NCBI RefSeq assembly: GCF_000353285.1 | Contig: NZ_KB731324.1 | Span: 2,684,577-2,748,576, forward strand | DNA: 64,000 nt | Direction of reading: 5' to 3' | From: Leptolyngbya boryana PCC 6306 | Lineage (GTDB): Bacteria > Cyanobacteriota > Cyanobacteriia > Leptolyngbyales > Leptolyngbyaceae | In this document: positions 1 to 64,000 of the stretch, in pieces | Layout: the number at the start of each line of letters is the position of its first letter | Position numbering within the stretch: position 1 is the stretch's first letter | Notes under the pieces: model-generated | The model's database searches: none | What the model was told of the DNA's origin: nothing | Seen by the model: only the letters and a program-made list of their open reading frames with translations | Position numbers and translations under genes: made by a program

Positions 1-310
1 GAGAATCAATCATCACTGATCCCAGTCCTGCCCCAGTTCTCACCAATCCTTGCGCCAAAAAACCCTGAAACAGTGCGCCATCGACTAGGGCGAAGAAACT
101 AATCCAAAGCCATGCTGCCCACCCTTGTGGTTGCGATCGCTTCATCCAAATTGCTGCCAATAAAACCAGAATTCCCGCAGGGAGTAAACGCACCCCTGCC
201 ATAAAAAAAGGCGTGGTATTGGGAATGACTCCTTTCATCGCGACCATTGCAGTTCCCCATAGGAAAAAAGGTGCGATGAGCAGGAAAGGCGATCGAGATT
301 TGAGTGACAT
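1..310 (-). CDS. EamA/DMT-family transporter, N-terminal part (cut by window edge)
   Basis: The minus-strand frame opens with ATG at 310 and stays open to base 1, giving about 103 residues. The start (MSLKSRSPFLLIAPFFLWG) is followed by hydrophobic segments; the motif FFLWGTAMVAMKGVIPNT near residues 16-33 and the second helix FFMAGVRLLPAGILVLLAAI are typical of the first EamA repeat of drug/metabolite transporters. Such proteins are inner-membrane exporters with ten helices; the substrate cannot be deduced. Only the first three or so helices are in the window. It is divergent from sppA, sharing an upstream region of about 120 bases. Confidence 0.8.
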   Translation of the reverse strand, partial: MSLKSRSPFLLIAPFFLWGTAMVAMKGVIPNTTPFFMAGVRLLPAGILVLLAAIWMKRSQPQGWAAWLWISFFALVDGALFQGFLAQGLVRTGAGLGSVMIDS

Positions 311-429
311 GGGCAATTAGGAATGAGGCTACTCTAATCTTAGTAAATTATGTAGATTCGTTAAGTATTCTTTATAGCGATGGCGATCGGATTCGTTAGA
401 ATCAAACATACTTGTGATGGTTGAAATTT

Positions 430-1269
430 ATGGTTCGGTTCTTTAGAAAACGTGGGTCACGAAAACAGATTGCTCGAATTGAGGTGAAAGGCGCGATCGC
501 AGGTGCAACTCGAAAAAGAGTGCTTGAAAATCTCAAAGTGATTGAGGAAAGAGAATTTCCAGCTCTATTGCTGAGAATTGATAGCCCGGGCGGAACCGTA
601 GGCGATTCTCAGGAAATTTACGAAGCGCTGAAACGATTGCGCGAAAAGGTAAAGATCGTTGCGAGCTACGGCAATATTTCGGCTTCAGGTGGCGTTTACA
701 TTGGCATGGGCGCACAGCACATTATGTCGAATCCTGGAACGATTACAGGTAGTATTGGCGTGATTCTGCGTGGGAATAATATTGAGCGTCTGCTCGAAAA
801 AGTTGGCGTTTCCTTCAAAGTGATCAAATCAGGTCCGTACAAAGATATTTTGTCGTTCGATCGAGAACTGACTGAGCCTGAGCAAAAAATCCTACAAGAA
901 CTGATTGATATTAGCTATTCTCAATTCGTTCAGACCGTTGCAGAGTCACGAAACCTCCCAGAGGAGACGGTCAGAACGTTTGCAGATGGGCGGATTTTTA
1001 CCGGACAGCAGGCACTCGCTTTAGGAGTTGTCGATCGCTTGGGAACTGAAGAAGATGCCCGTCGTTGGGCTTGTGAATTGGTTGGGCTTGATCCTGAGAA
1101 AACCAAGACATTTAACTTTGAAGAGAAGAAGTCGGTTGTGAGTCGATTCACGTCGAACGATCGCTTAGACGGACTAATTGGAGCCTTGCCGCCGTTGGTT
1201 GTCGGAATGGATTGGTTGGAATTTGAACTTGAGACTTGTGGGTTGCCTCTGTGGTTATACCGCCCTTAA
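430..1269 (+). CDS. sppA: Signal peptide peptidase SppA (short, 36K type)
   Basis: A serine peptidase of family S49 that degrades cleaved signal peptides in or at the membrane. The 279-residue protein has the S49 hallmarks: DSPGGTVGDS near residues 51-60, nucleophile Ser86 in NISASGGVYIG, and the general-base Lys138 in SGPYKDIL, so the Ser-Lys dyad is intact. The length fits the short single-domain form rather than the 67K double-domain form. The frame is open from a TTG at 421, but ATG 430 (MVRFFRKRGSRK) is the more ordinary start. No strong N-terminal membrane helix is seen, only a basic start. aroH follows 78 bases downstream, possibly in the same transcript. Confidence 0.88.
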   Translation: MVRFFRKRGSRKQIARIEVKGAIAGATRKRVLENLKVIEEREFPALLLRIDSPGGTVGDSQEIYEALKRLREKVKIVASYGNISASGGVYIGMGAQHIMSNPGTITGSIGVILRGNNIERLLEKVGVSFKVIKSGPYKDILSFDRELTEPEQKILQELIDISYSQFVQTVAESRNLPEETVRTFADGRIFTGQQALALGVVDRLGTEEDARRWACELVGLDPEKTKTFNFEEKKSVVSRFTSNDRLDGLIGALPPLVVGMDWLEFELETCGLPLWLYRP

Positions 1270-1347
1270 GCGTAAAGAATGAAGCAATGATCCGGATTCA
1301 ATCTATATCCCTTCGTTGATAAGCTAGTGGATTGAGACGAGCAAGAT

Positions 1348-1758
1348 ATGGAGGATACCCACGTGCATTGGCGAGTACGAGCAATTCGGGGAGCGACCAC
1401 CGCTTCAGAAAATACGATCGAGGCAATTCGGGAAGCGGTGACGGAGTTATTAGACGAGTTGGAGGCTTACAACACGTTAGACCCTGATGAGATCGTCAGT
1501 GCTACGTTTACGGTGACGAAAGATCTTGATGCGATTTTTCCGGCTGCGATCGCTAGAGAACGCGCGCATTGGGCAAATGTGCCGCTAATCGACGTGCAGC
1601 AAATGTATGTGAAGGGGAGTTTAGAGCGGTGTATCCGGTTTTTGATTCATTTCAATACGCCTGATCCGAATGTGAAAATTCACCACCCTTATCTGAGACA
1701 AGCAAAAAATCTTCGTCCAGATTGGACGATCGCTCAAATTGCTGGAACGCAAAGTTAG
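1348..1758 (+). CDS. aroH: Chorismate mutase, AroH type
   Basis: Converts chorismate to prephenate, the committed step toward phenylalanine and tyrosine. The 136 residues match the monofunctional AroH fold (trimeric, about 120-130 residues). The start region VHWRVRAIRGATTASENT contains the conserved active-site Arg of the RAIRGATT motif; FTVTKDLDAIFPA and ERAHWANVPLIDVQQMYV are also typical, with LERCIRF carrying another substrate-binding Arg. The protein is complete, starts at ATG 1348, and runs about nine residues longer than the Bacillus enzyme. Together with aroQ at 26244 this window carries two aromatic-pathway genes, but they are far apart. Confidence 0.93.
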   Translation: MEDTHVHWRVRAIRGATTASENTIEAIREAVTELLDELEAYNTLDPDEIVSATFTVTKDLDAIFPAAIARERAHWANVPLIDVQQMYVKGSLERCIRFLIHFNTPDPNVKIHHPYLRQAKNLRPDWTIAQIAGTQS

Positions 1759-1762
1759 ATTG

Positions 1763-1797
1763 CAAAAAAAACTGGGCATCTCTGGTAGAGATGCCCA
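1763..1797 (-). terminator. Rho-independent terminator of the HLIP gene
   Basis: A perfect 11-bp stem (TGGGCATCTCT at 1773-1783 with AGAGATGCCCA at 1787-1797) and a 3-nt loop. On the minus strand it is followed by a run of T (A-run at 1763-1771), so it ends transcription coming from the HLIP gene; it may also stop aroH read-through. Confidence 0.85.
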
Positions 1798-1849
1798 ACA
1801 GACTAGCTTTCAAGGTTGACCAGAATTTAAAAGAAAGATAACGATACGA

Positions 1850-2029
1850 TTACATCAGACCCAGGAAGCGCAATACGCCGCTACCTGTTAAATATTCAGT
1901 GATCAAAGCAGCCACAAAGCCGATCATTGCTAATCGACCATTCCATAGTTCAGCTTGCGGAGTGAAGCCAAATTTCCAAGCGTTACGATCCTCTACAGCA
2001 GGTGCTGTAATCTTTTGTGTGTCTTGCAT
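1850..2029 (-). CDS. High-light-inducible (HLIP/CAB-like) protein
   Basis: A one-helix chlorophyll-binding stress protein of the thylakoid membrane. The 59 residues begin [16 protein letters not shown] and contain the CAB motif [17 protein letters not shown] at residues 26-42: Glu27 and Asn30/Arg32 are the pigment- and helix-pairing positions. The frame can be extended upstream to 2089, but that extension is a hydrophobic stretch from an AT-rich promoter region, so ATG 2029 is chosen. HLIPs bind chlorophyll and carotenoid and protect photosystems during high light. A strong terminator follows. The 275-base gap to the divergent transporter gene at 2305 should hold both promoters. Confidence 0.88.
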
Positions 2030-2304
2030 GGTAAGTACTCTGAACGCATTAGCTGTAAATATATTAACTAATATTACAAAAAGTGTCAAAGTATTACGAA
2101 TATGGTTAAGTGCGATACATAAAAGTTGCCTTAGAGAAATTTACAGGCGTAGAGACTTTAGAATTGCTAAAACAAGGATTGCTAGAACAGCGCAGATTCT
2201 CTTTTCCATACGGGAGAGAATGCAGCCTGAGGAGAAAGACTCGTAAATCAGTAAATCGCAACTTTCCGCAGGTCGGATAATACCCGGCTTCTGGATCTAG
2301 CGAT

Positions 2305-3741
2305 ATGATTAAAGACATTGATATTTGTAAAGAAACGTCAATGATTGTTTCTGACTCTGGTTTATCCAAACTCAAGGCATCCGTGACCGAGAAACTCTTC
2401 TTTGGGCATGAGCCATCTGCTGAGTTAATCGCGATTCTGCTGGTCTATTTTGTCCAAGGGATTCTCGGATTAGCTCGATTGGCTGTGAGTTTCTTTCTCA
2501 AAGACGAGCTACATCTCAATCCGGCTGAAGTCTCAGCACTGCTGGGTATTGTAGCGCTGCCCTGGATGATTAAACCTCTATTTGGGTTTATCTCGGATGG
2601 CTTACCGATCTTTGGATATCGTCGTCGTCCTTATCTGATTCTGTCTGGACTCATTGGAACCACAGCTTGGATTCTCCTGGCAACGGTTGTACATTCCGCT
2701 TGGGCGGCAACGTTGGCAATTTCATTAGGGTCTTTGTCTACCGCGATCGCAGATGTCATTGTCGATTCCCTGGTTGTCGAACGAGCCAGAGGCGAATCTG
2801 TAAGTGGCGCGGGTTCGTTGCAATCCCTAAGCTGGGGAGCTTCTGCATTGGGTGGTTTGATGACTGCCTACTTCAGTGGGGCATTGCTTCAGCAGTTTGA
2901 TACTCGAACGATTTTCTTAATCACCGCCACATTTCCGCTGATTGCTTCATCTGTGGCTTGGTTGATTGCAGAATCTCCAGTTACCTCGAAGCCTGATTGG
3001 TCAGTTGTGGGCGATCAATTGAAGCAATTGAAGCAGGCGATTACGCAGAAATCGATTTGGCTGCCAACTGCGTTTTTATTCTTGTGGCAAGCGACTCCAA
3101 CGGCTGAATCTTCGTTCTTTTACTTCTCAACGAATGAATTGGGATTTGAGCCGGAGTTTTTAGGGCGAGTTCGACTTGTCACGAGTATTGCCTCGATCGT
3201 TGGAATTTGGGTGTTTCAACGATTTCTCAAAGGGGTGCCATTTCGAGTTATTTTTGGCTGGTCTACCGTCATTTCAGCCGTTTTAGGATTGTCGATGATC
3301 CTGCTCGTGACGCATACCAATCGAGCATTGGGAATTGACGATCGCTGGTTTAGCTTGGGCGATAGTTTGATTCTGACGGTGATGGGACAGATTGCTTTCA
3401 TGCCTGTGCTCGTGCTTGCAGCAAGACTCTGCCCGCCGGGAGTGGAAGCGACCTTATTCGCGTTGCTAATGTCGGTTGTTAACTTGTCTGGATTAGTCTC
3501 ATACGAGTTTGGAGCGTTACTGACTCACTGGTTTGGTGTGACCGAGACAAACTTCGATAATCTATGGATTTTGGTCTTGATTACGAATTTGAGCACGTTG
3601 TTACCCTTACCTTTACTCGGTTGGCTGCCTGGGGCAGATGCGACGACTTCTGAGCCGATCAAACTTGCTGAGCCAGTTGGACAAGCTTTGGTTTCGGTCG
3701 GTAGCAGTGAAGTCGTTGAAGTCCAGAAAGATAGTGTTTAG
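2305..3741 (+). CDS. Folate/biopterin transporter (BT1/FBT family, MFS)
   Basis: A 478-residue membrane protein of about twelve helices. The family signature is plain near the N-terminus: YFVQGILGLARLAVSFFLKD, then NPAEVSALLGIVALPWMIKPLFGFISDGLPIFGYRRRPYL, as in BT1-type folate-biopterin transporters of plastids and cyanobacteria. Known members move folates or pterins across the inner membrane. ATG 2305 is used; ATG 2341 (MIVSDSGLSK) is an equally plausible start that removes a non-hydrophobic leader. Only 14 bases separate it from the downstream carotenoid oxygenase, so the two are probably co-transcribed, although no functional link is obvious. Confidence 0.85.
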   Translation: MIKDIDICKETSMIVSDSGLSKLKASVTEKLFFGHEPSAELIAILLVYFVQGILGLARLAVSFFLKDELHLNPAEVSALLGIVALPWMIKPLFGFISDGLPIFGYRRRPYLILSGLIGTTAWILLATVVHSAWAATLAISLGSLSTAIADVIVDSLVVERARGESVSGAGSLQSLSWGASALGGLMTAYFSGALLQQFDTRTIFLITATFPLIASSVAWLIAESPVTSKPDWSVVGDQLKQLKQAITQKSIWLPTAFLFLWQATPTAESSFFYFSTNELGFEPEFLGRVRLVTSIASIVGIWVFQRFLKGVPFRVIFGWSTVISAVLGLSMILLVTHTNRALGIDDRWFSLGDSLILTVMGQIAFMPVLVLAARLCPPGVEATLFALLMSVVNLSGLVSYEFGALLTHWFGVTETNFDNLWILVLITNLSTLLPLPLLGWLPGADATTSEPIKLAEPVGQALVSVGSSEVVEVQKDSV

Positions 3742-3755
3742 GAATTGATTGGATA

Positions 3756-5276
3756 ATGCAAGGATTTCAGCTTTTTGAACATGCAGCGACGGTTCCGACC
3801 CGTTCTTACAACACAGAAGAATGGCAACGCGGATATCGATCGCTGAAAGAAGAACATAGTTATTGGATTGAAGAGATTGAAGGCGAAATCCCGACTGAGC
3901 TAAACGGAACCTTGTTTAGAAATGGGCCTGGATTGCTTGATATCAATGGAGAACGGATTCAACATCCGTTTGATGGCGATGGCATGATTAGCGCGATCGC
4001 ATTTCACAACGGTCGTGCTCATTACCGCAATCGATTTGTTAAAACTGAAGGCTACTTAGCAGAACAAAAAACTGGAAAAATTCTCTATCGAGGCGTATTC
4101 GGCACTCAAAAAGCGGGTGGCTGGCTTGCGAATGCTTTTGATACTCGTATTAAGAATATTGCCAACACACAAGTGCTTTACTGGGGCGGTAAATTACTTG
4201 CCCTTTGGGAAGCCGCAGAGCCGCATCGGCTTGATCCGAAAACATTAGAGACGATCGGGTTAGAGTATTTCGATGGCGAACTCTCGAAAGGCGCACCGTT
4301 TGCAGCACATCCTTGGATTGATCCATCGAGTCAATTTGATCAGGGCAACCCTTGCTTAGTCAACTTCTCGATCAAGGCTGGATTATCCTTCACCATTAGC
4401 ATTTACGAATTGGATCTTGATGGCAAAATTGTTCGGCATCATGAGCATCCAGTTCCGGGATTTGCGTTTATTCATGATTTTGCTATCACGCCGAACTATT
4501 GCATCTTCTTCCAAAATCCAGTTGCGTTTAATCCTTTGCCGTTTTTAGCAGGACTGCGATCGGCAGGTGAATGTATCAAATTCCGCCCGGATCAACCCAC
4601 AAAAGTTCTGATTATTCCCCGCGATCCAGCCCTCAAAGCGAAACCGAAAATTCTTGAAACGCCTTCTGGTTTTGTGTTCCATCATGCGAATGCTTTCGAG
4701 CAAGATGGCGAAATTGTGCTTGATTCGATTTGCTATGAGAGCTTGCCTTCTGTTGAACCGGGTTCAGACTATCGCGAAACTGATTTCGATGCGCTTGCAC
4801 CGGGTCAGTTGTGGCGATTCCGCATGAATTTGGAATCGGGTACGGTCGATCGACAACTGCTCGAACCTCGCTGCTGTGAATTTCCTTTTATTCACCCTGC
4901 GCTCGCTGGACGACAGCATCGCTATGTTTATCTCGCTGCGGCTCATGCTGAAAGCGGGAATGCTCCCCATCAAGCGATTCTCAAAGTTGATGTTGAAACT
5001 GGAGAACGTCAGACTTGTAGTTTCGCACCCGATGGCTACGTTAGCGAACCTGTCTTTGTGCCGCGTGGAAAAGCTTCAGAATCTGGACTTTACACCGAAG
5101 TGCAAGGTGCAGAAGATGATGGATGGCTTATTGCAGTGGTCTTTGATGTGAAACGAGATCGCTCAGATGTGGTGATTGTTGATGCAAAGGATTTGAGTGT
5201 TGTTGCAAAGCTCCATTTGAAGCATCATATTCCTTACGGGCTGCACGGCTCGTTTACGCCGCATTACTTTGAATAG
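3756..5276 (+). CDS. Carotenoid oxygenase (RPE65/CCD family)
   Basis: A non-haem iron dioxygenase that cleaves carotenoids or apocarotenoids at a double bond. The 506-residue length is typical. The four iron-binding histidines are visible at His185 (AAHPWIDP), His240 (FIHDFAI), His309/310 (FHHANAFE) and His497 (GLHGSFTP). The entry motif ELNGTLFRNGPGLLDINGE with HPFDGDGMI near residues 48-78 is diagnostic. The exact substrate cannot be read; cyanobacterial members usually act on apocarotenals. It follows the pterin transporter by 14 bases and ends just before a bidirectional terminator. Confidence 0.9.
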   Translation: MQGFQLFEHAATVPTRSYNTEEWQRGYRSLKEEHSYWIEEIEGEIPTELNGTLFRNGPGLLDINGERIQHPFDGDGMISAIAFHNGRAHYRNRFVKTEGYLAEQKTGKILYRGVFGTQKAGGWLANAFDTRIKNIANTQVLYWGGKLLALWEAAEPHRLDPKTLETIGLEYFDGELSKGAPFAAHPWIDPSSQFDQGNPCLVNFSIKAGLSFTISIYELDLDGKIVRHHEHPVPGFAFIHDFAITPNYCIFFQNPVAFNPLPFLAGLRSAGECIKFRPDQPTKVLIIPRDPALKAKPKILETPSGFVFHHANAFEQDGEIVLDSICYESLPSVEPGSDYRETDFDALAPGQLWRFRMNLESGTVDRQLLEPRCCEFPFIHPALAGRQHRYVYLAAAHAESGNAPHQAILKVDVETGERQTCSFAPDGYVSEPVFVPRGKASESGLYTEVQGAEDDGWLIAVVFDVKRDRSDVVIVDAKDLSVVAKLHLKHHIPYGLHGSFTPHYFE

Positions 5277-5286
5277 ATTGCAACGC

Positions 5287-5320
5287 AAAAGAGCGATCGA
5301 ATAATTTCGATCGCTCTTTT
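5287..5320. terminator. Bidirectional terminator
   Basis: A perfect 14-bp inverted repeat (AAAAGAGCGATCGA at 5287-5300; TCGATCGCTCTTTT at 5307-5320) with a 6-nt loop, placed between two convergent genes. T-runs follow the stem on both strands. Confidence 0.88.
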
Positions 5321-5323
5321 GCA

Positions 5324-5902
5324 TCAGCGTCGTGAAAGTTCTCTTGCTGCGTAAATCCCGCCCAAGAAACCGAAAAGGTGTCCTTCCCAGGAGATACCGA
5401 AGCGACCCGGCAGCACTCCCCAAATCAAACCGCCATAGAGCAAGCCGACAGCGAGAGATAGCGCGATCGATAAACTACTCCGTTCAAAATAAGCTCGTGA
5501 GAGTAGAAAGCCGAAATAGCCAAAGACGACACCACTCGCCCCAATATGTAATCCTGCTGAACCAAATAACCAAGTTCCGATTCCGCTTGCTAAAGCGACG
5601 ATCACACTGACTTTGAAAAATTCAGGAATGCCGCGCAGCATCACAAACCAGCCCATGACAACGAAGGGAATGGTGTTACTAATGAGATGCTGAAAGTTCA
5701 GGTGTAGAAATGGGGCTAATAAAATACCTCGCAGCCCAATCGTGCTACGAGGATAGATGCCCAGGTAATTTAATCGACCGCCTAAAGCAATATCGACAAA
5801 TTCCAGCAGCCACATCGCGGCAACGATCGTGCCAAGGATTGCAATATGAGCTTTGATTTCATCACCGATTCCGTTGGGATCGTTATAGTCGCGTCGCGTC
5901 AT
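5324..5902 (-). CDS. Rhomboid-family intramembrane serine protease
   Basis: A 192-residue polytopic membrane protein with six helices. The catalytic dyad is present: Ser123 in the GASG motif (HIGASGVVFGYFGF) and His175 in WEGHLFGFLGG. The HLNFQHLISN stretch (67-76) supplies the His/Asn oxyanion region. Rhomboids cut transmembrane segments of substrate proteins in the lipid bilayer. The gene starts at ATG 5902 and ends 3 bases after the terminator with the convergent carotenoid oxygenase. htpX lies 53 bases upstream on the same strand, so two membrane proteases may be co-transcribed. Confidence 0.88.
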   Translation of the reverse strand: MTRRDYNDPNGIGDEIKAHIAILGTIVAAMWLLEFVDIALGGRLNYLGIYPRSTIGLRGILLAPFLHLNFQHLISNTIPFVVMGWFVMLRGIPEFFKVSVIVALASGIGTWLFGSAGLHIGASGVVFGYFGFLLSRAYFERSSLSIALSLAVGLLYGGLIWGVLPGRFGISWEGHLFGFLGGIYAARELSRR

Positions 5903-5955
5903 AGCGGTTTTTTGTGTTGAGATATTTCTGTTCTAGCACAGAGTTCTCAACGAAA

Positions 5956-6843
5956 TTAAGCCGCGATCGCCGATGAGCGTTGAGCCGCGAGTTCCATTAA
6001 GCGACGAATTCGTTCTTCGGTTGCAGGGTGAGTGCGGAAGAGAGACTGTAACCCTTGGGTTGATAGCGGATTCACAATTAAGAGCGGTGACATTGCCGGA
6101 TTTCCATTCATGGGGATTTGATGCCCAACGGTCTCCAATTTCTCTAGCGCACTTGCAAGAGCTAACGGGTTGGCAGTGAGTTCAGCAGAACCTTGATCTG
6201 CTGCAAACTCACGAGTTCGAGAAATTGCGAGTTGAATCAATGAAGCGGAAAGGGGGGCAAGAACAATCAGAAATAAGATGCCTAAAGGATTGTTGCCCCG
6301 GCGATTATTTCCGTAAACTGGCCCATATAGAGCGCCGAAGGTCAAGATGCGACCGAGAAAAGTGATGGCACCTGCGATCGTACCTGCAACCGCTTGCGTC
6401 AGCGTATCGCGATTCTTCACGTGAGTTAATTCGTGAGCGAGAACGGTTTCTAATTCTTCTGGAGACAGCAGATCAACAATTCCTTCTGTCACTGCTACAG
6501 AAGCATGTTCTGGATCGCGTCCGGTTGCGAAGGCATTGGGGGATTTAGTGGGAACGAAAAAGATTTTGGGCATGGGAATTTCCGCTCGATCGCTGAGTCG
6601 TTTCACCATGTCAAAGAGTTCGGGGGATTGTTCACGTTCGAGTGGCTGAGCAGCATAGGATGCAAGCGCAACTCGATCGGAGTAATACCATGACCCAAAG
6701 CTCGTGAAAGCTGCAAAGATTAGTCCTAAAATAAGACCTTGCTCATTTCCGACAAGATAGTAACCTGCTAAAACTAGGATTCCGCTTAAAAGTCCTAATA
6801 GTCCTGCTGTTTTAACTTGATTGATACCTAGCATGTTGATCAA
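5956..6843 (-). CDS. htpX: M48 zinc metalloprotease HtpX
   Basis: A 295-residue membrane-bound zinc protease for quality control of membrane proteins. Two N-terminal helices (about residues 11-31 and 36-54) precede the catalytic domain. Zinc ligands are in HELTH at 137-141 and Glu212 in SRTREFAADQGSAEL; FATGRDPEHASVAV around 105-118 is also typical of HtpX. ATG 6843 is used (MINMLGINQVKTAG); ATG 6834 is possible. It is transcribed toward the rhomboid gene. Confidence 0.9.
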   Translation of the reverse strand: MINMLGINQVKTAGLLGLLSGILVLAGYYLVGNEQGLILGLIFAAFTSFGSWYYSDRVALASYAAQPLEREQSPELFDMVKRLSDRAEIPMPKIFFVPTKSPNAFATGRDPEHASVAVTEGIVDLLSPEELETVLAHELTHVKNRDTLTQAVAGTIAGAITFLGRILTFGALYGPVYGNNRRGNNPLGILFLIVLAPLSASLIQLAISRTREFAADQGSAELTANPLALASALEKLETVGHQIPMNGNPAMSPLLIVNPLSTQGLQSLFRTHPATEERIRRLMELAAQRSSAIAA

Positions 6844-6898
6844 ATTTTGAAGGGGCAGTCTGATTGTCTAAATTTACGTTGTGATTTGACTCTATCTG

Positions 6899-7768
6899 AT
6901 GATTGAATCCTCTTTCTCCGACAGAACGAAATTTCGGATGGGTTGTGCAATATGGGCATATAAGCAATGGGTAGGCGATCTGTTTCCCCCGAAAAGCAAA
7001 GCCTCTGATTTTCTGAATCTCTATAGTCGTCGTTTTGCTTGTGTCGAGGGCAATACGACGTTTTATTCCATTCCCGATCGCGCTACAGTCGGTCGCTGGA
7101 AATCCGAAACGCCTCTTGGCTTTAAGTTCTGCCCAAAGTTGCCGAAAACATTGACTCATTCTGGAAAACTTGCCTCGTCGATATCAGGAGCCTTGAAGTT
7201 TTTGGAACTCATGCAGGGACTCGACGATCGCTTAGGGGTCTTGTTTGCTCAATTACCTCCAAGCTATAGCCCTGCGAATTTTGCAGATTTAGAAACGTTT
7301 CTTCGCGGCTGGAAGGGTGCAGATTTGGCGTTAGAAGTTCGACATGCCCGATGGTTTCAAGAACCGCATCGCAGCCGCTTGAACGAGCTATTGCAAGAGT
7401 TAAAGATTGGGCGAGTGTTGCTAGATACACGTCCAATCTATGAATGCGAAGATGATCCGCAGTTGGAGAGCGAACGCAAAAAGCCGAAAGTTCCATTGCA
7501 GCCGGATGTGACTGCACCGTTTACTTTGATTCGATATATCAGCCATCCAACTTTGAATCAGCAGTATTTGGAAGAATGGGTAAAAATTGTCGATCGCTGG
7601 CTACAACAAGGCACAGAAATTTACTTTTTTGTTCATTGCCCTGTTGAAGAACATTCACCCCAAAACGCCCGCCAATTCCAAAGATTACTAGAGCAGCAAG
7701 ACGTGAATGTTCCGCCTCTTCCCTGGGATTTGATAGAACAACCGCCCTCACAGATGTCCTTGTTTTAA
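6899..7768 (+). CDS. DUF72 (YecE-like) protein
   Basis: A 289-residue TIM-barrel-like protein of the DUF72/YecE family. Signature segments are MGCAIWAYKQWVGDLFPP, FACVEGNTTFYSIPDRATVGRW, GFKFCPKLPKTLTH, and the C-terminal FFVHCPVEEHSPQNARQFQ. The biochemical role of the family is not established. It is divergent from htpX (55 bases between starts) and convergent with the antitoxin-like gene, 25 bases away. The start is ATG 6899. Confidence 0.85.
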   Translation: MIESSFSDRTKFRMGCAIWAYKQWVGDLFPPKSKASDFLNLYSRRFACVEGNTTFYSIPDRATVGRWKSETPLGFKFCPKLPKTLTHSGKLASSISGALKFLELMQGLDDRLGVLFAQLPPSYSPANFADLETFLRGWKGADLALEVRHARWFQEPHRSRLNELLQELKIGRVLLDTRPIYECEDDPQLESERKKPKVPLQPDVTAPFTLIRYISHPTLNQQYLEEWVKIVDRWLQQGTEIYFFVHCPVEEHSPQNARQFQRLLEQQDVNVPPLPWDLIEQPPSQMSLF

Positions 7769-7793
7769 TTTATTTCGTAGCTGTCGAGGAGCA

Positions 7794-8054
7794 TTATTCG
7801 TCTCGTCCTGGGATGGAGCAGTCTTCACGAATTTCATGCTGCCATGCGATAGGATCAATCCCTGAAAAAGCGCGATTTGCTGATAATCTCTCCAACACTT
7901 CAGCCATTTTTTGACCACGAGTAGCAGCATCTAAGCCTGTAGTTTCTTCTAAGACAGTAATATGCACTGGAATCGATTGCTCTCCCAATTCAGGAGCTTC
8001 ATCAAGCCACTCGATCGAATTGCCCTTTAAAACAGCCTTAAATGTTTGAAGCAT
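7794..8054 (-). CDS. Solitary antitoxin-like small protein
   Basis: An 86-residue protein beginning MLQTFKAVLKGNSIEWLDE, with IPVHITVLEE and a C-terminal WQHEIREDCSIPGRDE. This pattern (beta-hairpin start, acidic middle, tail of the form WQ-EIR-D-PLPGR) recalls cyanobacterial antitoxins that sit in front of PIN-domain VapC toxins. Here no toxin follows: the next gene downstream is the convergent DUF72 gene 25 bases away. The tail that normally docks the toxin is intact, so it may be an orphan antitoxin, or the toxin may be elsewhere. The family link is from memory of the pattern and should be treated as tentative. Confidence 0.6.
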   Translation of the reverse strand: MLQTFKAVLKGNSIEWLDEAPELGEQSIPVHITVLEETTGLDAATRGQKMAEVLERLSANRAFSGIDPIAWQHEIREDCSIPGRDE

Positions 8055-8122
8055 GAGGACACTTGTGATCTACATTTCTGTATTATCTCGCTTTTAAGTT
8101 TGGCTCAATTCGTTTGGTCAAA

Positions 8123-8392
8123 TTAGTACCAATTTTGAAGAACTCGCTTAAGAATATCACCAACGGAAGCGCCTACAAAAATGGCAAGAATTGAACTGGT
8201 GAAAGCAATCACCAAAATATCAATAAATGGATTTAATGTTGGGAACTGCGATTTGTAGCCGATTACCGTAGCAAACCAAATCGAGGCAGCAATCCAAATT
8301 CTCAGTTGTTTCCGAACTGAACCAGTTGACAGCGTTGGAGCTTGTTCAGATTCTATTTCAATGCCTGATTCGATTTCAGAGGGGTCTGTCAT
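8123..8392 (-). CDS. Small membrane protein, unknown
   Basis: An 89-residue protein that I do not recognise. The first 30 residues are acidic and soluble (MTDPSEIESGIEIESEQAP). Two hydrophobic segments follow (about residues 32-45 and 57-76), suggesting a two-helix membrane hairpin. The start is ATG 8392 with a TAGGAG-like ribosome site just upstream on the minus strand. It lies between the beta-propeller gene and the antitoxin-like gene on the same strand. Confidence 0.55.
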   Translation of the reverse strand: MTDPSEIESGIEIESEQAPTLSTGSVRKQLRIWIAASIWFATVIGYKSQFPTLNPFIDILVIAFTSSILAIFVGASVGDILKRVLQNWY

Positions 8393-8417
8393 ATTTCTCC
8401 TAGTTCTAACGATCCCA

Positions 8418-9203
8418 CTAGACTGAAATTCTCAACAAGAATCCTCCGTTCGTCGTGACAATCAAATCCTTCTCAAACACTACGATGCCCGACGGAATTT
8501 GATATTTTGCTGTTTTCACATCCGCGATCGTCGAAACTTTTCCCGCTTGATCGACTGCGACGACTAACCCTGCATTCGTCGTCGCCACAATTTGATCGCG
8601 CCAAATCGCCACATTAAAGGGCAATCCAAACCCTGCCTCTTGCAAATTGACGATCGCTTTCACGTCTCCTTTCTCGCTCACCCGCACCAAATGCCCACTC
8701 GACTGCGCCACAACCACAGAATCGCCTTGCACGACTAGCCCAAACGGATTCTTAAACTCAGTCAAATTCGCGATCGCTTTCACTTCCCCTTTTTGGCTCA
8801 CTCGAACCAACTCACTTGTCGATTCGATCACATCCGTCGAGACTGTGACCCAATACTCATCTCGAAACACCGTCACCCCAAACGGCGCACCATAAGCCCC
8901 ACTCTGACGAGATAAATCCGCGATCGTCTCTACTTTGCCATCGGGTTTCACCCGCATTAAATAATGCTGAGGCAGAAAACCTGATACCGTCGCAATCACA
9001 TCATTGCCTTGAGCGGTCATCCCAAACGGGACACCTAACTCATCCTTCATAAAATTCGCGATCGCCGAACTTTCTCCCTGGGGTGTCACTCTCAATAGTT
9101 GCCCATCTAACAACGGCACAATCAGATCCCCTTGCCTCACCGTAATATTCTGAGGGGTATAGATATTTAGCTTTTGAGAAATCACGGAGAGAGTTGCCAT
9201 CAT
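8418..9203 (-). CDS. Beta-propeller-like repeat protein, unknown function
   Basis: A 261-residue protein made of about five repeats of 45-50 residues, each carrying a variant of the form (L/Y)xRVxxxGxVxxIANL followed by PFG(V/M)xVxxDxxxV(A/T). Examples are LLRVTPQGESSAIANF, LMRVKPDGKVETIADL, LVRVSQKGEVKAIANL and LVRVSEKGDVKAIVNL. This is the layout of SMP-30/NHL-like propellers. No signal peptide or catalytic motif is seen. A propeller of this size could bind a ligand or partner, but no function can be given. Starts at ATG 9203 or 9200. Confidence 0.65.
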   Translation of the reverse strand: MMATLSVISQKLNIYTPQNITVRQGDLIVPLLDGQLLRVTPQGESSAIANFMKDELGVPFGMTAQGNDVIATVSGFLPQHYLMRVKPDGKVETIADLSRQSGAYGAPFGVTVFRDEYWVTVSTDVIESTSELVRVSQKGEVKAIANLTEFKNPFGLVVQGDSVVVAQSSGHLVRVSEKGDVKAIVNLQEAGFGLPFNVAIWRDQIVATTNAGLVVAVDQAGKVSTIADVKTAKYQIPSGIVVFEKDLIVTTNGGFLLRISV

Positions 9204-9527
9204 CTCAGAAAGTTTAGAAAAGTTGATAAGAATTCAAGCAGAAGGAACTCCGCTAGTATTCTGGGGTCAAAAAAGCTTGTGATTTCTAAGCGTAGCAATG
9301 TTACCCTCTACATGCGGTGCAAACCTCAACTTCTATTTAGAATTTGATTCATTGACCTGACGTAGACATCCTCGGTATTCCTGCGCTTGAATCGCCATAT
9401 AACTCATGTAAAATAACCAAGTTTCCAAAGTCACTTTACATTGAAGAAAGAAATCGCGCAGATCTAACCCGATGAGGTTTGAGTAATTTGCAATCCGTAG
9501 ACAACCGTTAAATTTCTAGAAAGCCCG
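9204..9527. other. Intergenic region, 324 bases
   Basis: Divergent region between the propeller gene and the HpsJ-like gene. It must hold promoters for both. I see no RNA gene, strong hairpin or convincing small coding frame in it. Confidence 0.5.
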
Positions 9528-10346
9528 ATGAAAGCAACGAATTCACTTCCCACCGCCCCCTTCGTCCTCCGACTCGTCGGCATCATTATGATTGTGTCGT
9601 CGATGGTGGACTATATTTCGGTTCTAATTCCGCCGAATTTCTCTGATAAAGCCTGGTTCGCGAACGTTGTCACACAAATCGTCGATCGTGGAATCATCCC
9701 ACTCGTCGGTTTTGCCTTCCTCTTCGCCGGTGCATTCCTAGAAAGCGGTTCTTTCAATCTCGGAGAGCGCGTTAAACCTGTGATGTCGTTCCGGTTCTGG
9801 GCGATGCTGCTGTCTTTGCTCCTCGGGTTGGTGTTCCTCATTGCTTTCCCGCTGCACTTAAACAATACCCGTCAGGTTTCGGATCAGGCGCTAGAGCGCA
9901 TCGATCGAGAAGCAAAAGACGCAGAAAATCAACTCAATACCCAAGTTCAACAGCGTCAAGATCAGATCACTGCTGCGCTGCGTGACCCGAATCAGAGCAA
10001 ACAATTGGATGATCAACTCAAACAAATTGATGCAGCGATCGCCAGTGGTCAATTAAAAGGAGATCAACTCACTCAAGCCCAACGAGCGCAGAAAGAACTG
10101 CAAGCGCTAAAAGCGAATCCCAATTCGGTTGCCGATCGTGCAAAAGAATTCCGCAACACACAATTGACTTCAATTCGCGAACGGCGCACTCAAGCCGAGA
10201 ATCAAGCGAGAAACGAATTCTGGAAAACTGGAATTCGAGTCGGGATTAGCAGCTTACTGCTTTCGCTGGCGTACTTCGTGATCGGGTGGTCAGGATTACG
10301 CGAGTTGGGTGTAATTGGTGGGAAGCGCAAGCCTGTAATGCGATAA
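9528..10346 (+). CDS. HpsJ-like membrane protein
   Basis: A 272-residue protein with three hydrophobic segments near the N-terminus (about residues 12-34, 50-71 and 84-106), a long charged coiled-coil stretch rich in Q, D and K (about 110-225), and a final membrane helix (about 232-258). This layout and the start APFVLRLVGIIMIVSSMVDY match proteins annotated as HpsJ family in filamentous cyanobacteria, linked to hormogonium polysaccharide export and motility. The coiled coil would lie on one face of the membrane. A glycosyltransferase gene follows after a terminator, which suits a polysaccharide context. Family assignment is moderate. Confidence 0.6.
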   Translation: MKATNSLPTAPFVLRLVGIIMIVSSMVDYISVLIPPNFSDKAWFANVVTQIVDRGIIPLVGFAFLFAGAFLESGSFNLGERVKPVMSFRFWAMLLSLLLGLVFLIAFPLHLNNTRQVSDQALERIDREAKDAENQLNTQVQQRQDQITAALRDPNQSKQLDDQLKQIDAAIASGQLKGDQLTQAQRAQKELQALKANPNSVADRAKEFRNTQLTSIRERRTQAENQARNEFWKTGIRVGISSLLLSLAYFVIGWSGLRELGVIGGKRKPVMR

Positions 10347-10370
10347 AAATCTGAGACTGCTTGCAAGATT

Positions 10371-10418
10371 AAAAAGGCAAATGGGGAGAACTAGAAGGTG
10401 ATCCCCTTTGCCTTTTTT
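10371..10418 (+). terminator. Terminator after the HpsJ-like gene
   Basis: Long stem between 10371-10387 and 10402-10417 (AAAAAGGCAA... with ...TTGCCTTTTT, one bulged T), ending in a run of seven T. It overlaps a TTG that could extend the next gene, which argues for that gene starting at ATG 10426. Confidence 0.85.
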
Positions 10419-10425
10419 TACGGTT

Positions 10426-11286
10426 ATGTTTTCTATTTTCATCCTGACGCACAACGAAGAAGTCGAAATCGCTGCATGTATCGAATCAGCGTTGTTGTCA
10501 GATGATGTAATCGTTGTCGATTCTTGTAGCGATGATCAAACGATCGCGATCGCAAATTCTTATCCCGTTCGCGTGATTCAACATCCGTTTGAAAGTCACG
10601 GCAAACAGCGCACCTGGATGCTGCAATCTGTCCCTGTGAAACACGAATGGGTATACATCCTCGAAGCCGATGAGCGGATGACGCCGGAACTGTTTCAAGA
10701 ATGCCTCGACACAATTCAAACAGCCGAGCATATCGGCTATTACGTGGCAGAGCGCGTGATGTTTATGGGCAAATGGATTCGCCGCAGCACGCAATATCCG
10801 AGATATCAGTTGAGACTCTTTCAGAAAGAAAAAGTTTGGTTTACCGATTACGGACATACTGAACGCGAAGTCGTAGACGGAACCACTGGATTTCTCAAAG
10901 AAACTTATCCGCATTACACCTCTGGTAAAGGCTTCAGCCGCTGGATTGATAAACATAATCGCTATTCGACAAATGAAGCGATCGAAACGATCCATCAACT
11001 TGAAACCGGAGGCTTAAATTGGAGCGCGCTATTTTTTGGCAAATCTGAAGTCGAACGGCGACGGGCATTAAAGGATCTGTCGCTGCGACTGCCTTTTCGA
11101 CCGTTGATTCGATTTTTCTATATGTATCTGCTCTTAGGTGGGATGTTTGACGGCTATCCAGGATTTACCTGGTGTATGCTGCAAGCGTTTTACGAATATT
11201 TAATTACGCTGAAGGTTTGGGAACTCCAGCATCAGCCTGTAGACTCTCCCAAACTCGTCACACCGATCCTAGAAAATGTTAAATAA
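10426..11286 (+). CDS. Family 2 glycosyltransferase
   Basis: A 286-residue inverting glycosyltransferase of the GT2 (GT-A fold) family. The start MFSIFILTHNEEVEIAACIE is classic; VVDSCSDDQT gives the nucleotide-binding acidic pair and ILEADERMTPEL the DXD-like metal site. The WaaE/LgtF-like subgroup that adds sugars to lipopolysaccharide or polysaccharide cores fits best. The C-terminal third is hydrophobic in places (RPLIRFFYMYLLLGGMFDGYPG), suggesting membrane contact. ATG 10426 is preferred because an upstream TTG lies inside the terminator hairpin. Acceptor and donor sugar are unknown. Confidence 0.85.
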   Translation: MFSIFILTHNEEVEIAACIESALLSDDVIVVDSCSDDQTIAIANSYPVRVIQHPFESHGKQRTWMLQSVPVKHEWVYILEADERMTPELFQECLDTIQTAEHIGYYVAERVMFMGKWIRRSTQYPRYQLRLFQKEKVWFTDYGHTEREVVDGTTGFLKETYPHYTSGKGFSRWIDKHNRYSTNEAIETIHQLETGGLNWSALFFGKSEVERRRALKDLSLRLPFRPLIRFFYMYLLLGGMFDGYPGFTWCMLQAFYEYLITLKVWELQHQPVDSPKLVTPILENVK

Positions 11287-11513
11287 TATACAGATCGTGT
11301 TCGGATATGTCGAGCGGGGATCAATGATTAAATAAGAAAGCTTAGAAATTCCTCAAATTCTCAACCTTTCTTTACAATATTAATAAACAGAGTAGATGCT
11401 GATTGCAAGATTTTTTGAGGAGCGTTCCTAATTGCGATTCAAGAATCGAAATCTACTTTTAAGGTAACGTCTACACTGAATGGCATAGCTGCCGTTAGAT
11501 GAAGGAGATATCT

Positions 11514-12206
11514 GTGATCCATCGTCTTAAGCAAGATCTAAAAAACGACCTGATCGCCGGATTACTGGTTGTAATTCCGTTGGCAACGACGATTTGGCTG
11601 ACGTATACGATCGCGAATTGGGTGATCAATTTCCTGACGCGCGTTCCGAAACAATTGAATCCTTTTGACGGCTTACATCCGCTCTTAGTGAATCTGCTCA
11701 ATTTTATCGTAGGGCTAGCGGTTCCTCTGTTCAGTATTCTGTTTATCGGTTTGATGGCACGGAATATCGCGGGGCGTTGGCTCTTGGATGTCGGTGAGCA
11801 AGTTTTGCAGGCAATTCCGCTAGCGGGTGCGATTTATAAAACGCTGAAACAATTGCTCGAAACGGTATTACGCGATTCGAGTGGAAAGTTTCGCCGCGTC
11901 GTTTTGGTGGAATATCCGCGTGAGGGAGTTTGGTCACTAGGATTTGTCACGGGTGCGATCGGAGCCGAGGTGCAATCGCATTTCAAAACGGATATGCTGA
12001 GCGTCTTTATTCCCACGACTCCCAATCCGACCACGGGCTGGTATGCCGTTGTGCCTGAGAATTCGGTGATTAATTTGTCGCTGCCGATCGAAGATGCGTT
12101 CAAGGTAATTATCTCAGGTGGGATTGTCAGCCCAGACTCAATGAATGTGATTACGACTTCGACAACTACGAAACCTCCTTTAGTTGAAGCAACGGCGGAC
12201 GAGTAG
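11514..12206 (+). CDS. DUF502 membrane protein
   Basis: A protein of about 230 residues with two N-terminal helices (LIAGLLVVIPLATTIWLTYTI and a second around VNLLNFIVGLAVPLFSILFIGL), then a soluble domain with AIPLAGAIYKTLKQLLETVL and VVLVEYPREGVWSLGFVTGA. These are the marks of DUF502, whose function is unknown. The start chosen is GTG 11514, because an AAGGAG ribosome site at 11502-11507 sits 6 bases before it; the ATG at 11499 lies upstream of and overlaps that site. A HAD hydrolase follows 29 bases downstream. Confidence 0.85.
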   Translation: MIHRLKQDLKNDLIAGLLVVIPLATTIWLTYTIANWVINFLTRVPKQLNPFDGLHPLLVNLLNFIVGLAVPLFSILFIGLMARNIAGRWLLDVGEQVLQAIPLAGAIYKTLKQLLETVLRDSSGKFRRVVLVEYPREGVWSLGFVTGAIGAEVQSHFKTDMLSVFIPTTPNPTTGWYAVVPENSVINLSLPIEDAFKVIISGGIVSPDSMNVITTSTTTKPPLVEATADE

Positions 12207-12235
12207 TACGCTTGAGGGGAATTTGAGGAGGTTGT

Positions 12236-13006
12236 ATGCCGGGTTCCCCTAGTGTGTTGGCGTTAGATTTTGATGGTGTAATTTGTGATGGTCTGAAAGA
12301 ATATTTCCAGACCTCTTGGCAGGCTTACGCGCAAATTTGGCAGACGGATACGACGCCGAATGAGCAGATCGCACCTGCTTTTTATCGATTGCGTCCGGTG
12401 ATTGAGACGGGCTGGGAAATGCCTATTTTGATCCGATCGCTGGTAGTCGGTGTGCAAGAAGAAGAGATTTTGCAGAATTGGCTGACGATCGCGACTCAAA
12501 CGATTGAGAAAGAGCAATTAAAACCGTTAGAGATCAGTGCAGCGGTCGATGGAATTCGCGATCGCAAAATTGCAACCGATTTAGACAACTGGCTGGCAGA
12601 GCATGAATTTTATCCGGGCGTGATCGATCGACTGAATACAATTTTGAATAGCTCAACTGATTTTTTCATCATCAGTACAAAAGAAGGACGATTTATCAAG
12701 CAGCTTCTGAAACAGGAAGGGATTGAGTTAGCAGATTCGCAAGTGTACGGCAAAGAATCGAAGCGACCGAAACCACAGGTTTTGAAAGAACTCCAACAGG
12801 TTTATCAGGGTGCGATCTGGTTTGTTGAGGATCGATTGAAAACCTTACAGGCAGTTGAGCAGCAGGAATCGTTGCAAGAGGTCGAATTATTTCTAGCAGA
12901 TTGGGGATATAACACGCGATCGGAGCGAGAAGAGGCGCAGAATAGCGATCGAGTTCATCTAATTTCTTTGCAACAATTTGGACAAGACTTTCCGAATTGG
13001 CTGTGA
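12236..13006 (+). CDS. HAD-superfamily hydrolase
   Basis: A 256-residue phosphatase-like protein. Motif I is LALDFDGVICDG, with nucleophile Asp11 and acid/base Asp13. Motif II is the Ser/Thr of FFIISTKEGRFIK, motif III the Lys in ESKRPKP, and motif IV the acidic pair in IWFVEDRLKTL. A helical cap lies between motifs I and II. The substrate cannot be read. A GAGGAGG ribosome site precedes ATG 12236. It ends 3 bases from the convergent Uma2 gene and may be co-transcribed with the DUF502 gene. Confidence 0.85.
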   Translation: MPGSPSVLALDFDGVICDGLKEYFQTSWQAYAQIWQTDTTPNEQIAPAFYRLRPVIETGWEMPILIRSLVVGVQEEEILQNWLTIATQTIEKEQLKPLEISAAVDGIRDRKIATDLDNWLAEHEFYPGVIDRLNTILNSSTDFFIISTKEGRFIKQLLKQEGIELADSQVYGKESKRPKPQVLKELQQVYQGAIWFVEDRLKTLQAVEQQESLQEVELFLADWGYNTRSEREEAQNSDRVHLISLQQFGQDFPNWL

Positions 13007-13009
13007 TGC

Positions 13010-13897
13010 TTATTCAGTTTGAAGCTGTTGTACCTCAGTTTCAGTTAGCCCTGTGATCTGACTGACTTGCTCGATCGACATTCCTGTTTGCAGGAGATTT
13101 CGAGCAACTTGCAGTAGTTGAGATTCTGCTTGATTGGCGCGTTGCCGTTCTTGCTCTGCATCAGTCAGTATCCAATTGCCTTGATCGTCGTACCACCGTA
13201 ACCAAGACCGACAAATTCCCTCAAATTCGCCTTGCCACAAGCCCAGTCCGATTTCCAGTTCTGGAATCCAAATCCGAGAATTTTCAGGATCAAGGGGTTG
13301 TGCTTGATATTTTCCACCCACCAGTTTGAAGAAATGCACCTGATCGTCATAGCGACTAAACACAATGTAGTAAGGAACGCGCAAAATCTGCTCGTAAACC
13401 TTCCATTTTGAAGGAGGTTTCTCTGACTTTTGACCTTTCGCTGTCGGCGTTTCAGATGCTTCTCTCACAGGTTGAAGGGGTTCCAACTCGATCTCTGGAG
13501 TATCAGCATAGGAACCCAAATCTTCTTTTTCTGTCCCAGGTGACAACAGTTCAACGACCACAAAGGGCGCACGTCGTTCTTGCCAGATCACATAGCTATT
13601 GCGGAGATCTCGCCCTTGATACAGACGCGGAACTCCGATCGACAAAAACCAATCTGGGCGCTTGTACCATTGCGGATGTGCGCTGTCGTAATACAGGTTT
13701 AACTCTGCTCCCGTAAAAAATTGATCAGTTACGGATTGGCTTAGTCGCAAGGTGCGGCTGAGAAGTTGAGGTTGAAGATCGTGAAATTCGTCGGGCAAAC
13801 CAGGCTCCTCTGGATTCTCGCTGGGCAAATCATACATCGTTGGGAGCGTTTGCCAGGGAGGAAGTGGTGGATCGGGCTGGGGAAATGGTGAAGTCAT
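13010..13897 (-). CDS. Uma2-family (PD-(D/E)XK-like) protein
   Basis: A 295-residue member of the Uma2/DUF820 restriction-endonuclease-like family that is expanded in cyanobacteria. The core includes KRPDWFLSIGVPRLYQG (the PD acidic residue), PFVVVELLSPGTEKED (the ExV motif), and VYEQILRVPYYIVFSRYDD. The C-terminal extension after the nuclease core is a short coiled segment rich in Q and E, followed by a small helix-turn-helix-like end (SIEQVSQITGLTETEVQQL). The biological role of the family is unsettled. Confidence 0.85.
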   Translation of the reverse strand: MTSPFPQPDPPLPPWQTLPTMYDLPSENPEEPGLPDEFHDLQPQLLSRTLRLSQSVTDQFFTGAELNLYYDSAHPQWYKRPDWFLSIGVPRLYQGRDLRNSYVIWQERRAPFVVVELLSPGTEKEDLGSYADTPEIELEPLQPVREASETPTAKGQKSEKPPSKWKVYEQILRVPYYIVFSRYDDQVHFFKLVGGKYQAQPLDPENSRIWIPELEIGLGLWQGEFEGICRSWLRWYDDQGNWILTDAEQERQRANQAESQLLQVARNLLQTGMSIEQVSQITGLTETEVQQLQTE

Positions 13898-14163
13898 AAT
13901 AGATCAGCGATCGATGAGACTCTACTCTCATATTGTGCCGGATTATTGGGGAAGGCACGAACGCGATCGCTCTCGAAAGATAAGTTGTTTTATCAACCTA
14001 ATTACGAGATGGAATTACGTAAATTACGAATTTGTGTCATATAAAACAGGAATAACCGCTTCTACTCAGTAATATCCCTGATATTTTTTCATCACAATGA
14101 TACTGTGTGCAATAGTCGATCGATTTCATTGCAAACGTTGCTTGATGTATAAGAGGGGCAAAA

Positions 14164-14715
14164 ATGAGGAACATGGGTTCAGTCTTTTTAGCACTTGCCA
14201 TAGGGACGACATTGACAGTTTCTGAGGGGGCTTCTGCACAATCTACACCACCAGCAGGGCAGCAAATTCAGTACACTGGTTCTTTTACAAATGCAACTCA
14301 TAATCTGAGCGGTGAAGTCCTCATTAATCTGAGCTTTGGCTCCGATGATCAGGTCTCCGGCTATATCAACTTTACAAATTATCCTAACGCTCGTGCGCTA
14401 TGCGGAGCAGGTAAGCTTACTGGGCGCAGACAAGGTAAAACATTGCAGTTTAGATTTGTCTCTGATGATCCAGATCCAGGTTGTGGTTTCGATCGAGGTT
14501 GGATATTTACAGGTAGCGCTACGCTTTCAAGCGATCGCAGTGCGATCGAAAATGGAACTTACCAGGTTATCCTTAGAGGGCGACGTGTTGAGAGTACTGG
14601 CATCTTTAGAGCCACTGCTCAGAATGTTGATCCGGTTGCGACTCGGATGCGGCAACTATCTTTACGGGAACAAGTTGGCTATCTGACCCAACTTATCAAA
14701 ACTGGTAGTGAATAA
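14164..14715 (+). CDS. Secreted domain, front half of a stop-split HEAT-repeat gene
   Basis: The 183 residues start with a signal peptide (MRNMGSVFLALAIGTTLT, cleavage likely after GASAQS), followed by a beta-rich domain of about 120 residues with paired Cys in ALCGAGKL and DPGCGFDRG, and end in a helical segment TRMRQLSLREQVGYLTQL. The TAA stop at 14713-14715 is followed in the same frame, without another stop, by a HEAT-repeat region up to 15345. The helical end and the residues just after the stop read as one continuous helix pair, so this was probably the N-terminal half of one protein. An AGAGGGG ribosome site precedes ATG 14164. I do not recognise the beta domain. Confidence 0.65.
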   Translation: MRNMGSVFLALAIGTTLTVSEGASAQSTPPAGQQIQYTGSFTNATHNLSGEVLINLSFGSDDQVSGYINFTNYPNARALCGAGKLTGRRQGKTLQFRFVSDDPDPGCGFDRGWIFTGSATLSSDRSAIENGTYQVILRGRRVESTGIFRATAQNVDPVATRMRQLSLREQVGYLTQLIKTGSE

Positions 14716-14739
14716 GACCAGGCTAAAGCAAGAGAGATT

Positions 14740-15345
14740 TTGAAAACAGCACCCCCCGATGCAATTCCCTACTTAATTCCCTATCTGAAAGAGTCATCAC
14801 CAGAAGTTCGCAAGGTTGTTGTTCTCTCCTTTGTTGGGATGAAAAGGTCAGCAGAACCAGCAATTCCCCACATCATTCCGCTACTAGAGGACTCAGATGA
14901 ATGGGTGCGGGCTTACTCCGTCATGGTTTTATTGAATATGGGAGAATCATCCAGTCCCTTCATTCCGCAACTGACGCGATCGCTGAAAGATCCATTTGTG
15001 ACAGTTCGTTATTTATCGGCGCAGGTATTAGGAGAGATAGGAGTCGCCGCTAAGTCTGCAATTCCTCATCTCATTCCGCTGTTGAAAGAGTCCAATGTCT
15101 TTCCTCGTTCTGCGGCAGTAAATGCTTTAGGAAAGATGGGAGAGTCTGCACGAGTTGCGATTCCCCAAATCATTCCGTTGTTGAAAGACAAAATGATTCG
15201 GGAGGATGCTGCTCTTGCTCTAGGAAAGATAGGAGAGCTTGCACGAGTTGCGATTCCCCAAATCATTCCGTTATTGAAAGATCCAGACCCAAAAGTTGTG
15301 GATGCAGCGAGAGCTGCGCTAAGAAACTTGGGGTATCAGGAATAG
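14740..15345 (+). pseudogene. HEAT-repeat region, back half of the stop-split gene
   Basis: About 200 residues forming six HEAT/PBS-lyase-like repeats, each starting with IP(Y/H/Q)(L/I)IP-LK and ending with a helix such as AAVNALGKMGES. The frame is identical to that of the preceding gene (offset 576 bases, 192 codons) and is separated from it only by the TAA at 14713-14715 and eight codons. No ATG starts it; the first usable codon is TTG 14740, with a weak AGAGAG upstream. It is either the lost tail of a single secreted HEAT protein, a product of read-through, or a coupled second gene. HEAT repeats are protein-binding solenoids. No catalytic residues are visible. Confidence 0.65.
15128..15281 (+). 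repeat. Recent DNA-level duplication of one HEAT unit
   Basis: Bases 15128-15188 and 15221-15281 are almost identical (about 57 of 61 bases the same), 93 bases or 31 codons apart. This is higher identity than protein constraint alone would give and points to a recent internal duplication. Confidence 0.8.
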
Positions 15346-15387
15346 TCTGAACGAATCGCATGCTGCAACAAGTAGGCAAATAAAACA

Positions 15388-15420
15388 AGAAGTCCAGCTT
15401 TTCAAATCGGCTGGACTTCT
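15388..15420. terminator. Bidirectional terminator between HEAT gene and ilvB
   Basis: Perfect 11-bp stem (AGAAGTCCAGC at 15388-15398, GCTGGACTTCT at 15410-15420) with an 11-nt loop. On the minus strand a T-rich stretch follows (TGTTTTATTTG), so it mainly serves ilvB. Confidence 0.8.
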
Positions 15421-15440
15421 GAAAAATTGGGTCGATCGCG

Positions 15441-17279
15441 CTAAATTTTCGCGCCGCAATTTGGACAGAACTTATTCGTCGGAAGATTTTCAGTGCCACA
15501 ACTTGCACATTGAACGGTTTCCGCCGCCCGTTCTAGCAATTTCCGCTCAGGGAGTCCGATCATTTGAGCATTGCTCTTACCGGATGGAACCATCGGATAA
15601 CAGTTCTCATTCTTCTTGACGCGGACATCCATCAGAACGGGGCCTGGATGAGCGATCATTTCAGCGATCGCACTCTTCAACTCTTCGCGCGTTTCGACAA
15701 TCATGCCTTTAATGCCAAACGCCTCTGCCAATTTGACAAAATCCGGCGTTCCCACTTGCATGTTGGAATTCGAGTAGCGCTCATCATAGAAGGCTTCTTG
15801 CCACTGCCGCACCATCCCTTGCCAACCGTTGTTGACAATCACGGTCTTCACATTGATGCCGTACTGTGCCAGAGTTCCTAATTCTTGAATGTTCATCTGA
15901 ATACTGGCATCGCCACTGATACAGATCACTTCTTCATCGGGAACTGCCACTTTCGCACCCATTGCCGCAGGCATACCAAAGCCCATCGTGCCAAGCCCCG
16001 CACTGGAAATCCAACGACGTGGTCCATTTTTCAAGAACTGTGCTGCCCACATCTGGTGCTGTCCGACATCTGTCGTGTAGAAAGCATGAGGTGCTTGTCG
16101 TCCGACTTCTGCAATGACTTCTTGGGGAGAGAGAACACCTGGATATTCGGGAACCACGAGCGGATAATCTTCACGCCAACGATCGATTCGTGCAAGCCAT
16201 GCCTCTGTCTGATTTGGATTCGCCGGATCATTCTCGTCTGCACTGCGCTCTAACAAGTCGGTTAAAACTTGTTTCACATCGCCCACGATTGGCACATCGG
16301 GCAAGCGAACTTTACCGACCTCTGCCGGATCGATATCAATGTGAATGACTTTTGCACGAGACGCAAATTCGTCGAGTTTTCCGGTCACACGATCGTCAAA
16401 TCTCGCCCCAACTGCAATCAGCAAATCGCATTCCGTGACCGCAAAGTTTGCATAAGCTGTGCCATGCATCCCCAACATGCCGACCGAAAGCGGATGATGC
16501 TCATCAAATGCGCCAATGCCCATCAAAGTTGTCGTCACGGGCAGTTTGAAGCGTTCAGCCAGTTCTTTTACTTCTGCATGTGCGCCTGCTGCGATCGCGC
16601 CACCACCCACATAAAGCAGAGGTTTCTGAGCCTGACGAATCAATTTCAAAGCTTGTCCAATTTGGCGCGGATTGCCCTTCGTCGTCGGGCGATATCCCGT
16701 CAAGCGAACTGATCCGGGATCGATTGGCTCATACTCAAATTGCTCAACGCCGACATCTTTGGGCACGTCGATCAACACAGGACCAGGTCTGCCCGTGCTA
16801 GCGATAAAGAAGGCTTCTGCCACAATGCGCGCCATGTCGCGAGGGTCACGCACCACATAGGAATGCTTGACGATCGGTAAAGTAATGCCGTAGATATCTG
16901 TTTCCTGGAAAGCATCACTGCCGATCGCAGGTCGAGGCACCTGACCGGTAACGATAACCATCGGAATCGAATCCATGTGAGCCGTAGCGATTCCGGTGAC
17001 GAGGTTCGTCGCTCCGGGACCTGAGGTTGCGAAACACACACCGACTTGACCCGTGGCACGGGCATAGCCATCTGCGGCATGTGCTGCACCTTGTTCGTGG
17101 CGCACAAGAATATGCTGTAGAATTCCGGCTTTTTCGGCACGGTAAAGCTCATCGTAGATCGGGAGAATTGCTCCGCCTGGGTAGCCAAAAATATGTTTAA
17201 CACCGTGGCGACTGAGACTATCGATTAAAGCAAAAGCACCCGTCACCCGTTGGACTGCCGATCGTTGCTGCAATTGCAC
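15441..17279 (-). CDS. ilvB: Acetolactate synthase large subunit with C-terminal zinc ribbon
   Basis: A thiamine-diphosphate enzyme for the first common step of valine, leucine and isoleucine synthesis. The 612 residues show [15 protein letters not shown], catalytic Glu in [17 protein letters not shown], the FAD/central region, and the ThDP motif [12 protein letters not shown]...NN. The biosynthetic form is clear from its length and [14 protein letters not shown]-like region. Unusually, the last 25 residues are [19 protein letters not shown], a four-cysteine zinc ribbon not present in the classical enterobacterial enzyme. The small subunit gene is not in the window. A terminator follows; the upstream 283 bases should hold the promoter. 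Confidence 0.92.
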
Positions 17280-17562
17280 TGGGGGAACCTCGTCAAGTAT
17301 TACGCGATTTGGATAAATTGGAAGAAATTTGTATCGTAGGATGCAAGCAATAAGAATATAGTGTAAAACTGATCCCTATTTGTGTCGAGAGAATTGACTC
17401 AAGATATTTTCAAAATGCCCGATGACTGGGGAGTTTGAGCAATCTGAGTGTGAAAAAGCGGTCAGAAAAGCCTGACAATACCGAATTTTTGGGTTGAATC
17501 TATTGTCGATCGCGGGCCAATCGGATTCGGCATCGAAATAGACAAAACTTCTAAAACCAACC

Positions 17563-18078
17563 TTAAGACTGAAACTGAGTGATACCTGCTTTCTCAAGGA
17601 TAAAGGTTGCAGCCGTCGTGACACGATTTGGGGTTCGATTTGAAAAGTCAACGTAGCCACGAACCAGATGTGGAGAGTGCCACATGGTCAGATGGTCAAC
17701 GGCTGGATCAGCATAAAAGCTTTCTCCGCCTCCAAGCAGCTTTGAACTCCAATGTGTGAATTGATCGTGGCTCACCCGGTAGATTGGAAAATCTCCAAAT
17801 AATGGAACTCCCCAGCCATCGATCGCGATCAAGGCAGAAATTGGAATATTGCGATCATACCAAGTTCGAGTGGCAGCGATCGCGCCTACAACTCCTGCAC
17901 TAAAAGCAATCATCACAACGGGGGCTTGCGGTTCAAAGAAGTCAAGTACATGCTGCGGAGAGTAAACGGGCTGATCTGCTGGAAAGATTAAAACTTCCTG
18001 TTGCGACAGTCCTAACGCTGTAACAAATTGCGTCGTTAATGTTGGCGAATGTATGCCCGGACAAATAAAAATCTGCAT
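17563..18078 (-). CDS. Small alpha/beta-hydrolase-like protein, unknown
   Basis: A 171-residue protein starting MQIFICPGIHSPTLTTQF. VVMIAFSAGVVGAIAATR looks like a nucleophile elbow with Ser flanked by Ala and Phe rather than two Gly; AIDGWGVPLFG and a C-terminal His (LVRGYVDFSNR preceded by MWHSPH) could complete a reduced hydrolase fold. The frame is open to 18165, but the upstream residues look like untranslated leader, so ATG 18078 is used. It is divergent from the ferrochelatase-like gene, with about 110 bases between starts. Function is not known to me. Confidence 0.65.
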   Translation of the reverse strand: MQIFICPGIHSPTLTTQFVTALGLSQQEVLIFPADQPVYSPQHVLDFFEPQAPVVMIAFSAGVVGAIAATRTWYDRNIPISALIAIDGWGVPLFGDFPIYRVSHDQFTHWSSKLLGGGESFYADPAVDHLTMWHSPHLVRGYVDFSNRTPNRVTTAATFILEKAGITQFQS

Positions 18079-18188
18079 TGCTGAAGTTTCATCACAATCT
18101 ACCGAGGGATAGCACCATCCCCCAGTAGGGGATGTTAGCCTAATGCCTAAACCTACTCGATACATTCTTTAGGCAAGGAGCTTTAATA

Positions 18189-19361
18189 GTGGTTGCAACT
18201 CCAGACAAGCTCGAACATTCTCATCATCTCGCATCTTCAGGCTCAGAACGAGTTGCGGTTTTATTGATGGGATATGGCGAAGTCGAAAGTTACGAAGATT
18301 TTGCAAATTATAATGAACAAGCCTTGAATCTGCTGACTGCTAAATTTGCACCCGTTCCAACTTGGGTCTATCCCCCTTTGGCAAAACTTTTAGCGGTGTT
18401 TGATCTGCATGAGTGGGGTCATCAGCATGGCAACTTTATTTCTCCACACAATGCGATTTTTGAGCGGCAACGCGCCGGGGTAGAAGAAATTCTGCAAGAG
18501 AAATGGGGCGATCGCATTCAAGTCTTTAAAGCGTTCAACTTCTGTAAGCCTTTTCTTCCAGAGCAAGTGCTTGCCGAAATCAAAGCGCAGGGGTTTTCAA
18601 AGATCTTGATTTATCCTTTGCTCGTTGTGGATTCGATTTTCACGAGTGGAATTGCAGTGGAGCAAGTCAATAAGGCTTTGGCGAATTCGGCAGACGAGGG
18701 AGAACATTGGCTGAAGGGAACGCGGTATATTCCTTCTTTCTTCGATCGTCCGGAATATCTCAATCTGATGGCGCGGATGGTTGAGAAGCAGATTCAATCA
18801 GATTTAGCGGAGCGCTATCTCCCGTCTCAAATTGGGATTGTGCTGATGAATCATGGCTGTCCTCATAAAGCGAAAGGCTTTACCTCTGGGATTACCGAGA
18901 GTCAGGCGCTTTATGATAAGGTTCGCGATCGCTTAATTGACAAGTATCCTTTGATCTCGGTCGGTTGGCTCAATCATCAAACTCCGTTGATTGAGTGGAC
19001 GCAACCGAATGCGGATTTGGCCGCAAAGAATTTGATCGAATTGGGTGCGAAAGCGATCGTGTTTATGCCGATCGGATTTGCGACTGAAAATCATGAAACG
19101 CTGTTAGATGTTGAACACATCATTGAGAAGTTGCATCGCAAATATTCTGATGTGAAATACGTGCGGATGCCTTGTGTGAATGACGACGCAGACTTCTTGA
19201 AGATGGTGGCAGATTGGGCGAATCCACAGATTGATTCGCTGTTGACGGAAGAGGCGTTAGCGGTGACTCCAGTCCACGGTGAGGTACATCATCATCACCA
19301 TCATGGGCACGATCATGACCATGATCACGCGCACGATCACGAGCATGCTCATCACCATTAA
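18189..19361 (+). CDS. Ferrochelatase-like protein with His-rich tail
   Basis: A 390-residue member of the chelatase superfamily (HemH/CbiX). Characteristic parts are VAVLLMGYGEVESYEDF near residue 23, VLMNHGCPHKAKGFTSGI (about 218-235) and FMPIGFATENHETLLDVEHI (about 295-314), which corresponds to the ferrochelatase C-terminal signature with conserved His and Glu. It is more diverged than HemH proper and looks like a cyanobacterial paralogue. The last 30 residues are almost entirely His, Asp, Ala and Gly (HHHHHHGHDHDHDHAHDH), suggesting metal storage or delivery. Start GTG 18189 has AAGGAG 8 bases upstream. Metal and tetrapyrrole substrate are unknown. Confidence 0.78.
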   Translation: MVATPDKLEHSHHLASSGSERVAVLLMGYGEVESYEDFANYNEQALNLLTAKFAPVPTWVYPPLAKLLAVFDLHEWGHQHGNFISPHNAIFERQRAGVEEILQEKWGDRIQVFKAFNFCKPFLPEQVLAEIKAQGFSKILIYPLLVVDSIFTSGIAVEQVNKALANSADEGEHWLKGTRYIPSFFDRPEYLNLMARMVEKQIQSDLAERYLPSQIGIVLMNHGCPHKAKGFTSGITESQALYDKVRDRLIDKYPLISVGWLNHQTPLIEWTQPNADLAAKNLIELGAKAIVFMPIGFATENHETLLDVEHIIEKLHRKYSDVKYVRMPCVNDDADFLKMVADWANPQIDSLLTEEALAVTPVHGEVHHHHHHGHDHDHDHAHDHEHAHHH

Positions 19362-19389
19362 TCACGGGTTCGCATTGTTTTGATAGATG

Positions 19390-19434
19390 AAATCCCGCTC
19401 AATCTCCCCAAATTTGGAGGATTGAGCGGGATTT
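19390..19434. terminator. Bidirectional terminator
   Basis: A 15-bp perfect stem (AAATCCCGCTCAATC at 19390-19404, GATTGAGCGGGATTT at 19420-19434) between the convergent ferrochelatase-like and glmU genes, with further pairing inside the loop. Confidence 0.85.
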
Positions 19435-19455
19435 CTGAATTAGAACCAGAGCGAT

Positions 19456-20811
19456 TTATTGATCCTTGCGTTTCCAACCGGGTTTAACGACTTGGCGGGC
19501 ACGCGCGATCGCTAAACAATCATTCGGCAAATCTTCGGTGATCGTCGAACCTGCTGCGGTTGTGACATCTTCCCCGATCGTAATTGGCGCGACCAAACAA
19601 TTATTTGAGCCGATTTTGGTACGATCGCCGATTGTAGTTGGATATTTCTTCACGCCGTCATAATTGACGGTAATCGTTCCGGCTCCAATATTGACGCGAT
19701 TACCGATCGTGGCATTGCCCAAATACGACAAGTGCGCCGCATTCGTTTTCTCACCTAGTTTCGTATTTTTCAATTCCACAAAATTTCCGACTCGGCAACC
19801 CTGTCCGATCTCAACTGGCGCTCTCAAATGCGAATAAGGTCCAATCTGGGCATTGTCATGAATCACACTGCCCGCTACGACTGAAAACAGAACCGTTACG
19901 TTCTCTCCAATTTGGCTGTCTTCAATTAAGCTCCCAGGTCCGATGCGGCTTCCAGTCTTGATCGTTGTCTTGCCACGTAAATGGGTTTGTGGCTCGATCG
20001 TCACATTGGCTTCGAGTTCGACCGTATCGTCGATCGTGACGCTATTGGGGTCAATGATGGTCACGCCTTCTCGCATCCAGCGATCGCGAATTCGTTTCTG
20101 CAAAATCGCATAAGCATCAGCCAGTTGAGCGCGATCGTTAATCCCCAAAACCTCTTGATAATCCGGGACATCAACCACAGTCACTGCATCAAAGAAGTTA
20201 ATCGCATCTGTGATGTAATACTCTTTCTGCTCATTATTAGAGTTCAGCTTGGGCAAAACCTGAACCAGATCTTTCCAGCGAAAACAATATGCGCCTGCAT
20301 TCATGCGATCGTTTAATCGCTGCTCAGGGGTACAGTCTCGATCCTCGACAATTTCGGTCAAAATCTGATTCTCGTCACAGAAGACTCGTCCATATCCAGT
20401 CGGATCAGGAACATGGGCTGCAAGTAAGGTTGCTGGATTACCTTTTGCGCGATGGGTTTCAAGAAGCAGAGAAAGCGTTTCGGGGCGTAAAAGTGGGAGA
20501 TCGCCATTTAAAACGATGAGATCATCGTCAAAGTTTTCTAGAGATGGAATCAATTGTTGAATTGCGTGACCTGTTCCTAACTGTTCGGTTTGGTCAACAA
20601 ACTCGATCTCGTCTGGATAATCTGCTAATGCTTCTCGAACTGAATCTGCCTGATAGCCAACAATCACTAATCGACGAGAAGGCGCGATCGCAGTTGTGCT
20701 GCCCAAAACTCGTTCAACGAGCGATCGACTTCCCAACTGATGCAACACCTTGGGTAAATCCGATTTCATCCGTGTTCCGCGACCTGCTGCCAGAATTGCC
20801 ACCGCTACCAT
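19456..20811 (-). CDS. glmU: Bifunctional UDP-GlcNAc pyrophosphorylase / GlcN-1-P acetyltransferase
   Basis: Makes UDP-N-acetylglucosamine for peptidoglycan and lipopolysaccharide. The 451 residues have the N-terminal uridyltransferase domain ([24 protein letters not shown], then GDLPLLRP) and the C-terminal left-handed beta-helix acetyltransferase domain with hexapeptide repeats. Its active-site stretch is [28 protein letters not shown], containing the conserved Lys and His. Length and order are standard. Start ATG 20811. Confidence 0.95.
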
Positions 20812-20950
20812 ACGTTTTCTACTTGCTCAATACGAGAGGGAGTATACCGTGAGTCGGTTATTCCTTCATCTTCTAATGAATCTTCACCGGGAAGTTTTAA
20901 TTTTTAATCGGACATAATAGTACAATTGCTTTGATTTTCCCTCGTTTTCT

Positions 20951-21817
20951 ATGCGTCGCGATTCGATCTTTTATGCGCTGTTTCGGCAATCTCCCTCGCT
21001 TCTGTTTGAGCTTCTAGACTCCCCACCCCTGAATGCAGAAGCTTATCGATTCGACTCGGTTGCAGTCAAAGAGCCAAAATTTGAGATCGATGGCGTATTT
21101 CTGCCGCCTGATTCTGAGGCTGCTGGAATTGTCTATTTCTGCGAAGTGCAATTTCAAAAAGATGAACTGCTGTATGAAAGGTTATTTAGTGAGTCGTCTT
21201 TTTACTTCTACCGAAATCGGACGAAGTTCTCAGATTGGCGAGGAGTCGTAATTTATCCTTCACGCAGCACTGAGCAATCAGATACTCTTCCGTTTGAGGA
21301 TCTATTAGGAGGGCATCGGATTTGTCGAATTTACTTGAGTGAATTAGGCGAGATAGAACAGTTGCCGTTGGGAATTGCACTGATGGTGCTCACGACGATC
21401 GCTGAAAATCGCTCCTTTGAATCTGCTCGTGGCTTGCTCGATCGAGTGCAGCAGTCCGAATTTTCAACACAAAAAAGACGTGACATCATAGAGATGGTCA
21501 CTACAATTCTCGTTTACAAATTCACAGACCTAGGTCGGCAGGAGATTGAACAGATGCTAGGAACTTCACTTCAACAGACACGGGTTTATCAAGAGGCAAA
21601 AGAAGAAGGTAGAGAAGAAGGCAGAGAAGAAGGTAGAGAGTATGAGTGTCGATCGCTTGTCTTACTTCAACTGAATCAGAAACTTGGGTCGCTTTCAGAA
21701 GAAACGATCGCTCAAATTTCCACCTTGACTCTTGACCAATTGGAATCCTTAGCGATCGCTCTACTCAACTTCACAACAATGCGCGACTTGACAGCCTGGT
21801 TAGAACAAATTTGTTAG
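20951..21817 (+). CDS. Rpn/DUF2887 nuclease-like protein
   Basis: A 288-residue protein of the Rpn (recombination-promoting nuclease, PD-(D/E)XK) group abundant in cyanobacteria. MRRDSIFYALFRQSPSLLFELL and FEIDGVFLPP...VYFCEVQFQKD carry the core Asp and the ExQ motif of the nuclease. Near residues 218-232 is a low-complexity EEGREEGREEGRE run encoded by a 12-base repeat of about three copies. The C-terminal part (LSEETIAQISTLTLDQLESLA) is typical of the DUF2887 subgroup. Host function is unclear; some family members are found in mobile DNA, but nothing mobile borders this one. Confidence 0.82.
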   Translation: MRRDSIFYALFRQSPSLLFELLDSPPLNAEAYRFDSVAVKEPKFEIDGVFLPPDSEAAGIVYFCEVQFQKDELLYERLFSESSFYFYRNRTKFSDWRGVVIYPSRSTEQSDTLPFEDLLGGHRICRIYLSELGEIEQLPLGIALMVLTTIAENRSFESARGLLDRVQQSEFSTQKRRDIIEMVTTILVYKFTDLGRQEIEQMLGTSLQQTRVYQEAKEEGREEGREEGREYECRSLVLLQLNQKLGSLSEETIAQISTLTLDQLESLAIALLNFTTMRDLTAWLEQIC

Positions 21818-22018
21818 TTTCTCAAAGTTCATACAAAAATTTAGGGATTGCACGAAAGTCTCGATCGAAGAGCGTTATGATCGGAAATCTTGGAAGCGCC
21901 CGATTCGTGATTGAGCCGTCTCAGATTGTTTTACCCCTTGATTCGCGTCTCGTTTCACTGCTCAATCGCGCGACTCGAAGGACGACTTCCGAATCGACGA
22001 ATTAAAGGAATTAGCACT

Positions 22019-23296
22019 GTGACTCAATCAGACTTTCTCGCTAAGAGTGACCCCGCACTCGCCGAAATGCTTCAACAAGAACTCCAACGCCAACGCGATC
22101 ACCTCGAACTGATCGCCAGCGAAAACTTCACATCGCCAGCGGTGATGGAAGCGCAAGGTTCAGTTTTGACCAATAAATATGCAGAAGGCTTGCCCAATAA
22201 GCGGTACTACGGTGGCTGCGAATTTGTCGATCGCGTCGAACAACTCGCGATTGATCGGGCAAAAGAACTCTTCGGAGCAGCTCACGCCAACGTTCAACCT
22301 CACTCTGGGGCACAGGCAAACTTCGCTGTTTTCCTCACGCTGCTCAAACCGGGTGACACGATCATGGGCATGGACTTGTCCCACGGCGGACACTTGACCC
22401 ACGGATCGCCCGTCAACGTCTCAGGGAAATGGTTCAACGTTCAGCACTATGGCGTGAGTCAAGCGACCGAGCAATTGGATTATGACCAAATTCGGGATTT
22501 AGCCCTTCAGCATCGTCCGAAATTGCTGATTTGCGGCTATTCGGCTTATCCACGTGTGATTGACTTTGAAAAATTTAGAGCGATCGCAGATGAAATCGGC
22601 GCATACTTACTCGCTGACATTGCTCACATTGCTGGATTAGTCGCCACTGGACATCATCCAAACCCGATTCCGTTCTGTGACGTTGTAACGACAACAACTC
22701 ACAAAACGCTACGTGGGCCGAGAGGCGGTCTGATCATGACTCGCGATGCTGAATTGGGTAAACAACTCGATAAAGCTGTCTTCCCTGGAACTCAAGGCGG
22801 ACCTTTGGAGCATGTGATCGCTGGAAAAGCTGCAGCGTTTGGGGAAGCATTGAAGCCCGAATTCAAAACCTATTCGGGTCAGGTGATTGAGAATGCCGCA
22901 GCAATGGCATCTCAGTTGCAAAATCGCGGCTTCAAGATCGTTTCAGACGGAACTGACAATCATCTAATGTTGGTAGACTTACGATCGATCAAAATGACCG
23001 GAAAGATTGCCGATCAACTCGTCAGCGGTGTCAACATCACGGCAAACAAAAATACGGTTCCGTTTGACCCGGAATCGCCGTTTGTCACCAGTGGTCTAAG
23101 ACTGGGATCGCCTGCCATGACGACCCGCGGTATGGGAACAGCAGAATTCACCGAGATCGCAAATATTATTGCCGATCGCTTACTCAGCCCAGAAGACGAC
23201 ACCGTCGCTCAAGATTGCCGTCGTCGAGTGGCTGCATTATGCGAACGCTTCCCGCTTTATCCGCATCTTGCGGCTCAAGTTCCAGCGCTGGTCTAG
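22019..23296 (+). CDS. glyA: Serine hydroxymethyltransferase
   Basis: A PLP enzyme that interconverts serine and glycine with tetrahydrofolate; in cyanobacteria it also serves photorespiration. The 425-residue form starts at GTG 22019 ([17 protein letters not shown]), with AAAGGA about 10 bases upstream. The frame is open back to 21911, but that stretch has no family similarity. Signature parts: [51 protein letters not shown], and the PLP-lysine site [16 protein letters not shown]. The D-glycerate 3-kinase at 51943 is another photorespiratory gene in this window. Confidence 0.95.
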
Positions 23297-23340
23297 GGAA
23301 ATGATAGGGAGTCGTAGTTCACTACCATCAATTGGATAGC

Positions 23341-23390
23341 GGGATAGGGAGTAATCTGTATCTGAGTTCTCCCTATCTCCCTACCTCCTC
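23341..23390. repeat. CTCCCTA-type short tandem repeat with inverted copy
   Basis: CTCCCTATCTCCCTACCTCC at 23369-23388 is a short run of heptamer-like units; GATAGGGAG at 23343-23351 pairs with CTCCCTATC at 23369-23377. The same repeat type recurs at 29127, 32991 and 48301. Confidence 0.6.
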
Positions 23391-23446
23391 ACAGGATTGC
23401 TTCCAATCCTTCCTGATTCGAGTCGAGTGCGCCGAATAATCGTGAC

Positions 23447-23472
23447 AAAGGCATCCTGAAGGGGATGCCTTT
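23447..23472 (+). terminator. Terminator downstream of glyA
   Basis: Perfect 10-bp stem AAAGGCATCC / GGATGCCTTT with a 6-nt loop, 150 bases after the glyA stop, followed by a moderately T-rich stretch. Confidence 0.75.
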
Positions 23473-23630
23473 CGTTGTGTTTGAGTGAACAAATCTTGCG
23501 ATAGATGATAAATATCAAAATAAATTTATGAATTAAATAGTCAACCGTGGTTCATAATTCTTTGCGAAGGATTCGCGAATCCGTAGTACACTCTCCCTGA
23601 AGCTTCTGTTCTTCCTACCTACGATTTCTA

Positions 23631-24671
23631 ATGCCGTCGTTTTTTGCCGCATTCCTGATTTCTTTCCTCGTTGTTATCGTGACAACCCCCATCATCAACC
23701 GCTATGGCAGGCGAATTGGCTTGGTCGATCAGCCCAACCATCGCAAAGTTCATCAACGTCCCATGGTGCGACTGGGTGGCGTTGCCATGTTTATTGGGGT
23801 CGTGATGGCGATGTTGGTCGCTTGGGGAATGGGAGGATTTGATTTCCTCAGACCTGGAAAAGAGTCAGAGGTCTTAGGAGTCGCGATCGGTGGAATCGCC
23901 TTCTTTTTGATCGGGCTGGCTGATGACTTGTTTAACCTCTCACCGAAAACCCGATTAATCCTGCAAGTGGTCGTGTCCGGGCTGGTTTGGCAATCCGGTG
24001 TTCAGATTGATTTCTTGACGAACCCGCTTGCCGGATTAGGATTGTCGGCATTGCCAGAATGGGCAAGTCTTGCCATTACCGTGGTCTGGTTGGTGGGAAT
24101 GGCAAATGCAATTAACTGGATTGATGGGTTAGATGGCTTAGCAGCCGGAGTGTCAGGCATCGCAGCTTTTGTGATGTTTTGGACTTGTCTGTTTATGGGA
24201 CAGCCTCATGCCGCATTATTTGCAGCGGCTTTGGCAGGAGCAGCGTTTGGATTTTTACGCTACAACTTCAACCCAGCTCAGATTTTTATGGGTGACGGTG
24301 GGGCGTATTTTATCGGGTTTACTCTCGCTGCTGTGAGTGTGATTGGTCTTGTGAAAAGTGTCACGACTGTCGCAGTCTTGTTGCCTTACGTAATTTTGGC
24401 GGTTCCGATTTTGGATATGTCTGCTGTGATTCTCGATCGCTTACGGCGCGGAAAATCTCCGTTTGTGGCGGATAAGCGACATTTACATCACCGCCTTCTT
24501 AAAGCAGGACTCTCGCAACGGTTGGCGGTTTTGTTTATCTACTCGCTGACGCTTTGGGCAGGGAGTTTGGCGATGGCAGTATCAGGAATGCCAAGCGGAG
24601 TGGGATATGCGATCGCGGCGACAGTGATCTTAAGCGTAACGAGTTGGCAAGTTTGGCGCACCGCACGATGA
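23631..24671 (+). CDS. Undecaprenyl-phosphate sugar-1-phosphate transferase (WecA/TagO-like)
   Basis: A 346-residue membrane enzyme of the MraY/WecA family (GT4 in old naming) that loads GlcNAc-1-P or a related sugar onto a polyprenyl phosphate to start polysaccharide or glycan assembly. About ten helices. Catalytic motifs: LADDLFNLSP (DD pair, near residues 103-112), NAINWIDGLDGLAAG (about 160-174), FNPAQIFMGDGGAYFIGF (about 221-238), and DKRHLHHRLL (about 282-291). The last codons overlap cinA by 4 bases, so the two are translationally coupled. Confidence 0.9.
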   Translation: MPSFFAAFLISFLVVIVTTPIINRYGRRIGLVDQPNHRKVHQRPMVRLGGVAMFIGVVMAMLVAWGMGGFDFLRPGKESEVLGVAIGGIAFFLIGLADDLFNLSPKTRLILQVVVSGLVWQSGVQIDFLTNPLAGLGLSALPEWASLAITVVWLVGMANAINWIDGLDGLAAGVSGIAAFVMFWTCLFMGQPHAALFAAALAGAAFGFLRYNFNPAQIFMGDGGAYFIGFTLAAVSVIGLVKSVTTVAVLLPYVILAVPILDMSAVILDRLRRGKSPFVADKRHLHHRLLKAGLSQRLAVLFIYSLTLWAGSLAMAVSGMPSGVGYAIAATVILSVTSWQVWRTAR

Positions 24672-25915
24672 ACGCAGAAATTATTAGCGTCGGCACAGAG
24701 ATCTTGCTCGGCGATATTCTGAACTCGAATGCTCAGTTTTTAGCGCAGCAGTTTGCGGAATTGGGCATTCCCCATTACTTTCAAACTGTGGTGGGAGATA
24801 ATCCTGAGCGGTTGAAACGGGCGATCGCGATTGCCAGCGATCGCGCAAATTTGATCGTTTTCACAGGCGGATTAGGACCGACTCCAGACGACTTGACGAC
24901 CGAAACGATCGCCGATTTTTTCCAAACGCCTCTGGTTGAAAAGCCAGAAATCATCGAAGACATTCAGCAGAAATTTGCTCAACGCGGTCGGATGATGACC
25001 GATAACAACCGCAAGCAAGCCTTGATTCCGGAAGGTGCAAACATCTTGTGCAATGCGATCGGCAGTGCGCCCGGTATGATTTGGCAGCCGCGCGCTAATC
25101 TGACCATTCTGACGTTTCCAGGGGTTCCGACTGAGATGAAGTATATGTGGCGTGAAGTCGCTGTACCTTATCTCAAATCGCAAGGCTGGGGAAAAGACAT
25201 CATCGTGAGTCGAACGCTGAGATTTTGGGGCATTTCAGAATCCGCACTGGCTGAAAAAGTTGCACCATTTTTTGATTTGCAAAATCCCACTGTTGCGCCG
25301 TATGCCAACTATGGAGAAGTAAAATTAAGAATTTCAGCGAAGGCTGCTTCTGCTGAAGCTGCCCAAGCGTTAATTACGCCGATCGAACAGCAATTGAGCG
25401 AGATTGCAGGCATTGATCAATATGGCGCGGATCAAGATACGTTAGCTTCTGTAGTCGGTGACTTGCTGAAATCGCGTCATGAAACCCTGAGCGTTGCTGA
25501 ATCTTGTACAGGTGGCGGGTTAGGACAAATGCTGACTCGTGTTTCAGGAAGCTCAGCCTACTTTTGGGGCGGAATTATCTCTTATGACAATTCAGTTAAA
25601 GAAAAAATGTTAGGCGTTGATCCAAGTGCGATCGCCGAGCAAGGAGCCGTGAGCGCAATTGTTGCCGAACAGATGGCGATGGGAGTGCGTACTCAACTGA
25701 ATACAACTTGGGGCGTGAGTATCACAGGTGTCGCAGGACCAGAGGGGGGTACGGACGCGAAGCCCGTGGGACTGGTTTATATTGGCTTAGCAAATGCTGA
25801 AGGCGCGACAAGCCAACCGTATCGATTTGGCGATCGCGGTCGAGAATGGGTTCGTCAAGTCAGTGCTTGCAGCGCCTTGGATCAACTCCGGCGGCGGTTG
25901 TTAAACAAGTCTTAA
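24668..25915 (+). CDS. cinA: CinA-like competence/damage-inducible protein (NMN deamidase)
   Basis: A 415-residue protein with an N-terminal MoaB/MogA-like pyrophosphatase domain (IISVGTEILLGDILNSNAQF; FTGGLGPTPDDLT) and a C-terminal CinA amidase domain (SVAESCTGGGLGQMLTRVSGSS; YDNSVKEKMLGV; GVAGPEGGTDAKPVGLVYIG). Family members recycle pyridine nucleotides (ADP-ribose pyrophosphatase and NMN deamidase). ATG 24668 overlaps the preceding stop (ATGA), which fixes the start; the frame is open further upstream only because it crosses the previous gene. Confidence 0.92.
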   Translation: MNAEIISVGTEILLGDILNSNAQFLAQQFAELGIPHYFQTVVGDNPERLKRAIAIASDRANLIVFTGGLGPTPDDLTTETIADFFQTPLVEKPEIIEDIQQKFAQRGRMMTDNNRKQALIPEGANILCNAIGSAPGMIWQPRANLTILTFPGVPTEMKYMWREVAVPYLKSQGWGKDIIVSRTLRFWGISESALAEKVAPFFDLQNPTVAPYANYGEVKLRISAKAASAEAAQALITPIEQQLSEIAGIDQYGADQDTLASVVGDLLKSRHETLSVAESCTGGGLGQMLTRVSGSSAYFWGGIISYDNSVKEKMLGVDPSAIAEQGAVSAIVAEQMAMGVRTQLNTTWGVSITGVAGPEGGTDAKPVGLVYIGLANAEGATSQPYRFGDRGREWVRQVSACSALDQLRRRLLNKS

Positions 25916-26078
25916 GTTTTATAACTTGCGTTTAATCTATCTTTCGGTATGATGTTTAAATAGCCGATCTTCCTACTCCGGGATCATTGGTTTTCCAAAA
26001 TCCGCCTGATAAAATTAGGTTACGCTTCAATCGCTGATTGAGCAAAATTTAGACCCTATCAAAGGAGCCGTCTGACTG

Positions 26079-26216
26079 ATGGATTACGTTGAAAAGGTAT
26101 TAGAAAAGCTTAAAGAATGGGCACGTCGCTTGATCGAAACCCTCTTAGGTCCTGAAGAAGAACCTGAAGCAGAGTTGATCCCAATCCCCGTTCACGACCG
26201 CCCTCGTCATCGCTAG
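26079..26216 (+). CDS. Conserved-looking 45-residue micro-protein
   Basis: A frame too short for ordinary gene finders: ATG 26079 to TAG 26216, with AAAGGAG at 26061-26067. The product starts MDYVEKVLEKLKEWARR, an amphipathic helix, continues through a Gly-Pro break and an acidic run (PEEEPEAE), and ends LIPIPVHDRPRHR. The composition and the good ribosome site mark it as real; I have an impression of similar short proteins in other cyanobacteria. It ends 28 bases before aroQ and may be the first gene of that operon. Function is unknown. Confidence 0.72.
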   Translation: MDYVEKVLEKLKEWARRLIETLLGPEEEPEAELIPIPVHDRPRHR

Positions 26217-26243
26217 TTTGACGCTACTTACGAGGCAAGTGAG

Positions 26244-26687
26244 TTGGACAGCATTTTGGTTCTCCACGGACCAAACCTGAACCTCCTGGGTAAAAGAGAA
26301 CCTGGAGTTTACGGGGTTGCTACGCTGGACGAAATTAATCAGGCTTTAGAAAAGGAAGCTCAGTCGCTCGGGTTTGAAATTGCCACAGCGCAATCGAATC
26401 ACGAAGGCGCGCTTGTTGATCTTATCCACGATGCGATGGGTCGTCACGCTGGGATTTTAATTAATCCAGGTGCATATACGCATACGAGTGTTGCCATCCG
26501 AGATGCGATCGCGGGTGTGAATCTGCCAGCGGTTGAAGTGCATCTCAGCAATATTCATAAGCGCGAAGAATTTAGACATCATTCTTATATTGCTCCAGTC
26601 GCGATCGGACAAATTTGTGGATTTGGAGCCGAGAGCTACCGTTTAGGATTGCAAGCACTTGTACACTACTTAAGACAGAATATGTAG
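26244..26687 (+). CDS. aroQ: 3-dehydroquinate dehydratase, type II
   Basis: The third step of the shikimate pathway: dehydration of 3-dehydroquinate. The 147 residues match the dodecameric type II enzyme: [20 protein letters not shown] (active-site Arg and Tyr), [31 protein letters not shown] and [18 protein letters not shown] (catalytic His). The start is TTG 26244 with GAGG 8 bases upstream; no better start is present. Three genes of an AtzF-C/AtzG/AtzE group follow with 15-base or overlapping junctions. Confidence 0.93.
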
Positions 26688-26702
26688 TCTCTATCAGTTT
26701 CA

Positions 26703-27089
26703 ATGAATAGTGCGGTGCGCTTAGCGGTCAATGGTACATTGATGCGCGGGCTTGAACTCAATCAAAACTTATTAGCGATCGAGGCGAAATTTCTGCGAGA
26801 GACGCAGACTGAGCCAGCCTATCGAATTTGGTCAATTGGCGATCGTCATCCGGCAATGTTGAAAGTCAAAGAAAAGGGCGTTGCAGTGGCGGTCGAAGTG
26901 TGGGAAGTTCCCGCCAGTGGATTAGGAACGCTATTGATGCAGGAACCGCCTGGATTGTCGATCGGGAAAGTTCGGCTGATTGATGGCGAAGAAGTATTAG
27001 GCGTATTGGGCGAGCCTTTTCTGTGTGAAGGGCAGGTCGAGATTACTGAATACGGCGGGTGGCGAGCTTATACCGAGGCAAAAAAATGA
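26703..27089 (+). CDS. Allophanate hydrolase C-terminal-like protein
   Basis: A 128-residue stand-alone domain resembling the C-terminal domain of allophanate hydrolase (AtzF): VRLAVNGTLMRGLELNQNLL, AYRIWSIGDRHPAMLKV, VEVWEVPASGLGTLL and FLCEGQVEITEYGGWRAY. The fold is related to gamma-glutamyl cyclotransferases. In AtzF this domain decarboxylates the N-carboxycarbamate product; as a separate protein its activity is not certain. It overlaps the next gene by ATGA, and that gene in turn overlaps the amidase, so the three are translated together. Confidence 0.78.
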   Translation: MNSAVRLAVNGTLMRGLELNQNLLAIEAKFLRETQTEPAYRIWSIGDRHPAMLKVKEKGVAVAVEVWEVPASGLGTLLMQEPPGLSIGKVRLIDGEEVLGVLGEPFLCEGQVEITEYGGWRAYTEAKK

Positions 27090-27265
27090 CGAATGACCCA
27101 GAGAAATTTGTCGAGGTGATGTCTGAAGTGGTTGCGATGCCGATTCCGGACGAGTATCGAGAGAGTGTCGTTGCCAACTTTCAGCGAATTCAGACTGTTG
27201 CGCAATTGGTGTTAGAGTTTCCGCTTCCCGAAGAGATTGAAATTGCCCCGGTGTTTGAACCATGA
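27086..27265 (+). CDS. atzG: AtzG-like small subunit (DUF4089)
   Basis: A 59-residue protein, MTNDPEKFVEVMSEVVAM..., ending [11 protein letters not shown]. It has the size, helical content and terminal acidic-proline segment of AtzG, the GatC-like partner of the amidase AtzE. It overlaps the gene before (ATGA at 27086) and the amidase after (ATGA at 27262). In the characterised pair the small subunit stabilises the amidase by wrapping around it. Confidence 0.8.
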   Translation: MTNDPEKFVEVMSEVVAMPIPDEYRESVVANFQRIQTVAQLVLEFPLPEEIEIAPVFEP

Positions 27266-28632
27266 CGATTCCTGATGCGACCCAAATTGCGACTGCCGTT
27301 GCAAACCGCGAAGTTACCGCAAAGTCTGTGACAGCAGCGGCGCTGGCTCGAATTGCCGAGGATAATCAAACTTATAACTGCTTTACAACGGTTTTGGCAG
27401 AGTCAGCGATCGCAGATGCCGATCGTATCGATCAAAAAATTGCGGCAGGAGAAGAAGTTGGAGCCTTAGCGGGGGTTCCTTTTGCCGTGAAAGACCTCTT
27501 CGATGTTGCAGGAATTCCAACGTTAGCAGGTTCTAAAATCAATGCTGACAATCCACCCGCGACAGAAGATGCAACGCTAGTGGCTCGATTGAAGCAGGCG
27601 GGTGCAATTTTAGTCGGCGCGCTCACAATGGATGAGTTTGCTTACGGGTTCACGACTGAGAATGCACACTATGGAGCAACCCGGAATCCGCATGATTTAG
27701 AGCGAGTTGCAGGAGGGTCATCCGGCGGCTCAGCGGCAGCCGTAGCAGCAGGGCTTGTCCCGTTTAGCTTAGGGTCTGATACGAATGGCTCGATTCGCGT
27801 TCCTTCCTCGTTCTGCGGGATTTTTGGACTCAAGCCAACTTATGGAAGGTTACCGCGATCGCGTACCTATCCGTTTGTGGGCAGTTTGGATCATCTCGGT
27901 CCGTTTGCGCGATCGACTCGTGACATTGCACTCCTGTTTGACCTGATGCAGGGGTACGATCCGAGCGATCCAGTGTGTACCCAAAGACCGCCCGAACTTT
28001 GTTTACCCGAACTGGCAAAAGGCAGTGAAGGATTGAGAATTGCGATCGCGGATGGTTACTTTGCCAAAGGTGCTGAGCCAGAAGTCTTTGAAGCTGTTCA
28101 GAAAGTGGCAGAAGCGTTGGGGGTGACTGAGCGCGTGATCTTGCCAGAGGCGCATCGGGCAAGGGCAGCCGCATTTGTGATGACGGGGGTAGAGGGAGCG
28201 AATTTGCATTTTGAGCATCTATGCACTCGTCCCCAGGATTTTGATCCGGCTGTGCGCGATCGCTTGTTGGCGGGAGCATTGATGCCAGCGCAATGGTACT
28301 TGCAAGCGCAGCGATTTCGGCAGTGGTTTCGCGATCAAGTCCGCGAAGTTTTTCAGTCAGTCGATATTATTTTGGCTCCAGCGACTCCTTGTGTCGCGCC
28401 TCGGATTGGACAGCAAACGATGGTTTTAGATGGGCAAGAGATGCTCGTGCGCCCGAATATTGGCATTTTTACACAACCGCTTTCATTCATTGGATTACCA
28501 ATTATTTCGGTTCCAGTGAAACGAGAAGGATTGCCGTTAGGAGTGCAAATTATCGCTGCTCCTTATCAGGAAGCCTTAGTGTTGCGGGTTGCAGCAGAAT
28601 TGGAAGCGAAGGGTGTTGTCTCACTGAGTTAA
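27262..28632 (+). CDS. atzE: AtzE-family amidohydrolase
   Basis: A 456-residue amidase-signature enzyme. The Ser-cisSer-Lys triad is visible: Lys in [12 protein letters not shown], cis-Ser in [16 protein letters not shown], and nucleophile Ser in [19 protein letters not shown]. The nearest described role is 1-carboxybiuret hydrolase (AtzE) in cyanuric-acid breakdown, but AtzEG complexes in genomes without triazine genes probably serve other carboxylated-urea or pyrimidine-nitrogen substrates. The GatC-like partner and the AtzF-C-like protein lie just upstream. It is distinct from the true gatA at 56689. Confidence 0.85.
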
Positions 28633-28739
28633 CTTTTTCATGTGTTAACTCTTTCAACAAAAGCGACCAGAGAAATCCACAACCGGGTATCTATGATCTT
28701 GGTGAATGTGTCAATTTAGCAAGACATAGGAGAAAAACT

Positions 28740-29006
28740 TTGCTTTACTCATTACTTCTTACGGCTGCACCTCGGACGATCGAATGGTCACCGGGTGTCG
28801 GAATTACCATGACGCTGTGCTGTTTGTTTTCAGTTGCGATCGGACGTTTTGCGATCAAAAATCGCGGAGTTGGCGCGAAACTTCCCGTTAGCACTCCTGC
28901 ATTGTTTGAAGGATTCGGAGTTCCTGAACTTTTAGGAACGATGAGCTTTGGACATGTTCTAGGTGCTGGTGTAATTCTCGGACTGAGCAACGCAGGCGTG
29001 CTGTAA
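28740..29006 (+). CDS. psaK: Photosystem I subunit PsaK
   Basis: An 88-residue two-helix thylakoid protein at the edge of photosystem I. It starts at TTG 28740 with AGGAGA at 28728-28733. The residues TIEWSPGVGITMTLCCLF, AIKNRGVGAKLP, ALFEGFGVPELLGTMSFG and HVLGAGVILGLSNAG are the PsaK signature. A longer in-frame stretch upstream belongs to the amidase region in another frame. A terminator lies just downstream. Confidence 0.92.
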   Translation: MLYSLLLTAAPRTIEWSPGVGITMTLCCLFSVAIGRFAIKNRGVGAKLPVSTPALFEGFGVPELLGTMSFGHVLGAGVILGLSNAGVL

Positions 29007-29022
29007 GCGAGAAGATGACAAG

Positions 29023-29088
29023 CTTCCTCACCGATCGTTTTGACTCAAAAAGAGTTGACTCAAAGCGATGGGTGAGGAAGTTATTTTT
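29023..29088 (+). terminator. Terminator after psaK
   Basis: Stem CTTCCTCACC (29023-29032) with GGTGAGGAAG (29071-29080), inner pairing ATCG/CGAT, then TTATTTTT. The long loop contains two TTGACTCAAA-like direct repeats. Confidence 0.8.
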
Positions 29089-29126
29089 AGGTTGAGATGC
29101 AGAGACAGAAGAACTACTTGTCAACA

Positions 29127-29152
29127 CTCCCTACTCCCCACTCCCCACTCCA
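29127..29152 (+). repeat. ACTCCCC heptamer tandem repeat
   Basis: About 3.5 units of ACTCCCY(A/T), intergenic, similar to cyanobacterial short tandemly repeated (STRR) sequences. Confidence 0.7.
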
Positions 29153-29241
29153 GTTTCAATACTTCACCGCCATAGACACATGCGAGAATACCTGCCATCC
29201 GCTAAGATTGCTGCATCCGTTCCCTTACCTTGACGTTTATC

Positions 29242-30111
29242 ATGGCTCATCGTGCGCTACTTCTGGTTAATCGCAATGCTCGCAAAGGTCAGCAACAACT
29301 CGAAGCAGCGATCGCTCAACTGCAATCGGTTGGCTTTGAACTGATCGAAGCGCCGATTGATCGTCCTAGCTTACTGCCACAAGTGATTCGAGACCATCGC
29401 GATCAGGTTGATTTAGTGATTGTGGGTGGAGGAGACGGAACGTTGAATGCAGCCGTACCGGGTATTGTGGAAACGCAACTCCCACTGGGAATTTTGCCGC
29501 TTGGAACTGCAAATGATTTGGCTCGAACTTTGGGCATTCCGTCCACTTTAGCGGAAGCGTGTCAGGTCGTTGCAGGTCGGAAAGTGGAGCATATTGATCT
29601 AGGTTGGGTAAATGGTCACTATTTTTTCAATGTGGCAAGTTTGGGATTGAGTGTGCAGATTACGCGCGGTTTGACGAAATCAGTCAAACGGCGCTGGGGT
29701 GTGCTGGCTTATGCAGCGACCGCGTTGAAAGTGCTTTGGAAATCGCGGAGATTTAAAGCGGAAATTGTCATCAATGGTCAGTCTCAGAAAGTGAAAACCA
29801 TTCAAATTGCCGTGGGGAATGGGCGTTACTATGGCGGGGGAATGACTGTCGCAGAAGATGCTGCCATCACTGATGGTCGTCTAGATCTGTATAGTCTTGA
29901 GATTGATCATTGGTGGCAAATGCTGGCTGTCTTGCCTGCATTGAGACGAGGAACACAAACCCGATCGCCTTGGGTGCAGACTTGGGCGGGAGAAGAGTTT
30001 TTTGTGTACTGTCCTACCCCAAAATCGATCAATACGGATGGGGAAATTACAACTTCAACGCCTGCTCACTTCAAGGTGATTCCAAAGGCACTGCCTGTTT
30101 TGGTTCCGTAA
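29242..30111 (+). CDS. YegS/DAGK-type lipid kinase
   Basis: About 289 residues with the diacylglycerol-kinase catalytic domain: LLVNRNARKG, VIVGGGDGTLNAAVPG (the GGGDGT nucleotide site) and LPLGTANDLARTLGIP. The C-terminal domain contains VGNGRYYGGGMTVAEDAAITDGRLDLY. It phosphorylates diacylglycerol, sphingoid or a related lipid at the membrane; the exact lipid is unknown. ATG 29242 is preferred over TTG 29230. Its last 41 bases overlap the end of the convergent FTR1 gene. Confidence 0.85.
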   Translation: MAHRALLLVNRNARKGQQQLEAAIAQLQSVGFELIEAPIDRPSLLPQVIRDHRDQVDLVIVGGGDGTLNAAVPGIVETQLPLGILPLGTANDLARTLGIPSTLAEACQVVAGRKVEHIDLGWVNGHYFFNVASLGLSVQITRGLTKSVKRRWGVLAYAATALKVLWKSRRFKAEIVINGQSQKVKTIQIAVGNGRYYGGGMTVAEDAAITDGRLDLYSLEIDHWWQMLAVLPALRRGTQTRSPWVQTWAGEEFFVYCPTPKSINTDGEITTSTPAHFKVIPKALPVLVP

Positions 30112-30937
30112 GGCTTCTGAGGTAGAGGGTTCCAACTGTTGCTAAGAAGGTGAAGTATGCGATCGCTTCTGCCCAGTAAAAGCGATCGACATAACCAAAC
30201 AAGGTATGCAAAATCACGCCCGGAAATTGTTTTTGAGGTAGGACTTGCGAAGTATCCCAAATCAAGCCGCCTAAAATGCAAGAATCTTGATTACAGGGGA
30301 AGTTTGGATTGAGCACTAAACTTTTATTCAGATGTGCGAGTACTCCAATCACTAAGCCCGAAACAATCAAGAGTAAAAAGATTCCCATGACTTGGAAGAA
30401 CTGCTTGAGATTGATTTTAATGCCGAGTTTGAACAATAAAATCCCGATGATCGTCGCCCCACAGAGTCCACCAATTGCACCAATCACAGGTGAGCCACCT
30501 TGCTGAAATTGGGCAGCGATAAACACAACAGTTTCAAAGCCTTCTCGCAGAACTGCAAAAAAGATAATGCCAAAAATGCCCCAAGCGGCATTGGTTTGAA
30601 TGGCGCGATCGAGTTCGTGTTCGACTTCACCTTTTAAGGATTTTGCTTGTCGGGTCATCCAGATCAGCATCCAACTTAAAAGCGCGATCGCGATCAGTCC
30701 AAATATCGCTTCGAGCAATGGTTTTAAATACAGTTGATTAGTCGTGTCTAAACTCGATAACGTTCCAATAAATATGGTTCCAATTGCAACGCTTGCGAGA
30801 ATTCCTGCTGCAATGCCAGCGTAAACCCAAGGATTCAGATACGAGCGATTCGCTTTGTTCAGATACGCCAACACAATTCCGACAACGAGAGCAGCTTCTA
30901 CACCTTCTCGCAGGGTAATCACAAACGTCGAAAGCAT
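30071..30937 (-). CDS. FTR1-family iron permease
   Basis: A 288-residue membrane protein with about seven helices. The two REGxE motifs that bind iron are present: TLREGVEAALVVGIV (about residues 8-22) and AVLREGFETVVFIAA (about 132-146). The family takes up iron, often after ferroxidase oxidation. No ferroxidase, periplasmic iron protein or peroxidase neighbour is present here. The stop lies inside the tail of the convergent lipid-kinase gene (41-base overlap). Confidence 0.87.
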   Translation of the reverse strand: MLSTFVITLREGVEAALVVGIVLAYLNKANRSYLNPWVYAGIAAGILASVAIGTIFIGTLSSLDTTNQLYLKPLLEAIFGLIAIALLSWMLIWMTRQAKSLKGEVEHELDRAIQTNAAWGIFGIIFFAVLREGFETVVFIAAQFQQGGSPVIGAIGGLCGATIIGILLFKLGIKINLKQFFQVMGIFLLLIVSGLVIGVLAHLNKSLVLNPNFPCNQDSCILGGLIWDTSQVLPQKQFPGVILHTLFGYVDRFYWAEAIAYFTFLATVGTLYLRSLTEPKQAVPLESP

Positions 30938-31012
30938 ACATTCAAACCTGAAGAACTATGACTTATTTTAGAAGCTCGATCGAAGCTATCATCGATTTAG
31001 GAGGAAAAAGCG

Positions 31013-31603
31013 ATGACTCAAGCCAAGCCGAGATTTAGAACGATCGAGGAATATCTTGACTATGACGACGGGACAGACACCCGTTACGAGTTAGTGAATG
31101 GAGAATTAGTCGAGATGCCGCCGGAAATGCCGATTAACAATTTGATTGTTAGTTTTCTGTTTGCGACATTTTTACGGATCGGAATTCCTCATTATCGATT
31201 GGTGATTGGTCATCAGGTTGTAACAAGTTCAACTAAGGTCACAGCACGACAGCCCGATCTAGTTGTGCATACAGAAGAATCTGTCTCTGCGATTTTGAGC
31301 GGAAGTCGAGTGTTGCAAGCTGAGATGCCACCGCCCTTGCTAGTGGTTGAAGTTGTCTCTAACAGCGAAGGAGACAAACGATCGCGCGATCGCGATTACG
31401 TTGAGAAACGCAAAGAGTATGCGCTGCGGGGAATTGCTGAATATTGGATCATCGATCCGAATCGTAGTGCTGTGACCGTACTCGCGCTGAATGGGGATGA
31501 ATATCAAGAAATGGGCTGTTTTCAAGATAATCATTGCATCGTTTCTCCGGTATTTCCAGCACTAGAAATCACTGCAAAACAAATCTTACAGGCTGGAATG
31601 TGA
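31013..31603 (+). CDS. Uma2-family protein, first of a tandem pair
   Basis: 196 residues of the Uma2 (PD-(D/E)XK-like) family: FRTIEEYLDYDDGTDTRYEL, ARQPDLVVHTEESVSAIL, LLVVEVVSNSEGDKRSRD and YWIIDPNRSAVTVL. The PD and EVV motifs of the nuclease fold are intact. GGAGGAAA precedes ATG 31013. It is nearly identical over long stretches to the next gene, 693 bases downstream. Confidence 0.88.
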   Translation: MTQAKPRFRTIEEYLDYDDGTDTRYELVNGELVEMPPEMPINNLIVSFLFATFLRIGIPHYRLVIGHQVVTSSTKVTARQPDLVVHTEESVSAILSGSRVLQAEMPPPLLVVEVVSNSEGDKRSRDRDYVEKRKEYALRGIAEYWIIDPNRSAVTVLALNGDEYQEMGCFQDNHCIVSPVFPALEITAKQILQAGM

Positions 31604-31705
31604 GATTCAGTCGAATCCTAACCTGCTGCTATTCTAGACACCAAACTTCACGGAAGTTGTGAGGCAATGCCTTTAAGTTATCATCGGCTTAGAAGGAGAG
31701 AAGCC

Positions 31706-32296
31706 ATGACCCAAGCCAGGCCGAGGTTTAGAACGATCAAGGAATATCTTGACTATGACGACGGGACGGACACCCGTTACGAGTTAGTGAATGGAGAATT
31801 AGTCGAGATGCCGCCGGAGATGCCCATTAACAACACGATCGCAGTATTCCTGATTGTGACGTTTGTAAGATTGGGTATTCCTCATTATCGTTTGGCGACT
31901 GGGCATCAAATTGTTGTTAGTTCGTCGAGAGTAACAGCACGACAGCCCGATCTAGTTGTGCATACAGAAGAATCTGTCTCTGCAATTTTGAGCGGAAGTC
32001 GAGTGTTGCAAGCTGAGATGCCACCGCCCTTGCTAGTGGTTGAAGTTGTCTCCAACAGCGAAGAAGATCAACGATCGCGCGATCGCGATTACGTTGAGAA
32101 ACGCAAAGAGTATGCGCTACGGGGAATTGCTGAATATTGGATCGTCGATCCGAATCGCAATACTGCAACTGTCCTGGCTCTGAATGGAAATGAATATCAA
32201 GAAATTGGCTGTTTTCAAGAAGCCGATCGCGTCGTTTCTCCTACCTTCTCAGAGCTAGATCTCACTGCAAAACAGGTTCTCAATGCAGGAATGTAA
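31706..32296 (+). CDS. Uma2-family protein, second of a tandem pair
   Basis: 196 residues, closely matching the preceding gene in sequence and even in about 30 bases before the start. AGAAGGAGAG precedes ATG 31706; a longer frame from 31667 lacks family similarity. Differences cluster in the first third after the shared start and in the last third, while the central 31220-31440 and 31930-32130 parts are nearly base-identical, as after gene conversion or recent duplication. Confidence 0.88.
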   Translation: MTQARPRFRTIKEYLDYDDGTDTRYELVNGELVEMPPEMPINNTIAVFLIVTFVRLGIPHYRLATGHQIVVSSSRVTARQPDLVVHTEESVSAILSGSRVLQAEMPPPLLVVEVVSNSEEDQRSRDRDYVEKRKEYALRGIAEYWIVDPNRNTATVLALNGNEYQEIGCFQEADRVVSPTFSELDLTAKQVLNAGM

Positions 32297-32305
32297 ATTA
32301 GCAAA

Positions 32306-32986
32306 CTATCCACTGCCAAATCGATACCCTTTGCCATATACGGTTGTAATTAACGATGTTTCTCCTTTGGCTTCGATCTTTCTGCGGAGCAAACGAATTT
32401 GGGCAACTAAAGCGTTGCTGGTTGGTTTCTCGCTGTCACTCCAGAGATGCTGGGAAATCTGTTCGTGGGTGAGAAGTTGATTCGGCTGTCGCATTAAATA
32501 TGCCAACAGTTGGCTCTCTTTTTCAGAAAGCTCGATCGCTCTGCCATTGCGATAAGCGACTTGATTCTGAGTGTCTAATTCTAAATCGTCTACTTTCAAT
32601 CGAGGCGTAGCAGTTGGCTCAATATTTGTCGGTCGGCGGAGCAGTGCTCGCACTCGTGCCAGTAATTCTCGCAGTTCAAACGGTTTGACAATGTAATCGT
32701 CGGCTCCTGCATCTAATCCTTGAACTCGATCGTCGATCGTATCTTTTGCCGTGAGAAACAAAACCGGAGTCATATCACCTTGCGATCGCAGATTTTGGCA
32801 AATCTCCAGTCCAGAATATCCAGGCAACATCCAATCGAGAATCAGCAAATCGTAAACTCCCTGACCCGCCAGTTGCCGACCGTGATCGCCATCATACGCG
32901 ACATCCACTTCGTAGCCTTCGCGCAGCAGGGAACGGCTTAAGGGGTTTGCCATTTCGATTTCATCATCGACTAACAGAATTTTCAT
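32306..32986 (-). CDS. OmpR-family response regulator (orphan)
   Basis: 226 residues: receiver domain with the acidic pocket in LLVDDEIEMA, phospho-acceptor Asp in LLILDWMLPGYSGLE, Lys in DDYIVKPFELRELL; then a winged-helix output domain (ELSEKESQLLAYLMRQPNQLLTHEQI, TNALVAQIRLLRRKIE, TTVYGKGYRF). ATG 32986 (MKILLVDDEIEM) is preferred over 32998. No histidine kinase lies beside it. It ends 9 bases from the second Uma2 gene on the other strand. Confidence 0.88.
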   Translation of the reverse strand: MKILLVDDEIEMANPLSRSLLREGYEVDVAYDGDHGRQLAGQGVYDLLILDWMLPGYSGLEICQNLRSQGDMTPVLFLTAKDTIDDRVQGLDAGADDYIVKPFELRELLARVRALLRRPTNIEPTATPRLKVDDLELDTQNQVAYRNGRAIELSEKESQLLAYLMRQPNQLLTHEQISQHLWSDSEKPTSNALVAQIRLLRRKIEAKGETSLITTVYGKGYRFGSG

Positions 32987-32990
32987 GCAG

Positions 32991-33015
32991 CTCCCCACTC
33001 CCTACTCCCCACCTC
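32991..33015 (+). repeat. CTCCCCA heptamer tandem repeat
   Basis: CTCCCCACTCCCTACTCCCC and further bases, the same type as at 29127 and 48301; it lies directly upstream of the regulator start, on the other side from hisG. Confidence 0.7.
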
Positions 33016-33079
33016 AGATGCCCCAACTCAAAACAGATTGCTCTAATATAAGATTCTGACATTCTTGCGGGTTGATTTC

Positions 33080-33724
33080 ATGCTTACCGTCGCGTTGCCG
33101 AAAGGCGCACTCCTCAAAGACAGCATTCGATTGTTCAAAGCGATCGGGCTAGATTTTAGCGCATTCCTCGAATCCGGCAATCGACAACTTCAAATTACTG
33201 ACCCCACAGGCACAGCTAAAGCGCTTTTGGTCAGAAATGGAGATGTGCCTGTTTATGTCGAATACGGGCAGGCGCAACTCGGAATTGTTGGCTATGACGT
33301 GCTGAAGGAAAAAGCGCCCAATGTTGCGCATCTGATTGATTTGGGATTTGGCGGCTGCCGAATGTCGGTGGCGGTGAAAGCGGAAAGTCCTTATCGATCG
33401 TCGTTAGAATTGCCCCTGCATGGTCGAGTCGCTTCTAAATTTGTCCATTGTGCGCGGGAATATTTTGAGAATTTAGATTTACCTGTTGAAATTGTGCCAC
33501 TGTACGGATCTGTGGAATTAGGTCCAATTACAGGCATGTCAGAAGCGATCATAGATTTAGTCGCAACCGGAAATACGCTGCGTGAGAATGGCTTAATTGA
33601 AATCGATGTCTTATTTCATAGCACGGCTCGTCTGATCGCTCATCCACTCAGCTATCGCCTGGATAGCGATAACATCAGTCAGCATATCCAGAATATTCGT
33701 CACCAAATTGCATCTCCTGTATGA
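33080..33724 (+). CDS. hisG: ATP phosphoribosyltransferase, short form
   Basis: The first enzyme of histidine synthesis. 214 residues, the short HisG(S) form without the regulatory ACT-like domain; that form needs HisZ, which is not in the window. [16 protein letters not shown] opens the protein; [25 protein letters not shown] and [30 protein letters not shown] (PRPP loop) are diagnostic. ATG 33080 is used. The stop overlaps the ABC exporter start (ATGA). Confidence 0.93.
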
Positions 33725-35517
33725 ATTCTTCTCGCTCTAAAGAGACTGATTGGCGCTTATTTCTGCGTCTCGCTCCGTATGCTCGTCGAAATCTGAAATT
33801 ATTGCTGTTGTCGATGGTATTTCTTGTGCCATCTGCGATCGCAAGTACTGTGCAGCCGATTCTAATCGGGAAAGCTGTTTCTCTGCTCAAACGAGAACCT
33901 TCTGCATTTGATATGCCCTTTGGCTTTTTGCGCGATCTCTCGCTGAGCCAAGGGCTGAATGCACTGGCATTGTTGTTACTGACGACGATCGTATTTCGAT
34001 TGATTTTCGATGCGTCTCAAGGCTTTCTTGTGCAGAATGTGGGTCAGCGAATTACCGCCAACATTCGCAATGATTTGTTTGATCATGTGACCTCTTTAGC
34101 GGTGCGATTTTTCGATCGCACTCCTGTGGGCAAGTTGATCACCCGCTTAACCAGCGATGTCGAAGCGTTGGGCGAAGTATTTTCGACTGGAGCGATCGGG
34201 GTTGTCGGTGACTTGTTCACGATGCTGACGATCACGGTGACGATGTTTCTGATTCAGTGGCAGCTTGCGTTACTGCTCATTTTCATGCTGATTCCGGTCA
34301 CAGGATTGATCGTTTACTTTCAGCAGCAGTATCGCAAATCGAACTATCGCGCCCGCGAGGAACTCTCTGATCTCAACTCGATGCTCCAAGAGAACATTAC
34401 GGGGATTGGAGTCGTTCAGTTGTTCAGACGAGAGCAGTTTAATAGCCAACTGTTCCGGGAAGTCAATCAGCGCTACATCAAAGAAGTCGATCGCACTATC
34501 TTTTTCGATTCTGCGGTATCGGCGACTTTGGAATGGATTTCACTTGTGGCGATCGCAGGTGTGCTCGGTGTTGGGGGATGGCTGGTCACAGGCGGGAATT
34601 TGAACTTTGGCGTGTTGTCTACGTTCATCTTGTTTGCTCAACGCTTGTTTGACCCGTTGCGGCAGTTTGCGGAGAAATTTACCGCGATTCAGGCTGGCTT
34701 TACCGCAGTCGAGCGAGTCAGCGAAATTCTCAATGAGCCGATCGAGATTCGTGATCCAGCAAATGGTCAGATTCCTCCTTCCTCGCAAGCTGGCGAGATT
34801 CGCTTCGAGAATGTCTCGTTTGCTTACAAAGCAGATGAATTCGTTTTACACAATCTCGACTTTACAATTCGTCCGGGTGAACAAGTTGCTTTAGTCGGTC
34901 CAACTGGAGCCGGAAAGAGTTCGATCATTCGGTTACTCAGTCGTCTATACGAACCGACGAGCGGCAGAATTCTACTCGATGGGGTGGATATTCGAGACTT
35001 GCCTCAAGCCGAACTGCGTCGTCGTATGGCGATTATTTTGCAAGATGGTTTCATCTTTGCTGGCGATGTCAAAAGCAACATTACTTTGGGTGAGTCGTAT
35101 AGCTTTGAGCAAATTCGCTCTGCTGCTGAACGAACAAATGTCGATCGCTTAATTGAGCAATTGCCGCAAGGCTACAATACTGCGCTGCGAGAACGCGGCA
35201 CAAACCTTTCTGGTGGACAGAAACAACTGCTAGCTTTTGCGCGCGCAGCGATTCGCGATCCGAAAATTCTGGTTTTAGACGAAGCTACCGCCAGCTTAGA
35301 TGTGGGCACAGAAGCTTTGATTCAAGAGGCATTAGAACATCTGCTCGAAAATCGGACTGCGATTATTATTGCCCACAGGCTCTCAACGATTCGCAATGTC
35401 GATCGTATTCTCGTGCTCAAGCGAGGACAGTTGATCGAATCTGGAACCCACGAGGAACTGCTGAATCTCGGCGGACTCTACGCCAGTCTCTATCATTTGC
35501 AAATGCTTGAGAGTTAG
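33721..35517 (+). CDS. ABC exporter, fused permease and ATPase (MsbA-like)
   Basis: 598 residues: six helices in the first about 330 residues ([36 protein letters not shown]), then an ATPase with Walker [20 protein letters not shown]-loop, signature [11 protein letters not shown], Walker [13 protein letters not shown] and H-loop IIAHRLSTI. Homodimers of this type export lipids, peptides or drugs. The start overlaps hisG by 4 bases, so translation is coupled although the functions look unrelated. Confidence 0.88.
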
Positions 35518-35710
35518 TATTCCTCTTTTTTAGAACAGCAACAGTTTTAGCGGAGAACATGGTTAGCTCTGCTAGAACTGCTGCACGATCGCTTTTTTCC
35601 AAAAAGGGTTTACAAACCGAAATTTATGGGGCAGAATTTATAACAAGCGTTCGATATAAATCCATGACTCAGTTTCCATCAAGGTTCCTCTTACGGTTAG
35701 ACGATAGAAT

Positions 35711-35728
35711 ATATCGATCATTCGATAT
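35711..35728. promoter_or_regulatory. Candidate TetR operator
   Basis: Perfect inverted repeat ATATCGA-TCAT-TCGATAT, ending 14 bases before the TetR start. A TCGATAT half-site recurs at 35651-35657, and a related palindrome CGAACGTTCG followed by ATTT lies at 37501 between devB and the next gene. The position and symmetry suit autoregulation by the TetR protein. Confidence 0.6.
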
Positions 35729-35742
35729 CCCAATTCGCCTGT

Positions 35743-36324
35743 ATGCCGAAAATTGTTGACCACGATCGCTATCGCAAGGAACTGATTTTTAAATCGTTTG
35801 ATCTGTTTGCTGAGAAAGGATACGCCGCGATTACGATGCGGCAGATTGCCCAAGGCTTAGGAGTTTCGACTGGAACGCTGTATCACTACTTTCCGAGTAA
35901 GGAGGCATTGTTTGAGCAATTAATCCAAGAACTGACTGAGGTGGATATTCTCAATTTTTCGACTCGATTAAAAGGCAAAAACCTAGTCGAACAGACTCAA
36001 GCAGGTTTTGCACTGTTTGAGGAGCATCGAGACTACTTTCTGAAACAGACATTGCTGATGACAGATTTTTACCAACATCAGAAACGAGAGGGAAAAGAAG
36101 TCAGTGAAGTCTTCAGAAGAATCTGTGATCAAGCTGAAAAAACGATGTCTGCAATGCTTGGAATTGATGATCCACAGATTCTGATTTTTATGATGAGCTT
36201 AGTCGATGGATTATTGCTCCAAGACCTTTACGGGCATCGCAAGATTGATTACCAAGCTCAAGCAAAATTACTTGCTGAAATGCTAACGCTGTACTTAGAG
36301 AAACACAAACCGAAAACATCATGA
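35743..36324 (+). CDS. TetR-family repressor
   Basis: 193 residues. The N-terminal helix-turn-helix is clear: FAEKGYAAITMRQIAQGLGVSTGTLYHYFPSKEALF (about residues 21-57). The C-terminal half is a ligand-binding helical domain of unknown effector. It starts the operon TetR-DevB-GNAT-sigma-DUF5367-DevC-DevA and overlaps devB by 4 bases. The usual role would be repression of the exporter operon until an inducer binds. Confidence 0.9.
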   Translation: MPKIVDHDRYRKELIFKSFDLFAEKGYAAITMRQIAQGLGVSTGTLYHYFPSKEALFEQLIQELTEVDILNFSTRLKGKNLVEQTQAGFALFEEHRDYFLKQTLLMTDFYQHQKREGKEVSEVFRRICDQAEKTMSAMLGIDDPQILIFMMSLVDGLLLQDLYGHRKIDYQAQAKLLAEMLTLYLEKHKPKTS

Positions 36325-37493
36325 GTCTGGATCTCTTTCTGAAACCGAAAAATCGTCTCTGGAGCGGCATTGCGATCGCAACCTTGATCACAGGTGGAAC
36401 ATCGTTTTATGTCGTCTCTCAATTCAGTCCTAAGCCTGCGATACAATCTGCTGAAACTGCTCCGACTGTGACCCGAATTGCTGCGTTGGGACGACTAGAA
36501 CCTGGCTCTGAAGTGATTCGATTGTCGGCTCCGATCTCGTTAGATGGCGATCGCATCTCGGAGCTACTCGTGAAGCAAGGCGACCGTGTTCAGAAAGGTC
36601 AAGTAATCGCTGTTTTAGACTCGCGGGATCGATTGCAGGATGCACTCTTACAAGCTCGCGAACAAGTTCAAGTCGCACAGGCGAAACTTGCTCAAGTTCG
36701 AGCAGGCGCAAAGACTGGAGAGATTGAAGCGCAGCAAGCAACGATTGAACGACTCCAAGCCGATCGACAAGGTGAAATCGCAGCTCAGACCGCAGAAATT
36801 AATCGCTGGCAATCTGAGGTGAGGACAGCTCAAGCAGAATTCGATCGCTTTAATTCACTCTACAAGCAAGGTGCGATCGCAGCTTCTAACTTAGATAGTA
36901 AACGCCTTGCACTCGATACTGCTCAATCGCAACTCAGACAAGCTCAAGTCAAACAGAATCAAACTGCGAATTCGCTCGAAGCACAGTTAAGTGAAGCAAG
37001 AGCAACGTTGAATCGGATTGCAGAAGTTCGTCCGGTCGATGTTCAGACAGTTGCAACTGAAGTGAATAGCGCGATCGCTGCTGTCAAACGGGCTGAAACT
37101 GAACTCGAACAAGCTTACATTCGCGCACCGATGGCAGGACAGATTCTCAAAATTCATACTCGTGCAGGTGAAAAAATTAGCGAATCTGGGATTGCAGATT
37201 TAGCTCAGAATGATCAAATGGTGGCTGTAGCTGAAGTGTATCAAAGTGACATTGCCAATGTGAAAGTTGGACAGACTGCGATGATTACTGGACAAGCGTT
37301 TGAAGGAGAGCTACAGGGAACAGTTTCAGAGATTGGATTGCAGGTGAATCAGCAGCAAGTCTTTAGTAACCAGCCAGGAGAAAACCTCGATCGCCGAGTG
37401 ATTGATGTGAAAATTCGCCTAAATCCAGTAGCAAGCCGAAAAGTTTCCAGCCTGACGAATTTACAAGTTCAGACTTCGATTCTGCTGAACTAA
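36321..37493 (+). CDS. devB: DevB-like membrane-fusion protein of an ABC exporter
   Basis: 390 residues: N-terminal membrane anchor (GIAIATLITGGTSFYVVSQF), lipoyl/barrel segment ITRIAALGRLEPGSEVIRLSAP, long coiled coil rich in A, Q and E (about residues 110-260), second barrel half YIRAPMAGQILKIHTRAGEKI. It links the inner-membrane DevCA transporter to an outer-membrane channel. In Nostoc the homologue exports heterocyst glycolipids; here the operon context suggests a different or stress-inducible load. Confidence 0.87.
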   Translation: MSLDLFLKPKNRLWSGIAIATLITGGTSFYVVSQFSPKPAIQSAETAPTVTRIAALGRLEPGSEVIRLSAPISLDGDRISELLVKQGDRVQKGQVIAVLDSRDRLQDALLQAREQVQVAQAKLAQVRAGAKTGEIEAQQATIERLQADRQGEIAAQTAEINRWQSEVRTAQAEFDRFNSLYKQGAIAASNLDSKRLALDTAQSQLRQAQVKQNQTANSLEAQLSEARATLNRIAEVRPVDVQTVATEVNSAIAAVKRAETELEQAYIRAPMAGQILKIHTRAGEKISESGIADLAQNDQMVAVAEVYQSDIANVKVGQTAMITGQAFEGELQGTVSEIGLQVNQQQVFSNQPGENLDRRVIDVKIRLNPVASRKVSSLTNLQVQTSILLN

Positions 37494-37526
37494 TGGATAA
37501 CGAACGTTCGATTTAAGGAGTGAGAG

Positions 37527-38144
37527 ATGGACATTGTTAAACTAAAGCCTTCAGATTTTGCGATCGCATCGGATCAGCTTTCAGCAGCATTTAATCAAGA
37601 TCCGCTCATCGGTTACTTCTTACCCGAAGAAGCATCTGCTAGGTTAAATGCCCTCAAGCACATGGCTCGCGCTTTGTTGAACTATGGTCAGCCTTACAAT
37701 CAAATTTATACAACTGCTGAAACGCCAAAAGGGGCTGCAGTTTGGCTGCCCCCAGAAGCTTCTCAGTTTACTTTGTCGAAGGGGTGGCAGGCAGTGGTAT
37801 CAGGATTGATCACTGTTCCGTTCTATATCCGTTGGGATCGAATTGGGGATTTACTTTCTTTTGTGGGAACAGAGATCCAATTACAGACCAAGAATGCTTC
37901 AGAGCCACACTGGCACTTAACTCTGCTCGGAGTATCGCCAGCATATCAGGGGCAAGGAATTGGTGGAAAGCTACTCCAACCCGTACTTCAAGAAGCCGAT
38001 CGTACAAAATTGCCTTGCTATTTGGAAACTTCGACAACAGGCGCAGTGCGATTCTATCAGCGGCATGGATTTGAGATTGTTCATCAGGGAACCTTTGCGG
38101 GTCGTGAATACTGGGCAATGAAACGTAGCCCACAAGGAGGCTAG
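37527..38144 (+). CDS. GNAT-family acetyltransferase
   Basis: 205 residues. Acetyl-CoA site in WHLTLLGVSPAYQGQGIGGKLLQPVLQEA (Q-x-x-G-x-G) and YLETSTTGAVRFYQRHGFEIVHQ. The N-terminal part (FAIASDQLSAAFNQDPLIGYFLPEEA) is typical of the subgroup that modifies small molecules or antibiotics. AAGGAG lies 11 bases before ATG 37527. It sits between devB and the sigma gene, with 33 and 4 bases to neighbours. Confidence 0.85.
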   Translation: MDIVKLKPSDFAIASDQLSAAFNQDPLIGYFLPEEASARLNALKHMARALLNYGQPYNQIYTTAETPKGAAVWLPPEASQFTLSKGWQAVVSGLITVPFYIRWDRIGDLLSFVGTEIQLQTKNASEPHWHLTLLGVSPAYQGQGIGGKLLQPVLQEADRTKLPCYLETSTTGAVRFYQRHGFEIVHQGTFAGREYWAMKRSPQGG

Positions 38145-38148
38145 AGCG

Positions 38149-39057
38149 ATGGACATGATCAAACTTTACTTCGAGGAGATTGGGCGAATTCCGCGTCTGA
38201 CTCCAGCACAAGAAATCGAACTCGGTCGGCAGGTTCAACGCCTACAAAAGCTCTATGAGATTCGACAGCCGACGCTTGAACAATGGCAACAAGCAGCAAA
38301 CCTATCCTCTGAGGAGTTACAACGTGAGATTGCGCTTGGAGAACGAGCAAAGCGCAAAATGATCGAAGCGAATCTACGCTTAGTGGTTTCAATTGCGCAG
38401 CAATATCAGAACCGGAATCTAGAGCTTTCAGATTTGATCCAGGAGGGAAATCTCGGCTTACAGCGCAGTGTCGAGAAGTTTGATCCCGCGAAAGGCTATC
38501 GATTTTCGACCTATGCGTATTGGTGGATTCGCCAAGCGATGAGTCGAGCGATCGCACTCAAAAGCCGTTCAATTCGGATTCCAACTCACCTAAGCGAGAA
38601 GCTGAATCTGATTCGTAAAACTCAAAGATCGCTTTCACAGACTCTAGGTAGAACTGCAACCATTCCAGAAATTGCTCAGGCGCTTTCTTTTACTCCAACA
38701 GAGATTCGAGATGCGTTGCTTGCCGTGCGAAGATCGATGTCTTTGGATGTGCCAATCGGACAGGATCAGGAGACAAAGCTAGGTGAGCTATTGCCCGATG
38801 CAGGAGAAATGCCAGAGGAGAGCGTAACGAGATCGTTGCTTCGAGAAGATTTGCTCAATTTAATCGGGTTGCTACCGTCTAATCAGCGTCAGGTACTGAC
38901 CTTGAGATTTGGATTAGAAGATGGGGAAGCTCTGAGTTTATCTCAAGCGAGCCGGAAGATGAATTGTAGTCGAGAAACGGTTCGCTTGTTAGAGAAAGCA
39001 GCAATGAAGACTTTGCAGCAGTATAAGGTGCGATTGCAGGAATATGTTGCGGTCTAA
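38149..39057 (+). CDS. Group 2 sigma-70 factor
   Basis: 302 residues lacking region 1.1. Region 1.2 is MDMIKLYFEEIGRIPRLTPAQ; region 2 is EANLRLVVSIAQQYQNRN through FDPAKGYRFSTYAYWWIRQAM (core binding and -10 recognition); region 3 is IRIPTHLSEKLNLIRK; region 4 is LPSNQRQVLTLRFGLEDGEALSLSQASRKMNCSRETVRLLEK (the -35 helix-turn-helix). It is 4 bases after the acetyltransferase stop with an AAGGAGG site. Non-essential sigma factors of this class serve nutrient and stress responses in cyanobacteria. A sigma gene inside an exporter operon is unusual. Confidence 0.92.
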   Translation: MDMIKLYFEEIGRIPRLTPAQEIELGRQVQRLQKLYEIRQPTLEQWQQAANLSSEELQREIALGERAKRKMIEANLRLVVSIAQQYQNRNLELSDLIQEGNLGLQRSVEKFDPAKGYRFSTYAYWWIRQAMSRAIALKSRSIRIPTHLSEKLNLIRKTQRSLSQTLGRTATIPEIAQALSFTPTEIRDALLAVRRSMSLDVPIGQDQETKLGELLPDAGEMPEESVTRSLLREDLLNLIGLLPSNQRQVLTLRFGLEDGEALSLSQASRKMNCSRETVRLLEKAAMKTLQQYKVRLQEYVAV

Positions 39058-39092
39058 AAGTTCAACGTGAATTCAAATCTGGAGTATTTCTG

Positions 39093-39455
39093 ATGCAATT
39101 TCTAGGGATTGGAGTTTTCATCTGGTTGACTGCCACGATCGCGTTTCGTCTAATCGGTCAATTTCTACTCGATCCGACGAATCTTGTACTCTCGATCGGT
39201 TTATTTCTCGCTACCAGTCTAGTAATGCTGATTGTTGTTACTAGCGTTTATCTCTGGCAGCAAGTCAAATCCATTGATCGACCGAAAACTGCATTGCTGA
39301 TTGCTCTACCGGGAATGCTACTAGATGTTGGAAGTATTTTATGGTTTCCAACGGTCTTCCCAAACATTGATCCAAATGCAAACATTCTATTTGCAGGACT
39401 GATGCTATGGGGATATACATCCATTCTAGTTACTGGTTTTTTACCTGAGCAATGA
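39093..39455 (+). CDS. DUF5367-like small membrane protein
   Basis: 120 residues with four hydrophobic segments (about residues 3-23, 30-52, 67-83 and 97-115). FPTVFPNIDPNANILFAGLMLWGYTSILVTG at the end is typical of the DUF5367 group. Function unknown. It overlaps the following micro-gene by 4 bases (ATGA) and lies 35 bases after the sigma gene. Confidence 0.72.
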   Translation: MQFLGIGVFIWLTATIAFRLIGQFLLDPTNLVLSIGLFLATSLVMLIVVTSVYLWQQVKSIDRPKTALLIALPGMLLDVGSILWFPTVFPNIDPNANILFAGLMLWGYTSILVTGFLPEQ

Positions 39456-39652
39456 ACAGCAAATTTCTTTTAGTCTGGGGACGTTTTTTGCGCTTGAAGC
39501 TTTCGCCGTGGTTGACTTTGATGCGATCGAGTTACCGAGCAATTCGAGGCTGCCCCCGAGGACAATCCCGCTGGATGATGGCGATCGCAAAACTCAATCT
39601 ACTCCCTATCTATGATTTGCTGGACGATTTGATTCGTTATCCACCGTACTAA
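39452..39652 (+). CDS. Small basic protein, unknown
   Basis: 66 residues, strongly basic in the first half (FLRLKLSPWLTLMRSSYRAIRGCPRGQSRW), ending LLPIYDLLDDLIRYPPY. The ATGA overlap with the gene before and the 11-base gap to devC favour a real gene. No known domain is recognised. It might be a small membrane-surface or nucleic-acid-binding protein. Confidence 0.6.
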   Translation: MNSKFLLVWGRFLRLKLSPWLTLMRSSYRAIRGCPRGQSRWMMAIAKLNLLPIYDLLDDLIRYPPY

Positions 39653-39663
39653 GGAAGCTTGAT

Positions 39664-40815
39664 ATGGCTCGTAAAACACCGCTGGCATGGTTCCAGTTGA
39701 TGAAAGAGAAAGCCCGCTTAGTCGTCGCGATCGCGGGAATCGGGTTTGCTGACATGCTGATGTTTATGCAACTCGGCTTTCAAGATTCGCTCTACGATAG
39801 CGCTACTGTGCCGCATCGCATGTTGCAAGCAGATTTGGTGATCATTGATCCAAGATTCAAGAGCTTAGCAGCATTTACACCTTTTTCTCGCGAACGCCTT
39901 TATCAGACGAAAAGTAGCGATCGCGTTCAATCAGTGAGTTCTATCCGAATTGCGATGGGACAGTGGAAAAATCCTGAAACTCGCTTAACTCGAAGCATTC
40001 TCATTTGGGGAATTGAACCGGATGCGCCGAGTTTTAAGCTCTCCGGATTGCAAGAGAATTTAGAACCGCTGAAGTTACTCAACAATGTGGTCTTTGATCG
40101 AGTGGGTCGTCCTGAATTTGGCGCGATCGCAGATACGTTTCAAAAACAAGGTAGTGTCTCAACGGAATTGAATCAACAATTGATCAATGTCAGTGGACTG
40201 GTCACGATGGGCGCATCTTTTACTGCTGATGGCAATGTGTTCATGAGCGATTCAACTTTCTTGAGACTGTACCGCGATCGCCAAGCAAGCGACATCGACA
40301 TTGGGCTGATTCAACTCAAACCGAACTCAGATGTCAAAGCCGTTCAAGCTCAACTCAGTGCAAGTCTGCCAGATGTAAAAGTTCTCACGCCTGAAGAGTT
40401 TGCAGGCATTGAACGCAATTACTGGGAAAGCCAAGGAACAATTGGCTTTATTTTTGGAATTGGTGTGATTGTTGGATTCATTGTTGGCACTGTGATTGTT
40501 TATCAGATTCTCTACACAGATGTTGCAAATCACCTGCCTGAGTATGCCACGTTAAAAGCAATGGGATATAGCGATCGCTTTCTTCTGAATATTCTGCTGC
40601 AAGAAGCTCTAATTTTAGCAGTTCTTGGCTTTATTCCAGGCTTTGCGGTTGCAGTTGGACTTTATCAAATTACTTATGCTGCAACGTTGTTACCGATCGC
40701 AATGACAGCAAATCGAGCCATTACGGTCTTTGTTCTAACTGTTGTGATGTGCTCGATTTCGGGCGCGATCGCCATGCGAAAACTTCAAGCTGCTGATCCT
40801 GCGGATATTTTCTAA
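39664..40815 (+). CDS. devC: DevC-like ABC permease
   Basis: 383 residues of the MacB/FtsX-type permease family. One N-terminal helix (VVAIAGIGFADMLMFMQLGF), a periplasmic domain of about 210 residues, and three C-terminal helices (GFIFGIGVIVGFIVGTVIVYQIL; LLNILLQEALILAVLGFIPGFAVAVGLY; ITVFVLTVVMCSISGAIAM). HLPEYATLKAMGYSDRFLL is the coupling segment to the ATPase. Start ATG 39664; it overlaps devA by one base (TAATG). Confidence 0.88.
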   Translation: MARKTPLAWFQLMKEKARLVVAIAGIGFADMLMFMQLGFQDSLYDSATVPHRMLQADLVIIDPRFKSLAAFTPFSRERLYQTKSSDRVQSVSSIRIAMGQWKNPETRLTRSILIWGIEPDAPSFKLSGLQENLEPLKLLNNVVFDRVGRPEFGAIADTFQKQGSVSTELNQQLINVSGLVTMGASFTADGNVFMSDSTFLRLYRDRQASDIDIGLIQLKPNSDVKAVQAQLSASLPDVKVLTPEEFAGIERNYWESQGTIGFIFGIGVIVGFIVGTVIVYQILYTDVANHLPEYATLKAMGYSDRFLLNILLQEALILAVLGFIPGFAVAVGLYQITYAATLLPIAMTANRAITVFVLTVVMCSISGAIAMRKLQAADPADIF

Positions 40816-41522
40816 TGATGCAACCTATTATTTCTGTTCAAAATCTCAACCATTACTTTGGTCAAGGTCAATTGAGAAAACAAGTCTTATTCGATGTCAG
40901 TCTGAATATTCATGCAGGCGAGATCGTGATTATGACGGGACCTTCTGGCTCTGGGAAAACAACGCTACTAACGCTCTTAGGTGGATTGCGATCGGCTCAG
41001 GAAGGAAGCTTAACGATTCTGGATCAAGAAATTCGAGGCGCGACCAAGCAACACCTGACCCAACTTCGTAAAAATATCGGCTATATCTTCCAGGCACACA
41101 ATTTAATGACATTCTTAACCGCAAAGCAGAATGTCAGAATGTCGCTGGAACTGCACGCTCGCTATCTCAATCAAGATCTAGATGCAATGGCAGTGTCAAT
41201 GCTCGAAGCTGTTGGACTTGGGCATCGAGCAGATTACTATCCAGATGGACTCTCTGGAGGTCAGAAACAGCGAGTTGCGATCGCGCGAGCTTTAATTAGT
41301 CACCCTAAAATTGTTCTCGCAGACGAACCGACTGCTGCACTCGATAAACAATCGGGTCGAGATGTCGTTGAACTCATGCAGAAGCTCGCAAAAGAGCAGC
41401 ATTGCACGATTTTATTAGTAACCCATGACAATCGGATTTTAGATATCGCGGATCGCATTGTTTATATGGAAGACGGGCGATTGGTCAGTGATGGAAAAAG
41501 TGCGATCGCTGCCGTAAAGTAA
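40815..41522 (+). CDS. devA: DevA-like ABC ATPase
   Basis: 235 residues. Walker A GPSGSGKTTLLTLLGGL, Q-loop YIFQAHNLMTFL, signature LSGGQKQRVAIARAL, Walker B IVLADEPTAALD and H-loop LLVTHDNRILD. It drives the DevBC complex. It is the last gene of the operon; the M16 protease follows on the other strand after 36 bases, with no clear terminator hairpin but a GTGCGATCGCAC palindrome. Confidence 0.9.
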   Translation: MMQPIISVQNLNHYFGQGQLRKQVLFDVSLNIHAGEIVIMTGPSGSGKTTLLTLLGGLRSAQEGSLTILDQEIRGATKQHLTQLRKNIGYIFQAHNLMTFLTAKQNVRMSLELHARYLNQDLDAMAVSMLEAVGLGHRADYYPDGLSGGQKQRVAIARALISHPKIVLADEPTAALDKQSGRDVVELMQKLAKEQHCTILLVTHDNRILDIADRIVYMEDGRLVSDGKSAIAAVK

Positions 41523-41558
41523 CGTCAAGTGCGATCGCACCCCAACGGATCAAGTATC

Positions 41559-44324
41559 TTATGACTTTGGTGGTCCGGCGGTCACAATGATCAATTGCTC
41601 TGGTCGAATCAGTTCTTGAGCAGCCTGATTGACCTGAGCTTGCGTCACCGATTCGATTTGATTCGGAAATTGACGCAACTCAGCCGGGTTTAAGCCATAA
41701 GTCTCATTCATCAAAATTTCACTGGCAAGCTGATCCGGATTCGCTAAATCAACCGGATAGCTACTGGTGATCGATCGCTGAGCAGTCAATACCTCAACTG
41801 TACTGACTCCCTTTTCTCGAACTTGCTCTAAGAGCTTCACCGTACTTGCGATCGCTTTATCTGCATCTTCTGGAGCAGTCTGCATCGAAATCACAAATGG
41901 ACCCGGACGATTTCCAGCTTGGAAGTAACTGTAAATTCCATAAGTTAATCCTTGTCGATCGCGCACCTCAGCCCCTAAACGGCTCGATAGCGTATCGCCT
42001 CCTAGTACCTGATTCACAATCGAGGCATTGTAGAATCGTGCATCTCGTCGATCGATTCCGGCTGATCCAATCAGCGTGACAGATTGTGTCTTACCCGGAA
42101 TCGGCGCATAACGGCGCACGACAGAGCTAGGAGTAGGCAAGGGTGGATAGGTCAAAGCTGGTGCGGCTCCAGAAGCTTTCCATCCGCCCAGTTCTTTCTC
42201 AACTAGGGTTTTCACATCCGCGAGATCGAAGTCACCCACTAAAGACAGAATCATTCGATCGGGTCGATAGTGTGTTTGGTAGAAGTTCAAGACATCTTGG
42301 CGCTGAATTGCTTTTAGACTCGTTTCGGTTGGGAAACTGTGGAACGGATGATTTTCGGGATAGACTGTCTGCTGAAAGACGCGACGAGCTAGAACTGCTG
42401 GATTGTCCAGTTGCACTTTGAGCGCCGAGAGCGCGCGATTTCGAGCCAGTTCAAGTTCTCGATCGGGAAATGTTGCATTTTGGGCAACGTCTGCCAACGT
42501 TTGAACTAAAACCGGGAGATGTTCGCTGAGTGCGCTTGCGTTGACTAACACACTCTCACGATTGGTTTCAATTCCAAGCTCAATGCCTCGATCTTCTAGC
42601 GTTTTCGCTAACGTTAGCGCATCTTTGGTCTGGGTTCCATTCGTTAAGTTATCAGCAGTCAGCTTAGCGATTCCCGCTTTTGCACTTGAGTCAAATTCGG
42701 AACCTGCTTGCATAGAAGCAGCGAGCGAAACGGTTGGAGTACTGCTATCTCGCATCAAGAGCACGCGCAATCCATTCGGCAAGACATAGCGTTCTGGTAG
42801 CGCTTGCGTGGTGCGATCACTCTTTTGCACGGCAGGCAAATACTTGGCAACTTGAGCCGGATCAACAGGCGCACCTAGGTTAAATTTCTCAGTCGTCTGA
42901 CCTGAATTCACTGCATTTCCTGCTTTTGCATCAATCGTTGTCGGTTGGAAAAAGCCAATCGTCGATTTTTCAGGGGCGAAATATGTTTTAGCAACACGTT
43001 GCAGATCAGCTGCAGATACACGATCGACGGCGGCTAAAAAGCGATCGGTATATTTGTAATCGCCTGTCGTCGTCTGATCATCCCCAAGCTGAAAGGCTTG
43101 GCGAGTAATATCGCGATTTTTGAGCAGAATTGAAGACTTTAACTGCGTCTTAGCGCGGGTCAGTTCTTCTTGGGTGACTCCTTGCGATCGCACATTAGAT
43201 AGTACTTTCTCGATCGCGGCGCTGATTTTATTCAAATCTTGATCCGGCGCAGCAGTTGCAGAAAGGTCGTACCATCCCCCCGAAATCATATTCGCTGGAT
43301 AACCGCTAAACCCGCTGACCAAGCCCGTTTCAACCAATGCCTGATACAGTCGAGAACTCCGACCCTGAGTCAAGACTAAATCCAACACATGCAATGCAGG
43401 TACATCGGGATGGGTTGCTTTGGGTAAAGGATAGACTGAGTTCAACAAGGGCGCGCTACCCGGTTCGCGAAGCACAATCGGTTGGGCTGGTTTTACAGGT
43501 TTTGCAACAGGCTGAACAGGTTGCTGAACAGGTTGCTTTTCTTTTTTCGGAACTTTGCCAAAGGAGTCTTTGACCGCTTGCAAAGTCGGCTCTGTTTTGA
43601 AGTCCCCGACAATGATTACAGTTGCATTCTCAGGGCTGTAGTAATTGCTGTAGTAGCTACGAACTTGTTCGATGCTAAACTTTTCGACATCTGCTTTTGT
43701 ACCACCCACAGGTAGTCCATAAGGAGAATTTGGGAAAGCAGCCCGCATCACCGCTCGACTTAATCGATAGTTCGGGCTATTCTCGTTACCTTGCAATTCT
43801 GAAATGACCACTCGCTTTTCACTGGTCAGCGAATCTGCGGTGATCAAAGCATTCTGCATCCGGTCAGCTTCGAGCACTAGCAGCGATCGCAATTTGTCCC
43901 GCTCAACGGTTCCGAAATATGCAGTCTGATCGTAGCTCGTAAACGCATTCGATTGACTGCCCAAGGCATTGAACAGGCGACCGAATTGAATTGGTCGCTC
44001 GCTCGTTCCTTTAAACATCAAATGTTCTAATTGATGTGCAATCCCATTTACACCTGTTGCTTCATCTCGTGAGCCAATGCGATACCAAACTTGCACGGTT
44101 ACCACTGGAGCCGTCGGAACTTCTTTCATCAACACGGTCAAGCCATTGTCGAGGACTGTCTTACGAACTTCATCGGTCGTCGTCATGGCAACGATCGCAG
44201 GAGAACTCGCCCACGCCTCTAATTTGCCAAAGTAGACTGAATTAGAAAGCAGAACGATGCCGAGGCAAAGTGTAAACAGCCCACTAAAAAGGCGATGATG
44301 TCGAAAGAATTTCAGAAAAGACAT
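41559..44324 (-). CDS. M16 family zinc peptidase, two-domain secreted form
   Basis: 921 residues: N-terminal hydrophobic signal/anchor (LFSGLFTLCLGIVLLSNSVYF), catalytic half with the inverted zinc motif HQLEH at 97-101 and a Glu in ELQGNENSPNY downstream, a Pro/Gln/Lys-rich linker (KQPVQQPVQPVAKPVKP), then a second M16 half that lacks the zinc motif. The active plus inactive half form a clamshell that degrades peptides in the periplasm, as in pitrilysin or PqqL. Many bacteria encode the halves as two genes; here they are one. Confidence 0.9.
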   Translation of the reverse strand: MSFLKFFRHHRLFSGLFTLCLGIVLLSNSVYFGKLEAWASSPAIVAMTTTDEVRKTVLDNGLTVLMKEVPTAPVVTVQVWYRIGSRDEATGVNGIAHQLEHLMFKGTSERPIQFGRLFNALGSQSNAFTSYDQTAYFGTVERDKLRSLLVLEADRMQNALITADSLTSEKRVVISELQGNENSPNYRLSRAVMRAAFPNSPYGLPVGGTKADVEKFSIEQVRSYYSNYYSPENATVIIVGDFKTEPTLQAVKDSFGKVPKKEKQPVQQPVQPVAKPVKPAQPIVLREPGSAPLLNSVYPLPKATHPDVPALHVLDLVLTQGRSSRLYQALVETGLVSGFSGYPANMISGGWYDLSATAAPDQDLNKISAAIEKVLSNVRSQGVTQEELTRAKTQLKSSILLKNRDITRQAFQLGDDQTTTGDYKYTDRFLAAVDRVSAADLQRVAKTYFAPEKSTIGFFQPTTIDAKAGNAVNSGQTTEKFNLGAPVDPAQVAKYLPAVQKSDRTTQALPERYVLPNGLRVLLMRDSSTPTVSLAASMQAGSEFDSSAKAGIAKLTADNLTNGTQTKDALTLAKTLEDRGIELGIETNRESVLVNASALSEHLPVLVQTLADVAQNATFPDRELELARNRALSALKVQLDNPAVLARRVFQQTVYPENHPFHSFPTETSLKAIQRQDVLNFYQTHYRPDRMILSLVGDFDLADVKTLVEKELGGWKASGAAPALTYPPLPTPSSVVRRYAPIPGKTQSVTLIGSAGIDRRDARFYNASIVNQVLGGDTLSSRLGAEVRDRQGLTYGIYSYFQAGNRPGPFVISMQTAPEDADKAIASTVKLLEQVREKGVSTVEVLTAQRSITSSYPVDLANPDQLASEILMNETYGLNPAELRQFPNQIESVTQAQVNQAAQELIRPEQLIIVTAGPPKS

Positions 44325-44501
44325 AAGTTAATGAGTAAAGCGCCGACAGAAAAAATTCGGCTTGTGAAATTTAGACCTGATCTGACCAGGTAAGTTCCAC
44401 TTACTTTAGCGTGTCTTTATTTAGATCGACTGATGCAATTTGTGAATGGCGATCGTGTTCTGGCTTACATTTGGGAGATACATAGTTTAGGGTAGGATGA
44501 A

Positions 44502-45401
44502 ATGATGTCTACCAAACTTATTTCTGGAGTGTCGCATGTCTATGACTTGACGGCTCCGACTTCCCATCCCGAAACGCTAGTTTTTATTCACGGCTGGATG
44601 CTCAGCCGAAATTATTGGCAACCCTTGATTGATCAACTGTCAGTCGATTATCAATGTCTGTCTTATGATTTGCGGGGTTTCGGTGAGTCTCAGCCTGGTC
44701 GAGATCGCGTCATCTTGCCAGAGGCTCAATCGTCTGGAAACCTGGCTGTTGCAGTACAGGCGAGGGTGACCCAATACAGCCTCTTATCGTATGCCAGAGA
44801 TCTGGGCATGTTGCTCAGAGAGCTGCAGATTTCCAAGGCATGGTTGATCGGGCATTCGTTAGGAGGATGTGTGGCACTGTGGGCAGCGGATCAAATGCCG
44901 GAACAGGTTCAAGGCGTGATTTGCTTGAATTCAGGGGGCGGAATTTATTTGAAAGAAGCCTTTGAGCGGTTTCGATCCGCCGGGCAGCAAATGGTCAAAT
45001 TTCGTCCAAAATGGTTGCCACAGTTACCGGGATTAGATTTAGTATTCACGCGCGCAAATGTGGTGCAGGCGATTGATCGATCGTGGGGTCGCCAGCGGTT
45101 GATTGATTTTGTCAAGGCTGATCCAGACGCTGCTGTTGGCACGTTGCTCGATTCGACGACAGAAGCCGAGGTGCATCGATTGCCGCAAGTTGTAGCACGC
45201 TTATCACAGCCTGTCTATTTTGTGGCAGGGACGAAGGATACGGTGATGGAGCCGAAATATGTTCGTCATCTTGCTAGTTTTCATCCGCGATTTGGCAGCG
45301 ATGCGGACAATGTGCTAGAGATTGCCGATTGTGGACATTTATCGATGTTGGAAAAAACGGATGTTGTCGAGGCTCATATTCGTCGTATTTTGCGATCGTA
45401 A
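44502..45401 (+). CDS. Alpha/beta hydrolase
   Basis: 299 residues with the full fold signature: oxyanion LVFIHGWMLSRNYWQPL, CLSYDLRGFGESQPG, nucleophile Ser in LIGHSLGGCVALWA, Asp near FVAGTKDTVMEPKY and catalytic His in EIADCGHLSMLEK. Substrate unknown; it may be an esterase or haloperoxidase-like enzyme. ATG 44502 or 44505 are both possible. Divergent from the M16 gene. Confidence 0.87.
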   Translation: MMSTKLISGVSHVYDLTAPTSHPETLVFIHGWMLSRNYWQPLIDQLSVDYQCLSYDLRGFGESQPGRDRVILPEAQSSGNLAVAVQARVTQYSLLSYARDLGMLLRELQISKAWLIGHSLGGCVALWAADQMPEQVQGVICLNSGGGIYLKEAFERFRSAGQQMVKFRPKWLPQLPGLDLVFTRANVVQAIDRSWGRQRLIDFVKADPDAAVGTLLDSTTEAEVHRLPQVVARLSQPVYFVAGTKDTVMEPKYVRHLASFHPRFGSDADNVLEIADCGHLSMLEKTDVVEAHIRRILRS

Positions 45402-45583
45402 GTTCAACCAAGCAGAAATAGTTCTCAACTGTCTGCTCAAGGCTCAGATTCTCGCAAGCTAGGCGAAATGGGCAACGTTTATTCTTTGATCAAAGTGATA
45501 GTAGCTGCGATTCTTGTGATATATTGCTCCGCGGTGGGAGTGATTTTGTTACGAAGAATTTAAGTAAAAGCTACGTGAGCAAG

Positions 45584-46468
45584 ATGCAAAGATCCGAAGA
45601 AAAAGCCCTGACTCGAATTCAAAAAGTAATCAAAAACACTGCTTTAGCTGTCAGTATTAGTCTGGGAGTCTGGAGCCAGTCTGAAGTTGCCACTGCCCAA
45701 ACTTCGTTGTCCGATGCGCCATTAAATTTTGCGGTGCGATCAACTTCTAGATTCTGCCGAAGCAATTTAGAATCTGCGATCGACGCTATTGTGAAAAATC
45801 CAAGATTTCGCAATGCTCGCTGGGGCATTCTGATTAAGCCGATCGAAACGCCTGCAATTCTCTACCAGTACAATCCGAATAGTTCACTTATTCCTGCCTC
45901 GAATGTCAAATTGCTGACGACCGCTGCCGCGCTGAAAATTGCTAGCACCAACAATCCTCAAACGATACCGTCTTTTAGTAACTGGGTGACTGAGGTCAAT
46001 CGCTATAGCGATAACAATCGAGCAGATGCGCTGCGCCGTCGTATTGGAGGACAAGCTGCCATCAGAAATGCATTAGAACTGCTAGGAGTGAATGCCCAGA
46101 GCTATGCGCAAGTTGATGGTTCGGGACTCTCTCGCAATAATCGGGCAACGCCATCTGCTCTTGTTGCCCTCTTGGAAGGGATGTTTACGAATGATTCAAG
46201 TGGACTATTTTATCGATCTTTAGCCGTTGCCGGAGTGAATGGAACACTCCAAAATCGCTTTCGCAATACTCCTGTTCAAGGTCAATTTCATGGCAAGACT
46301 GGAACCTTGCGGGGAGTCAGGGCATTGTCTGGATATTTAGACAACCCGAACTATGGCACGATCGCGCTGAGTATTGTGGTCAATCAACCTGGGCAGTCAG
46401 GACAAGTCCTCGTCCAAGCAATCGACCAAATCGTGCTGAAAACGGCTCAAGTCGATCGCTGTGATTAG
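45584..46468 (+). CDS. Compact D-Ala-D-Ala carboxypeptidase (S13/PBP4-like)
   Basis: 294 residues with a signal-like start (QKVIKNTALAVSISLGVWSQ). All three penicillin-binding motifs are present: SNVK at 106-109, SRN at 183-185 (DGSGLSRNN) and KTG at 238-240 (FHGKTGTLRG). In full PBP4 enzymes about 240 residues, including extra domains, separate the first two motifs; here only about 75 do. The active-site core is thus kept with the inserted domains gone. It would trim or cleave peptidoglycan peptides in the periplasm. The frame is open from a TTG at 45524; ATG 45584 is preferred. Confidence 0.82.
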   Translation: MQRSEEKALTRIQKVIKNTALAVSISLGVWSQSEVATAQTSLSDAPLNFAVRSTSRFCRSNLESAIDAIVKNPRFRNARWGILIKPIETPAILYQYNPNSSLIPASNVKLLTTAAALKIASTNNPQTIPSFSNWVTEVNRYSDNNRADALRRRIGGQAAIRNALELLGVNAQSYAQVDGSGLSRNNRATPSALVALLEGMFTNDSSGLFYRSLAVAGVNGTLQNRFRNTPVQGQFHGKTGTLRGVRALSGYLDNPNYGTIALSIVVNQPGQSGQVLVQAIDQIVLKTAQVDRCD

Positions 46469-46542
46469 CCTGCGAATTCCGTGCTGAGGTGTATTGTGTG
46501 AGATCCTATTGATCAGGTGCTCGCACAAACTTCTCTTAAACT

Positions 46543-47193
46543 ATGCCGCATACGATCGCTAAAATCTTGAAATTCTCCTTGATTGTTCTCCTCATTGCTG
46601 GAATGATTTGGGGAATCAATCAAATTGGTGTCGATCAACTCCGAACAGAAGTTCAACGCTTTGGCGTATGGAGTCCGATTGTTTTACTCGGACTGCGATT
46701 TGTCAGTATCGTGATTCCGATTCTTCCAGGGACGTTGTATGCGCTGCTCGCTGGCGGTCTGTTTGGATTTGGAGTGGGGTTAGCGACGATCTTTGTCGCC
46801 GATCTCCTTGCTTGTGTAATGAATTTTTACCTAGCACGTCGCTATGGTCGATCTCTTGTCCAAAAGCTGGTGGGCGCAAAATTTATGGAGCGCGTCGATC
46901 GGTTTAGCCAAAAGCATCTAGAGAAGAATTTCTTCTTAGCCACGGGCTTTATGATGGGCGGTGGTTTTGATTTTGTCGCGTATGGGATTGGCTTAACTCA
47001 GATGCGATGGAAAAAATTCCTAGCATCTTTGGGGCTGAGCTTGATTGTTGCCAAGCCTCCAACAGTTGCTTTGGGTGCAGGATTATTTGATGGCGGTCAA
47101 GCAGTAATCGGCATCGCAGTTATCAGTTGCTTTGCACTCGCGGTCGTCACTGCACTTTTGAATCGGCAAGCAGACAGTTCATCGGCAGAATAA
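46543..47193 (+). CDS. TVP38/TMEM64 (DedA-like) membrane protein
   Basis: 216 residues with about five helices. The family core is LGLRFVSIVIPILPGTLYALLAGGLFGFGVG and LARRYGRSLVQKLVGAKFMERVDRFSQKHLEKNFF, followed by ATGFMMGGGFDFVAYGIGLTQM. Members act in membrane lipid turnover or transport. It is 10 bases before the AT-rich orphan gene and could be co-transcribed with it. Confidence 0.87.
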   Translation: MPHTIAKILKFSLIVLLIAGMIWGINQIGVDQLRTEVQRFGVWSPIVLLGLRFVSIVIPILPGTLYALLAGGLFGFGVGLATIFVADLLACVMNFYLARRYGRSLVQKLVGAKFMERVDRFSQKHLEKNFFLATGFMMGGGFDFVAYGIGLTQMRWKKFLASLGLSLIVAKPPTVALGAGLFDGGQAVIGIAVISCFALAVVTALLNRQADSSSAE

Positions 47194-47202
47194 AGACGTT
47201 GA

Positions 47203-48192
47203 ATGATGAACATGGTGAAAAATCGAATATCTCAATCTTTGACGAATCAACAAGTTGAAGCACTACTATCAGACTCTAACTATAACCAGAATGTGGAACT
47301 CAGTGAGCGTTATGGTGGCGAAGTTTATCAATTGCAAGATAAACGAATTTTAGCAATTACAAATGGAGTATGCCGTAGTCGAATCTACCCTTCAATTGAC
47401 ATTTTTACTACTTCTCTAATCGATTTAGAAAGTGAGTGGCAAGGTGATGAAAAAAAGCCAGCCTTTCTGCCCCTTAAGAAGGCTCGTAAACTTCTAGAAC
47501 GCAACTCAGGATGGAGCCAGAATCAAGATTTAGAAGAGCAGGCTAGAATAAAATTCTCTGAAATTTATGAACATGATGATGGGCAAATTCTTACATTTCC
47601 TAGTGCACAAATTCTTAAGCAACCGTTCTCCAAACTGAAGGGAGCACTGCTGTATTCCTCTTTAGAATGCTACCAAGCACAGTACGAATTCCGGTCTAAA
47701 CATATGCTTGCAGGTCTACTGCCACAGCAAAACAAATTCATTGAAGCTATTCCTAAACTTTGTACTAAACTCGGCACTCAGCTAGCAATTCCAGAGCAAT
47801 ATCTCGATAAGAGCGAAGCAAGTCTTAAGCACGTTGAATGGGCAATCAAACGGCATGGTAAGCGGAATTGCTTAAACTCTGAAGTTTTTCCATCTCTTCT
47901 TGCGTACATTGGAGAAGTTATCTGTCATGAAACCCATATAAGTTGGAAAATGAACCTACGAGAGGGGGAAATCTGGGAACCCTGGCTAGTTGCTTCTGAT
48001 GGTTGTAAGTATGAGTTTTTTGTGGATTTGTACAAACAATTAGACAGTGAAGCTCTGCAAATCCGCACAACTGTAGAATGTCTTATTGATGCAATTAGAA
48101 GCAATAGTCGTTTTGACAACTTAGACTACCCATCTGATGATTACCAATTTCTTGATGGTGATGACGATGATTTAGGCATTGGTCTAGATTAA
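47203..48192 (+). CDS. Unknown AT-rich gene
   Basis: 329 residues that I do not recognise. No signal peptide, membrane segment or catalytic motif is evident. The end is acidic (DDYQFLDGDDDDLGIGLD). The reading frame is visibly richer in A and T than its neighbours and contains no GCGATCGC site, which argues for transfer from elsewhere. ATG 47203 or 47206 are possible starts. A weak terminator follows. Confidence 0.7.
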   Translation: MMNMVKNRISQSLTNQQVEALLSDSNYNQNVELSERYGGEVYQLQDKRILAITNGVCRSRIYPSIDIFTTSLIDLESEWQGDEKKPAFLPLKKARKLLERNSGWSQNQDLEEQARIKFSEIYEHDDGQILTFPSAQILKQPFSKLKGALLYSSLECYQAQYEFRSKHMLAGLLPQQNKFIEAIPKLCTKLGTQLAIPEQYLDKSEASLKHVEWAIKRHGKRNCLNSEVFPSLLAYIGEVICHETHISWKMNLREGEIWEPWLVASDGCKYEFFVDLYKQLDSEALQIRTTVECLIDAIRSNSRFDNLDYPSDDYQFLDGDDDDLGIGLD

Positions 48193-48202
48193 CGATAAGA
48201 AA

Positions 48203-48235
48203 AGAACTCCAGGCTTGATTAAAACTTGGAGTTCT
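48203..48235. terminator. Hairpin between convergent genes
   Basis: AGAACTCCA (48203-48211) pairs with TGGAGTTCT (48227-48235), 15-nt loop. On the minus strand a T-rich stretch follows, so it can end the ABC transporter operon; it also follows the AT-rich gene. Confidence 0.7.
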
Positions 48236-48300
48236 GTAGCTGCTCGAAACTTTAAAGATTCAGGTCAGGAGAATAGGGTGAAGATCTGAAATGATAGTTG

Positions 48301-48321
48301 CTACTCCCCACTCCCCACCCC
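48301..48321 (+). repeat. ACTCCCC heptamer tandem repeat
   Basis: CTACTCCCCACTCCCCACCC: three units of the same repeat type found at 29127 and 32991. Confidence 0.65.
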
Positions 48322-48343
48322 GCAACATGAATGCGATCGACGA

Positions 48344-49183
48344 TTACTCATCCGACTCAAAATGCGAGTCCAAGAAATTCAACGCATGATTCCGCAGTTC
48401 ATAGTAAGCAGGAGAATTGCGAATCTTCGCTCGATCGCGGGGATGCTCAAACGGGACTTCTAGAATCTCTCCGATCGTAGCTTCAGGCCCATTCGTCATC
48501 AGCACAATGCGATCGCTCATATAAATCGCCTCATCGACATCATGCGTAATCATCATCACGGCTTGCCGATGCTGCTCCCAAATTTCTAGTACCTGTCGCT
48601 GTAATTTACTCTTGGTCAACGCATCCAAGGCTCCAAACGGCTCATCCATCAGCAGCATTTTTGGGCGGATTGCTAATGCTCTCGCAATTCCAACTCGCTG
48701 CTTCATGCCGCCTGAAATCTCATCCGGATACTTATCAGCCGCAGCATTGAGATTCACCATGGCAATGTGTTCATTGACAACCTGTTTTTTCTCAGCCGCA
48801 GACAAGCCTCTCGACACTTCATCGACAGCTAAGCGAATGTTCTGGCGCACCGTGAGCCAAGGCAGCAATGAATAGTTCTGAAACACCATCATTCTTTCTG
48901 CTCCGGGTTTGCGAATTTCTCGCCCTTCGAGTAAAACGGAACCTGAAGTCGATCGCTCTAGTCCCGCCACAATTTTTAGCAACGTAGACTTCCCACAGCC
49001 CGAATGCCCAATAATCGAGATATATTCGCGCTCCCCGATCGTTAAATTGACATCTTTGAGAATCACAGTTTCGCGATCGCCGTTTTTATACGATTTAGAA
49101 AGCTGCTGAATTTCAAGAAATGCTGGTGCATATGACATCCCAAACTCAGGCTTTGGCGCATTGAGCATGTTGAATTTTGTCAT
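48344..49183 (-). CDS. NrtD-type ABC ATPase
   Basis: 279 residues: Walker A IIGHSGCGKSTLLKIVAG, Q-loop MMVFQNYSLLPWLTV, signature EISGGMKQRVGIARALA, Walker B MLLMDEPFGALDALTK and H-loop MMITHDVDEAIYMSDRI. NrtD/SsuB-like subgroup of nitrate, sulfonate, bicarbonate and cyanate importers. It closes the operon permease - binding protein - ATPase on the minus strand. Confidence 0.88.
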   Translation of the reverse strand: MTKFNMLNAPKPEFGMSYAPAFLEIQQLSKSYKNGDRETVILKDVNLTIGEREYISIIGHSGCGKSTLLKIVAGLERSTSGSVLLEGREIRKPGAERMMVFQNYSLLPWLTVRQNIRLAVDEVSRGLSAAEKKQVVNEHIAMVNLNAAADKYPDEISGGMKQRVGIARALAIRPKMLLMDEPFGALDALTKSKLQRQVLEIWEQHRQAVMMITHDVDEAIYMSDRIVLMTNGPEATIGEILEVPFEHPRDRAKIRNSPAYYELRNHALNFLDSHFESDE

Positions 49184-49226
49184 GAAGAACTCCTTCTAAA
49201 ATACTCGTTAACTACGAAAAATAAAC

Positions 49227-50618
49227 CTAGGAAAAATAGACTTTTGTAGCTTGACTCGCCCGAATCTCGAAACTGTTGAGATACCCGACTGGATCGCTTG
49301 GGTCAAACGCTTTCTTGTCGATAAATGCTGCTGATGGCTCAACTTTGTAATCCTCAGTTGGACAAGCAATTCCCAACTCTGCTGCGACTTCGCGATAAAT
49401 ATCGGTGCGCCAAGATTTTGCTGCAATTTGATCCGCATCTTTCGGAATTTCTTTGATTTGTCCCCATCTCGCTGCTTGGGTCATCAGCCATAAACTGCGC
49501 GATTGCCACATAAATGTAGAATGCTCATCTTTGACGTGAGGCACATCTTTCGGCATGTCGAAGAACATGGTTGTCGAATCTGATTTCACGGTTCGATTTT
49601 TGCCATCAAATCCGCCGTAGTTGTAGTCTCCGACGATCGCTGGTCGAGTAAATTTCACATTTGCTCCGGTATACGATCGCGCTGAAATAATCTGAGCGAC
49701 TTCTTCTCGATTTTGATCACAGTAGCGACAGGCTTCGATCATCGCTTTGAGTAATGCCCGATAAGTTTTGGGATTCTCATCAATAAAAGATTGCATGACC
49801 GCAAGTAAGCGATCGGGATGTCCATTCCAAATCTCTCGTCCTTGAGCAAAAGTAAACCCGATGCCTTCATTCCCTGAAATTGCCCGTGTATTCCAGGGTT
49901 CAGCGACCATGTAACCTTGCATTGCGCCAATCCGCACATTCGTCACCATCTGGGGCGGGGGCACAATAATCACTCGAAACTCTTTGAGTGGATTGACTCC
50001 TGCTGCTGCAGCAACGTAGCGCACAAAGTACTCGTAGATTGAAGAACTGAGGACGACTGCCCAGACTCGTTGCTCTGAAGGTAAGTTATCAAAGTACTGT
50101 CGAAAGTCTTGCCCAAATGTGTCTAAGTTGCCGTTGTATGCTGACCAAGGACGCAATCCTGACTCCCACATTGCGCGATTCATCGTCATCGCATTTCCGT
50201 GATGATGAATGGTCATGCCAGCACACATCGGAGCATGGCGCGCGCCTTCTGCTCCAACTCGCGCATTTGTAACTGCTCCGGCAACGACGGGAGCCGCATC
50301 TAAGCGACCGAAGATTAAGCCATCTCGTGAGGTCGCCCAACTGGCTTCACGGCTCAATTGTACATTCAAGCCATATTTGCGAAAAAAACCTTTTTCCCAA
50401 GCGATCGCAAATGGTGCACAGTCATTGACTGGAACATAGCCGAGCGTCAAATTCGGTTTTTCTAACTCGCTCGATTGAATCACAGGAGTAACTGACATTG
50501 CAGCCTCAGAGAGTCCTTGGGGTGCACGACTGGCATTGATCGCACATGAAGGCAGTGAAGCTGCCACAGTCGAGGTTCCCGCGCCGATTAAAAATGCTCG
50601 TCTTGTCCAATTTCTCAT
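49227..50618 (-). CDS. NrtA/CmpA-type binding protein of an ABC importer
   Basis: 463 residues with a twin-arginine-type signal (WTRRAFLIGAGTSTVAASLPSC) ending in a lipobox-like LPSC, so it is probably a lipid-anchored periplasmic protein. The solute-binding domain shows LTLGYVPVNDCAPFAIAWEKGFFRKYGL and ASWATSRDGLIFGRLDAAPV, then GYMVAEPWNTRAI, as in nitrate (NrtA), bicarbonate (CmpA) and cyanate (CynA) receptors. Residues do not let me choose the ligand. Unlike classic nrtABCD, no NrtC-like fusion is present. Confidence 0.87.
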   Translation of the reverse strand: MRNWTRRAFLIGAGTSTVAASLPSCAINASRAPQGLSEAAMSVTPVIQSSELEKPNLTLGYVPVNDCAPFAIAWEKGFFRKYGLNVQLSREASWATSRDGLIFGRLDAAPVVAGAVTNARVGAEGARHAPMCAGMTIHHHGNAMTMNRAMWESGLRPWSAYNGNLDTFGQDFRQYFDNLPSEQRVWAVVLSSSIYEYFVRYVAAAAGVNPLKEFRVIIVPPPQMVTNVRIGAMQGYMVAEPWNTRAISGNEGIGFTFAQGREIWNGHPDRLLAVMQSFIDENPKTYRALLKAMIEACRYCDQNREEVAQIISARSYTGANVKFTRPAIVGDYNYGGFDGKNRTVKSDSTTMFFDMPKDVPHVKDEHSTFMWQSRSLWLMTQAARWGQIKEIPKDADQIAAKSWRTDIYREVAAELGIACPTEDYKVEPSAAFIDKKAFDPSDPVGYLNSFEIRASQATKVYFS

Positions 50619-50772
50619 GCTCTACTCTCTGCATTCGGAGGATGTTCAGTTGAATGTCGGGTTCGGTTTAATGGTGCTACAGTAACTTCGGCTTTAGCGT
50701 CTAAAGCTCCTAGAATCAGGGACTTTAAGTTTTGAAACCTCTAAATTTTCAAGATCTGCTAAGCCTACAAAT

Positions 50773-50796
50773 TGCTATCAATCGTTCCTGATAGCA
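50773..50796 (-). other. Intercistronic hairpin
   Basis: TGCTATCA (50773-50780) and TGATAGCA (50789-50796) form a perfect 8-bp stem with an 8-nt loop in the 205-base gap between the permease and binding-protein genes. On the minus strand ATTTG follows. It may be a weak terminator or an mRNA-stabilising stem that sets different levels of the two products. Confidence 0.45.
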
Positions 50797-50823
50797 CGCA
50801 ATTCTCTAGAGAGTTTCTCGAAG

Positions 50824-51672
50824 CTAAACCGATCGCCGACGATGTGTTACTAGAGCTTCAAGCTGGGCTAATCCAAAATCTAATAGCAATCCTGTTAAGC
50901 CAATGACAAACACGGCTAAAAACACAGAGCTAAGATTCAATCGACTCCATTCATCCCACACAAAGAATCCGATTCCCACTCCGCCAGTTAGCATTTCGAC
51001 TGCCACAATCACCAGCCAAGCAATTCCCAGGCTAATTCTCAAACCTGTAAAAATGTACGGCAAGCTAGCAGGGAGCACAATCTTCAGAATCCGCCGCCAC
51101 TGCGGCATTTCTAACACTCGCGACACATCAATATAATCTTTTGGGACACTCGATACGCCCAACGCAGTGTTGATAATCGTTGCCCAAAGTGAAGTAATGA
51201 AGATCACGAAAATTGCTGAAGGATCAGCCAGATTGAAAATAGAAAGCGCGATCGGTAACCAAGCCAGCGGTGAAACAGGCTTAAAAATCTGAATGACTGG
51301 ATTAAGCGCCATCATTGCTTTTTCAGACATGCCAATCAAAAAGCCGACTGGAATCGCAACCAATGCCCCCAAGGTAAATCCAATCAATACTCGTCGCAAA
51401 CTCGCAAGTAAGAGCCATCCTAATCCCAAGTCTCCGGGACCTCGACGATAAAACGGATGCAGAATGTAATCCAAATTCGCAACCAATGCTTCAGGAGGCG
51501 TTGGAATCAATTCAGGTTTGGCAAGTGCGATCGCCCACCACAGCACAATCACACCTAGAAAACCTAGGAACGGTAAAAAGACACGATCGCGACTAATAAC
51601 TGGACGAACCCGCCGCCCCATCGCTTGAGAAACAACAGCAAACATTGCTGCCAAATTGATTTGCAGGATCAT
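50824..51672 (-). CDS. NrtB-type ABC permease
   Basis: 282 residues with six helices: FLPFLGFLGVIVLWWAIALA, ASLRRVLIGFTLGALVAIPVGFLIG, the EAA-loop stretch FITSLWATIINTALGV with DVSRVLEMPQWRRILKIVLPASLPYIFTGLRISLGIAWLVIV, and a C-terminal helix. It forms the channel of the importer. GGAG lies about 11 bases before ATG 51672. It is first in the operon, directly behind the riboswitch-like leader, which makes it the most directly controlled gene. Confidence 0.88.
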   Translation of the reverse strand: MILQINLAAMFAVVSQAMGRRVRPVISRDRVFLPFLGFLGVIVLWWAIALAKPELIPTPPEALVANLDYILHPFYRRGPGDLGLGWLLLASLRRVLIGFTLGALVAIPVGFLIGMSEKAMMALNPVIQIFKPVSPLAWLPIALSIFNLADPSAIFVIFITSLWATIINTALGVSSVPKDYIDVSRVLEMPQWRRILKIVLPASLPYIFTGLRISLGIAWLVIVAVEMLTGGVGIGFFVWDEWSRLNLSSVFLAVFVIGLTGLLLDFGLAQLEALVTHRRRSV

Positions 51673-51694
51673 AAGTTTAGATTCTCCAGAGCCA

Positions 51695-51850
51695 AACTCT
51701 CGAATGCTGACGAAGTTAGCTGACGGGCGAGGGCTGCGAGATGCCCCCCATTGGGTTACTTAGAAATAACTAAGCTCACAACAGTAAGCCCCGAATAAAC
51801 TGGTTCCTCCGCTTCAGAGATTACTCTCTGAATTAAGCTGACCGACTCGA
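51695..51850 (-). promoter_or_regulatory. ydaO/yuaA-type c-di-AMP riboswitch (predicted)
   Basis: Read on the minus strand, the leader contains the landmark segments of this riboswitch class in the right order: CAGCTTAATTC, a small AGAGA/TCTCT hairpin, AAGCGGAGGAACCAG, TTCGGGGC, a variable central part with AACCCAATGGGG, and the near-invariant end CCCGTCAGCTAACTTCGTCAGC. It ends about 20 bases before the permease start, so it can act on expression. In this class ligand binding usually switches expression off. The call is from memory of the consensus; a covariance-model search was not possible. Confidence 0.8.
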
Positions 51851-51942
51851 ATAGGAGATACTTTACCATCGAAGTATCAAAATGAACAATCTTTCTTTAG
51901 AAGTATTTCATGATCCTCTCACAACAGAATGCATAAAAATTC

Positions 51943-52830
51943 TCAATCGATTGGATAGTTTATCGATCGAACACTGTGCCCCTCTCCGATCTCTAGAACT
52001 AAATCTGCCTGCTTTAGTAGGGGCGGAATGAATAATTCAGGGTGTAAGGCTTGCCAAAAGTACTCGACAAATTCATCGATTTCAGCATCACTCATTCCAG
52101 CTTTACCTTGAGCAATCATTTTATGCTCAGCTTCTTTCCGCCATTGTTTGCTCAGTTGATACTCTGGAACATAGAGAATCACGAAGCGATCGAGTAATTC
52201 CCACAACGGTACATAGCTCTGTAATTGCTGATTCATGGCTTGTGCGAATTGCTGATCTGCAACGATCTCGAACTCAGAAACAATCGGGCGTACGCCCACA
52301 AACCATCCCTCAAAGAGAATAATATCTGCCTGTGTAATGAGTTCTGGCTCACTGCGATCGCCTTCGCCTCCATGAGCCGATTTATCAAATCTGGGCAGTG
52401 AGATCGGAAACTCTCCCCGCTGAAACTGCTGTAAAACCTCAATGCCTAATTGCACATCATGCGTTCCAGGTGGTCCTCGACGAATCATTCGCGGATCACG
52501 AGTTCGCAACCGAACTCGATCGACATACGGCGAATACAAATCATCAAGTGACCAACTCACAGTCGAGTAGCCGAGCTTGTTGAGAAGCAGCGCAAGGACT
52601 TTAGTTAAGGTGGTTTTTCCAGTGCCTTGCCCACCTAGAAAAGCCTGAATGAGAACACGAGATTGAGCGTTGCGCCAATGTGCAATCTGAAAGGCTAAAG
52701 GTACCCAGATCTTCTTAATGGTGTCAGGGTCGGGCACAATTTCGAGTTCGTTGCAGAGTTCTACGATCGCAGCTTCGTGGATTTTAAGAAACTCGGATCG
52801 ATTCCTTTCAGACTCATAATCAATATCCAT
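51943..52830 (-). CDS. D-glycerate 3-kinase (plant/cyanobacterial GLYK type)
   Basis: 295 residues of the P-loop kinase family that returns photorespiratory glycerate to 3-phosphoglycerate. Walker A is IQAFLGGQGTGKTTLTKVL; SWSLDDLYSPYVDRVRL, MIRRGPPGTHDVQLG, FDKSAHGGEGDR and ILFEGWFVGVRP follow in the order known for GLYK. ATG 52830 is used. The gene lies upstream of the riboswitch-controlled operon on the same strand, so read-through into the leader is possible. Confidence 0.87.
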   Translation of the reverse strand: MDIDYESERNRSEFLKIHEAAIVELCNELEIVPDPDTIKKIWVPLAFQIAHWRNAQSRVLIQAFLGGQGTGKTTLTKVLALLLNKLGYSTVSWSLDDLYSPYVDRVRLRTRDPRMIRRGPPGTHDVQLGIEVLQQFQRGEFPISLPRFDKSAHGGEGDRSEPELITQADIILFEGWFVGVRPIVSEFEIVADQQFAQAMNQQLQSYVPLWELLDRFVILYVPEYQLSKQWRKEAEHKMIAQGKAGMSDAEIDEFVEYFWQALHPELFIPPLLKQADLVLEIGEGHSVRSINYPID

Positions 52831-52869
52831 AGAATCAAGTCTTTATCCGTCGCAATTCTATTATTGAAT

Positions 52870-52899
52870 CAAAAAAACCGGGAGAATCTATCCCCCGGT
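52870..52899 (-). terminator. Terminator of the hemerythrin gene
   Basis: ACCGGG (52877-52882) pairs with CCCGGT (52894-52899), plus two inner pairs; on the minus strand seven T follow. It separates the hemerythrin gene from glycerate kinase. Confidence 0.8.
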
Positions 52900-52937
52900 C
52901 TATAACCCCTGAAATCAAACCCTAGCTCGTGCAGCGA

Positions 52938-53972
52938 TTATTTAGCAGCAGCTTTTTGTACTTCGCTCTTTCTCGCCTTGAACTGAGTTGCCAGATTTTC
53001 TAGTTCAGAACTGCTGAAGTTATCGCGCAATGCTGCAAAGAACGTGCTTTCTTCTTGACGAACGTGATCCATGATCTCATCCATCAACTTGTTCAATGCA
53101 GACATGAACTGATCCGACATCATGTCCATTTTTTCCATCGCTTCAAGTGCGGGGAACCAGGAATTTTGCTCATCGTAAAGTTCTTGCAAGTCGCTTTCAG
53201 CATACTTACCTCGAACTGCGGGATAAGCAATTTCGTTTTCAGCGATCGCATGAGCGCGTAAGTCACTCGCCAACTGAGTGAAGAACTCTTTGCGCTTCAT
53301 TTGATCTTGCGTTCCTTTGATTTCAGCAAACAGAACATTCACTTTTTGGTGATCCATCCGAATCACATCTTGAATGTTCATATCAGACTTGCCACTCGCT
53401 TGCGTGACAACACTACCTGCTACACCAGACAGTGCCGCAACCGCATCTTGAACCCGGCTCCACAGTCCTTGGTCTGCATCCATTCCGGTCAATTCGCGCA
53501 CGCCCAACGTTTCGAGAACGCCTTTGAGTTGCTCTTGGTGAGCACGGTTTTCAAAGTTGACAGTATTTAGTGGAGTAATCGCCGCTTCGATATCTGCACC
53601 CACGCGCTGAGCAGCTTTGTGAATCGTGATTCCGGTCATCACTTGCTGATGCTTCATCAATTCATGTTGAAACACCTTTTCATACATGGTCAATTCGGAA
53701 CCAGACATCATCTGATCCATCTTGCTGACGAATTCGCTAATCGTCTGCTTCGGTTCAGATGGCACACCATATTGAACAATCACAGTGTCCAAGATTCCCA
53801 GATTCTTCTGGTCATCTTTCAGCATCTCTTGAAAGCGCTTGGCAATCTCAGAATCTGTCGTTGCTGAAATAAATTTCTGTTCATTAGAGATGATTAATTC
53901 TTGAACAGCTTTCATATCCGCAAGCTTCATCGCGATCGCTTTGCGTTTCGTGTCGTCTACTGTTGTAACCAT
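52938..53972 (-). CDS. Hemerythrin-domain protein
   Basis: 344 residues in two halves. The first about 180 residues are all-helical and resemble a ferritin-like helical bundle (MKAVQELIISNEQKFISA; EKVFQHELMKHQQVM). The second half is a hemerythrin HHE domain: IRMDHQKVNVLFAEI, LRAHAIAENEIAYPAV and IMDHVRQEESTFFAAL supply His and Glu ligands for a di-iron site. Such proteins bind oxygen, NO or iron or sense them. The divergent crtO gene starts 297 bases away. A terminator lies downstream. Confidence 0.85.
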   Translation of the reverse strand: MVTTVDDTKRKAIAMKLADMKAVQELIISNEQKFISATTDSEIAKRFQEMLKDDQKNLGILDTVIVQYGVPSEPKQTISEFVSKMDQMMSGSELTMYEKVFQHELMKHQQVMTGITIHKAAQRVGADIEAAITPLNTVNFENRAHQEQLKGVLETLGVRELTGMDADQGLWSRVQDAVAALSGVAGSVVTQASGKSDMNIQDVIRMDHQKVNVLFAEIKGTQDQMKRKEFFTQLASDLRAHAIAENEIAYPAVRGKYAESDLQELYDEQNSWFPALEAMEKMDMMSDQFMSALNKLMDEIMDHVRQEESTFFAALRDNFSSSELENLATQFKARKSEVQKAAAK

Positions 53973-54269
53973 AATGAGTGTTCTCCAAATTTGCTCTTAT
54001 TGAGATTTCGGTATTCGTTCCAGCTTTGAGCTTCGCACAGGCATCTAGAAACAACATCATTCCCGTGGTTGACTAAAATGTTGGGTAAATCACCTTCGGG
54101 ATCAGACTCTAGATACACGTAGAATCTAAAATTTCGTCTTTAGATAGTTGCCTTTTGCTCAGTTGTGCTAGACGCTTTTGAATAAGAATAAAAAATGGGA
54201 TGCTTAGGCGAATCGTGCCGCTAGGACTGTTCGCACATCACGTGAGAGAAATGCTAGGAGCAAGTATCG

Positions 54270-55961
54270 ATGTCTACTTATGATGTGGTCATAATTGGTG
54301 CAGGTCACAATGGATTAGTCTGTGCTGCCTACCTACTCAAAGCTGGGTACAAAGTGCTTTTGCTAGAAAAGCGATCGGTTCCAGGTGGAGCCGCGACAAC
54401 CGAAGAACTTCTACCCGAAGAAGCACCTGGATTTCGCTTTAATCGATGTGCGATCGATCATGAATTTATCCATCTTGGTCCAGTGGTCGAAGAACTGGAG
54501 CTAGAAAAATACGGGTTGAAGTATCTTTACTGTGATCCGGTTGTCTTCTGTCCGCACCCGGATGGCACTTACTTTCTGGCGCATCAATCTGTTGAAAAAA
54601 CTTGTGCTGGCATTGCTCAATATAGTGAGCGAGATGCGAGAAAGTATGCAGAGTTTGTGGATCTGTGGCAGCGCACGATCAACGCCATGATTCCCATGTT
54701 TAATGCTCCTCCTAAGTCAATTATTGATATTGCTGGAAACTATGATCTTAAGAAGATCAAAGATTTCCTCTCGGTGGTTGGTTCGACGAACAAAGCGCTC
54801 GATTTTGTGCGAACCATGCTTTCGAGTGCTGAAGATATTTTGCATGAGTACTTCGACACGGAAACCGTCAAAGCCCCTCTAGCTCGATTAGCAGCAGAAA
54901 TGAGTGTGCCACCTTCTCAGAAGAATTTAGCGATCGGGGCAATGATGATGGCAATGCGGCATCATCCAGGGATGGCACGCCCGCAAGGTGGAACAGGTGC
55001 GCTGACTGCCGCCTTAGTAAAATTAGTACAAGCTTTGGGAGGAGAAATTCTTACGGATCAATCCGTGAAGCAAATTCTGATTGATGACGGAAAAGCAGTG
55101 GGTGTCAGAGTTGCAACAGGTCAAGAATATCGTGCGACTCGTGGCGTAGTTTCTAACATTGATGCGAGACGAGTATTTTTGCAGCTTGTTGATCCAAGCG
55201 ATGTGGATTCAGCCGATGAGCATTTGCGAGAAAGGCTCGATCGTAGAATCGTGAACAATAATGAAACGATTCTAAAAATCGATCTGGCAATGTCTGAGCC
55301 CTTAAAATTTATTCATCACGATCACAAAGATGAGTATCTCATTGGTTCAGTGCTGATTGCGGATTCGGTTAAGCATGTAGAAATTGCTCATCACGATTCT
55401 TCGATCGGCAAAATTCCCGATGCTGATCCCTCGATGTACATTGTTCAACCGACGATGCTCGATCCGACGATGGCTCCTGAAGGTGGTCATACGGTGTGGA
55501 TTGAATTCTTCGCGCCTTATTACGTTGAGAATGCTGAAGGAACAGGCTTGAATGGCACAGGCTGGACAGATGAATTGAAAAATAAAGTTGCCGATCGTGT
55601 CGTCGATAAGCTGGCTGACTATGCGCCTAATGTGAAAACAGCTACGATCGCACGTGCGGTTGAAAGTCCTGCCGAATTAGGGGAACGGCTTGGCTCGTAC
55701 AAAGGTAATTACTATCACATTGATATGACCTTAGAGCAGATGGTGTTTTTCCGACCTTTGCCAGAGATTGCGAATTATAAAACCCCGATCGAGAATCTTT
55801 ATCTCACAGGAGCAGGAACGCATCCGGGTGGGTCAATTTCGGGAATGCCGGGGCGGAATTGTGCGCGAGTGTTTCTCCATGCTCAGCAACCGTTTTTGCA
55901 GACGTTTCGGGATGCAGGCAGTTCGATCAAGTCTGTGTTTGATGGGTTGTTTCAGAAATAA
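54270..55961 (+). CDS. crtO: Beta-carotene ketolase, CrtO type
   Basis: 563 residues, an FAD-dependent desaturase-like ketolase that makes echinenone (and canthaxanthin) from beta-carotene. Rossmann start VVIIGAGHNGLVCAAYLLKAG; FNRCAIDHEFIHLGPV, PQGGTGALTAALVKLVQALGG, ISNIDARRVFLQLV, MAPEGGHTVWIEFFAPY and the C-terminal LTGAGTHPGGSISGMPGRNCARVF are very close to the Synechocystis CrtO protein. Echinenone is an orange-carotenoid-protein ligand, a photoprotection link. Confidence 0.93.
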   Translation: MSTYDVVIIGAGHNGLVCAAYLLKAGYKVLLLEKRSVPGGAATTEELLPEEAPGFRFNRCAIDHEFIHLGPVVEELELEKYGLKYLYCDPVVFCPHPDGTYFLAHQSVEKTCAGIAQYSERDARKYAEFVDLWQRTINAMIPMFNAPPKSIIDIAGNYDLKKIKDFLSVVGSTNKALDFVRTMLSSAEDILHEYFDTETVKAPLARLAAEMSVPPSQKNLAIGAMMMAMRHHPGMARPQGGTGALTAALVKLVQALGGEILTDQSVKQILIDDGKAVGVRVATGQEYRATRGVVSNIDARRVFLQLVDPSDVDSADEHLRERLDRRIVNNNETILKIDLAMSEPLKFIHHDHKDEYLIGSVLIADSVKHVEIAHHDSSIGKIPDADPSMYIVQPTMLDPTMAPEGGHTVWIEFFAPYYVENAEGTGLNGTGWTDELKNKVADRVVDKLADYAPNVKTATIARAVESPAELGERLGSYKGNYYHIDMTLEQMVFFRPLPEIANYKTPIENLYLTGAGTHPGGSISGMPGRNCARVFLHAQQPFLQTFRDAGSSIKSVFDGLFQK

Positions 55962-56074
55962 TCGCGATCGATGGTTTGATCATCATGGTTTTGACCATCG
56001 TGTGGTTGATTTGACAAAACAATCATCGTGCTGGTTACTGACAAATCAATTGAGCTTTGCTGCGTTGCTATCTC

Positions 56075-56124
56075 GCCCCGGATTAAAATCGCGGGGCTAA
56101 CCGTGCGAACTCCCTGAAGGGACT
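56075..56124 (+). repeat. Left inverted hairpin repeat
   Basis: Hairpin GCCCCG-loop-CGGGGC (56075-56097) followed by the shared tail GCTAACCGTGCGAACTCCC and a small hairpin TCCCT-GA-AGGGA. Confidence 0.8.
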
Positions 56125-56199
56125 GTTGGGGTTGAGTGGTGGGTTAGGAGATGGAGGGATTGGGTCATTCTAGGCAGGATGTTTTGTCAGATCGCGCTC

Positions 56200-56631
56200 A
56201 TGTCACTTTGGAAGCTTTACTATCACTTCGTTTGGGCAACCCATCAGCGGCTTCCTCTGATCAAATCGAGCAGGGAAGCACCGCTCTATCAATTCATCCA
56301 GCACAAAACGAATGACTTGGGTGGCTATCTCCGCGCAATTGGTGGGATAGATGACCATGTTCATCTGATCGTCTCGATTCCACCCAGTCTTGCACTTGCT
56401 CAGTACGTTCATTTGGTTAAAGGCAGCAGTAGTCGCTATATGAATCGTTACTATGCTGACCCTGATGCGTTGTTCAAGTGGCAACAGGAATACAGTGTTT
56501 TCTCCATCAGCGAGAAAAATCTAACAATCGCCCTTCACTACGTCAATCACCAAAAACGCCATCATGCAAAGTCCAAACTTCTCCTCCACCTAGAACCCGA
56601 CGCGCTCTTCAGTCGCCTTATTCCACCCTAG
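56200..56631 (+). CDS. IS200/REP-associated (Y1, HUH) transposase
   Basis: About 143 residues. HUH metal motif in IGGIDDHVHLIVSIPPSLA, catalytic Tyr in ALHYVNHQKRHH, N-terminal MSLWKLYYHFVWATHQRLPL as in IS200-like TnpA and REP-associated RAYT proteins. The enzyme cuts and joins single-stranded DNA at hairpin-marked ends. ATG 56200 matches the usual start of the family; ATG 56179 is also open. The stop codon overlaps the right repeat. Confidence 0.87.
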   Translation: MSLWKLYYHFVWATHQRLPLIKSSREAPLYQFIQHKTNDLGGYLRAIGGIDDHVHLIVSIPPSLALAQYVHLVKGSSSRYMNRYYADPDALFKWQQEYSVFSISEKNLTIALHYVNHQKRHHAKSKLLLHLEPDALFSRLIPP

Positions 56632-56679
56632 TCCCTTCAGGGAGTTCGCACGGTTAGCACCGGGTTTTTAATCCGGTGC
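56630..56679 (-). repeat. Right inverted hairpin repeat
   Basis: Inverted copy of the left block: tail 56630-56658 identical to the left one, then hairpin GCACCGG-loop-CCGGTGC (56657-56679). Confidence 0.8.
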
Positions 56680-56688
56680 GGGACTCAA

Positions 56689-58137
56689 TTACAACTTCGG
56701 AACTCTTGTATGCCAATCCGTCGCCTGCTCATAAGCATACGCAACTTGGAAAACCTGATCCTCTCTCAACACATTGCCAACAATCTGAAGTCCGATCGGT
56801 AAACCTTGCGAATCAAATCCACAAGGCACACTCATTCCCGGCAATCCTGCCAAGTTCACTGGAATCGTCATCAAGTCAATCAGATACATACTCAATGGAT
56901 CTTGCGACTTATCGCCGAGCTTAAATGCAGTCGTCGGAGCCGTCGGTGAAACTAAAACATCCACTTCCTCAAACGCTTTTTCAAAATCTTGTTTGATTAG
57001 CGTTCTCACCTTCTGAGCTTTCAAATAATACGCATCGTAATATCCAGCCGAGAGTGCATACGTCCCAATCATGATCCGGCGCTTCACCTCTGCACCAAAT
57101 CCTTGCGATCGCGTTTTCGTATACATCTCCATCAAATTCTCAGCATCCTCAATCCGCGCCCCATATTTCACGCCGTCATATCGCGCCAAGTTCGCCGAAG
57201 CCTCAGACGGAGCAATAATGTAATACGCTGCAATTCCATAACGGAATCGAGGACAAGAAATCTCTTTAACTTCAGCACCTAAAGCTTTGAGTTGATCGAT
57301 CGCAGCATTCACCGATTTCTCAACTTCGGGATCAAGCCCTTCGCCAAACGTTTCTTTAATGACTCCAACTTTTTTCCCTTTCAAATCAGTCGTTAAAAAC
57401 TGCGTGTAATCAGGAACGTCTACTTTCAAACTCGTGGAATCTTTCGGATCGTATCCCGCGATCGCATTAAGCAAAATCGCCGCATCTTCCACCGATCGCG
57501 CAAACGGTCCAATCTGATCCAACGACGACGCAAATGCCACTAATCCATACCGTGAAACCAATCCATAAGTCGGCTTCATCCCCACAATTCCACAGAATGA
57601 AGCAGGCTGCCGAATCGATCCCCCGGTGTCTGATCCCAACGAAATCGGACATTCTCCGCCTGCAACCGCTGCTGCTGAACCACCCGATGATCCGCCCGGA
57701 ACTCTTGAAATATCCCAGGGATTTGCTGTCTTGGCATAAGCTGAAGTCTCGGTCGATCCGCCCATTGCGAACTCGTCGAGATTCGTCTTGCCGACCATCA
57801 CCGCGCCCGCATCGATCAATTTCTGCGTCACCGTCGATTCATAAGGCGGCACAAAATTCTGCAAAATCTTAGACGCGCAAGTGGTTGGAACCCCTTGTGT
57901 ACAGAGATTATCCTTAATCGCGATCGGGATTCCTGCCAGCAGTCCGATTTCTTCTCCGGCGGCAATCTTTGCATCGATTTGCTTCGCCTGTTCTAATGCG
58001 CGATCGTTCGTGACCTGCAAAAAACTATGCAACTTCGGCTCCAATGCTTGAATCCGATCCAGCGACTCCTGCACAATCTCAACGCAAGACCGCTCTTTGC
58101 TAATCAGTTGCTGATGCAACTCACGAATCGATGCCAT
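56689..58137 (-). CDS. gatA: Glutamyl-tRNA(Gln) amidotransferase subunit A
   Basis: 482 residues; hydrolyses glutamine to supply ammonia for making Gln-tRNA in the GatCAB complex. The triad is visible: Lys in [12 protein letters not shown], cis-Ser in [16 protein letters not shown] and nucleophile Ser in [18 protein letters not shown] 58137 ([11 protein letters not shown]) has AGGAAGG 6 bases upstream; the longer open frame upstream has no family similarity. gatB and gatC are not in the window. Confidence 0.95.
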
Positions 58138-58460
58138 ACGAACCTTCCTCAATAGACGTGCGCACTCAAAAATCTGCACAAGTTTACAGTATAGGGGAAG
58201 CCAGAGATCGAGCGTTAGAAAAAAAGACGTTATCCCACTAGCAAATTCTGGGAATTTTGAGAGCAAAGCAGAAACTTTAAACTTCTATGACTGTGTTGCG
58301 AATTCTATTCGCGCTTGGCTCAGTCAGTGGCTGGAATAATTTCTGCGTCAGTTCTAGGGGGCTAGGTTAAATTGTTTACATCAATTTCCTACGCGCTTTA
58401 TGATTTCAAATTCCTGAAATTCGCGATATTTCTCAGTTTTTCGTCCAAGTTTTCTGTGGC

Positions 58461-59741
58461 GTGCATGTGATTACTCTAACTTTATTACACCCAGTTCAGC
58501 TAACGCCCGTTCAACACTGGACTTTTGAGGACTCCCCAGTGGTAAAAGTCGGTCGATCGACTGACAATCACGTTGTGCTGTATAGCGCAGTTGTGTCTCG
58601 TTACCACGTCGAACTTCGGCAAGTCAACTTAGCCTGGGAGTTGGTCAGTCTCGGTGCGAATGGGACTTATTTTGAAGGCAAACGAGTCTTACAATTGCCT
58701 GTGCGAGATGGCATGATTTTCCGACTCGCGCGATCGGGTCCGAATCTTCAAGTTCATTTTGGGCGACCTGAAACCCTGACCGTGAAGCGTTCTGTTGAGC
58801 CTGCGAAAATTCCCGTTGCGGCTCTCAATATACCGTTTACAAGTACCGAGGATGAGGATAGAACTCAACCTCTGCTCAATACTCAAACGATCGCGGTTTC
58901 AGATTCTAAGACAACGATGGATACAGATGTATCTTTCGGGCATCCCAGTGCGGAGTGGATTCGCAAGCAAGATGAAACGAGAATCGGCAAATATCAAGAG
59001 ATTCAACTGCTCAGCCAAGGCAAAGTAGGGATGACCTATCTGGGAGAGCGAGACGGCGAATTGCTGCTGCTCAAAACGCTCAATCCTGATTGGATCAATC
59101 ATCCCCAAGCGCTTGCCTTGTTTGAACGTCAGTCTAAGATGCTCAAGCAACTGAATCATCCTGGTCTTCCACGCTGGCGGGATTTTTTTCGGATTGACGG
59201 ACAACCTTTTCTTGTGACAGAGCGGATTTCTGGGCAGACGCTCTGTCACTACATTGGCGATCGCGGCAAAGTCGAACTCAAGCAAGCGATCGCGTGGATG
59301 GTAGAAGTCTGCGAAATCTTGGAATATCTCCATGACCAATCTCCTCCTGTGTTGCACCAAGATCTTCGTCCTCATAATTTGATTTACCGTGCTCACGCTA
59401 CGTCTTCCTATCAGCTTGCGTTGGTCGATTTTGGCAGTGTCCGGGGATTGGGTATGGATGAGACTTCTGCCGCTTATCTTGCCCCAGAGCAAAAAAATGG
59501 ACAGGCAACATACCTTTCTGATCTCTATGCGCTCGGCACAACGTTAGCCTTTCTGATTTCAGGGCAACATCCGCATCTGTTTTACCGACAATGGCGGCAG
59601 GAATATCGCTTCAGTCCCGATTTGATTCCGGGATTACTACCGCAATTGATCGAAGTTTTATATCAATTAACCGAACCGAACCCGGCAGATCGCTACCAGT
59701 CTGCGCGTGAAGTTCTAACGGCATTGCGATCGCTGATTTAA
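58461..59741 (+). CDS. FHA-domain serine/threonine protein kinase
   Basis: 426 residues. The N-terminal FHA domain (about residues 23-100) has VKVGRSTDNHVVLYSAVVSRYHVEL, able to bind phosphothreonine. The C-terminal kinase domain (about 175-426) has the VAIK-type Lys in LLLLKTL, catalytic loop LHQDLRPHNLIY (Asp and Asn present, Lys replaced by Arg) and LVDFGSVRG. The glycine loop (LLSQGKVGMTYLG) is loose. It starts at GTG 58461. Targets unknown. An FHA plus kinase in one chain is typical of cyanobacterial signalling. Confidence 0.86.
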   Translation: MHVITLTLLHPVQLTPVQHWTFEDSPVVKVGRSTDNHVVLYSAVVSRYHVELRQVNLAWELVSLGANGTYFEGKRVLQLPVRDGMIFRLARSGPNLQVHFGRPETLTVKRSVEPAKIPVAALNIPFTSTEDEDRTQPLLNTQTIAVSDSKTTMDTDVSFGHPSAEWIRKQDETRIGKYQEIQLLSQGKVGMTYLGERDGELLLLKTLNPDWINHPQALALFERQSKMLKQLNHPGLPRWRDFFRIDGQPFLVTERISGQTLCHYIGDRGKVELKQAIAWMVEVCEILEYLHDQSPPVLHQDLRPHNLIYRAHATSSYQLALVDFGSVRGLGMDETSAAYLAPEQKNGQATYLSDLYALGTTLAFLISGQHPHLFYRQWRQEYRFSPDLIPGLLPQLIEVLYQLTEPNPADRYQSAREVLTALRSLI

Positions 59742-59796
59742 GCCAAAATCTGAGCAACGTATGCGATGATGAAATCCGTTTGTTTCATCCTGGCTC

Positions 59797-60582
59797 ATGA
59801 AGATTGCAACTTGGAATGTCAACTCGATTCGGACTCGTCTGACGCATGTCACAGACTGGCTGACGGCGAATCCAATCGAGCTATTGTGCGTACAAGAAAC
59901 AAAAGTGGTCGATGAGTTATTCCCACATGAAGCGATTCAATCGATCGGCTATCATGCGGCGGCATTTGGACAAAAGAGCTATAACGGCGTTGCTTTGATT
60001 AGTCGATCGCCTTTAGAACACGTCGATCGCGGATTTGGAGCGATTCTGCCTGCGGAGCTTGTGGGCGATCTCGATGATCAAAAACGAGTCATTAGTACAG
60101 TCATTGATGGTGTTCGAGTGGTGAATCTCTATGTTCCCAATGGCTCGGCTGTGGATAGTGAAAAGTATATCTACAAGTTGCGCTGGCTGAAGGTTCTGCG
60201 AGAATATTTAGCAGTTTTGCTAGAACAATCGCCTTCTTTACTTGTCTGTGGAGATTTCAATGTTGCGTTAGAAGATATTGATATTCACAATCCCAAAGGT
60301 CGCGAAAAGCAGGTGATGGCAACCGATGTGGAGCGAGAGGCATTACGGCAGGTCTTGGAATTGGGCTTATCTGATGCGTTTCGGAAGTTCACAACCGAAA
60401 GCGGACATTTTAGCTGGTGGGATTATCGATCGGCTGGGTTCCGTCGGAATGCAGGTTGGAGAATTGATCATCATTACCTGACGCCAGATTTGTACGATCG
60501 AGCAATTTCCTGTGTCATCGATCGCGCTCCTCGTGAACTTGAACAACCCAGCGATCATACTCCCGTTGTCGTAGAATTCTGA
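59797..60582 (+). CDS. xth: Exonuclease III
   Basis: 261 residues, an AP endonuclease/3' exonuclease of base-excision repair. MKIATWNVNSIRTRL, LLCVQETKVVDELFP, GDFNVALEDIDIHNP, FSWWDYRSAGFRRNAGWRIDHHYL and PSDHTPVVVEF (catalytic Asp-His pair) are all in place. Start ATG 59797, 55 bases after the kinase gene. Confidence 0.94.
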   Translation: MKIATWNVNSIRTRLTHVTDWLTANPIELLCVQETKVVDELFPHEAIQSIGYHAAAFGQKSYNGVALISRSPLEHVDRGFGAILPAELVGDLDDQKRVISTVIDGVRVVNLYVPNGSAVDSEKYIYKLRWLKVLREYLAVLLEQSPSLLVCGDFNVALEDIDIHNPKGREKQVMATDVEREALRQVLELGLSDAFRKFTTESGHFSWWDYRSAGFRRNAGWRIDHHYLTPDLYDRAISCVIDRAPRELEQPSDHTPVVVEF

Positions 60583-60643
60583 TCTCCTCCAAAGGCTTAG
60601 AACCTAAAGAACAACCGTGTGTTCTTGCAATTTAGCCCAATTC

Positions 60644-60853
60644 TTAGCTTCTGCGATAGTAAAAAAGTACTTGAAACAGCAATGCTGCTACGATCGGAAC
60701 CACGATCGGAATGAGCACTACAAATCCCCAGCGATCGAACTGGAGTGGTTGATCTTTCGGTTTCAGGAGATATACACCTGCTGCAATCCCAGCGATCGTG
60801 CAGAGGATACCGAACCCTAGAAAAATAACAAATCCTGACTCTGGAATTCCCAT
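60644..60853 (-). CDS. Small two-helix membrane protein, unknown
   Basis: 69 residues beginning MGIPESGFVIFLGFGILCTIAG, with two hydrophobic segments (about 7-28 and 43-63) and a basic end (FYYRRS). The frame is open from a GTG at 60865. No family recognised. Confidence 0.6.
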   Translation of the reverse strand: MGIPESGFVIFLGFGILCTIAGIAAGVYLLKPKDQPLQFDRWGFVVLIPIVVPIVAALLFQVLFYYRRS

Positions 60854-60964
60854 ACTGTTGATCACGCACTGCGATACTTGATCTTAGATGAATTGACGCA
60901 GTGTGCTGCTCTAGCCCGTGATAGGTCTTTAGGAGATTTATCTAAACGACACTTTTGAAATCAA

Positions 60965-61017
60965 TTGGGATCACAGGATTTGAACCTGCGGTATCCTGCC
61001 CCCAAAGCAGATGTACT
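60965..61017 (-). other. tRNA-Pro(UGG) 3' fragment, probable att site
   Basis: On the minus strand: anticodon stem-loop TCTGC-TTTGGGG-GCAGG (anticodon TGG), variable ATACC, T-arm GCAGG-TTCAAAT-CCTGT, acceptor 3' strand GATCCCA and discriminator A. The 5' part (acceptor and most of the D arm) is missing: the bases beyond 61017 do not continue a tRNA. It is therefore a duplicated 3' end, as left by integration into a tRNA gene, with the integrase starting 130 bases away. Confidence 0.88.
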
Positions 61018-61146
61018 ATTTCTCCAAAAATGGCGTTAGACTAGGCATATCAAGGAATTCAAGCGCTTTATGTAGCGTCGATAAACGTCCTACAATGTCC
61101 TGAATCATCCTTGATTAGCCGTGATTTTGGGGAAGATTTGGGGAAG

Positions 61147-62208
61147 ATGGGGAATTTGTTGCAACAGTTGAATGATCGTCTGAAAGCCGCTTGTATTCCG
61201 GTTCGTGTCCGATCTAAGGGGAACGCTCTTTATCTTCGTGGGACATTCCCCACGAAACCAGGGGACGGCATTGGACGGAAACGATACGATATCCCCCTCA
61301 AAATTCCTGCTTCCAAGGATGGATTTAAACGAGCAGAGCGAGAAGCGCACAAGCTGGCTCAATCCCTCGCTGATGGATCGTTCGACTGGGCAACCTATCT
61401 AGCTCCGGGACATGATCCGGAGTCAAAGACGATCGCGCAGTGGACGGAAGAATTCAAAGCTGAATATTTCAGAACGCACCGCATTCAAGAGAAAACTTGG
61501 GATAACACTTGGGTTTCAACTTTGCGGAAACTGCCGCAGGACGAACCATTGAAGGATTCAGATTTACTCGCGATCGTGCTTTCCACCGAACCAAATACCC
61601 GAAATAGAGAGCTAACCTGCCAGCGATTGCAAAAGCTCGGGGATTTTGCAGGTTTGAAGATCGACCTATCCGTATACGCAGGTGATTATGCTCCGAAACC
61701 GCGTGAAATCCCAGATGATGCAACGATTGTGGAATGGCGCGATCGTATTCCTGCCCCTAAATGGCAGTGGGCGTATGGGGTGATGGCTGCATTTGGCATC
61801 CGTCCACATGAAGTCTACGCCTGCCAAATGGTTGATCCTTTAACGTTGCGAGTGCATGACAGCACAAAAACCGGGAGCCGCCTTGCAAGAGCGATTCACC
61901 CGGAATGGTCTGAACAATGGAATTTAATCGAGATGAACCCGCCGCAGACTACCAGGAAGGACAATCGTGAGCGAGGGCAACTGGTAAGCCGACAATTCGG
62001 AATCCAGCGATATAACCTACCCTTTGTGCCCTACGATCTGCGTCATGCCTATGCTGTCAGGGCTTCAGTGGTCAAAGGTTTACCCATCTCGACGGCAGCC
62101 GCATTGATGGGACACTCCCCAGATGTGCATTTGAGAACCTACCACCGATGGCTGAGCGATGCAGAGAATGAGCGAGTTTATCGATCGCTCATTCTTGGAG
62201 AGGGTTAA
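61147..62208 (+). CDS. Tyrosine-type site-specific integrase
   Basis: 353 residues. The C-terminal catalytic domain shows AAFGIRPHEVYACQMV (Arg I), VPYDLRHAYAVRASVVKGLPI (Arg II box, with Tyr replacing the usual His of HxLR), ALMGHSPDVHLRTYHRW (His and nucleophile Tyr). ATG 61147 is preferred over the open TTG 61111. It is adjacent to the tRNA-Pro fragment, which is its expected attachment site. Its last 4 bases overlap the convergent neighbour. Confidence 0.9.
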   Translation: MGNLLQQLNDRLKAACIPVRVRSKGNALYLRGTFPTKPGDGIGRKRYDIPLKIPASKDGFKRAEREAHKLAQSLADGSFDWATYLAPGHDPESKTIAQWTEEFKAEYFRTHRIQEKTWDNTWVSTLRKLPQDEPLKDSDLLAIVLSTEPNTRNRELTCQRLQKLGDFAGLKIDLSVYAGDYAPKPREIPDDATIVEWRDRIPAPKWQWAYGVMAAFGIRPHEVYACQMVDPLTLRVHDSTKTGSRLARAIHPEWSEQWNLIEMNPPQTTRKDNRERGQLVSRQFGIQRYNLPFVPYDLRHAYAVRASVVKGLPISTAAALMGHSPDVHLRTYHRWLSDAENERVYRSLILGEG

Positions 62209-62534
62209 ACCGCTCGAATCTGCCGAAACCGCCGCTCTAACGCCTTTCTACAGCTTGGAACGTGATAGAGCCATCTTGGAGTTTCCCCCTTGCTGGTGTT
62301 CTGAATTTCGCCTTTAGATTCGCTGAATGCACCATCTAACCGCAAATTTTGAAGCTGTTTCGGCGATGTGATGCCGTGAGATTTGAGCGCGATCGCAGCA
62401 TTTTTCGCATTCATCCAGCCATCAGCGATCGCGGGATGTCCTTCGAGTTGCGCTCTCAACGCTCGAACCTCAGCCATAAGTTTCTGTTGGTCGAGGTACA
62501 TTTGGGCAAGTAGCTTCTCAGAATCGGGTGTCAT
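62205..62534 (-). CDS. Small possible DNA-binding/excisionase-like protein
   Basis: 109 residues: a helical coiled start (MTPDSEKLLAQMYLDQQKLMAEVRALRAQLEG), then DGWMNAKNAAIALKSHGITSPKQLQNLRLDGAF and WLYHVPSCRKALERRF, which resembles the shape of a winged-helix or MerR-type HTH. Neighbouring an integrase, this could be a recombination directionality factor. No direct match is claimed. It overlaps the integrase by 4 bases and the micro-ORF by 17 bases. Confidence 0.55.
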   Translation of the reverse strand: MTPDSEKLLAQMYLDQQKLMAEVRALRAQLEGHPAIADGWMNAKNAAIALKSHGITSPKQLQNLRLDGAFSESKGEIQNTSKGETPRWLYHVPSCRKALERRFRQIRAV

Positions 62535-62628
62535 AGCTGCGATTCGCCTTGTAATTTACAAAATTGGTCAATGATTTCTCTGCCAGTTCTGAGGTTTTCT
62601 CGGTATTCAATTCGGAATTTCCAGTCAT
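62518..62628 (-). CDS. 36-residue micro-ORF with strong ribosome site
   Basis: ATG 62628 to TGA 62518, coding MTGNSELNTEKTSELAEKS and 17 further residues. GGAGG sits 5 bases upstream. It overlaps the stop of the replication gene (ATGA) and the start of the next gene. It links their translation; whether the peptide itself matters is open. Confidence 0.6.
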   Translation of the reverse strand: MTGNSELNTEKTSELAEKSLTNFVNYKANRSYDTRF

Positions 62629-64000
62629 GCTGCCTCCGGTTTTTGAACCTCTAAGGCTGCTCGAATATCCTGCGACAATCGCCGCCGAATCTGATTCCCA
62701 TAATCAATCGGCAAACTATCCAAAAAAGAGATCGCTGAATCAATTTCACCAGCCGCCACCAAAACCTCGATCGACTTCACAACGACTTCCAAATCGTCGA
62801 ACTCTTCACAGTTCTGTGGCAGTGGCTCGTCAAGTTCCTTGCAACGCTGGATAAATCGACGCTGCAACGCCTCAATAATCAAATTTCTATCCGCGTCTTC
62901 TCGATCGACGATCGCATACTGGCGAGTCCGTTCCTTGCGTCTGCCTTTCTGTGAAACCTCTTCAGTTGCAAATCCGATATGGCGGAGCAGTGTGTTGACG
63001 ATCGCTGCTGGCTTGCGTTTTGGGTGAATACTTAGCCGATTGTAGGTCGAGATAGTTTCACGTCGTTTCTTGGCAAGCTCGTCCCCTTCTGCGTTGAAAT
63101 AATCCCAAATTGCTTTTGCTTCTGGCGTATTGTCGTCCCACTCTGCGATCGTGCCATCGATAAACGGGTTCAACAGTGACTCTAAGTTATTAAGCGTTTT
63201 CGACTGAGCATATCTATGCCTAATTCGGTGAATCGGCACAAACAGCTTGTTTTTCACAGCATTGGTGTATTTGCCATGCAACTCCCAACGGTCAAGAGTC
63301 TTGGCGATTTCAGGATGCTGCATTAGCCAATAGCGCTCGGCTCCACGGGAAAAGTTTCCGCGATCGCTAATAAAAGCCTTCAAAACAAACTCAACATCGT
63401 CTAACTTGTCTTCAAGTCCCGGCAGCGAATCCTTCCGGATACGCTTTTTTGCTGCTAGGCGTTGCTCAGGAGTTGAATTGTACGCTCTCAGCACTTCTCT
63501 AGCTTCGGAGACAGACAGATTCTCGTTATCACGATCGTTTGCTTCTCGTTCGGCTTGTTTGCGCTCAAGCCGCTGCTTTGCGTCCTCGAACAACAACGCC
63601 ATCTGTTGATTCTCACTGCGATCAATTTGTCCGCCAAACTCAACCTGATAGCCTGCGTTTGCCCAATGCTGAATCAACTCATCCCGCATATTTTGCTTGG
63701 CGTAAGATTCACGCGCTTTCATGCGGCAGAAGTGCTTCAGCCAGAAGCCGTAAGGCGTTGTGATTTCTGAAGCTTGACATTCAATCTCAGATAACCCCTC
63801 AGCAAATTTATCCCCTCCCACTTCACCTTCAGATTTAGTAATTCGATCGGCTGCATATTGAGCAAACTGTGTGAATTTGGTAGTTCTAGCGGTATTTTTC
63901 AACAGCGATCGTTTAATCAGATCTGGGTGGGCGGAGCGGTAGAGCGGCTCAACGTTGGTTGATCGCTCATTCACCGCAAACACTCGCTCTACGTCAGTTC
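62625..64000 (-). CDS. Replication-protein-like, C-terminal part (cut by window edge)
   Basis: At least 458 residues, open to the right edge in frame (a GTG at 63983 is internal). Charged, helical, with no P-loop in the visible part. VPIHRIRHRYAQSKTL, LNPFIDGTIAEW, YNRLSIHPKRKPAAIVNTLLRHIGF and a basic stretch GRRKERTRQYAIV resemble the C-terminal region of large cyanobacterial CyRepA-type plasmid replication proteins, as I recall them. If so, the helicase/primase part lies beyond the window. The family call is moderate. Confidence 0.55.
   Translation of the reverse strand, partial: TDVERVFAVNERSTNVEPLYRSAHPDLIKRSLLKNTARTTKFTQFAQYAADRITKSEGEVGGDKFAEGLSEIECQASEITTPYGFWLKHFCRMKARESYAKQNMRDELIQHWANAGYQVEFGGQIDRSENQQMALLFEDAKQRLERKQAEREANDRDNENLSVSEAREVLRAYNSTPEQRLAAKKRIRKDSLPGLEDKLDDVEFVLKAFISDRGNFSRGAERYWLMQHPEIAKTLDRWELHGKYTNAVKNKLFVPIHRIRHRYAQSKTLNNLESLLNPFIDGTIAEWDDNTPEAKAIWDYFNAEGDELAKKRRETISTYNRLSIHPKRKPAAIVNTLLRHIGFATEEVSQKGRRKERTRQYAIVDREDADRNLIIEALQRRFIQRCKELDEPLPQNCEEFDDLEVVVKSIEVLVAAGEIDSAISFLDSLPIDYGNQIRRRLSQDIRAALEVQKPEAA

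Follow-up and report, generated by a model that had tools for sequence, protein, structure and literature searches.

The DNA analysed here, referred to as the window, is a stretch of 64,000 nucleotides from Leptolyngbya boryana PCC 6306. Within it, a riboswitch aptamer of the c-di-AMP (ydaO/yuaA) class stands directly before a set of genes for an ATP-binding cassette (ABC) importer, which follow the leader in the order permease, receptor, ATPase. The features of this locus, from the upstream side downwards, are the following:

51860–51889, minus strand: weak candidate promoter (by eye), with TTGTTC and TAAAGT separated by 18 nt, immediately ahead of the aptamer
51690–51849, minus strand: full-length c-di-AMP riboswitch aptamer, RF00379 (cmscan; helix covariation within the genus)
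51737–51741, minus strand: TCTCG, loop strand of a putative 3′ pseudoknot, able to pair with CGAGA at 51702–51698
51711–51727, minus strand: conserved aptamer block CCCGTCAGCTAACTTCG (read in the sequence)
51684–51704, minus strand: candidate hairpin that takes up GAGAG, a strand of the pseudoknot, together with three Shine-Dalgarno bases of GGAG (RNAalifold, eight genus leaders)
51684–51687, minus strand: putative Shine-Dalgarno sequence GGAG (read in the sequence and in the window fold)
50824–51672, minus strand: ABC importer permease, 282 aa (PF00528; TIGR01183 ntrB, 241 bits, cut-off 209)
49227–50618, minus strand: solute-binding receptor, 463 aa (PF13379 NMT1_2, 216 bits)
48344–49183, minus strand: ABC ATPase, 279 aa (PF00005; TIGR01184 ntrCD, 374 bits, cut-off 292)

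The aptamer and the importer operon

When the whole window was searched with cmscan, RF00379 was the sole Rfam family to reach its gathering threshold. The match scores 50.8 bits against a cut-off of 38 (E 7.4e-09) and spans model positions 1–134 of 134 without truncation. The original prediction had assigned the leader to the ydaO/yuaA class, named the block CCCGTCAGCTAACTTCG as one of its conserved elements, and let the leader end about 20 bases ahead of the permease start; each of these statements holds, with the block found at 51727–51711 and 17 nt between the end of the match and the permease ATG at 51672. The covariance-model search of the minus strand that it suggested gave the above-cut-off match at 51849–51690.

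In an alignment of the leaders from eight genomes of the genus, 97.6% of the cells in the aptamer helices are standard pairs. Two-sided changes occur in 8 of 41 aptamer pairs, no shuffle out of 500 reached the covariation score, and sliding the helix partners against each other lowers pairing to 37%–49%. A chance match was rejected on the RF00379 score, this helix covariation, and a conservation of position beyond chance expectation; the aptamer is confirmed as a genuine member of the known c-di-AMP riboswitch class. At the candidate promoter, six of the eight genus leaders share TAAAGT, the remaining two reading TAAATT and TAGAGT; TTGTTC is kept in only three, and a consensus promoter scan reported nothing at 51860–51889.

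Pfam matches, together with a twin-arginine motif and a lipobox-like cysteine seen by eye at the N terminus of the receptor, uphold the earlier description of the importer as a permease, a Tat/lipoprotein-type receptor, and an ATPase. The best PDB sequence matches of the receptor are the regulatory domains of CmpC/NrtC, followed by NrtA and then CmpA. Beyond the 279 aa ATPase the next listed open reading frame (ORF) lies on the opposite strand, and there is no second ATPase with a fused regulatory domain. The operon thus shares its permease, receptor, and ATPase families with NrtABCD and CmpABCD (BCT1), but differs from both in comprising three genes in the order permease–receptor–ATPase, in having no fused ATPase–regulatory domain, in its pocket residues, and in being led by a riboswitch. 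On the upstream side, a gene on the same strand (51943–52830, minus strand) has weak nucleoside/uridine-kinase-type NCBIfam similarity only and no Pfam match. This kinase-like gene was rejected as a member of the unit, having no homologue in the 80 named loci (tblastn, E 1e-10, up to 5 kb each side).

Those 80 loci are the best 80 of 207 relatives and include Nostoc, Calothrix, Fischerella, Scytonema, Dolichospermum, Leptolyngbya, Phormidesmis, and Microcoleus. The gene order is kept in 78 of them; of the two exceptions, one (L068) stops at a contig end and the other (L085) has only pieces of the receptor and ATPase.

Riboswitch and importer across the cyanobacteria

Conservation of the leader in homologues had been set beforehand as a test of the prediction, and 388 genomes of the class were searched for it, with the permease subfamily taken at E values up to 1e-80. 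This subfamily comprises 116 genes in 115 of the 388 genomes. RF00379 matches occur in 195 of the 388 (194 over the cut-off, under stricter filters), and a second search of the 115 permease-bearing genomes with laxer filters gave 225 matches, one of them under the cut-off. An RF00379 match lies within 1 kb upstream and on the same strand of 104 of the 116 permease genes, against about 0.02 expected from random placement of the matches. In the best 80 of the 207 relatives, 79 of the 80 named homologous permeases have the first 13 bases of CCCGTCAGCTAACTTCG (up to two mismatches) in the 450 nt before them. The coordinate difference between the aptamer and the first aligned permease residue spans 17 to 683 with a median of about 101: it is 17–20 in the eight genomes of the genus and 74–242 in the other 96, two exceptions at 427 and 683 aside.

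The remaining permease genes differ in kind. In one genome (G198) a contig end cuts the leader, which retains a partial RF00379 match of 35.9 bits. In G127 and G263 the riboswitch precedes a GT4 glycosyltransferase gene that is followed by the importer, with an extra 150 aa ORF between them in G263, and in G178 and G136 an apparently decayed leader lies ahead of the permease. No RF00379 match was found upstream of the permease in G007, G108, G151, G177, G179, G199, and G275 (7 of 116 genes), where the contig ends about 510 nt upstream in G007 and about 705 nt upstream in G177 and the permease match of G179 is partial; with the exception of G007, none of the seven has an RF00379 match anywhere in its genome. 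Sequences resembling the aptamer core lie ahead of the permease in L156 and L160, and RF00379 does not match them even at E 0.01. The importer is thus retained without the riboswitch in places, given these seven genes and the two with a remnant only. By eye, the core is missing from the leaders of L051, L055, and the Dolichospermum locus L098, which retain the 5′ portion of the aptamer and the Shine-Dalgarno sequence; they may be natural cases in which the riboswitch was deleted from in front of this permease.

A single diadenylate cyclase (DAC) domain is present in the genome of L. boryana (E 1.5e-39; this concerns gene presence only), and such a domain was found in 13 of 13 other genomes tested. 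The recurrence of aptamer and importer together in many cyanobacteria makes control of the importer by c-di-AMP very probable.

The riboswitch also precedes other genes. Every second one of the 121 RF00379 matches that are not directly before the importer was sampled (n = 60), and the genes downstream were a universal stress protein in 33 cases, the commonest pairing, a CitMHS/ArsB-type transporter in 13, a GT4 glycosyltransferase in 3, a lone Nrt/Cmp-type receptor in 1, and others in 10. These ten include what we take, by eye, to be antiporter-like, succinyl-CoA-ligase-like, NfeD-like, and cation-ATPase-like proteins, and one match on a short contig that was followed by no ORF. Of the best 30 riboswitch matches of the class, 10 stand before the importer; by eye, 13 of the 30 are followed by the CitMHS type and 3 by a universal stress protein. 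The second riboswitch of L. boryana lies outside the window (G000:C1:5254129–5254253; L001, L168), scores 73.4 bits, and precedes a universal stress protein gene. In L155 and L156 a universal stress protein gene with its own riboswitch lies directly behind the importer operon, and position and blastp indicate the same arrangement in G087, G107, G116, and G303. The two former loci (L155 1762–6847, and L156 in reverse) come from two genomes of one family, and in both a riboswitch, the GT4 gene, and the importer operon are followed by a further riboswitch and the universal-stress-type ORF; a 150 aa ORF lies between the GT4 gene and the importer in L156.

The lone receptor belongs to a genome of the same genus (G282), in which a riboswitch of 70.3 bits (L213, 21–185) lies before the receptor gene at 322–1704. 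It is 53% identical to the NrtA-like and 52% to the CmpA-like receptor of L. boryana, and has Ile at the NrtA His196 position. On sequence grounds this locus is a second link between the c-di-AMP riboswitch and the Nrt/Cmp receptor family.

The expression platform and the sense of control

Three terminator-like sites occur in 4 kb against 4.1 expected, so they are not above chance; one lies inside the aptamer and two inside the permease gene, and an intrinsic terminator was rejected on their number and positions. Because no above-chance terminator-like site lies between aptamer and start, control is probably exerted at translation rather than through transcription termination. A comparable case is the nlpC riboswitch of Corynebacterium glutamicum, described as a repressing member of the class that most likely acts at translation and lacks a canonical terminator (PMC9960051). 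It resembles the window leader in its RF00379-type aptamer, the missing canonical terminator, and a probable action on translation, and differs in its target gene and in its Shine-Dalgarno arrangement; its direction, translational OFF, is a putative one for the window.

In the genus, the leader leads from GAGAG over UUUGRCUCUGGAG (CUUG in one) to the start. RNAalifold on the eight leaders pairs GAGAG with CUCU (51691–51688 in the window) in a hairpin that also includes three Shine-Dalgarno bases, and 97.9% of cells are paired over six of its pairs. The candidate hairpin is without covariation in these leaders, four of the six counted pairs being invariant and none showing a two-sided change. 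As GAGAG is also a strand of the pseudoknot, hairpin and pseudoknot cannot coexist. The hairpin is missing from the minimum-energy fold of the window leader, and opening of the Shine-Dalgarno sequence was not seen when this leader was folded freely or with the pseudoknot strands barred, barring being different from modelling a pseudoknot. Outside the genus, 27 leaders picked for diversity from 79 gave a consensus fold with two hairpins after the aptamer, with two-sided changes in 5 of 24 pairs and no U-run after either stem; the genus of the window is without this two-hairpin spacer region.

The class is described as consisting of OFF switches (PMC9960051), and by that precedent repression of the importer at high c-di-AMP is favoured, at somewhat better than even weight. 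Its main rival is an ON switch in the genus of the window, in which binding of c-di-AMP would fix GAGAG in the pseudoknot and block the GAGAG:CUCU hairpin, so that translation could start. The ability of the eight genus leaders examined to form a Shine-Dalgarno hairpin that shares the pseudoknot strand would suggest this direction and speaks against OFF, as does an aptamer ending just 17–20 nt (coordinate difference) ahead of the start in the eight genomes. The ON switch is nonetheless rather unlikely, given the class precedent, the want of covariation in the hairpin, its absence from the minimum-energy fold of the window leader, and a Shine-Dalgarno sequence that stayed closed in silico with the pseudoknot strands barred; simple folding gave no sign of switching in either direction. 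The pseudoknot also bears on whether the window aptamer is in decay, with switching lost in this species. CUCUCA:UGAGAG forms six of six pairs in the other seven genus leaders and four of six in the window, and the window aptamer has the lowest score of the eight genus copies (50.8 versus 51.3–62.9 bits); apparent decayed remnants stand before the same permease in L051, L055, and Dolichospermum L098. Yet the window aptamer is still 12.8 bits over the cut-off with its core blocks intact, and an alternative pseudoknot, UCUCG:CGAGA, shifted in register by one, gives five of five pairs, which makes decay very unlikely.

Cargo of the importer and its place in a regulon

The original prediction had spoken of a nitrate/bicarbonate-type importer, which stands as a statement of family, the permease and ATPase passing the ntrB and ntrCD cut-offs and the receptor belonging to the NrtA/CmpA family, and is not supported as a statement of cargo. 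L. boryana has 15 NMT1_2 matches, two of which are NrtA- and CmpA-like proteins with fused NrtC/CmpC-type ATPases nearby; it very probably possesses separate importers for nitrate and bicarbonate, to judge from these genes, and RF00379 is absent from both its nrt- and cmp-type loci. With each of these two, the NrtA-like and the CmpA-like protein, the window receptor shares about 30% sequence identity. A further strong match to NMT1_2 in this genome (L147, 991–2589) is a receptor whose N terminus carries a long extension; a 284 aa ORF follows it, and the residue aligned with NrtA Lys269 is Cys.

In NrtA, His196 and Lys269 are reported to balance the charge of nitrate (PMC8786288). Their places are taken in CmpA by Gln198 and a Glu of the Ca2+ site (residue roles as given in PMC11349869 and PMC13249358; the Glu was placed opposite Lys269 by alignment), and in each of the 91 subfamily receptors compared by Tyr195 and Arg270. 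These 91, all of which retain the pocket Trp, comprise the window receptor, those of 78 of the 80 named loci and those of 12 of 13 further loci; receptors that contained stops or gave only short matches were left out, which removed L068 and L085 from the named loci. The importer is a branch beside the Nrt (nitrate) and Cmp (bicarbonate) importers, and the family-model name "nitrate transporter" is a family-level one that is probably wrong for the cargo of this operon. Because Tyr/Arg replaces both the His/Lys of NrtA and the Gln/Glu of CmpA throughout, nitrate and bicarbonate are unlikely; the pocket Arg keeps an anion the likely cargo, so far as residues can tell.

Were nitrate or bicarbonate nevertheless carried, c-di-AMP would directly govern nitrogen or carbon uptake. 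The scores of the permease and ATPase over nitrate-transporter NCBIfam cut-offs and the family of the receptor would fit this; set against the pocket of the 91 receptors and the separate nrt- and cmp-type operons without RF00379, it is quite improbable. A cargo that is an anionic or zwitterionic compatible solute, which would make the locus a case of ordinary c-di-AMP osmoregulation through an unusual transporter family, is a serious candidate, if short of an even chance. It would accord with the two genomes in which the operon follows a riboswitch-led GT4 glycosyltransferase gene, with the universal stress protein genes, CitMHS/ArsB-type genes, and cation antiporters (the last by eye) among the other targets, and with cyanobacterial targets said to include osmoprotectant transport and synthesis (research article PMC5986932 and review PMC4284465, both citing a 2013 survey). 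Weighing against it, the GT4 glycosyltransferase matches to NCBIfam that were shown are all below cut-off, and the NrtA/CmpA receptor cluster is said to bind trigonal planar oxyanions (PMC8786288). An osmolyte cargo, the alternative offered by the original prediction, would be compatible with the other genes behind the riboswitch.

Among known systems, a review (PMC10117731) names slr0753 of Synechocystis, a putative chloride efflux transporter, as the site of a verified c-di-AMP riboswitch. This gene is described elsewhere as a suppressor of chloride need (PMC9896922), and in the available text of a salt-stress proteome study its protein was undetected and mRNA induction unreported (PMC8670252). 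As in the window, a cyanobacterial c-di-AMP riboswitch there stands ahead of a putative anion transporter gene, with the difference that slr0753 encodes a single putative chloride exporter and the window an ABC importer. The precedent supports an anion as cargo and lowers the novelty of an anion transporter as a cyanobacterial target. Compared with the ydaO/yuaA (kimA) class in general, the window shares a full-length RF00379 match, the conserved core, the helices, and a putative 3′ pseudoknot, but departs from it in its nitrate/bicarbonate-family importer as target, in having no above-chance terminator-like site, and in the very short spacer of the genus. An Nrt/Cmp-type importer is not named as a riboswitch target in the available text of PMC10117731, PMC5986932, PMC5897029, PMC3766115, PMC2864571, PMC7266159, PMC9960051, or PMC4284465, nor in the titles and abstract openings of the other CC-licensed papers listed, although the gene tables of the 2013 survey by Nelson may list it. 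The aptamer class is known, and the importer is an unusual target, not found described in the available portions of that literature, the 2013 survey aside.

Taken together, the locus is probably a c-di-AMP riboswitch, mainly translational, that controls a small-solute importer within an ion and osmotic-stress regulon. Under this explanation, c-di-AMP would bind the window aptamer; the riboswitch would control the permease gene and hence probably the rest of the importer operon; and control would act mainly at translation, with repression when c-di-AMP is high. The most likely cargo of the importer would be a small solute, probably some anion that is neither nitrate nor bicarbonate, and the importer would belong to the regulon together with the universal stress protein and the CitMHS/ArsB-type transporter. 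Counting against this explanation are the window copy, the weakest of eight in its genus and altered in its pseudoknot register, and the 7 of 116 permease genes without a riboswitch and two more with a remnant only. A bolder reading joins these elements: the operon would be a third branch of the NrtA/CmpA family, present in many cyanobacterial lineages, that forms the import arm of a c-di-AMP anion-balance regulon, with the CitMHS/ArsB-type gene (slr0753-like by description, a putative chloride exporter) as export arm and an anion or anionic osmolyte, neither nitrate nor bicarbonate, as cargo; in the genus, a platform shrunk to a hairpin competing with the pseudoknot could act as an ON switch. 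As a whole this reading is improbable.

The interest of the locus rests on the importer, the regulon, and the shortened platform of the genus. Tied to the riboswitch in 104 of 116 cases, the importer is a clear further cyanobacterial target beside the osmoprotectant genes and slr0753, and the riboswitch in turn hints at the physiology of a transporter which family models call, probably wrongly, a nitrate importer.
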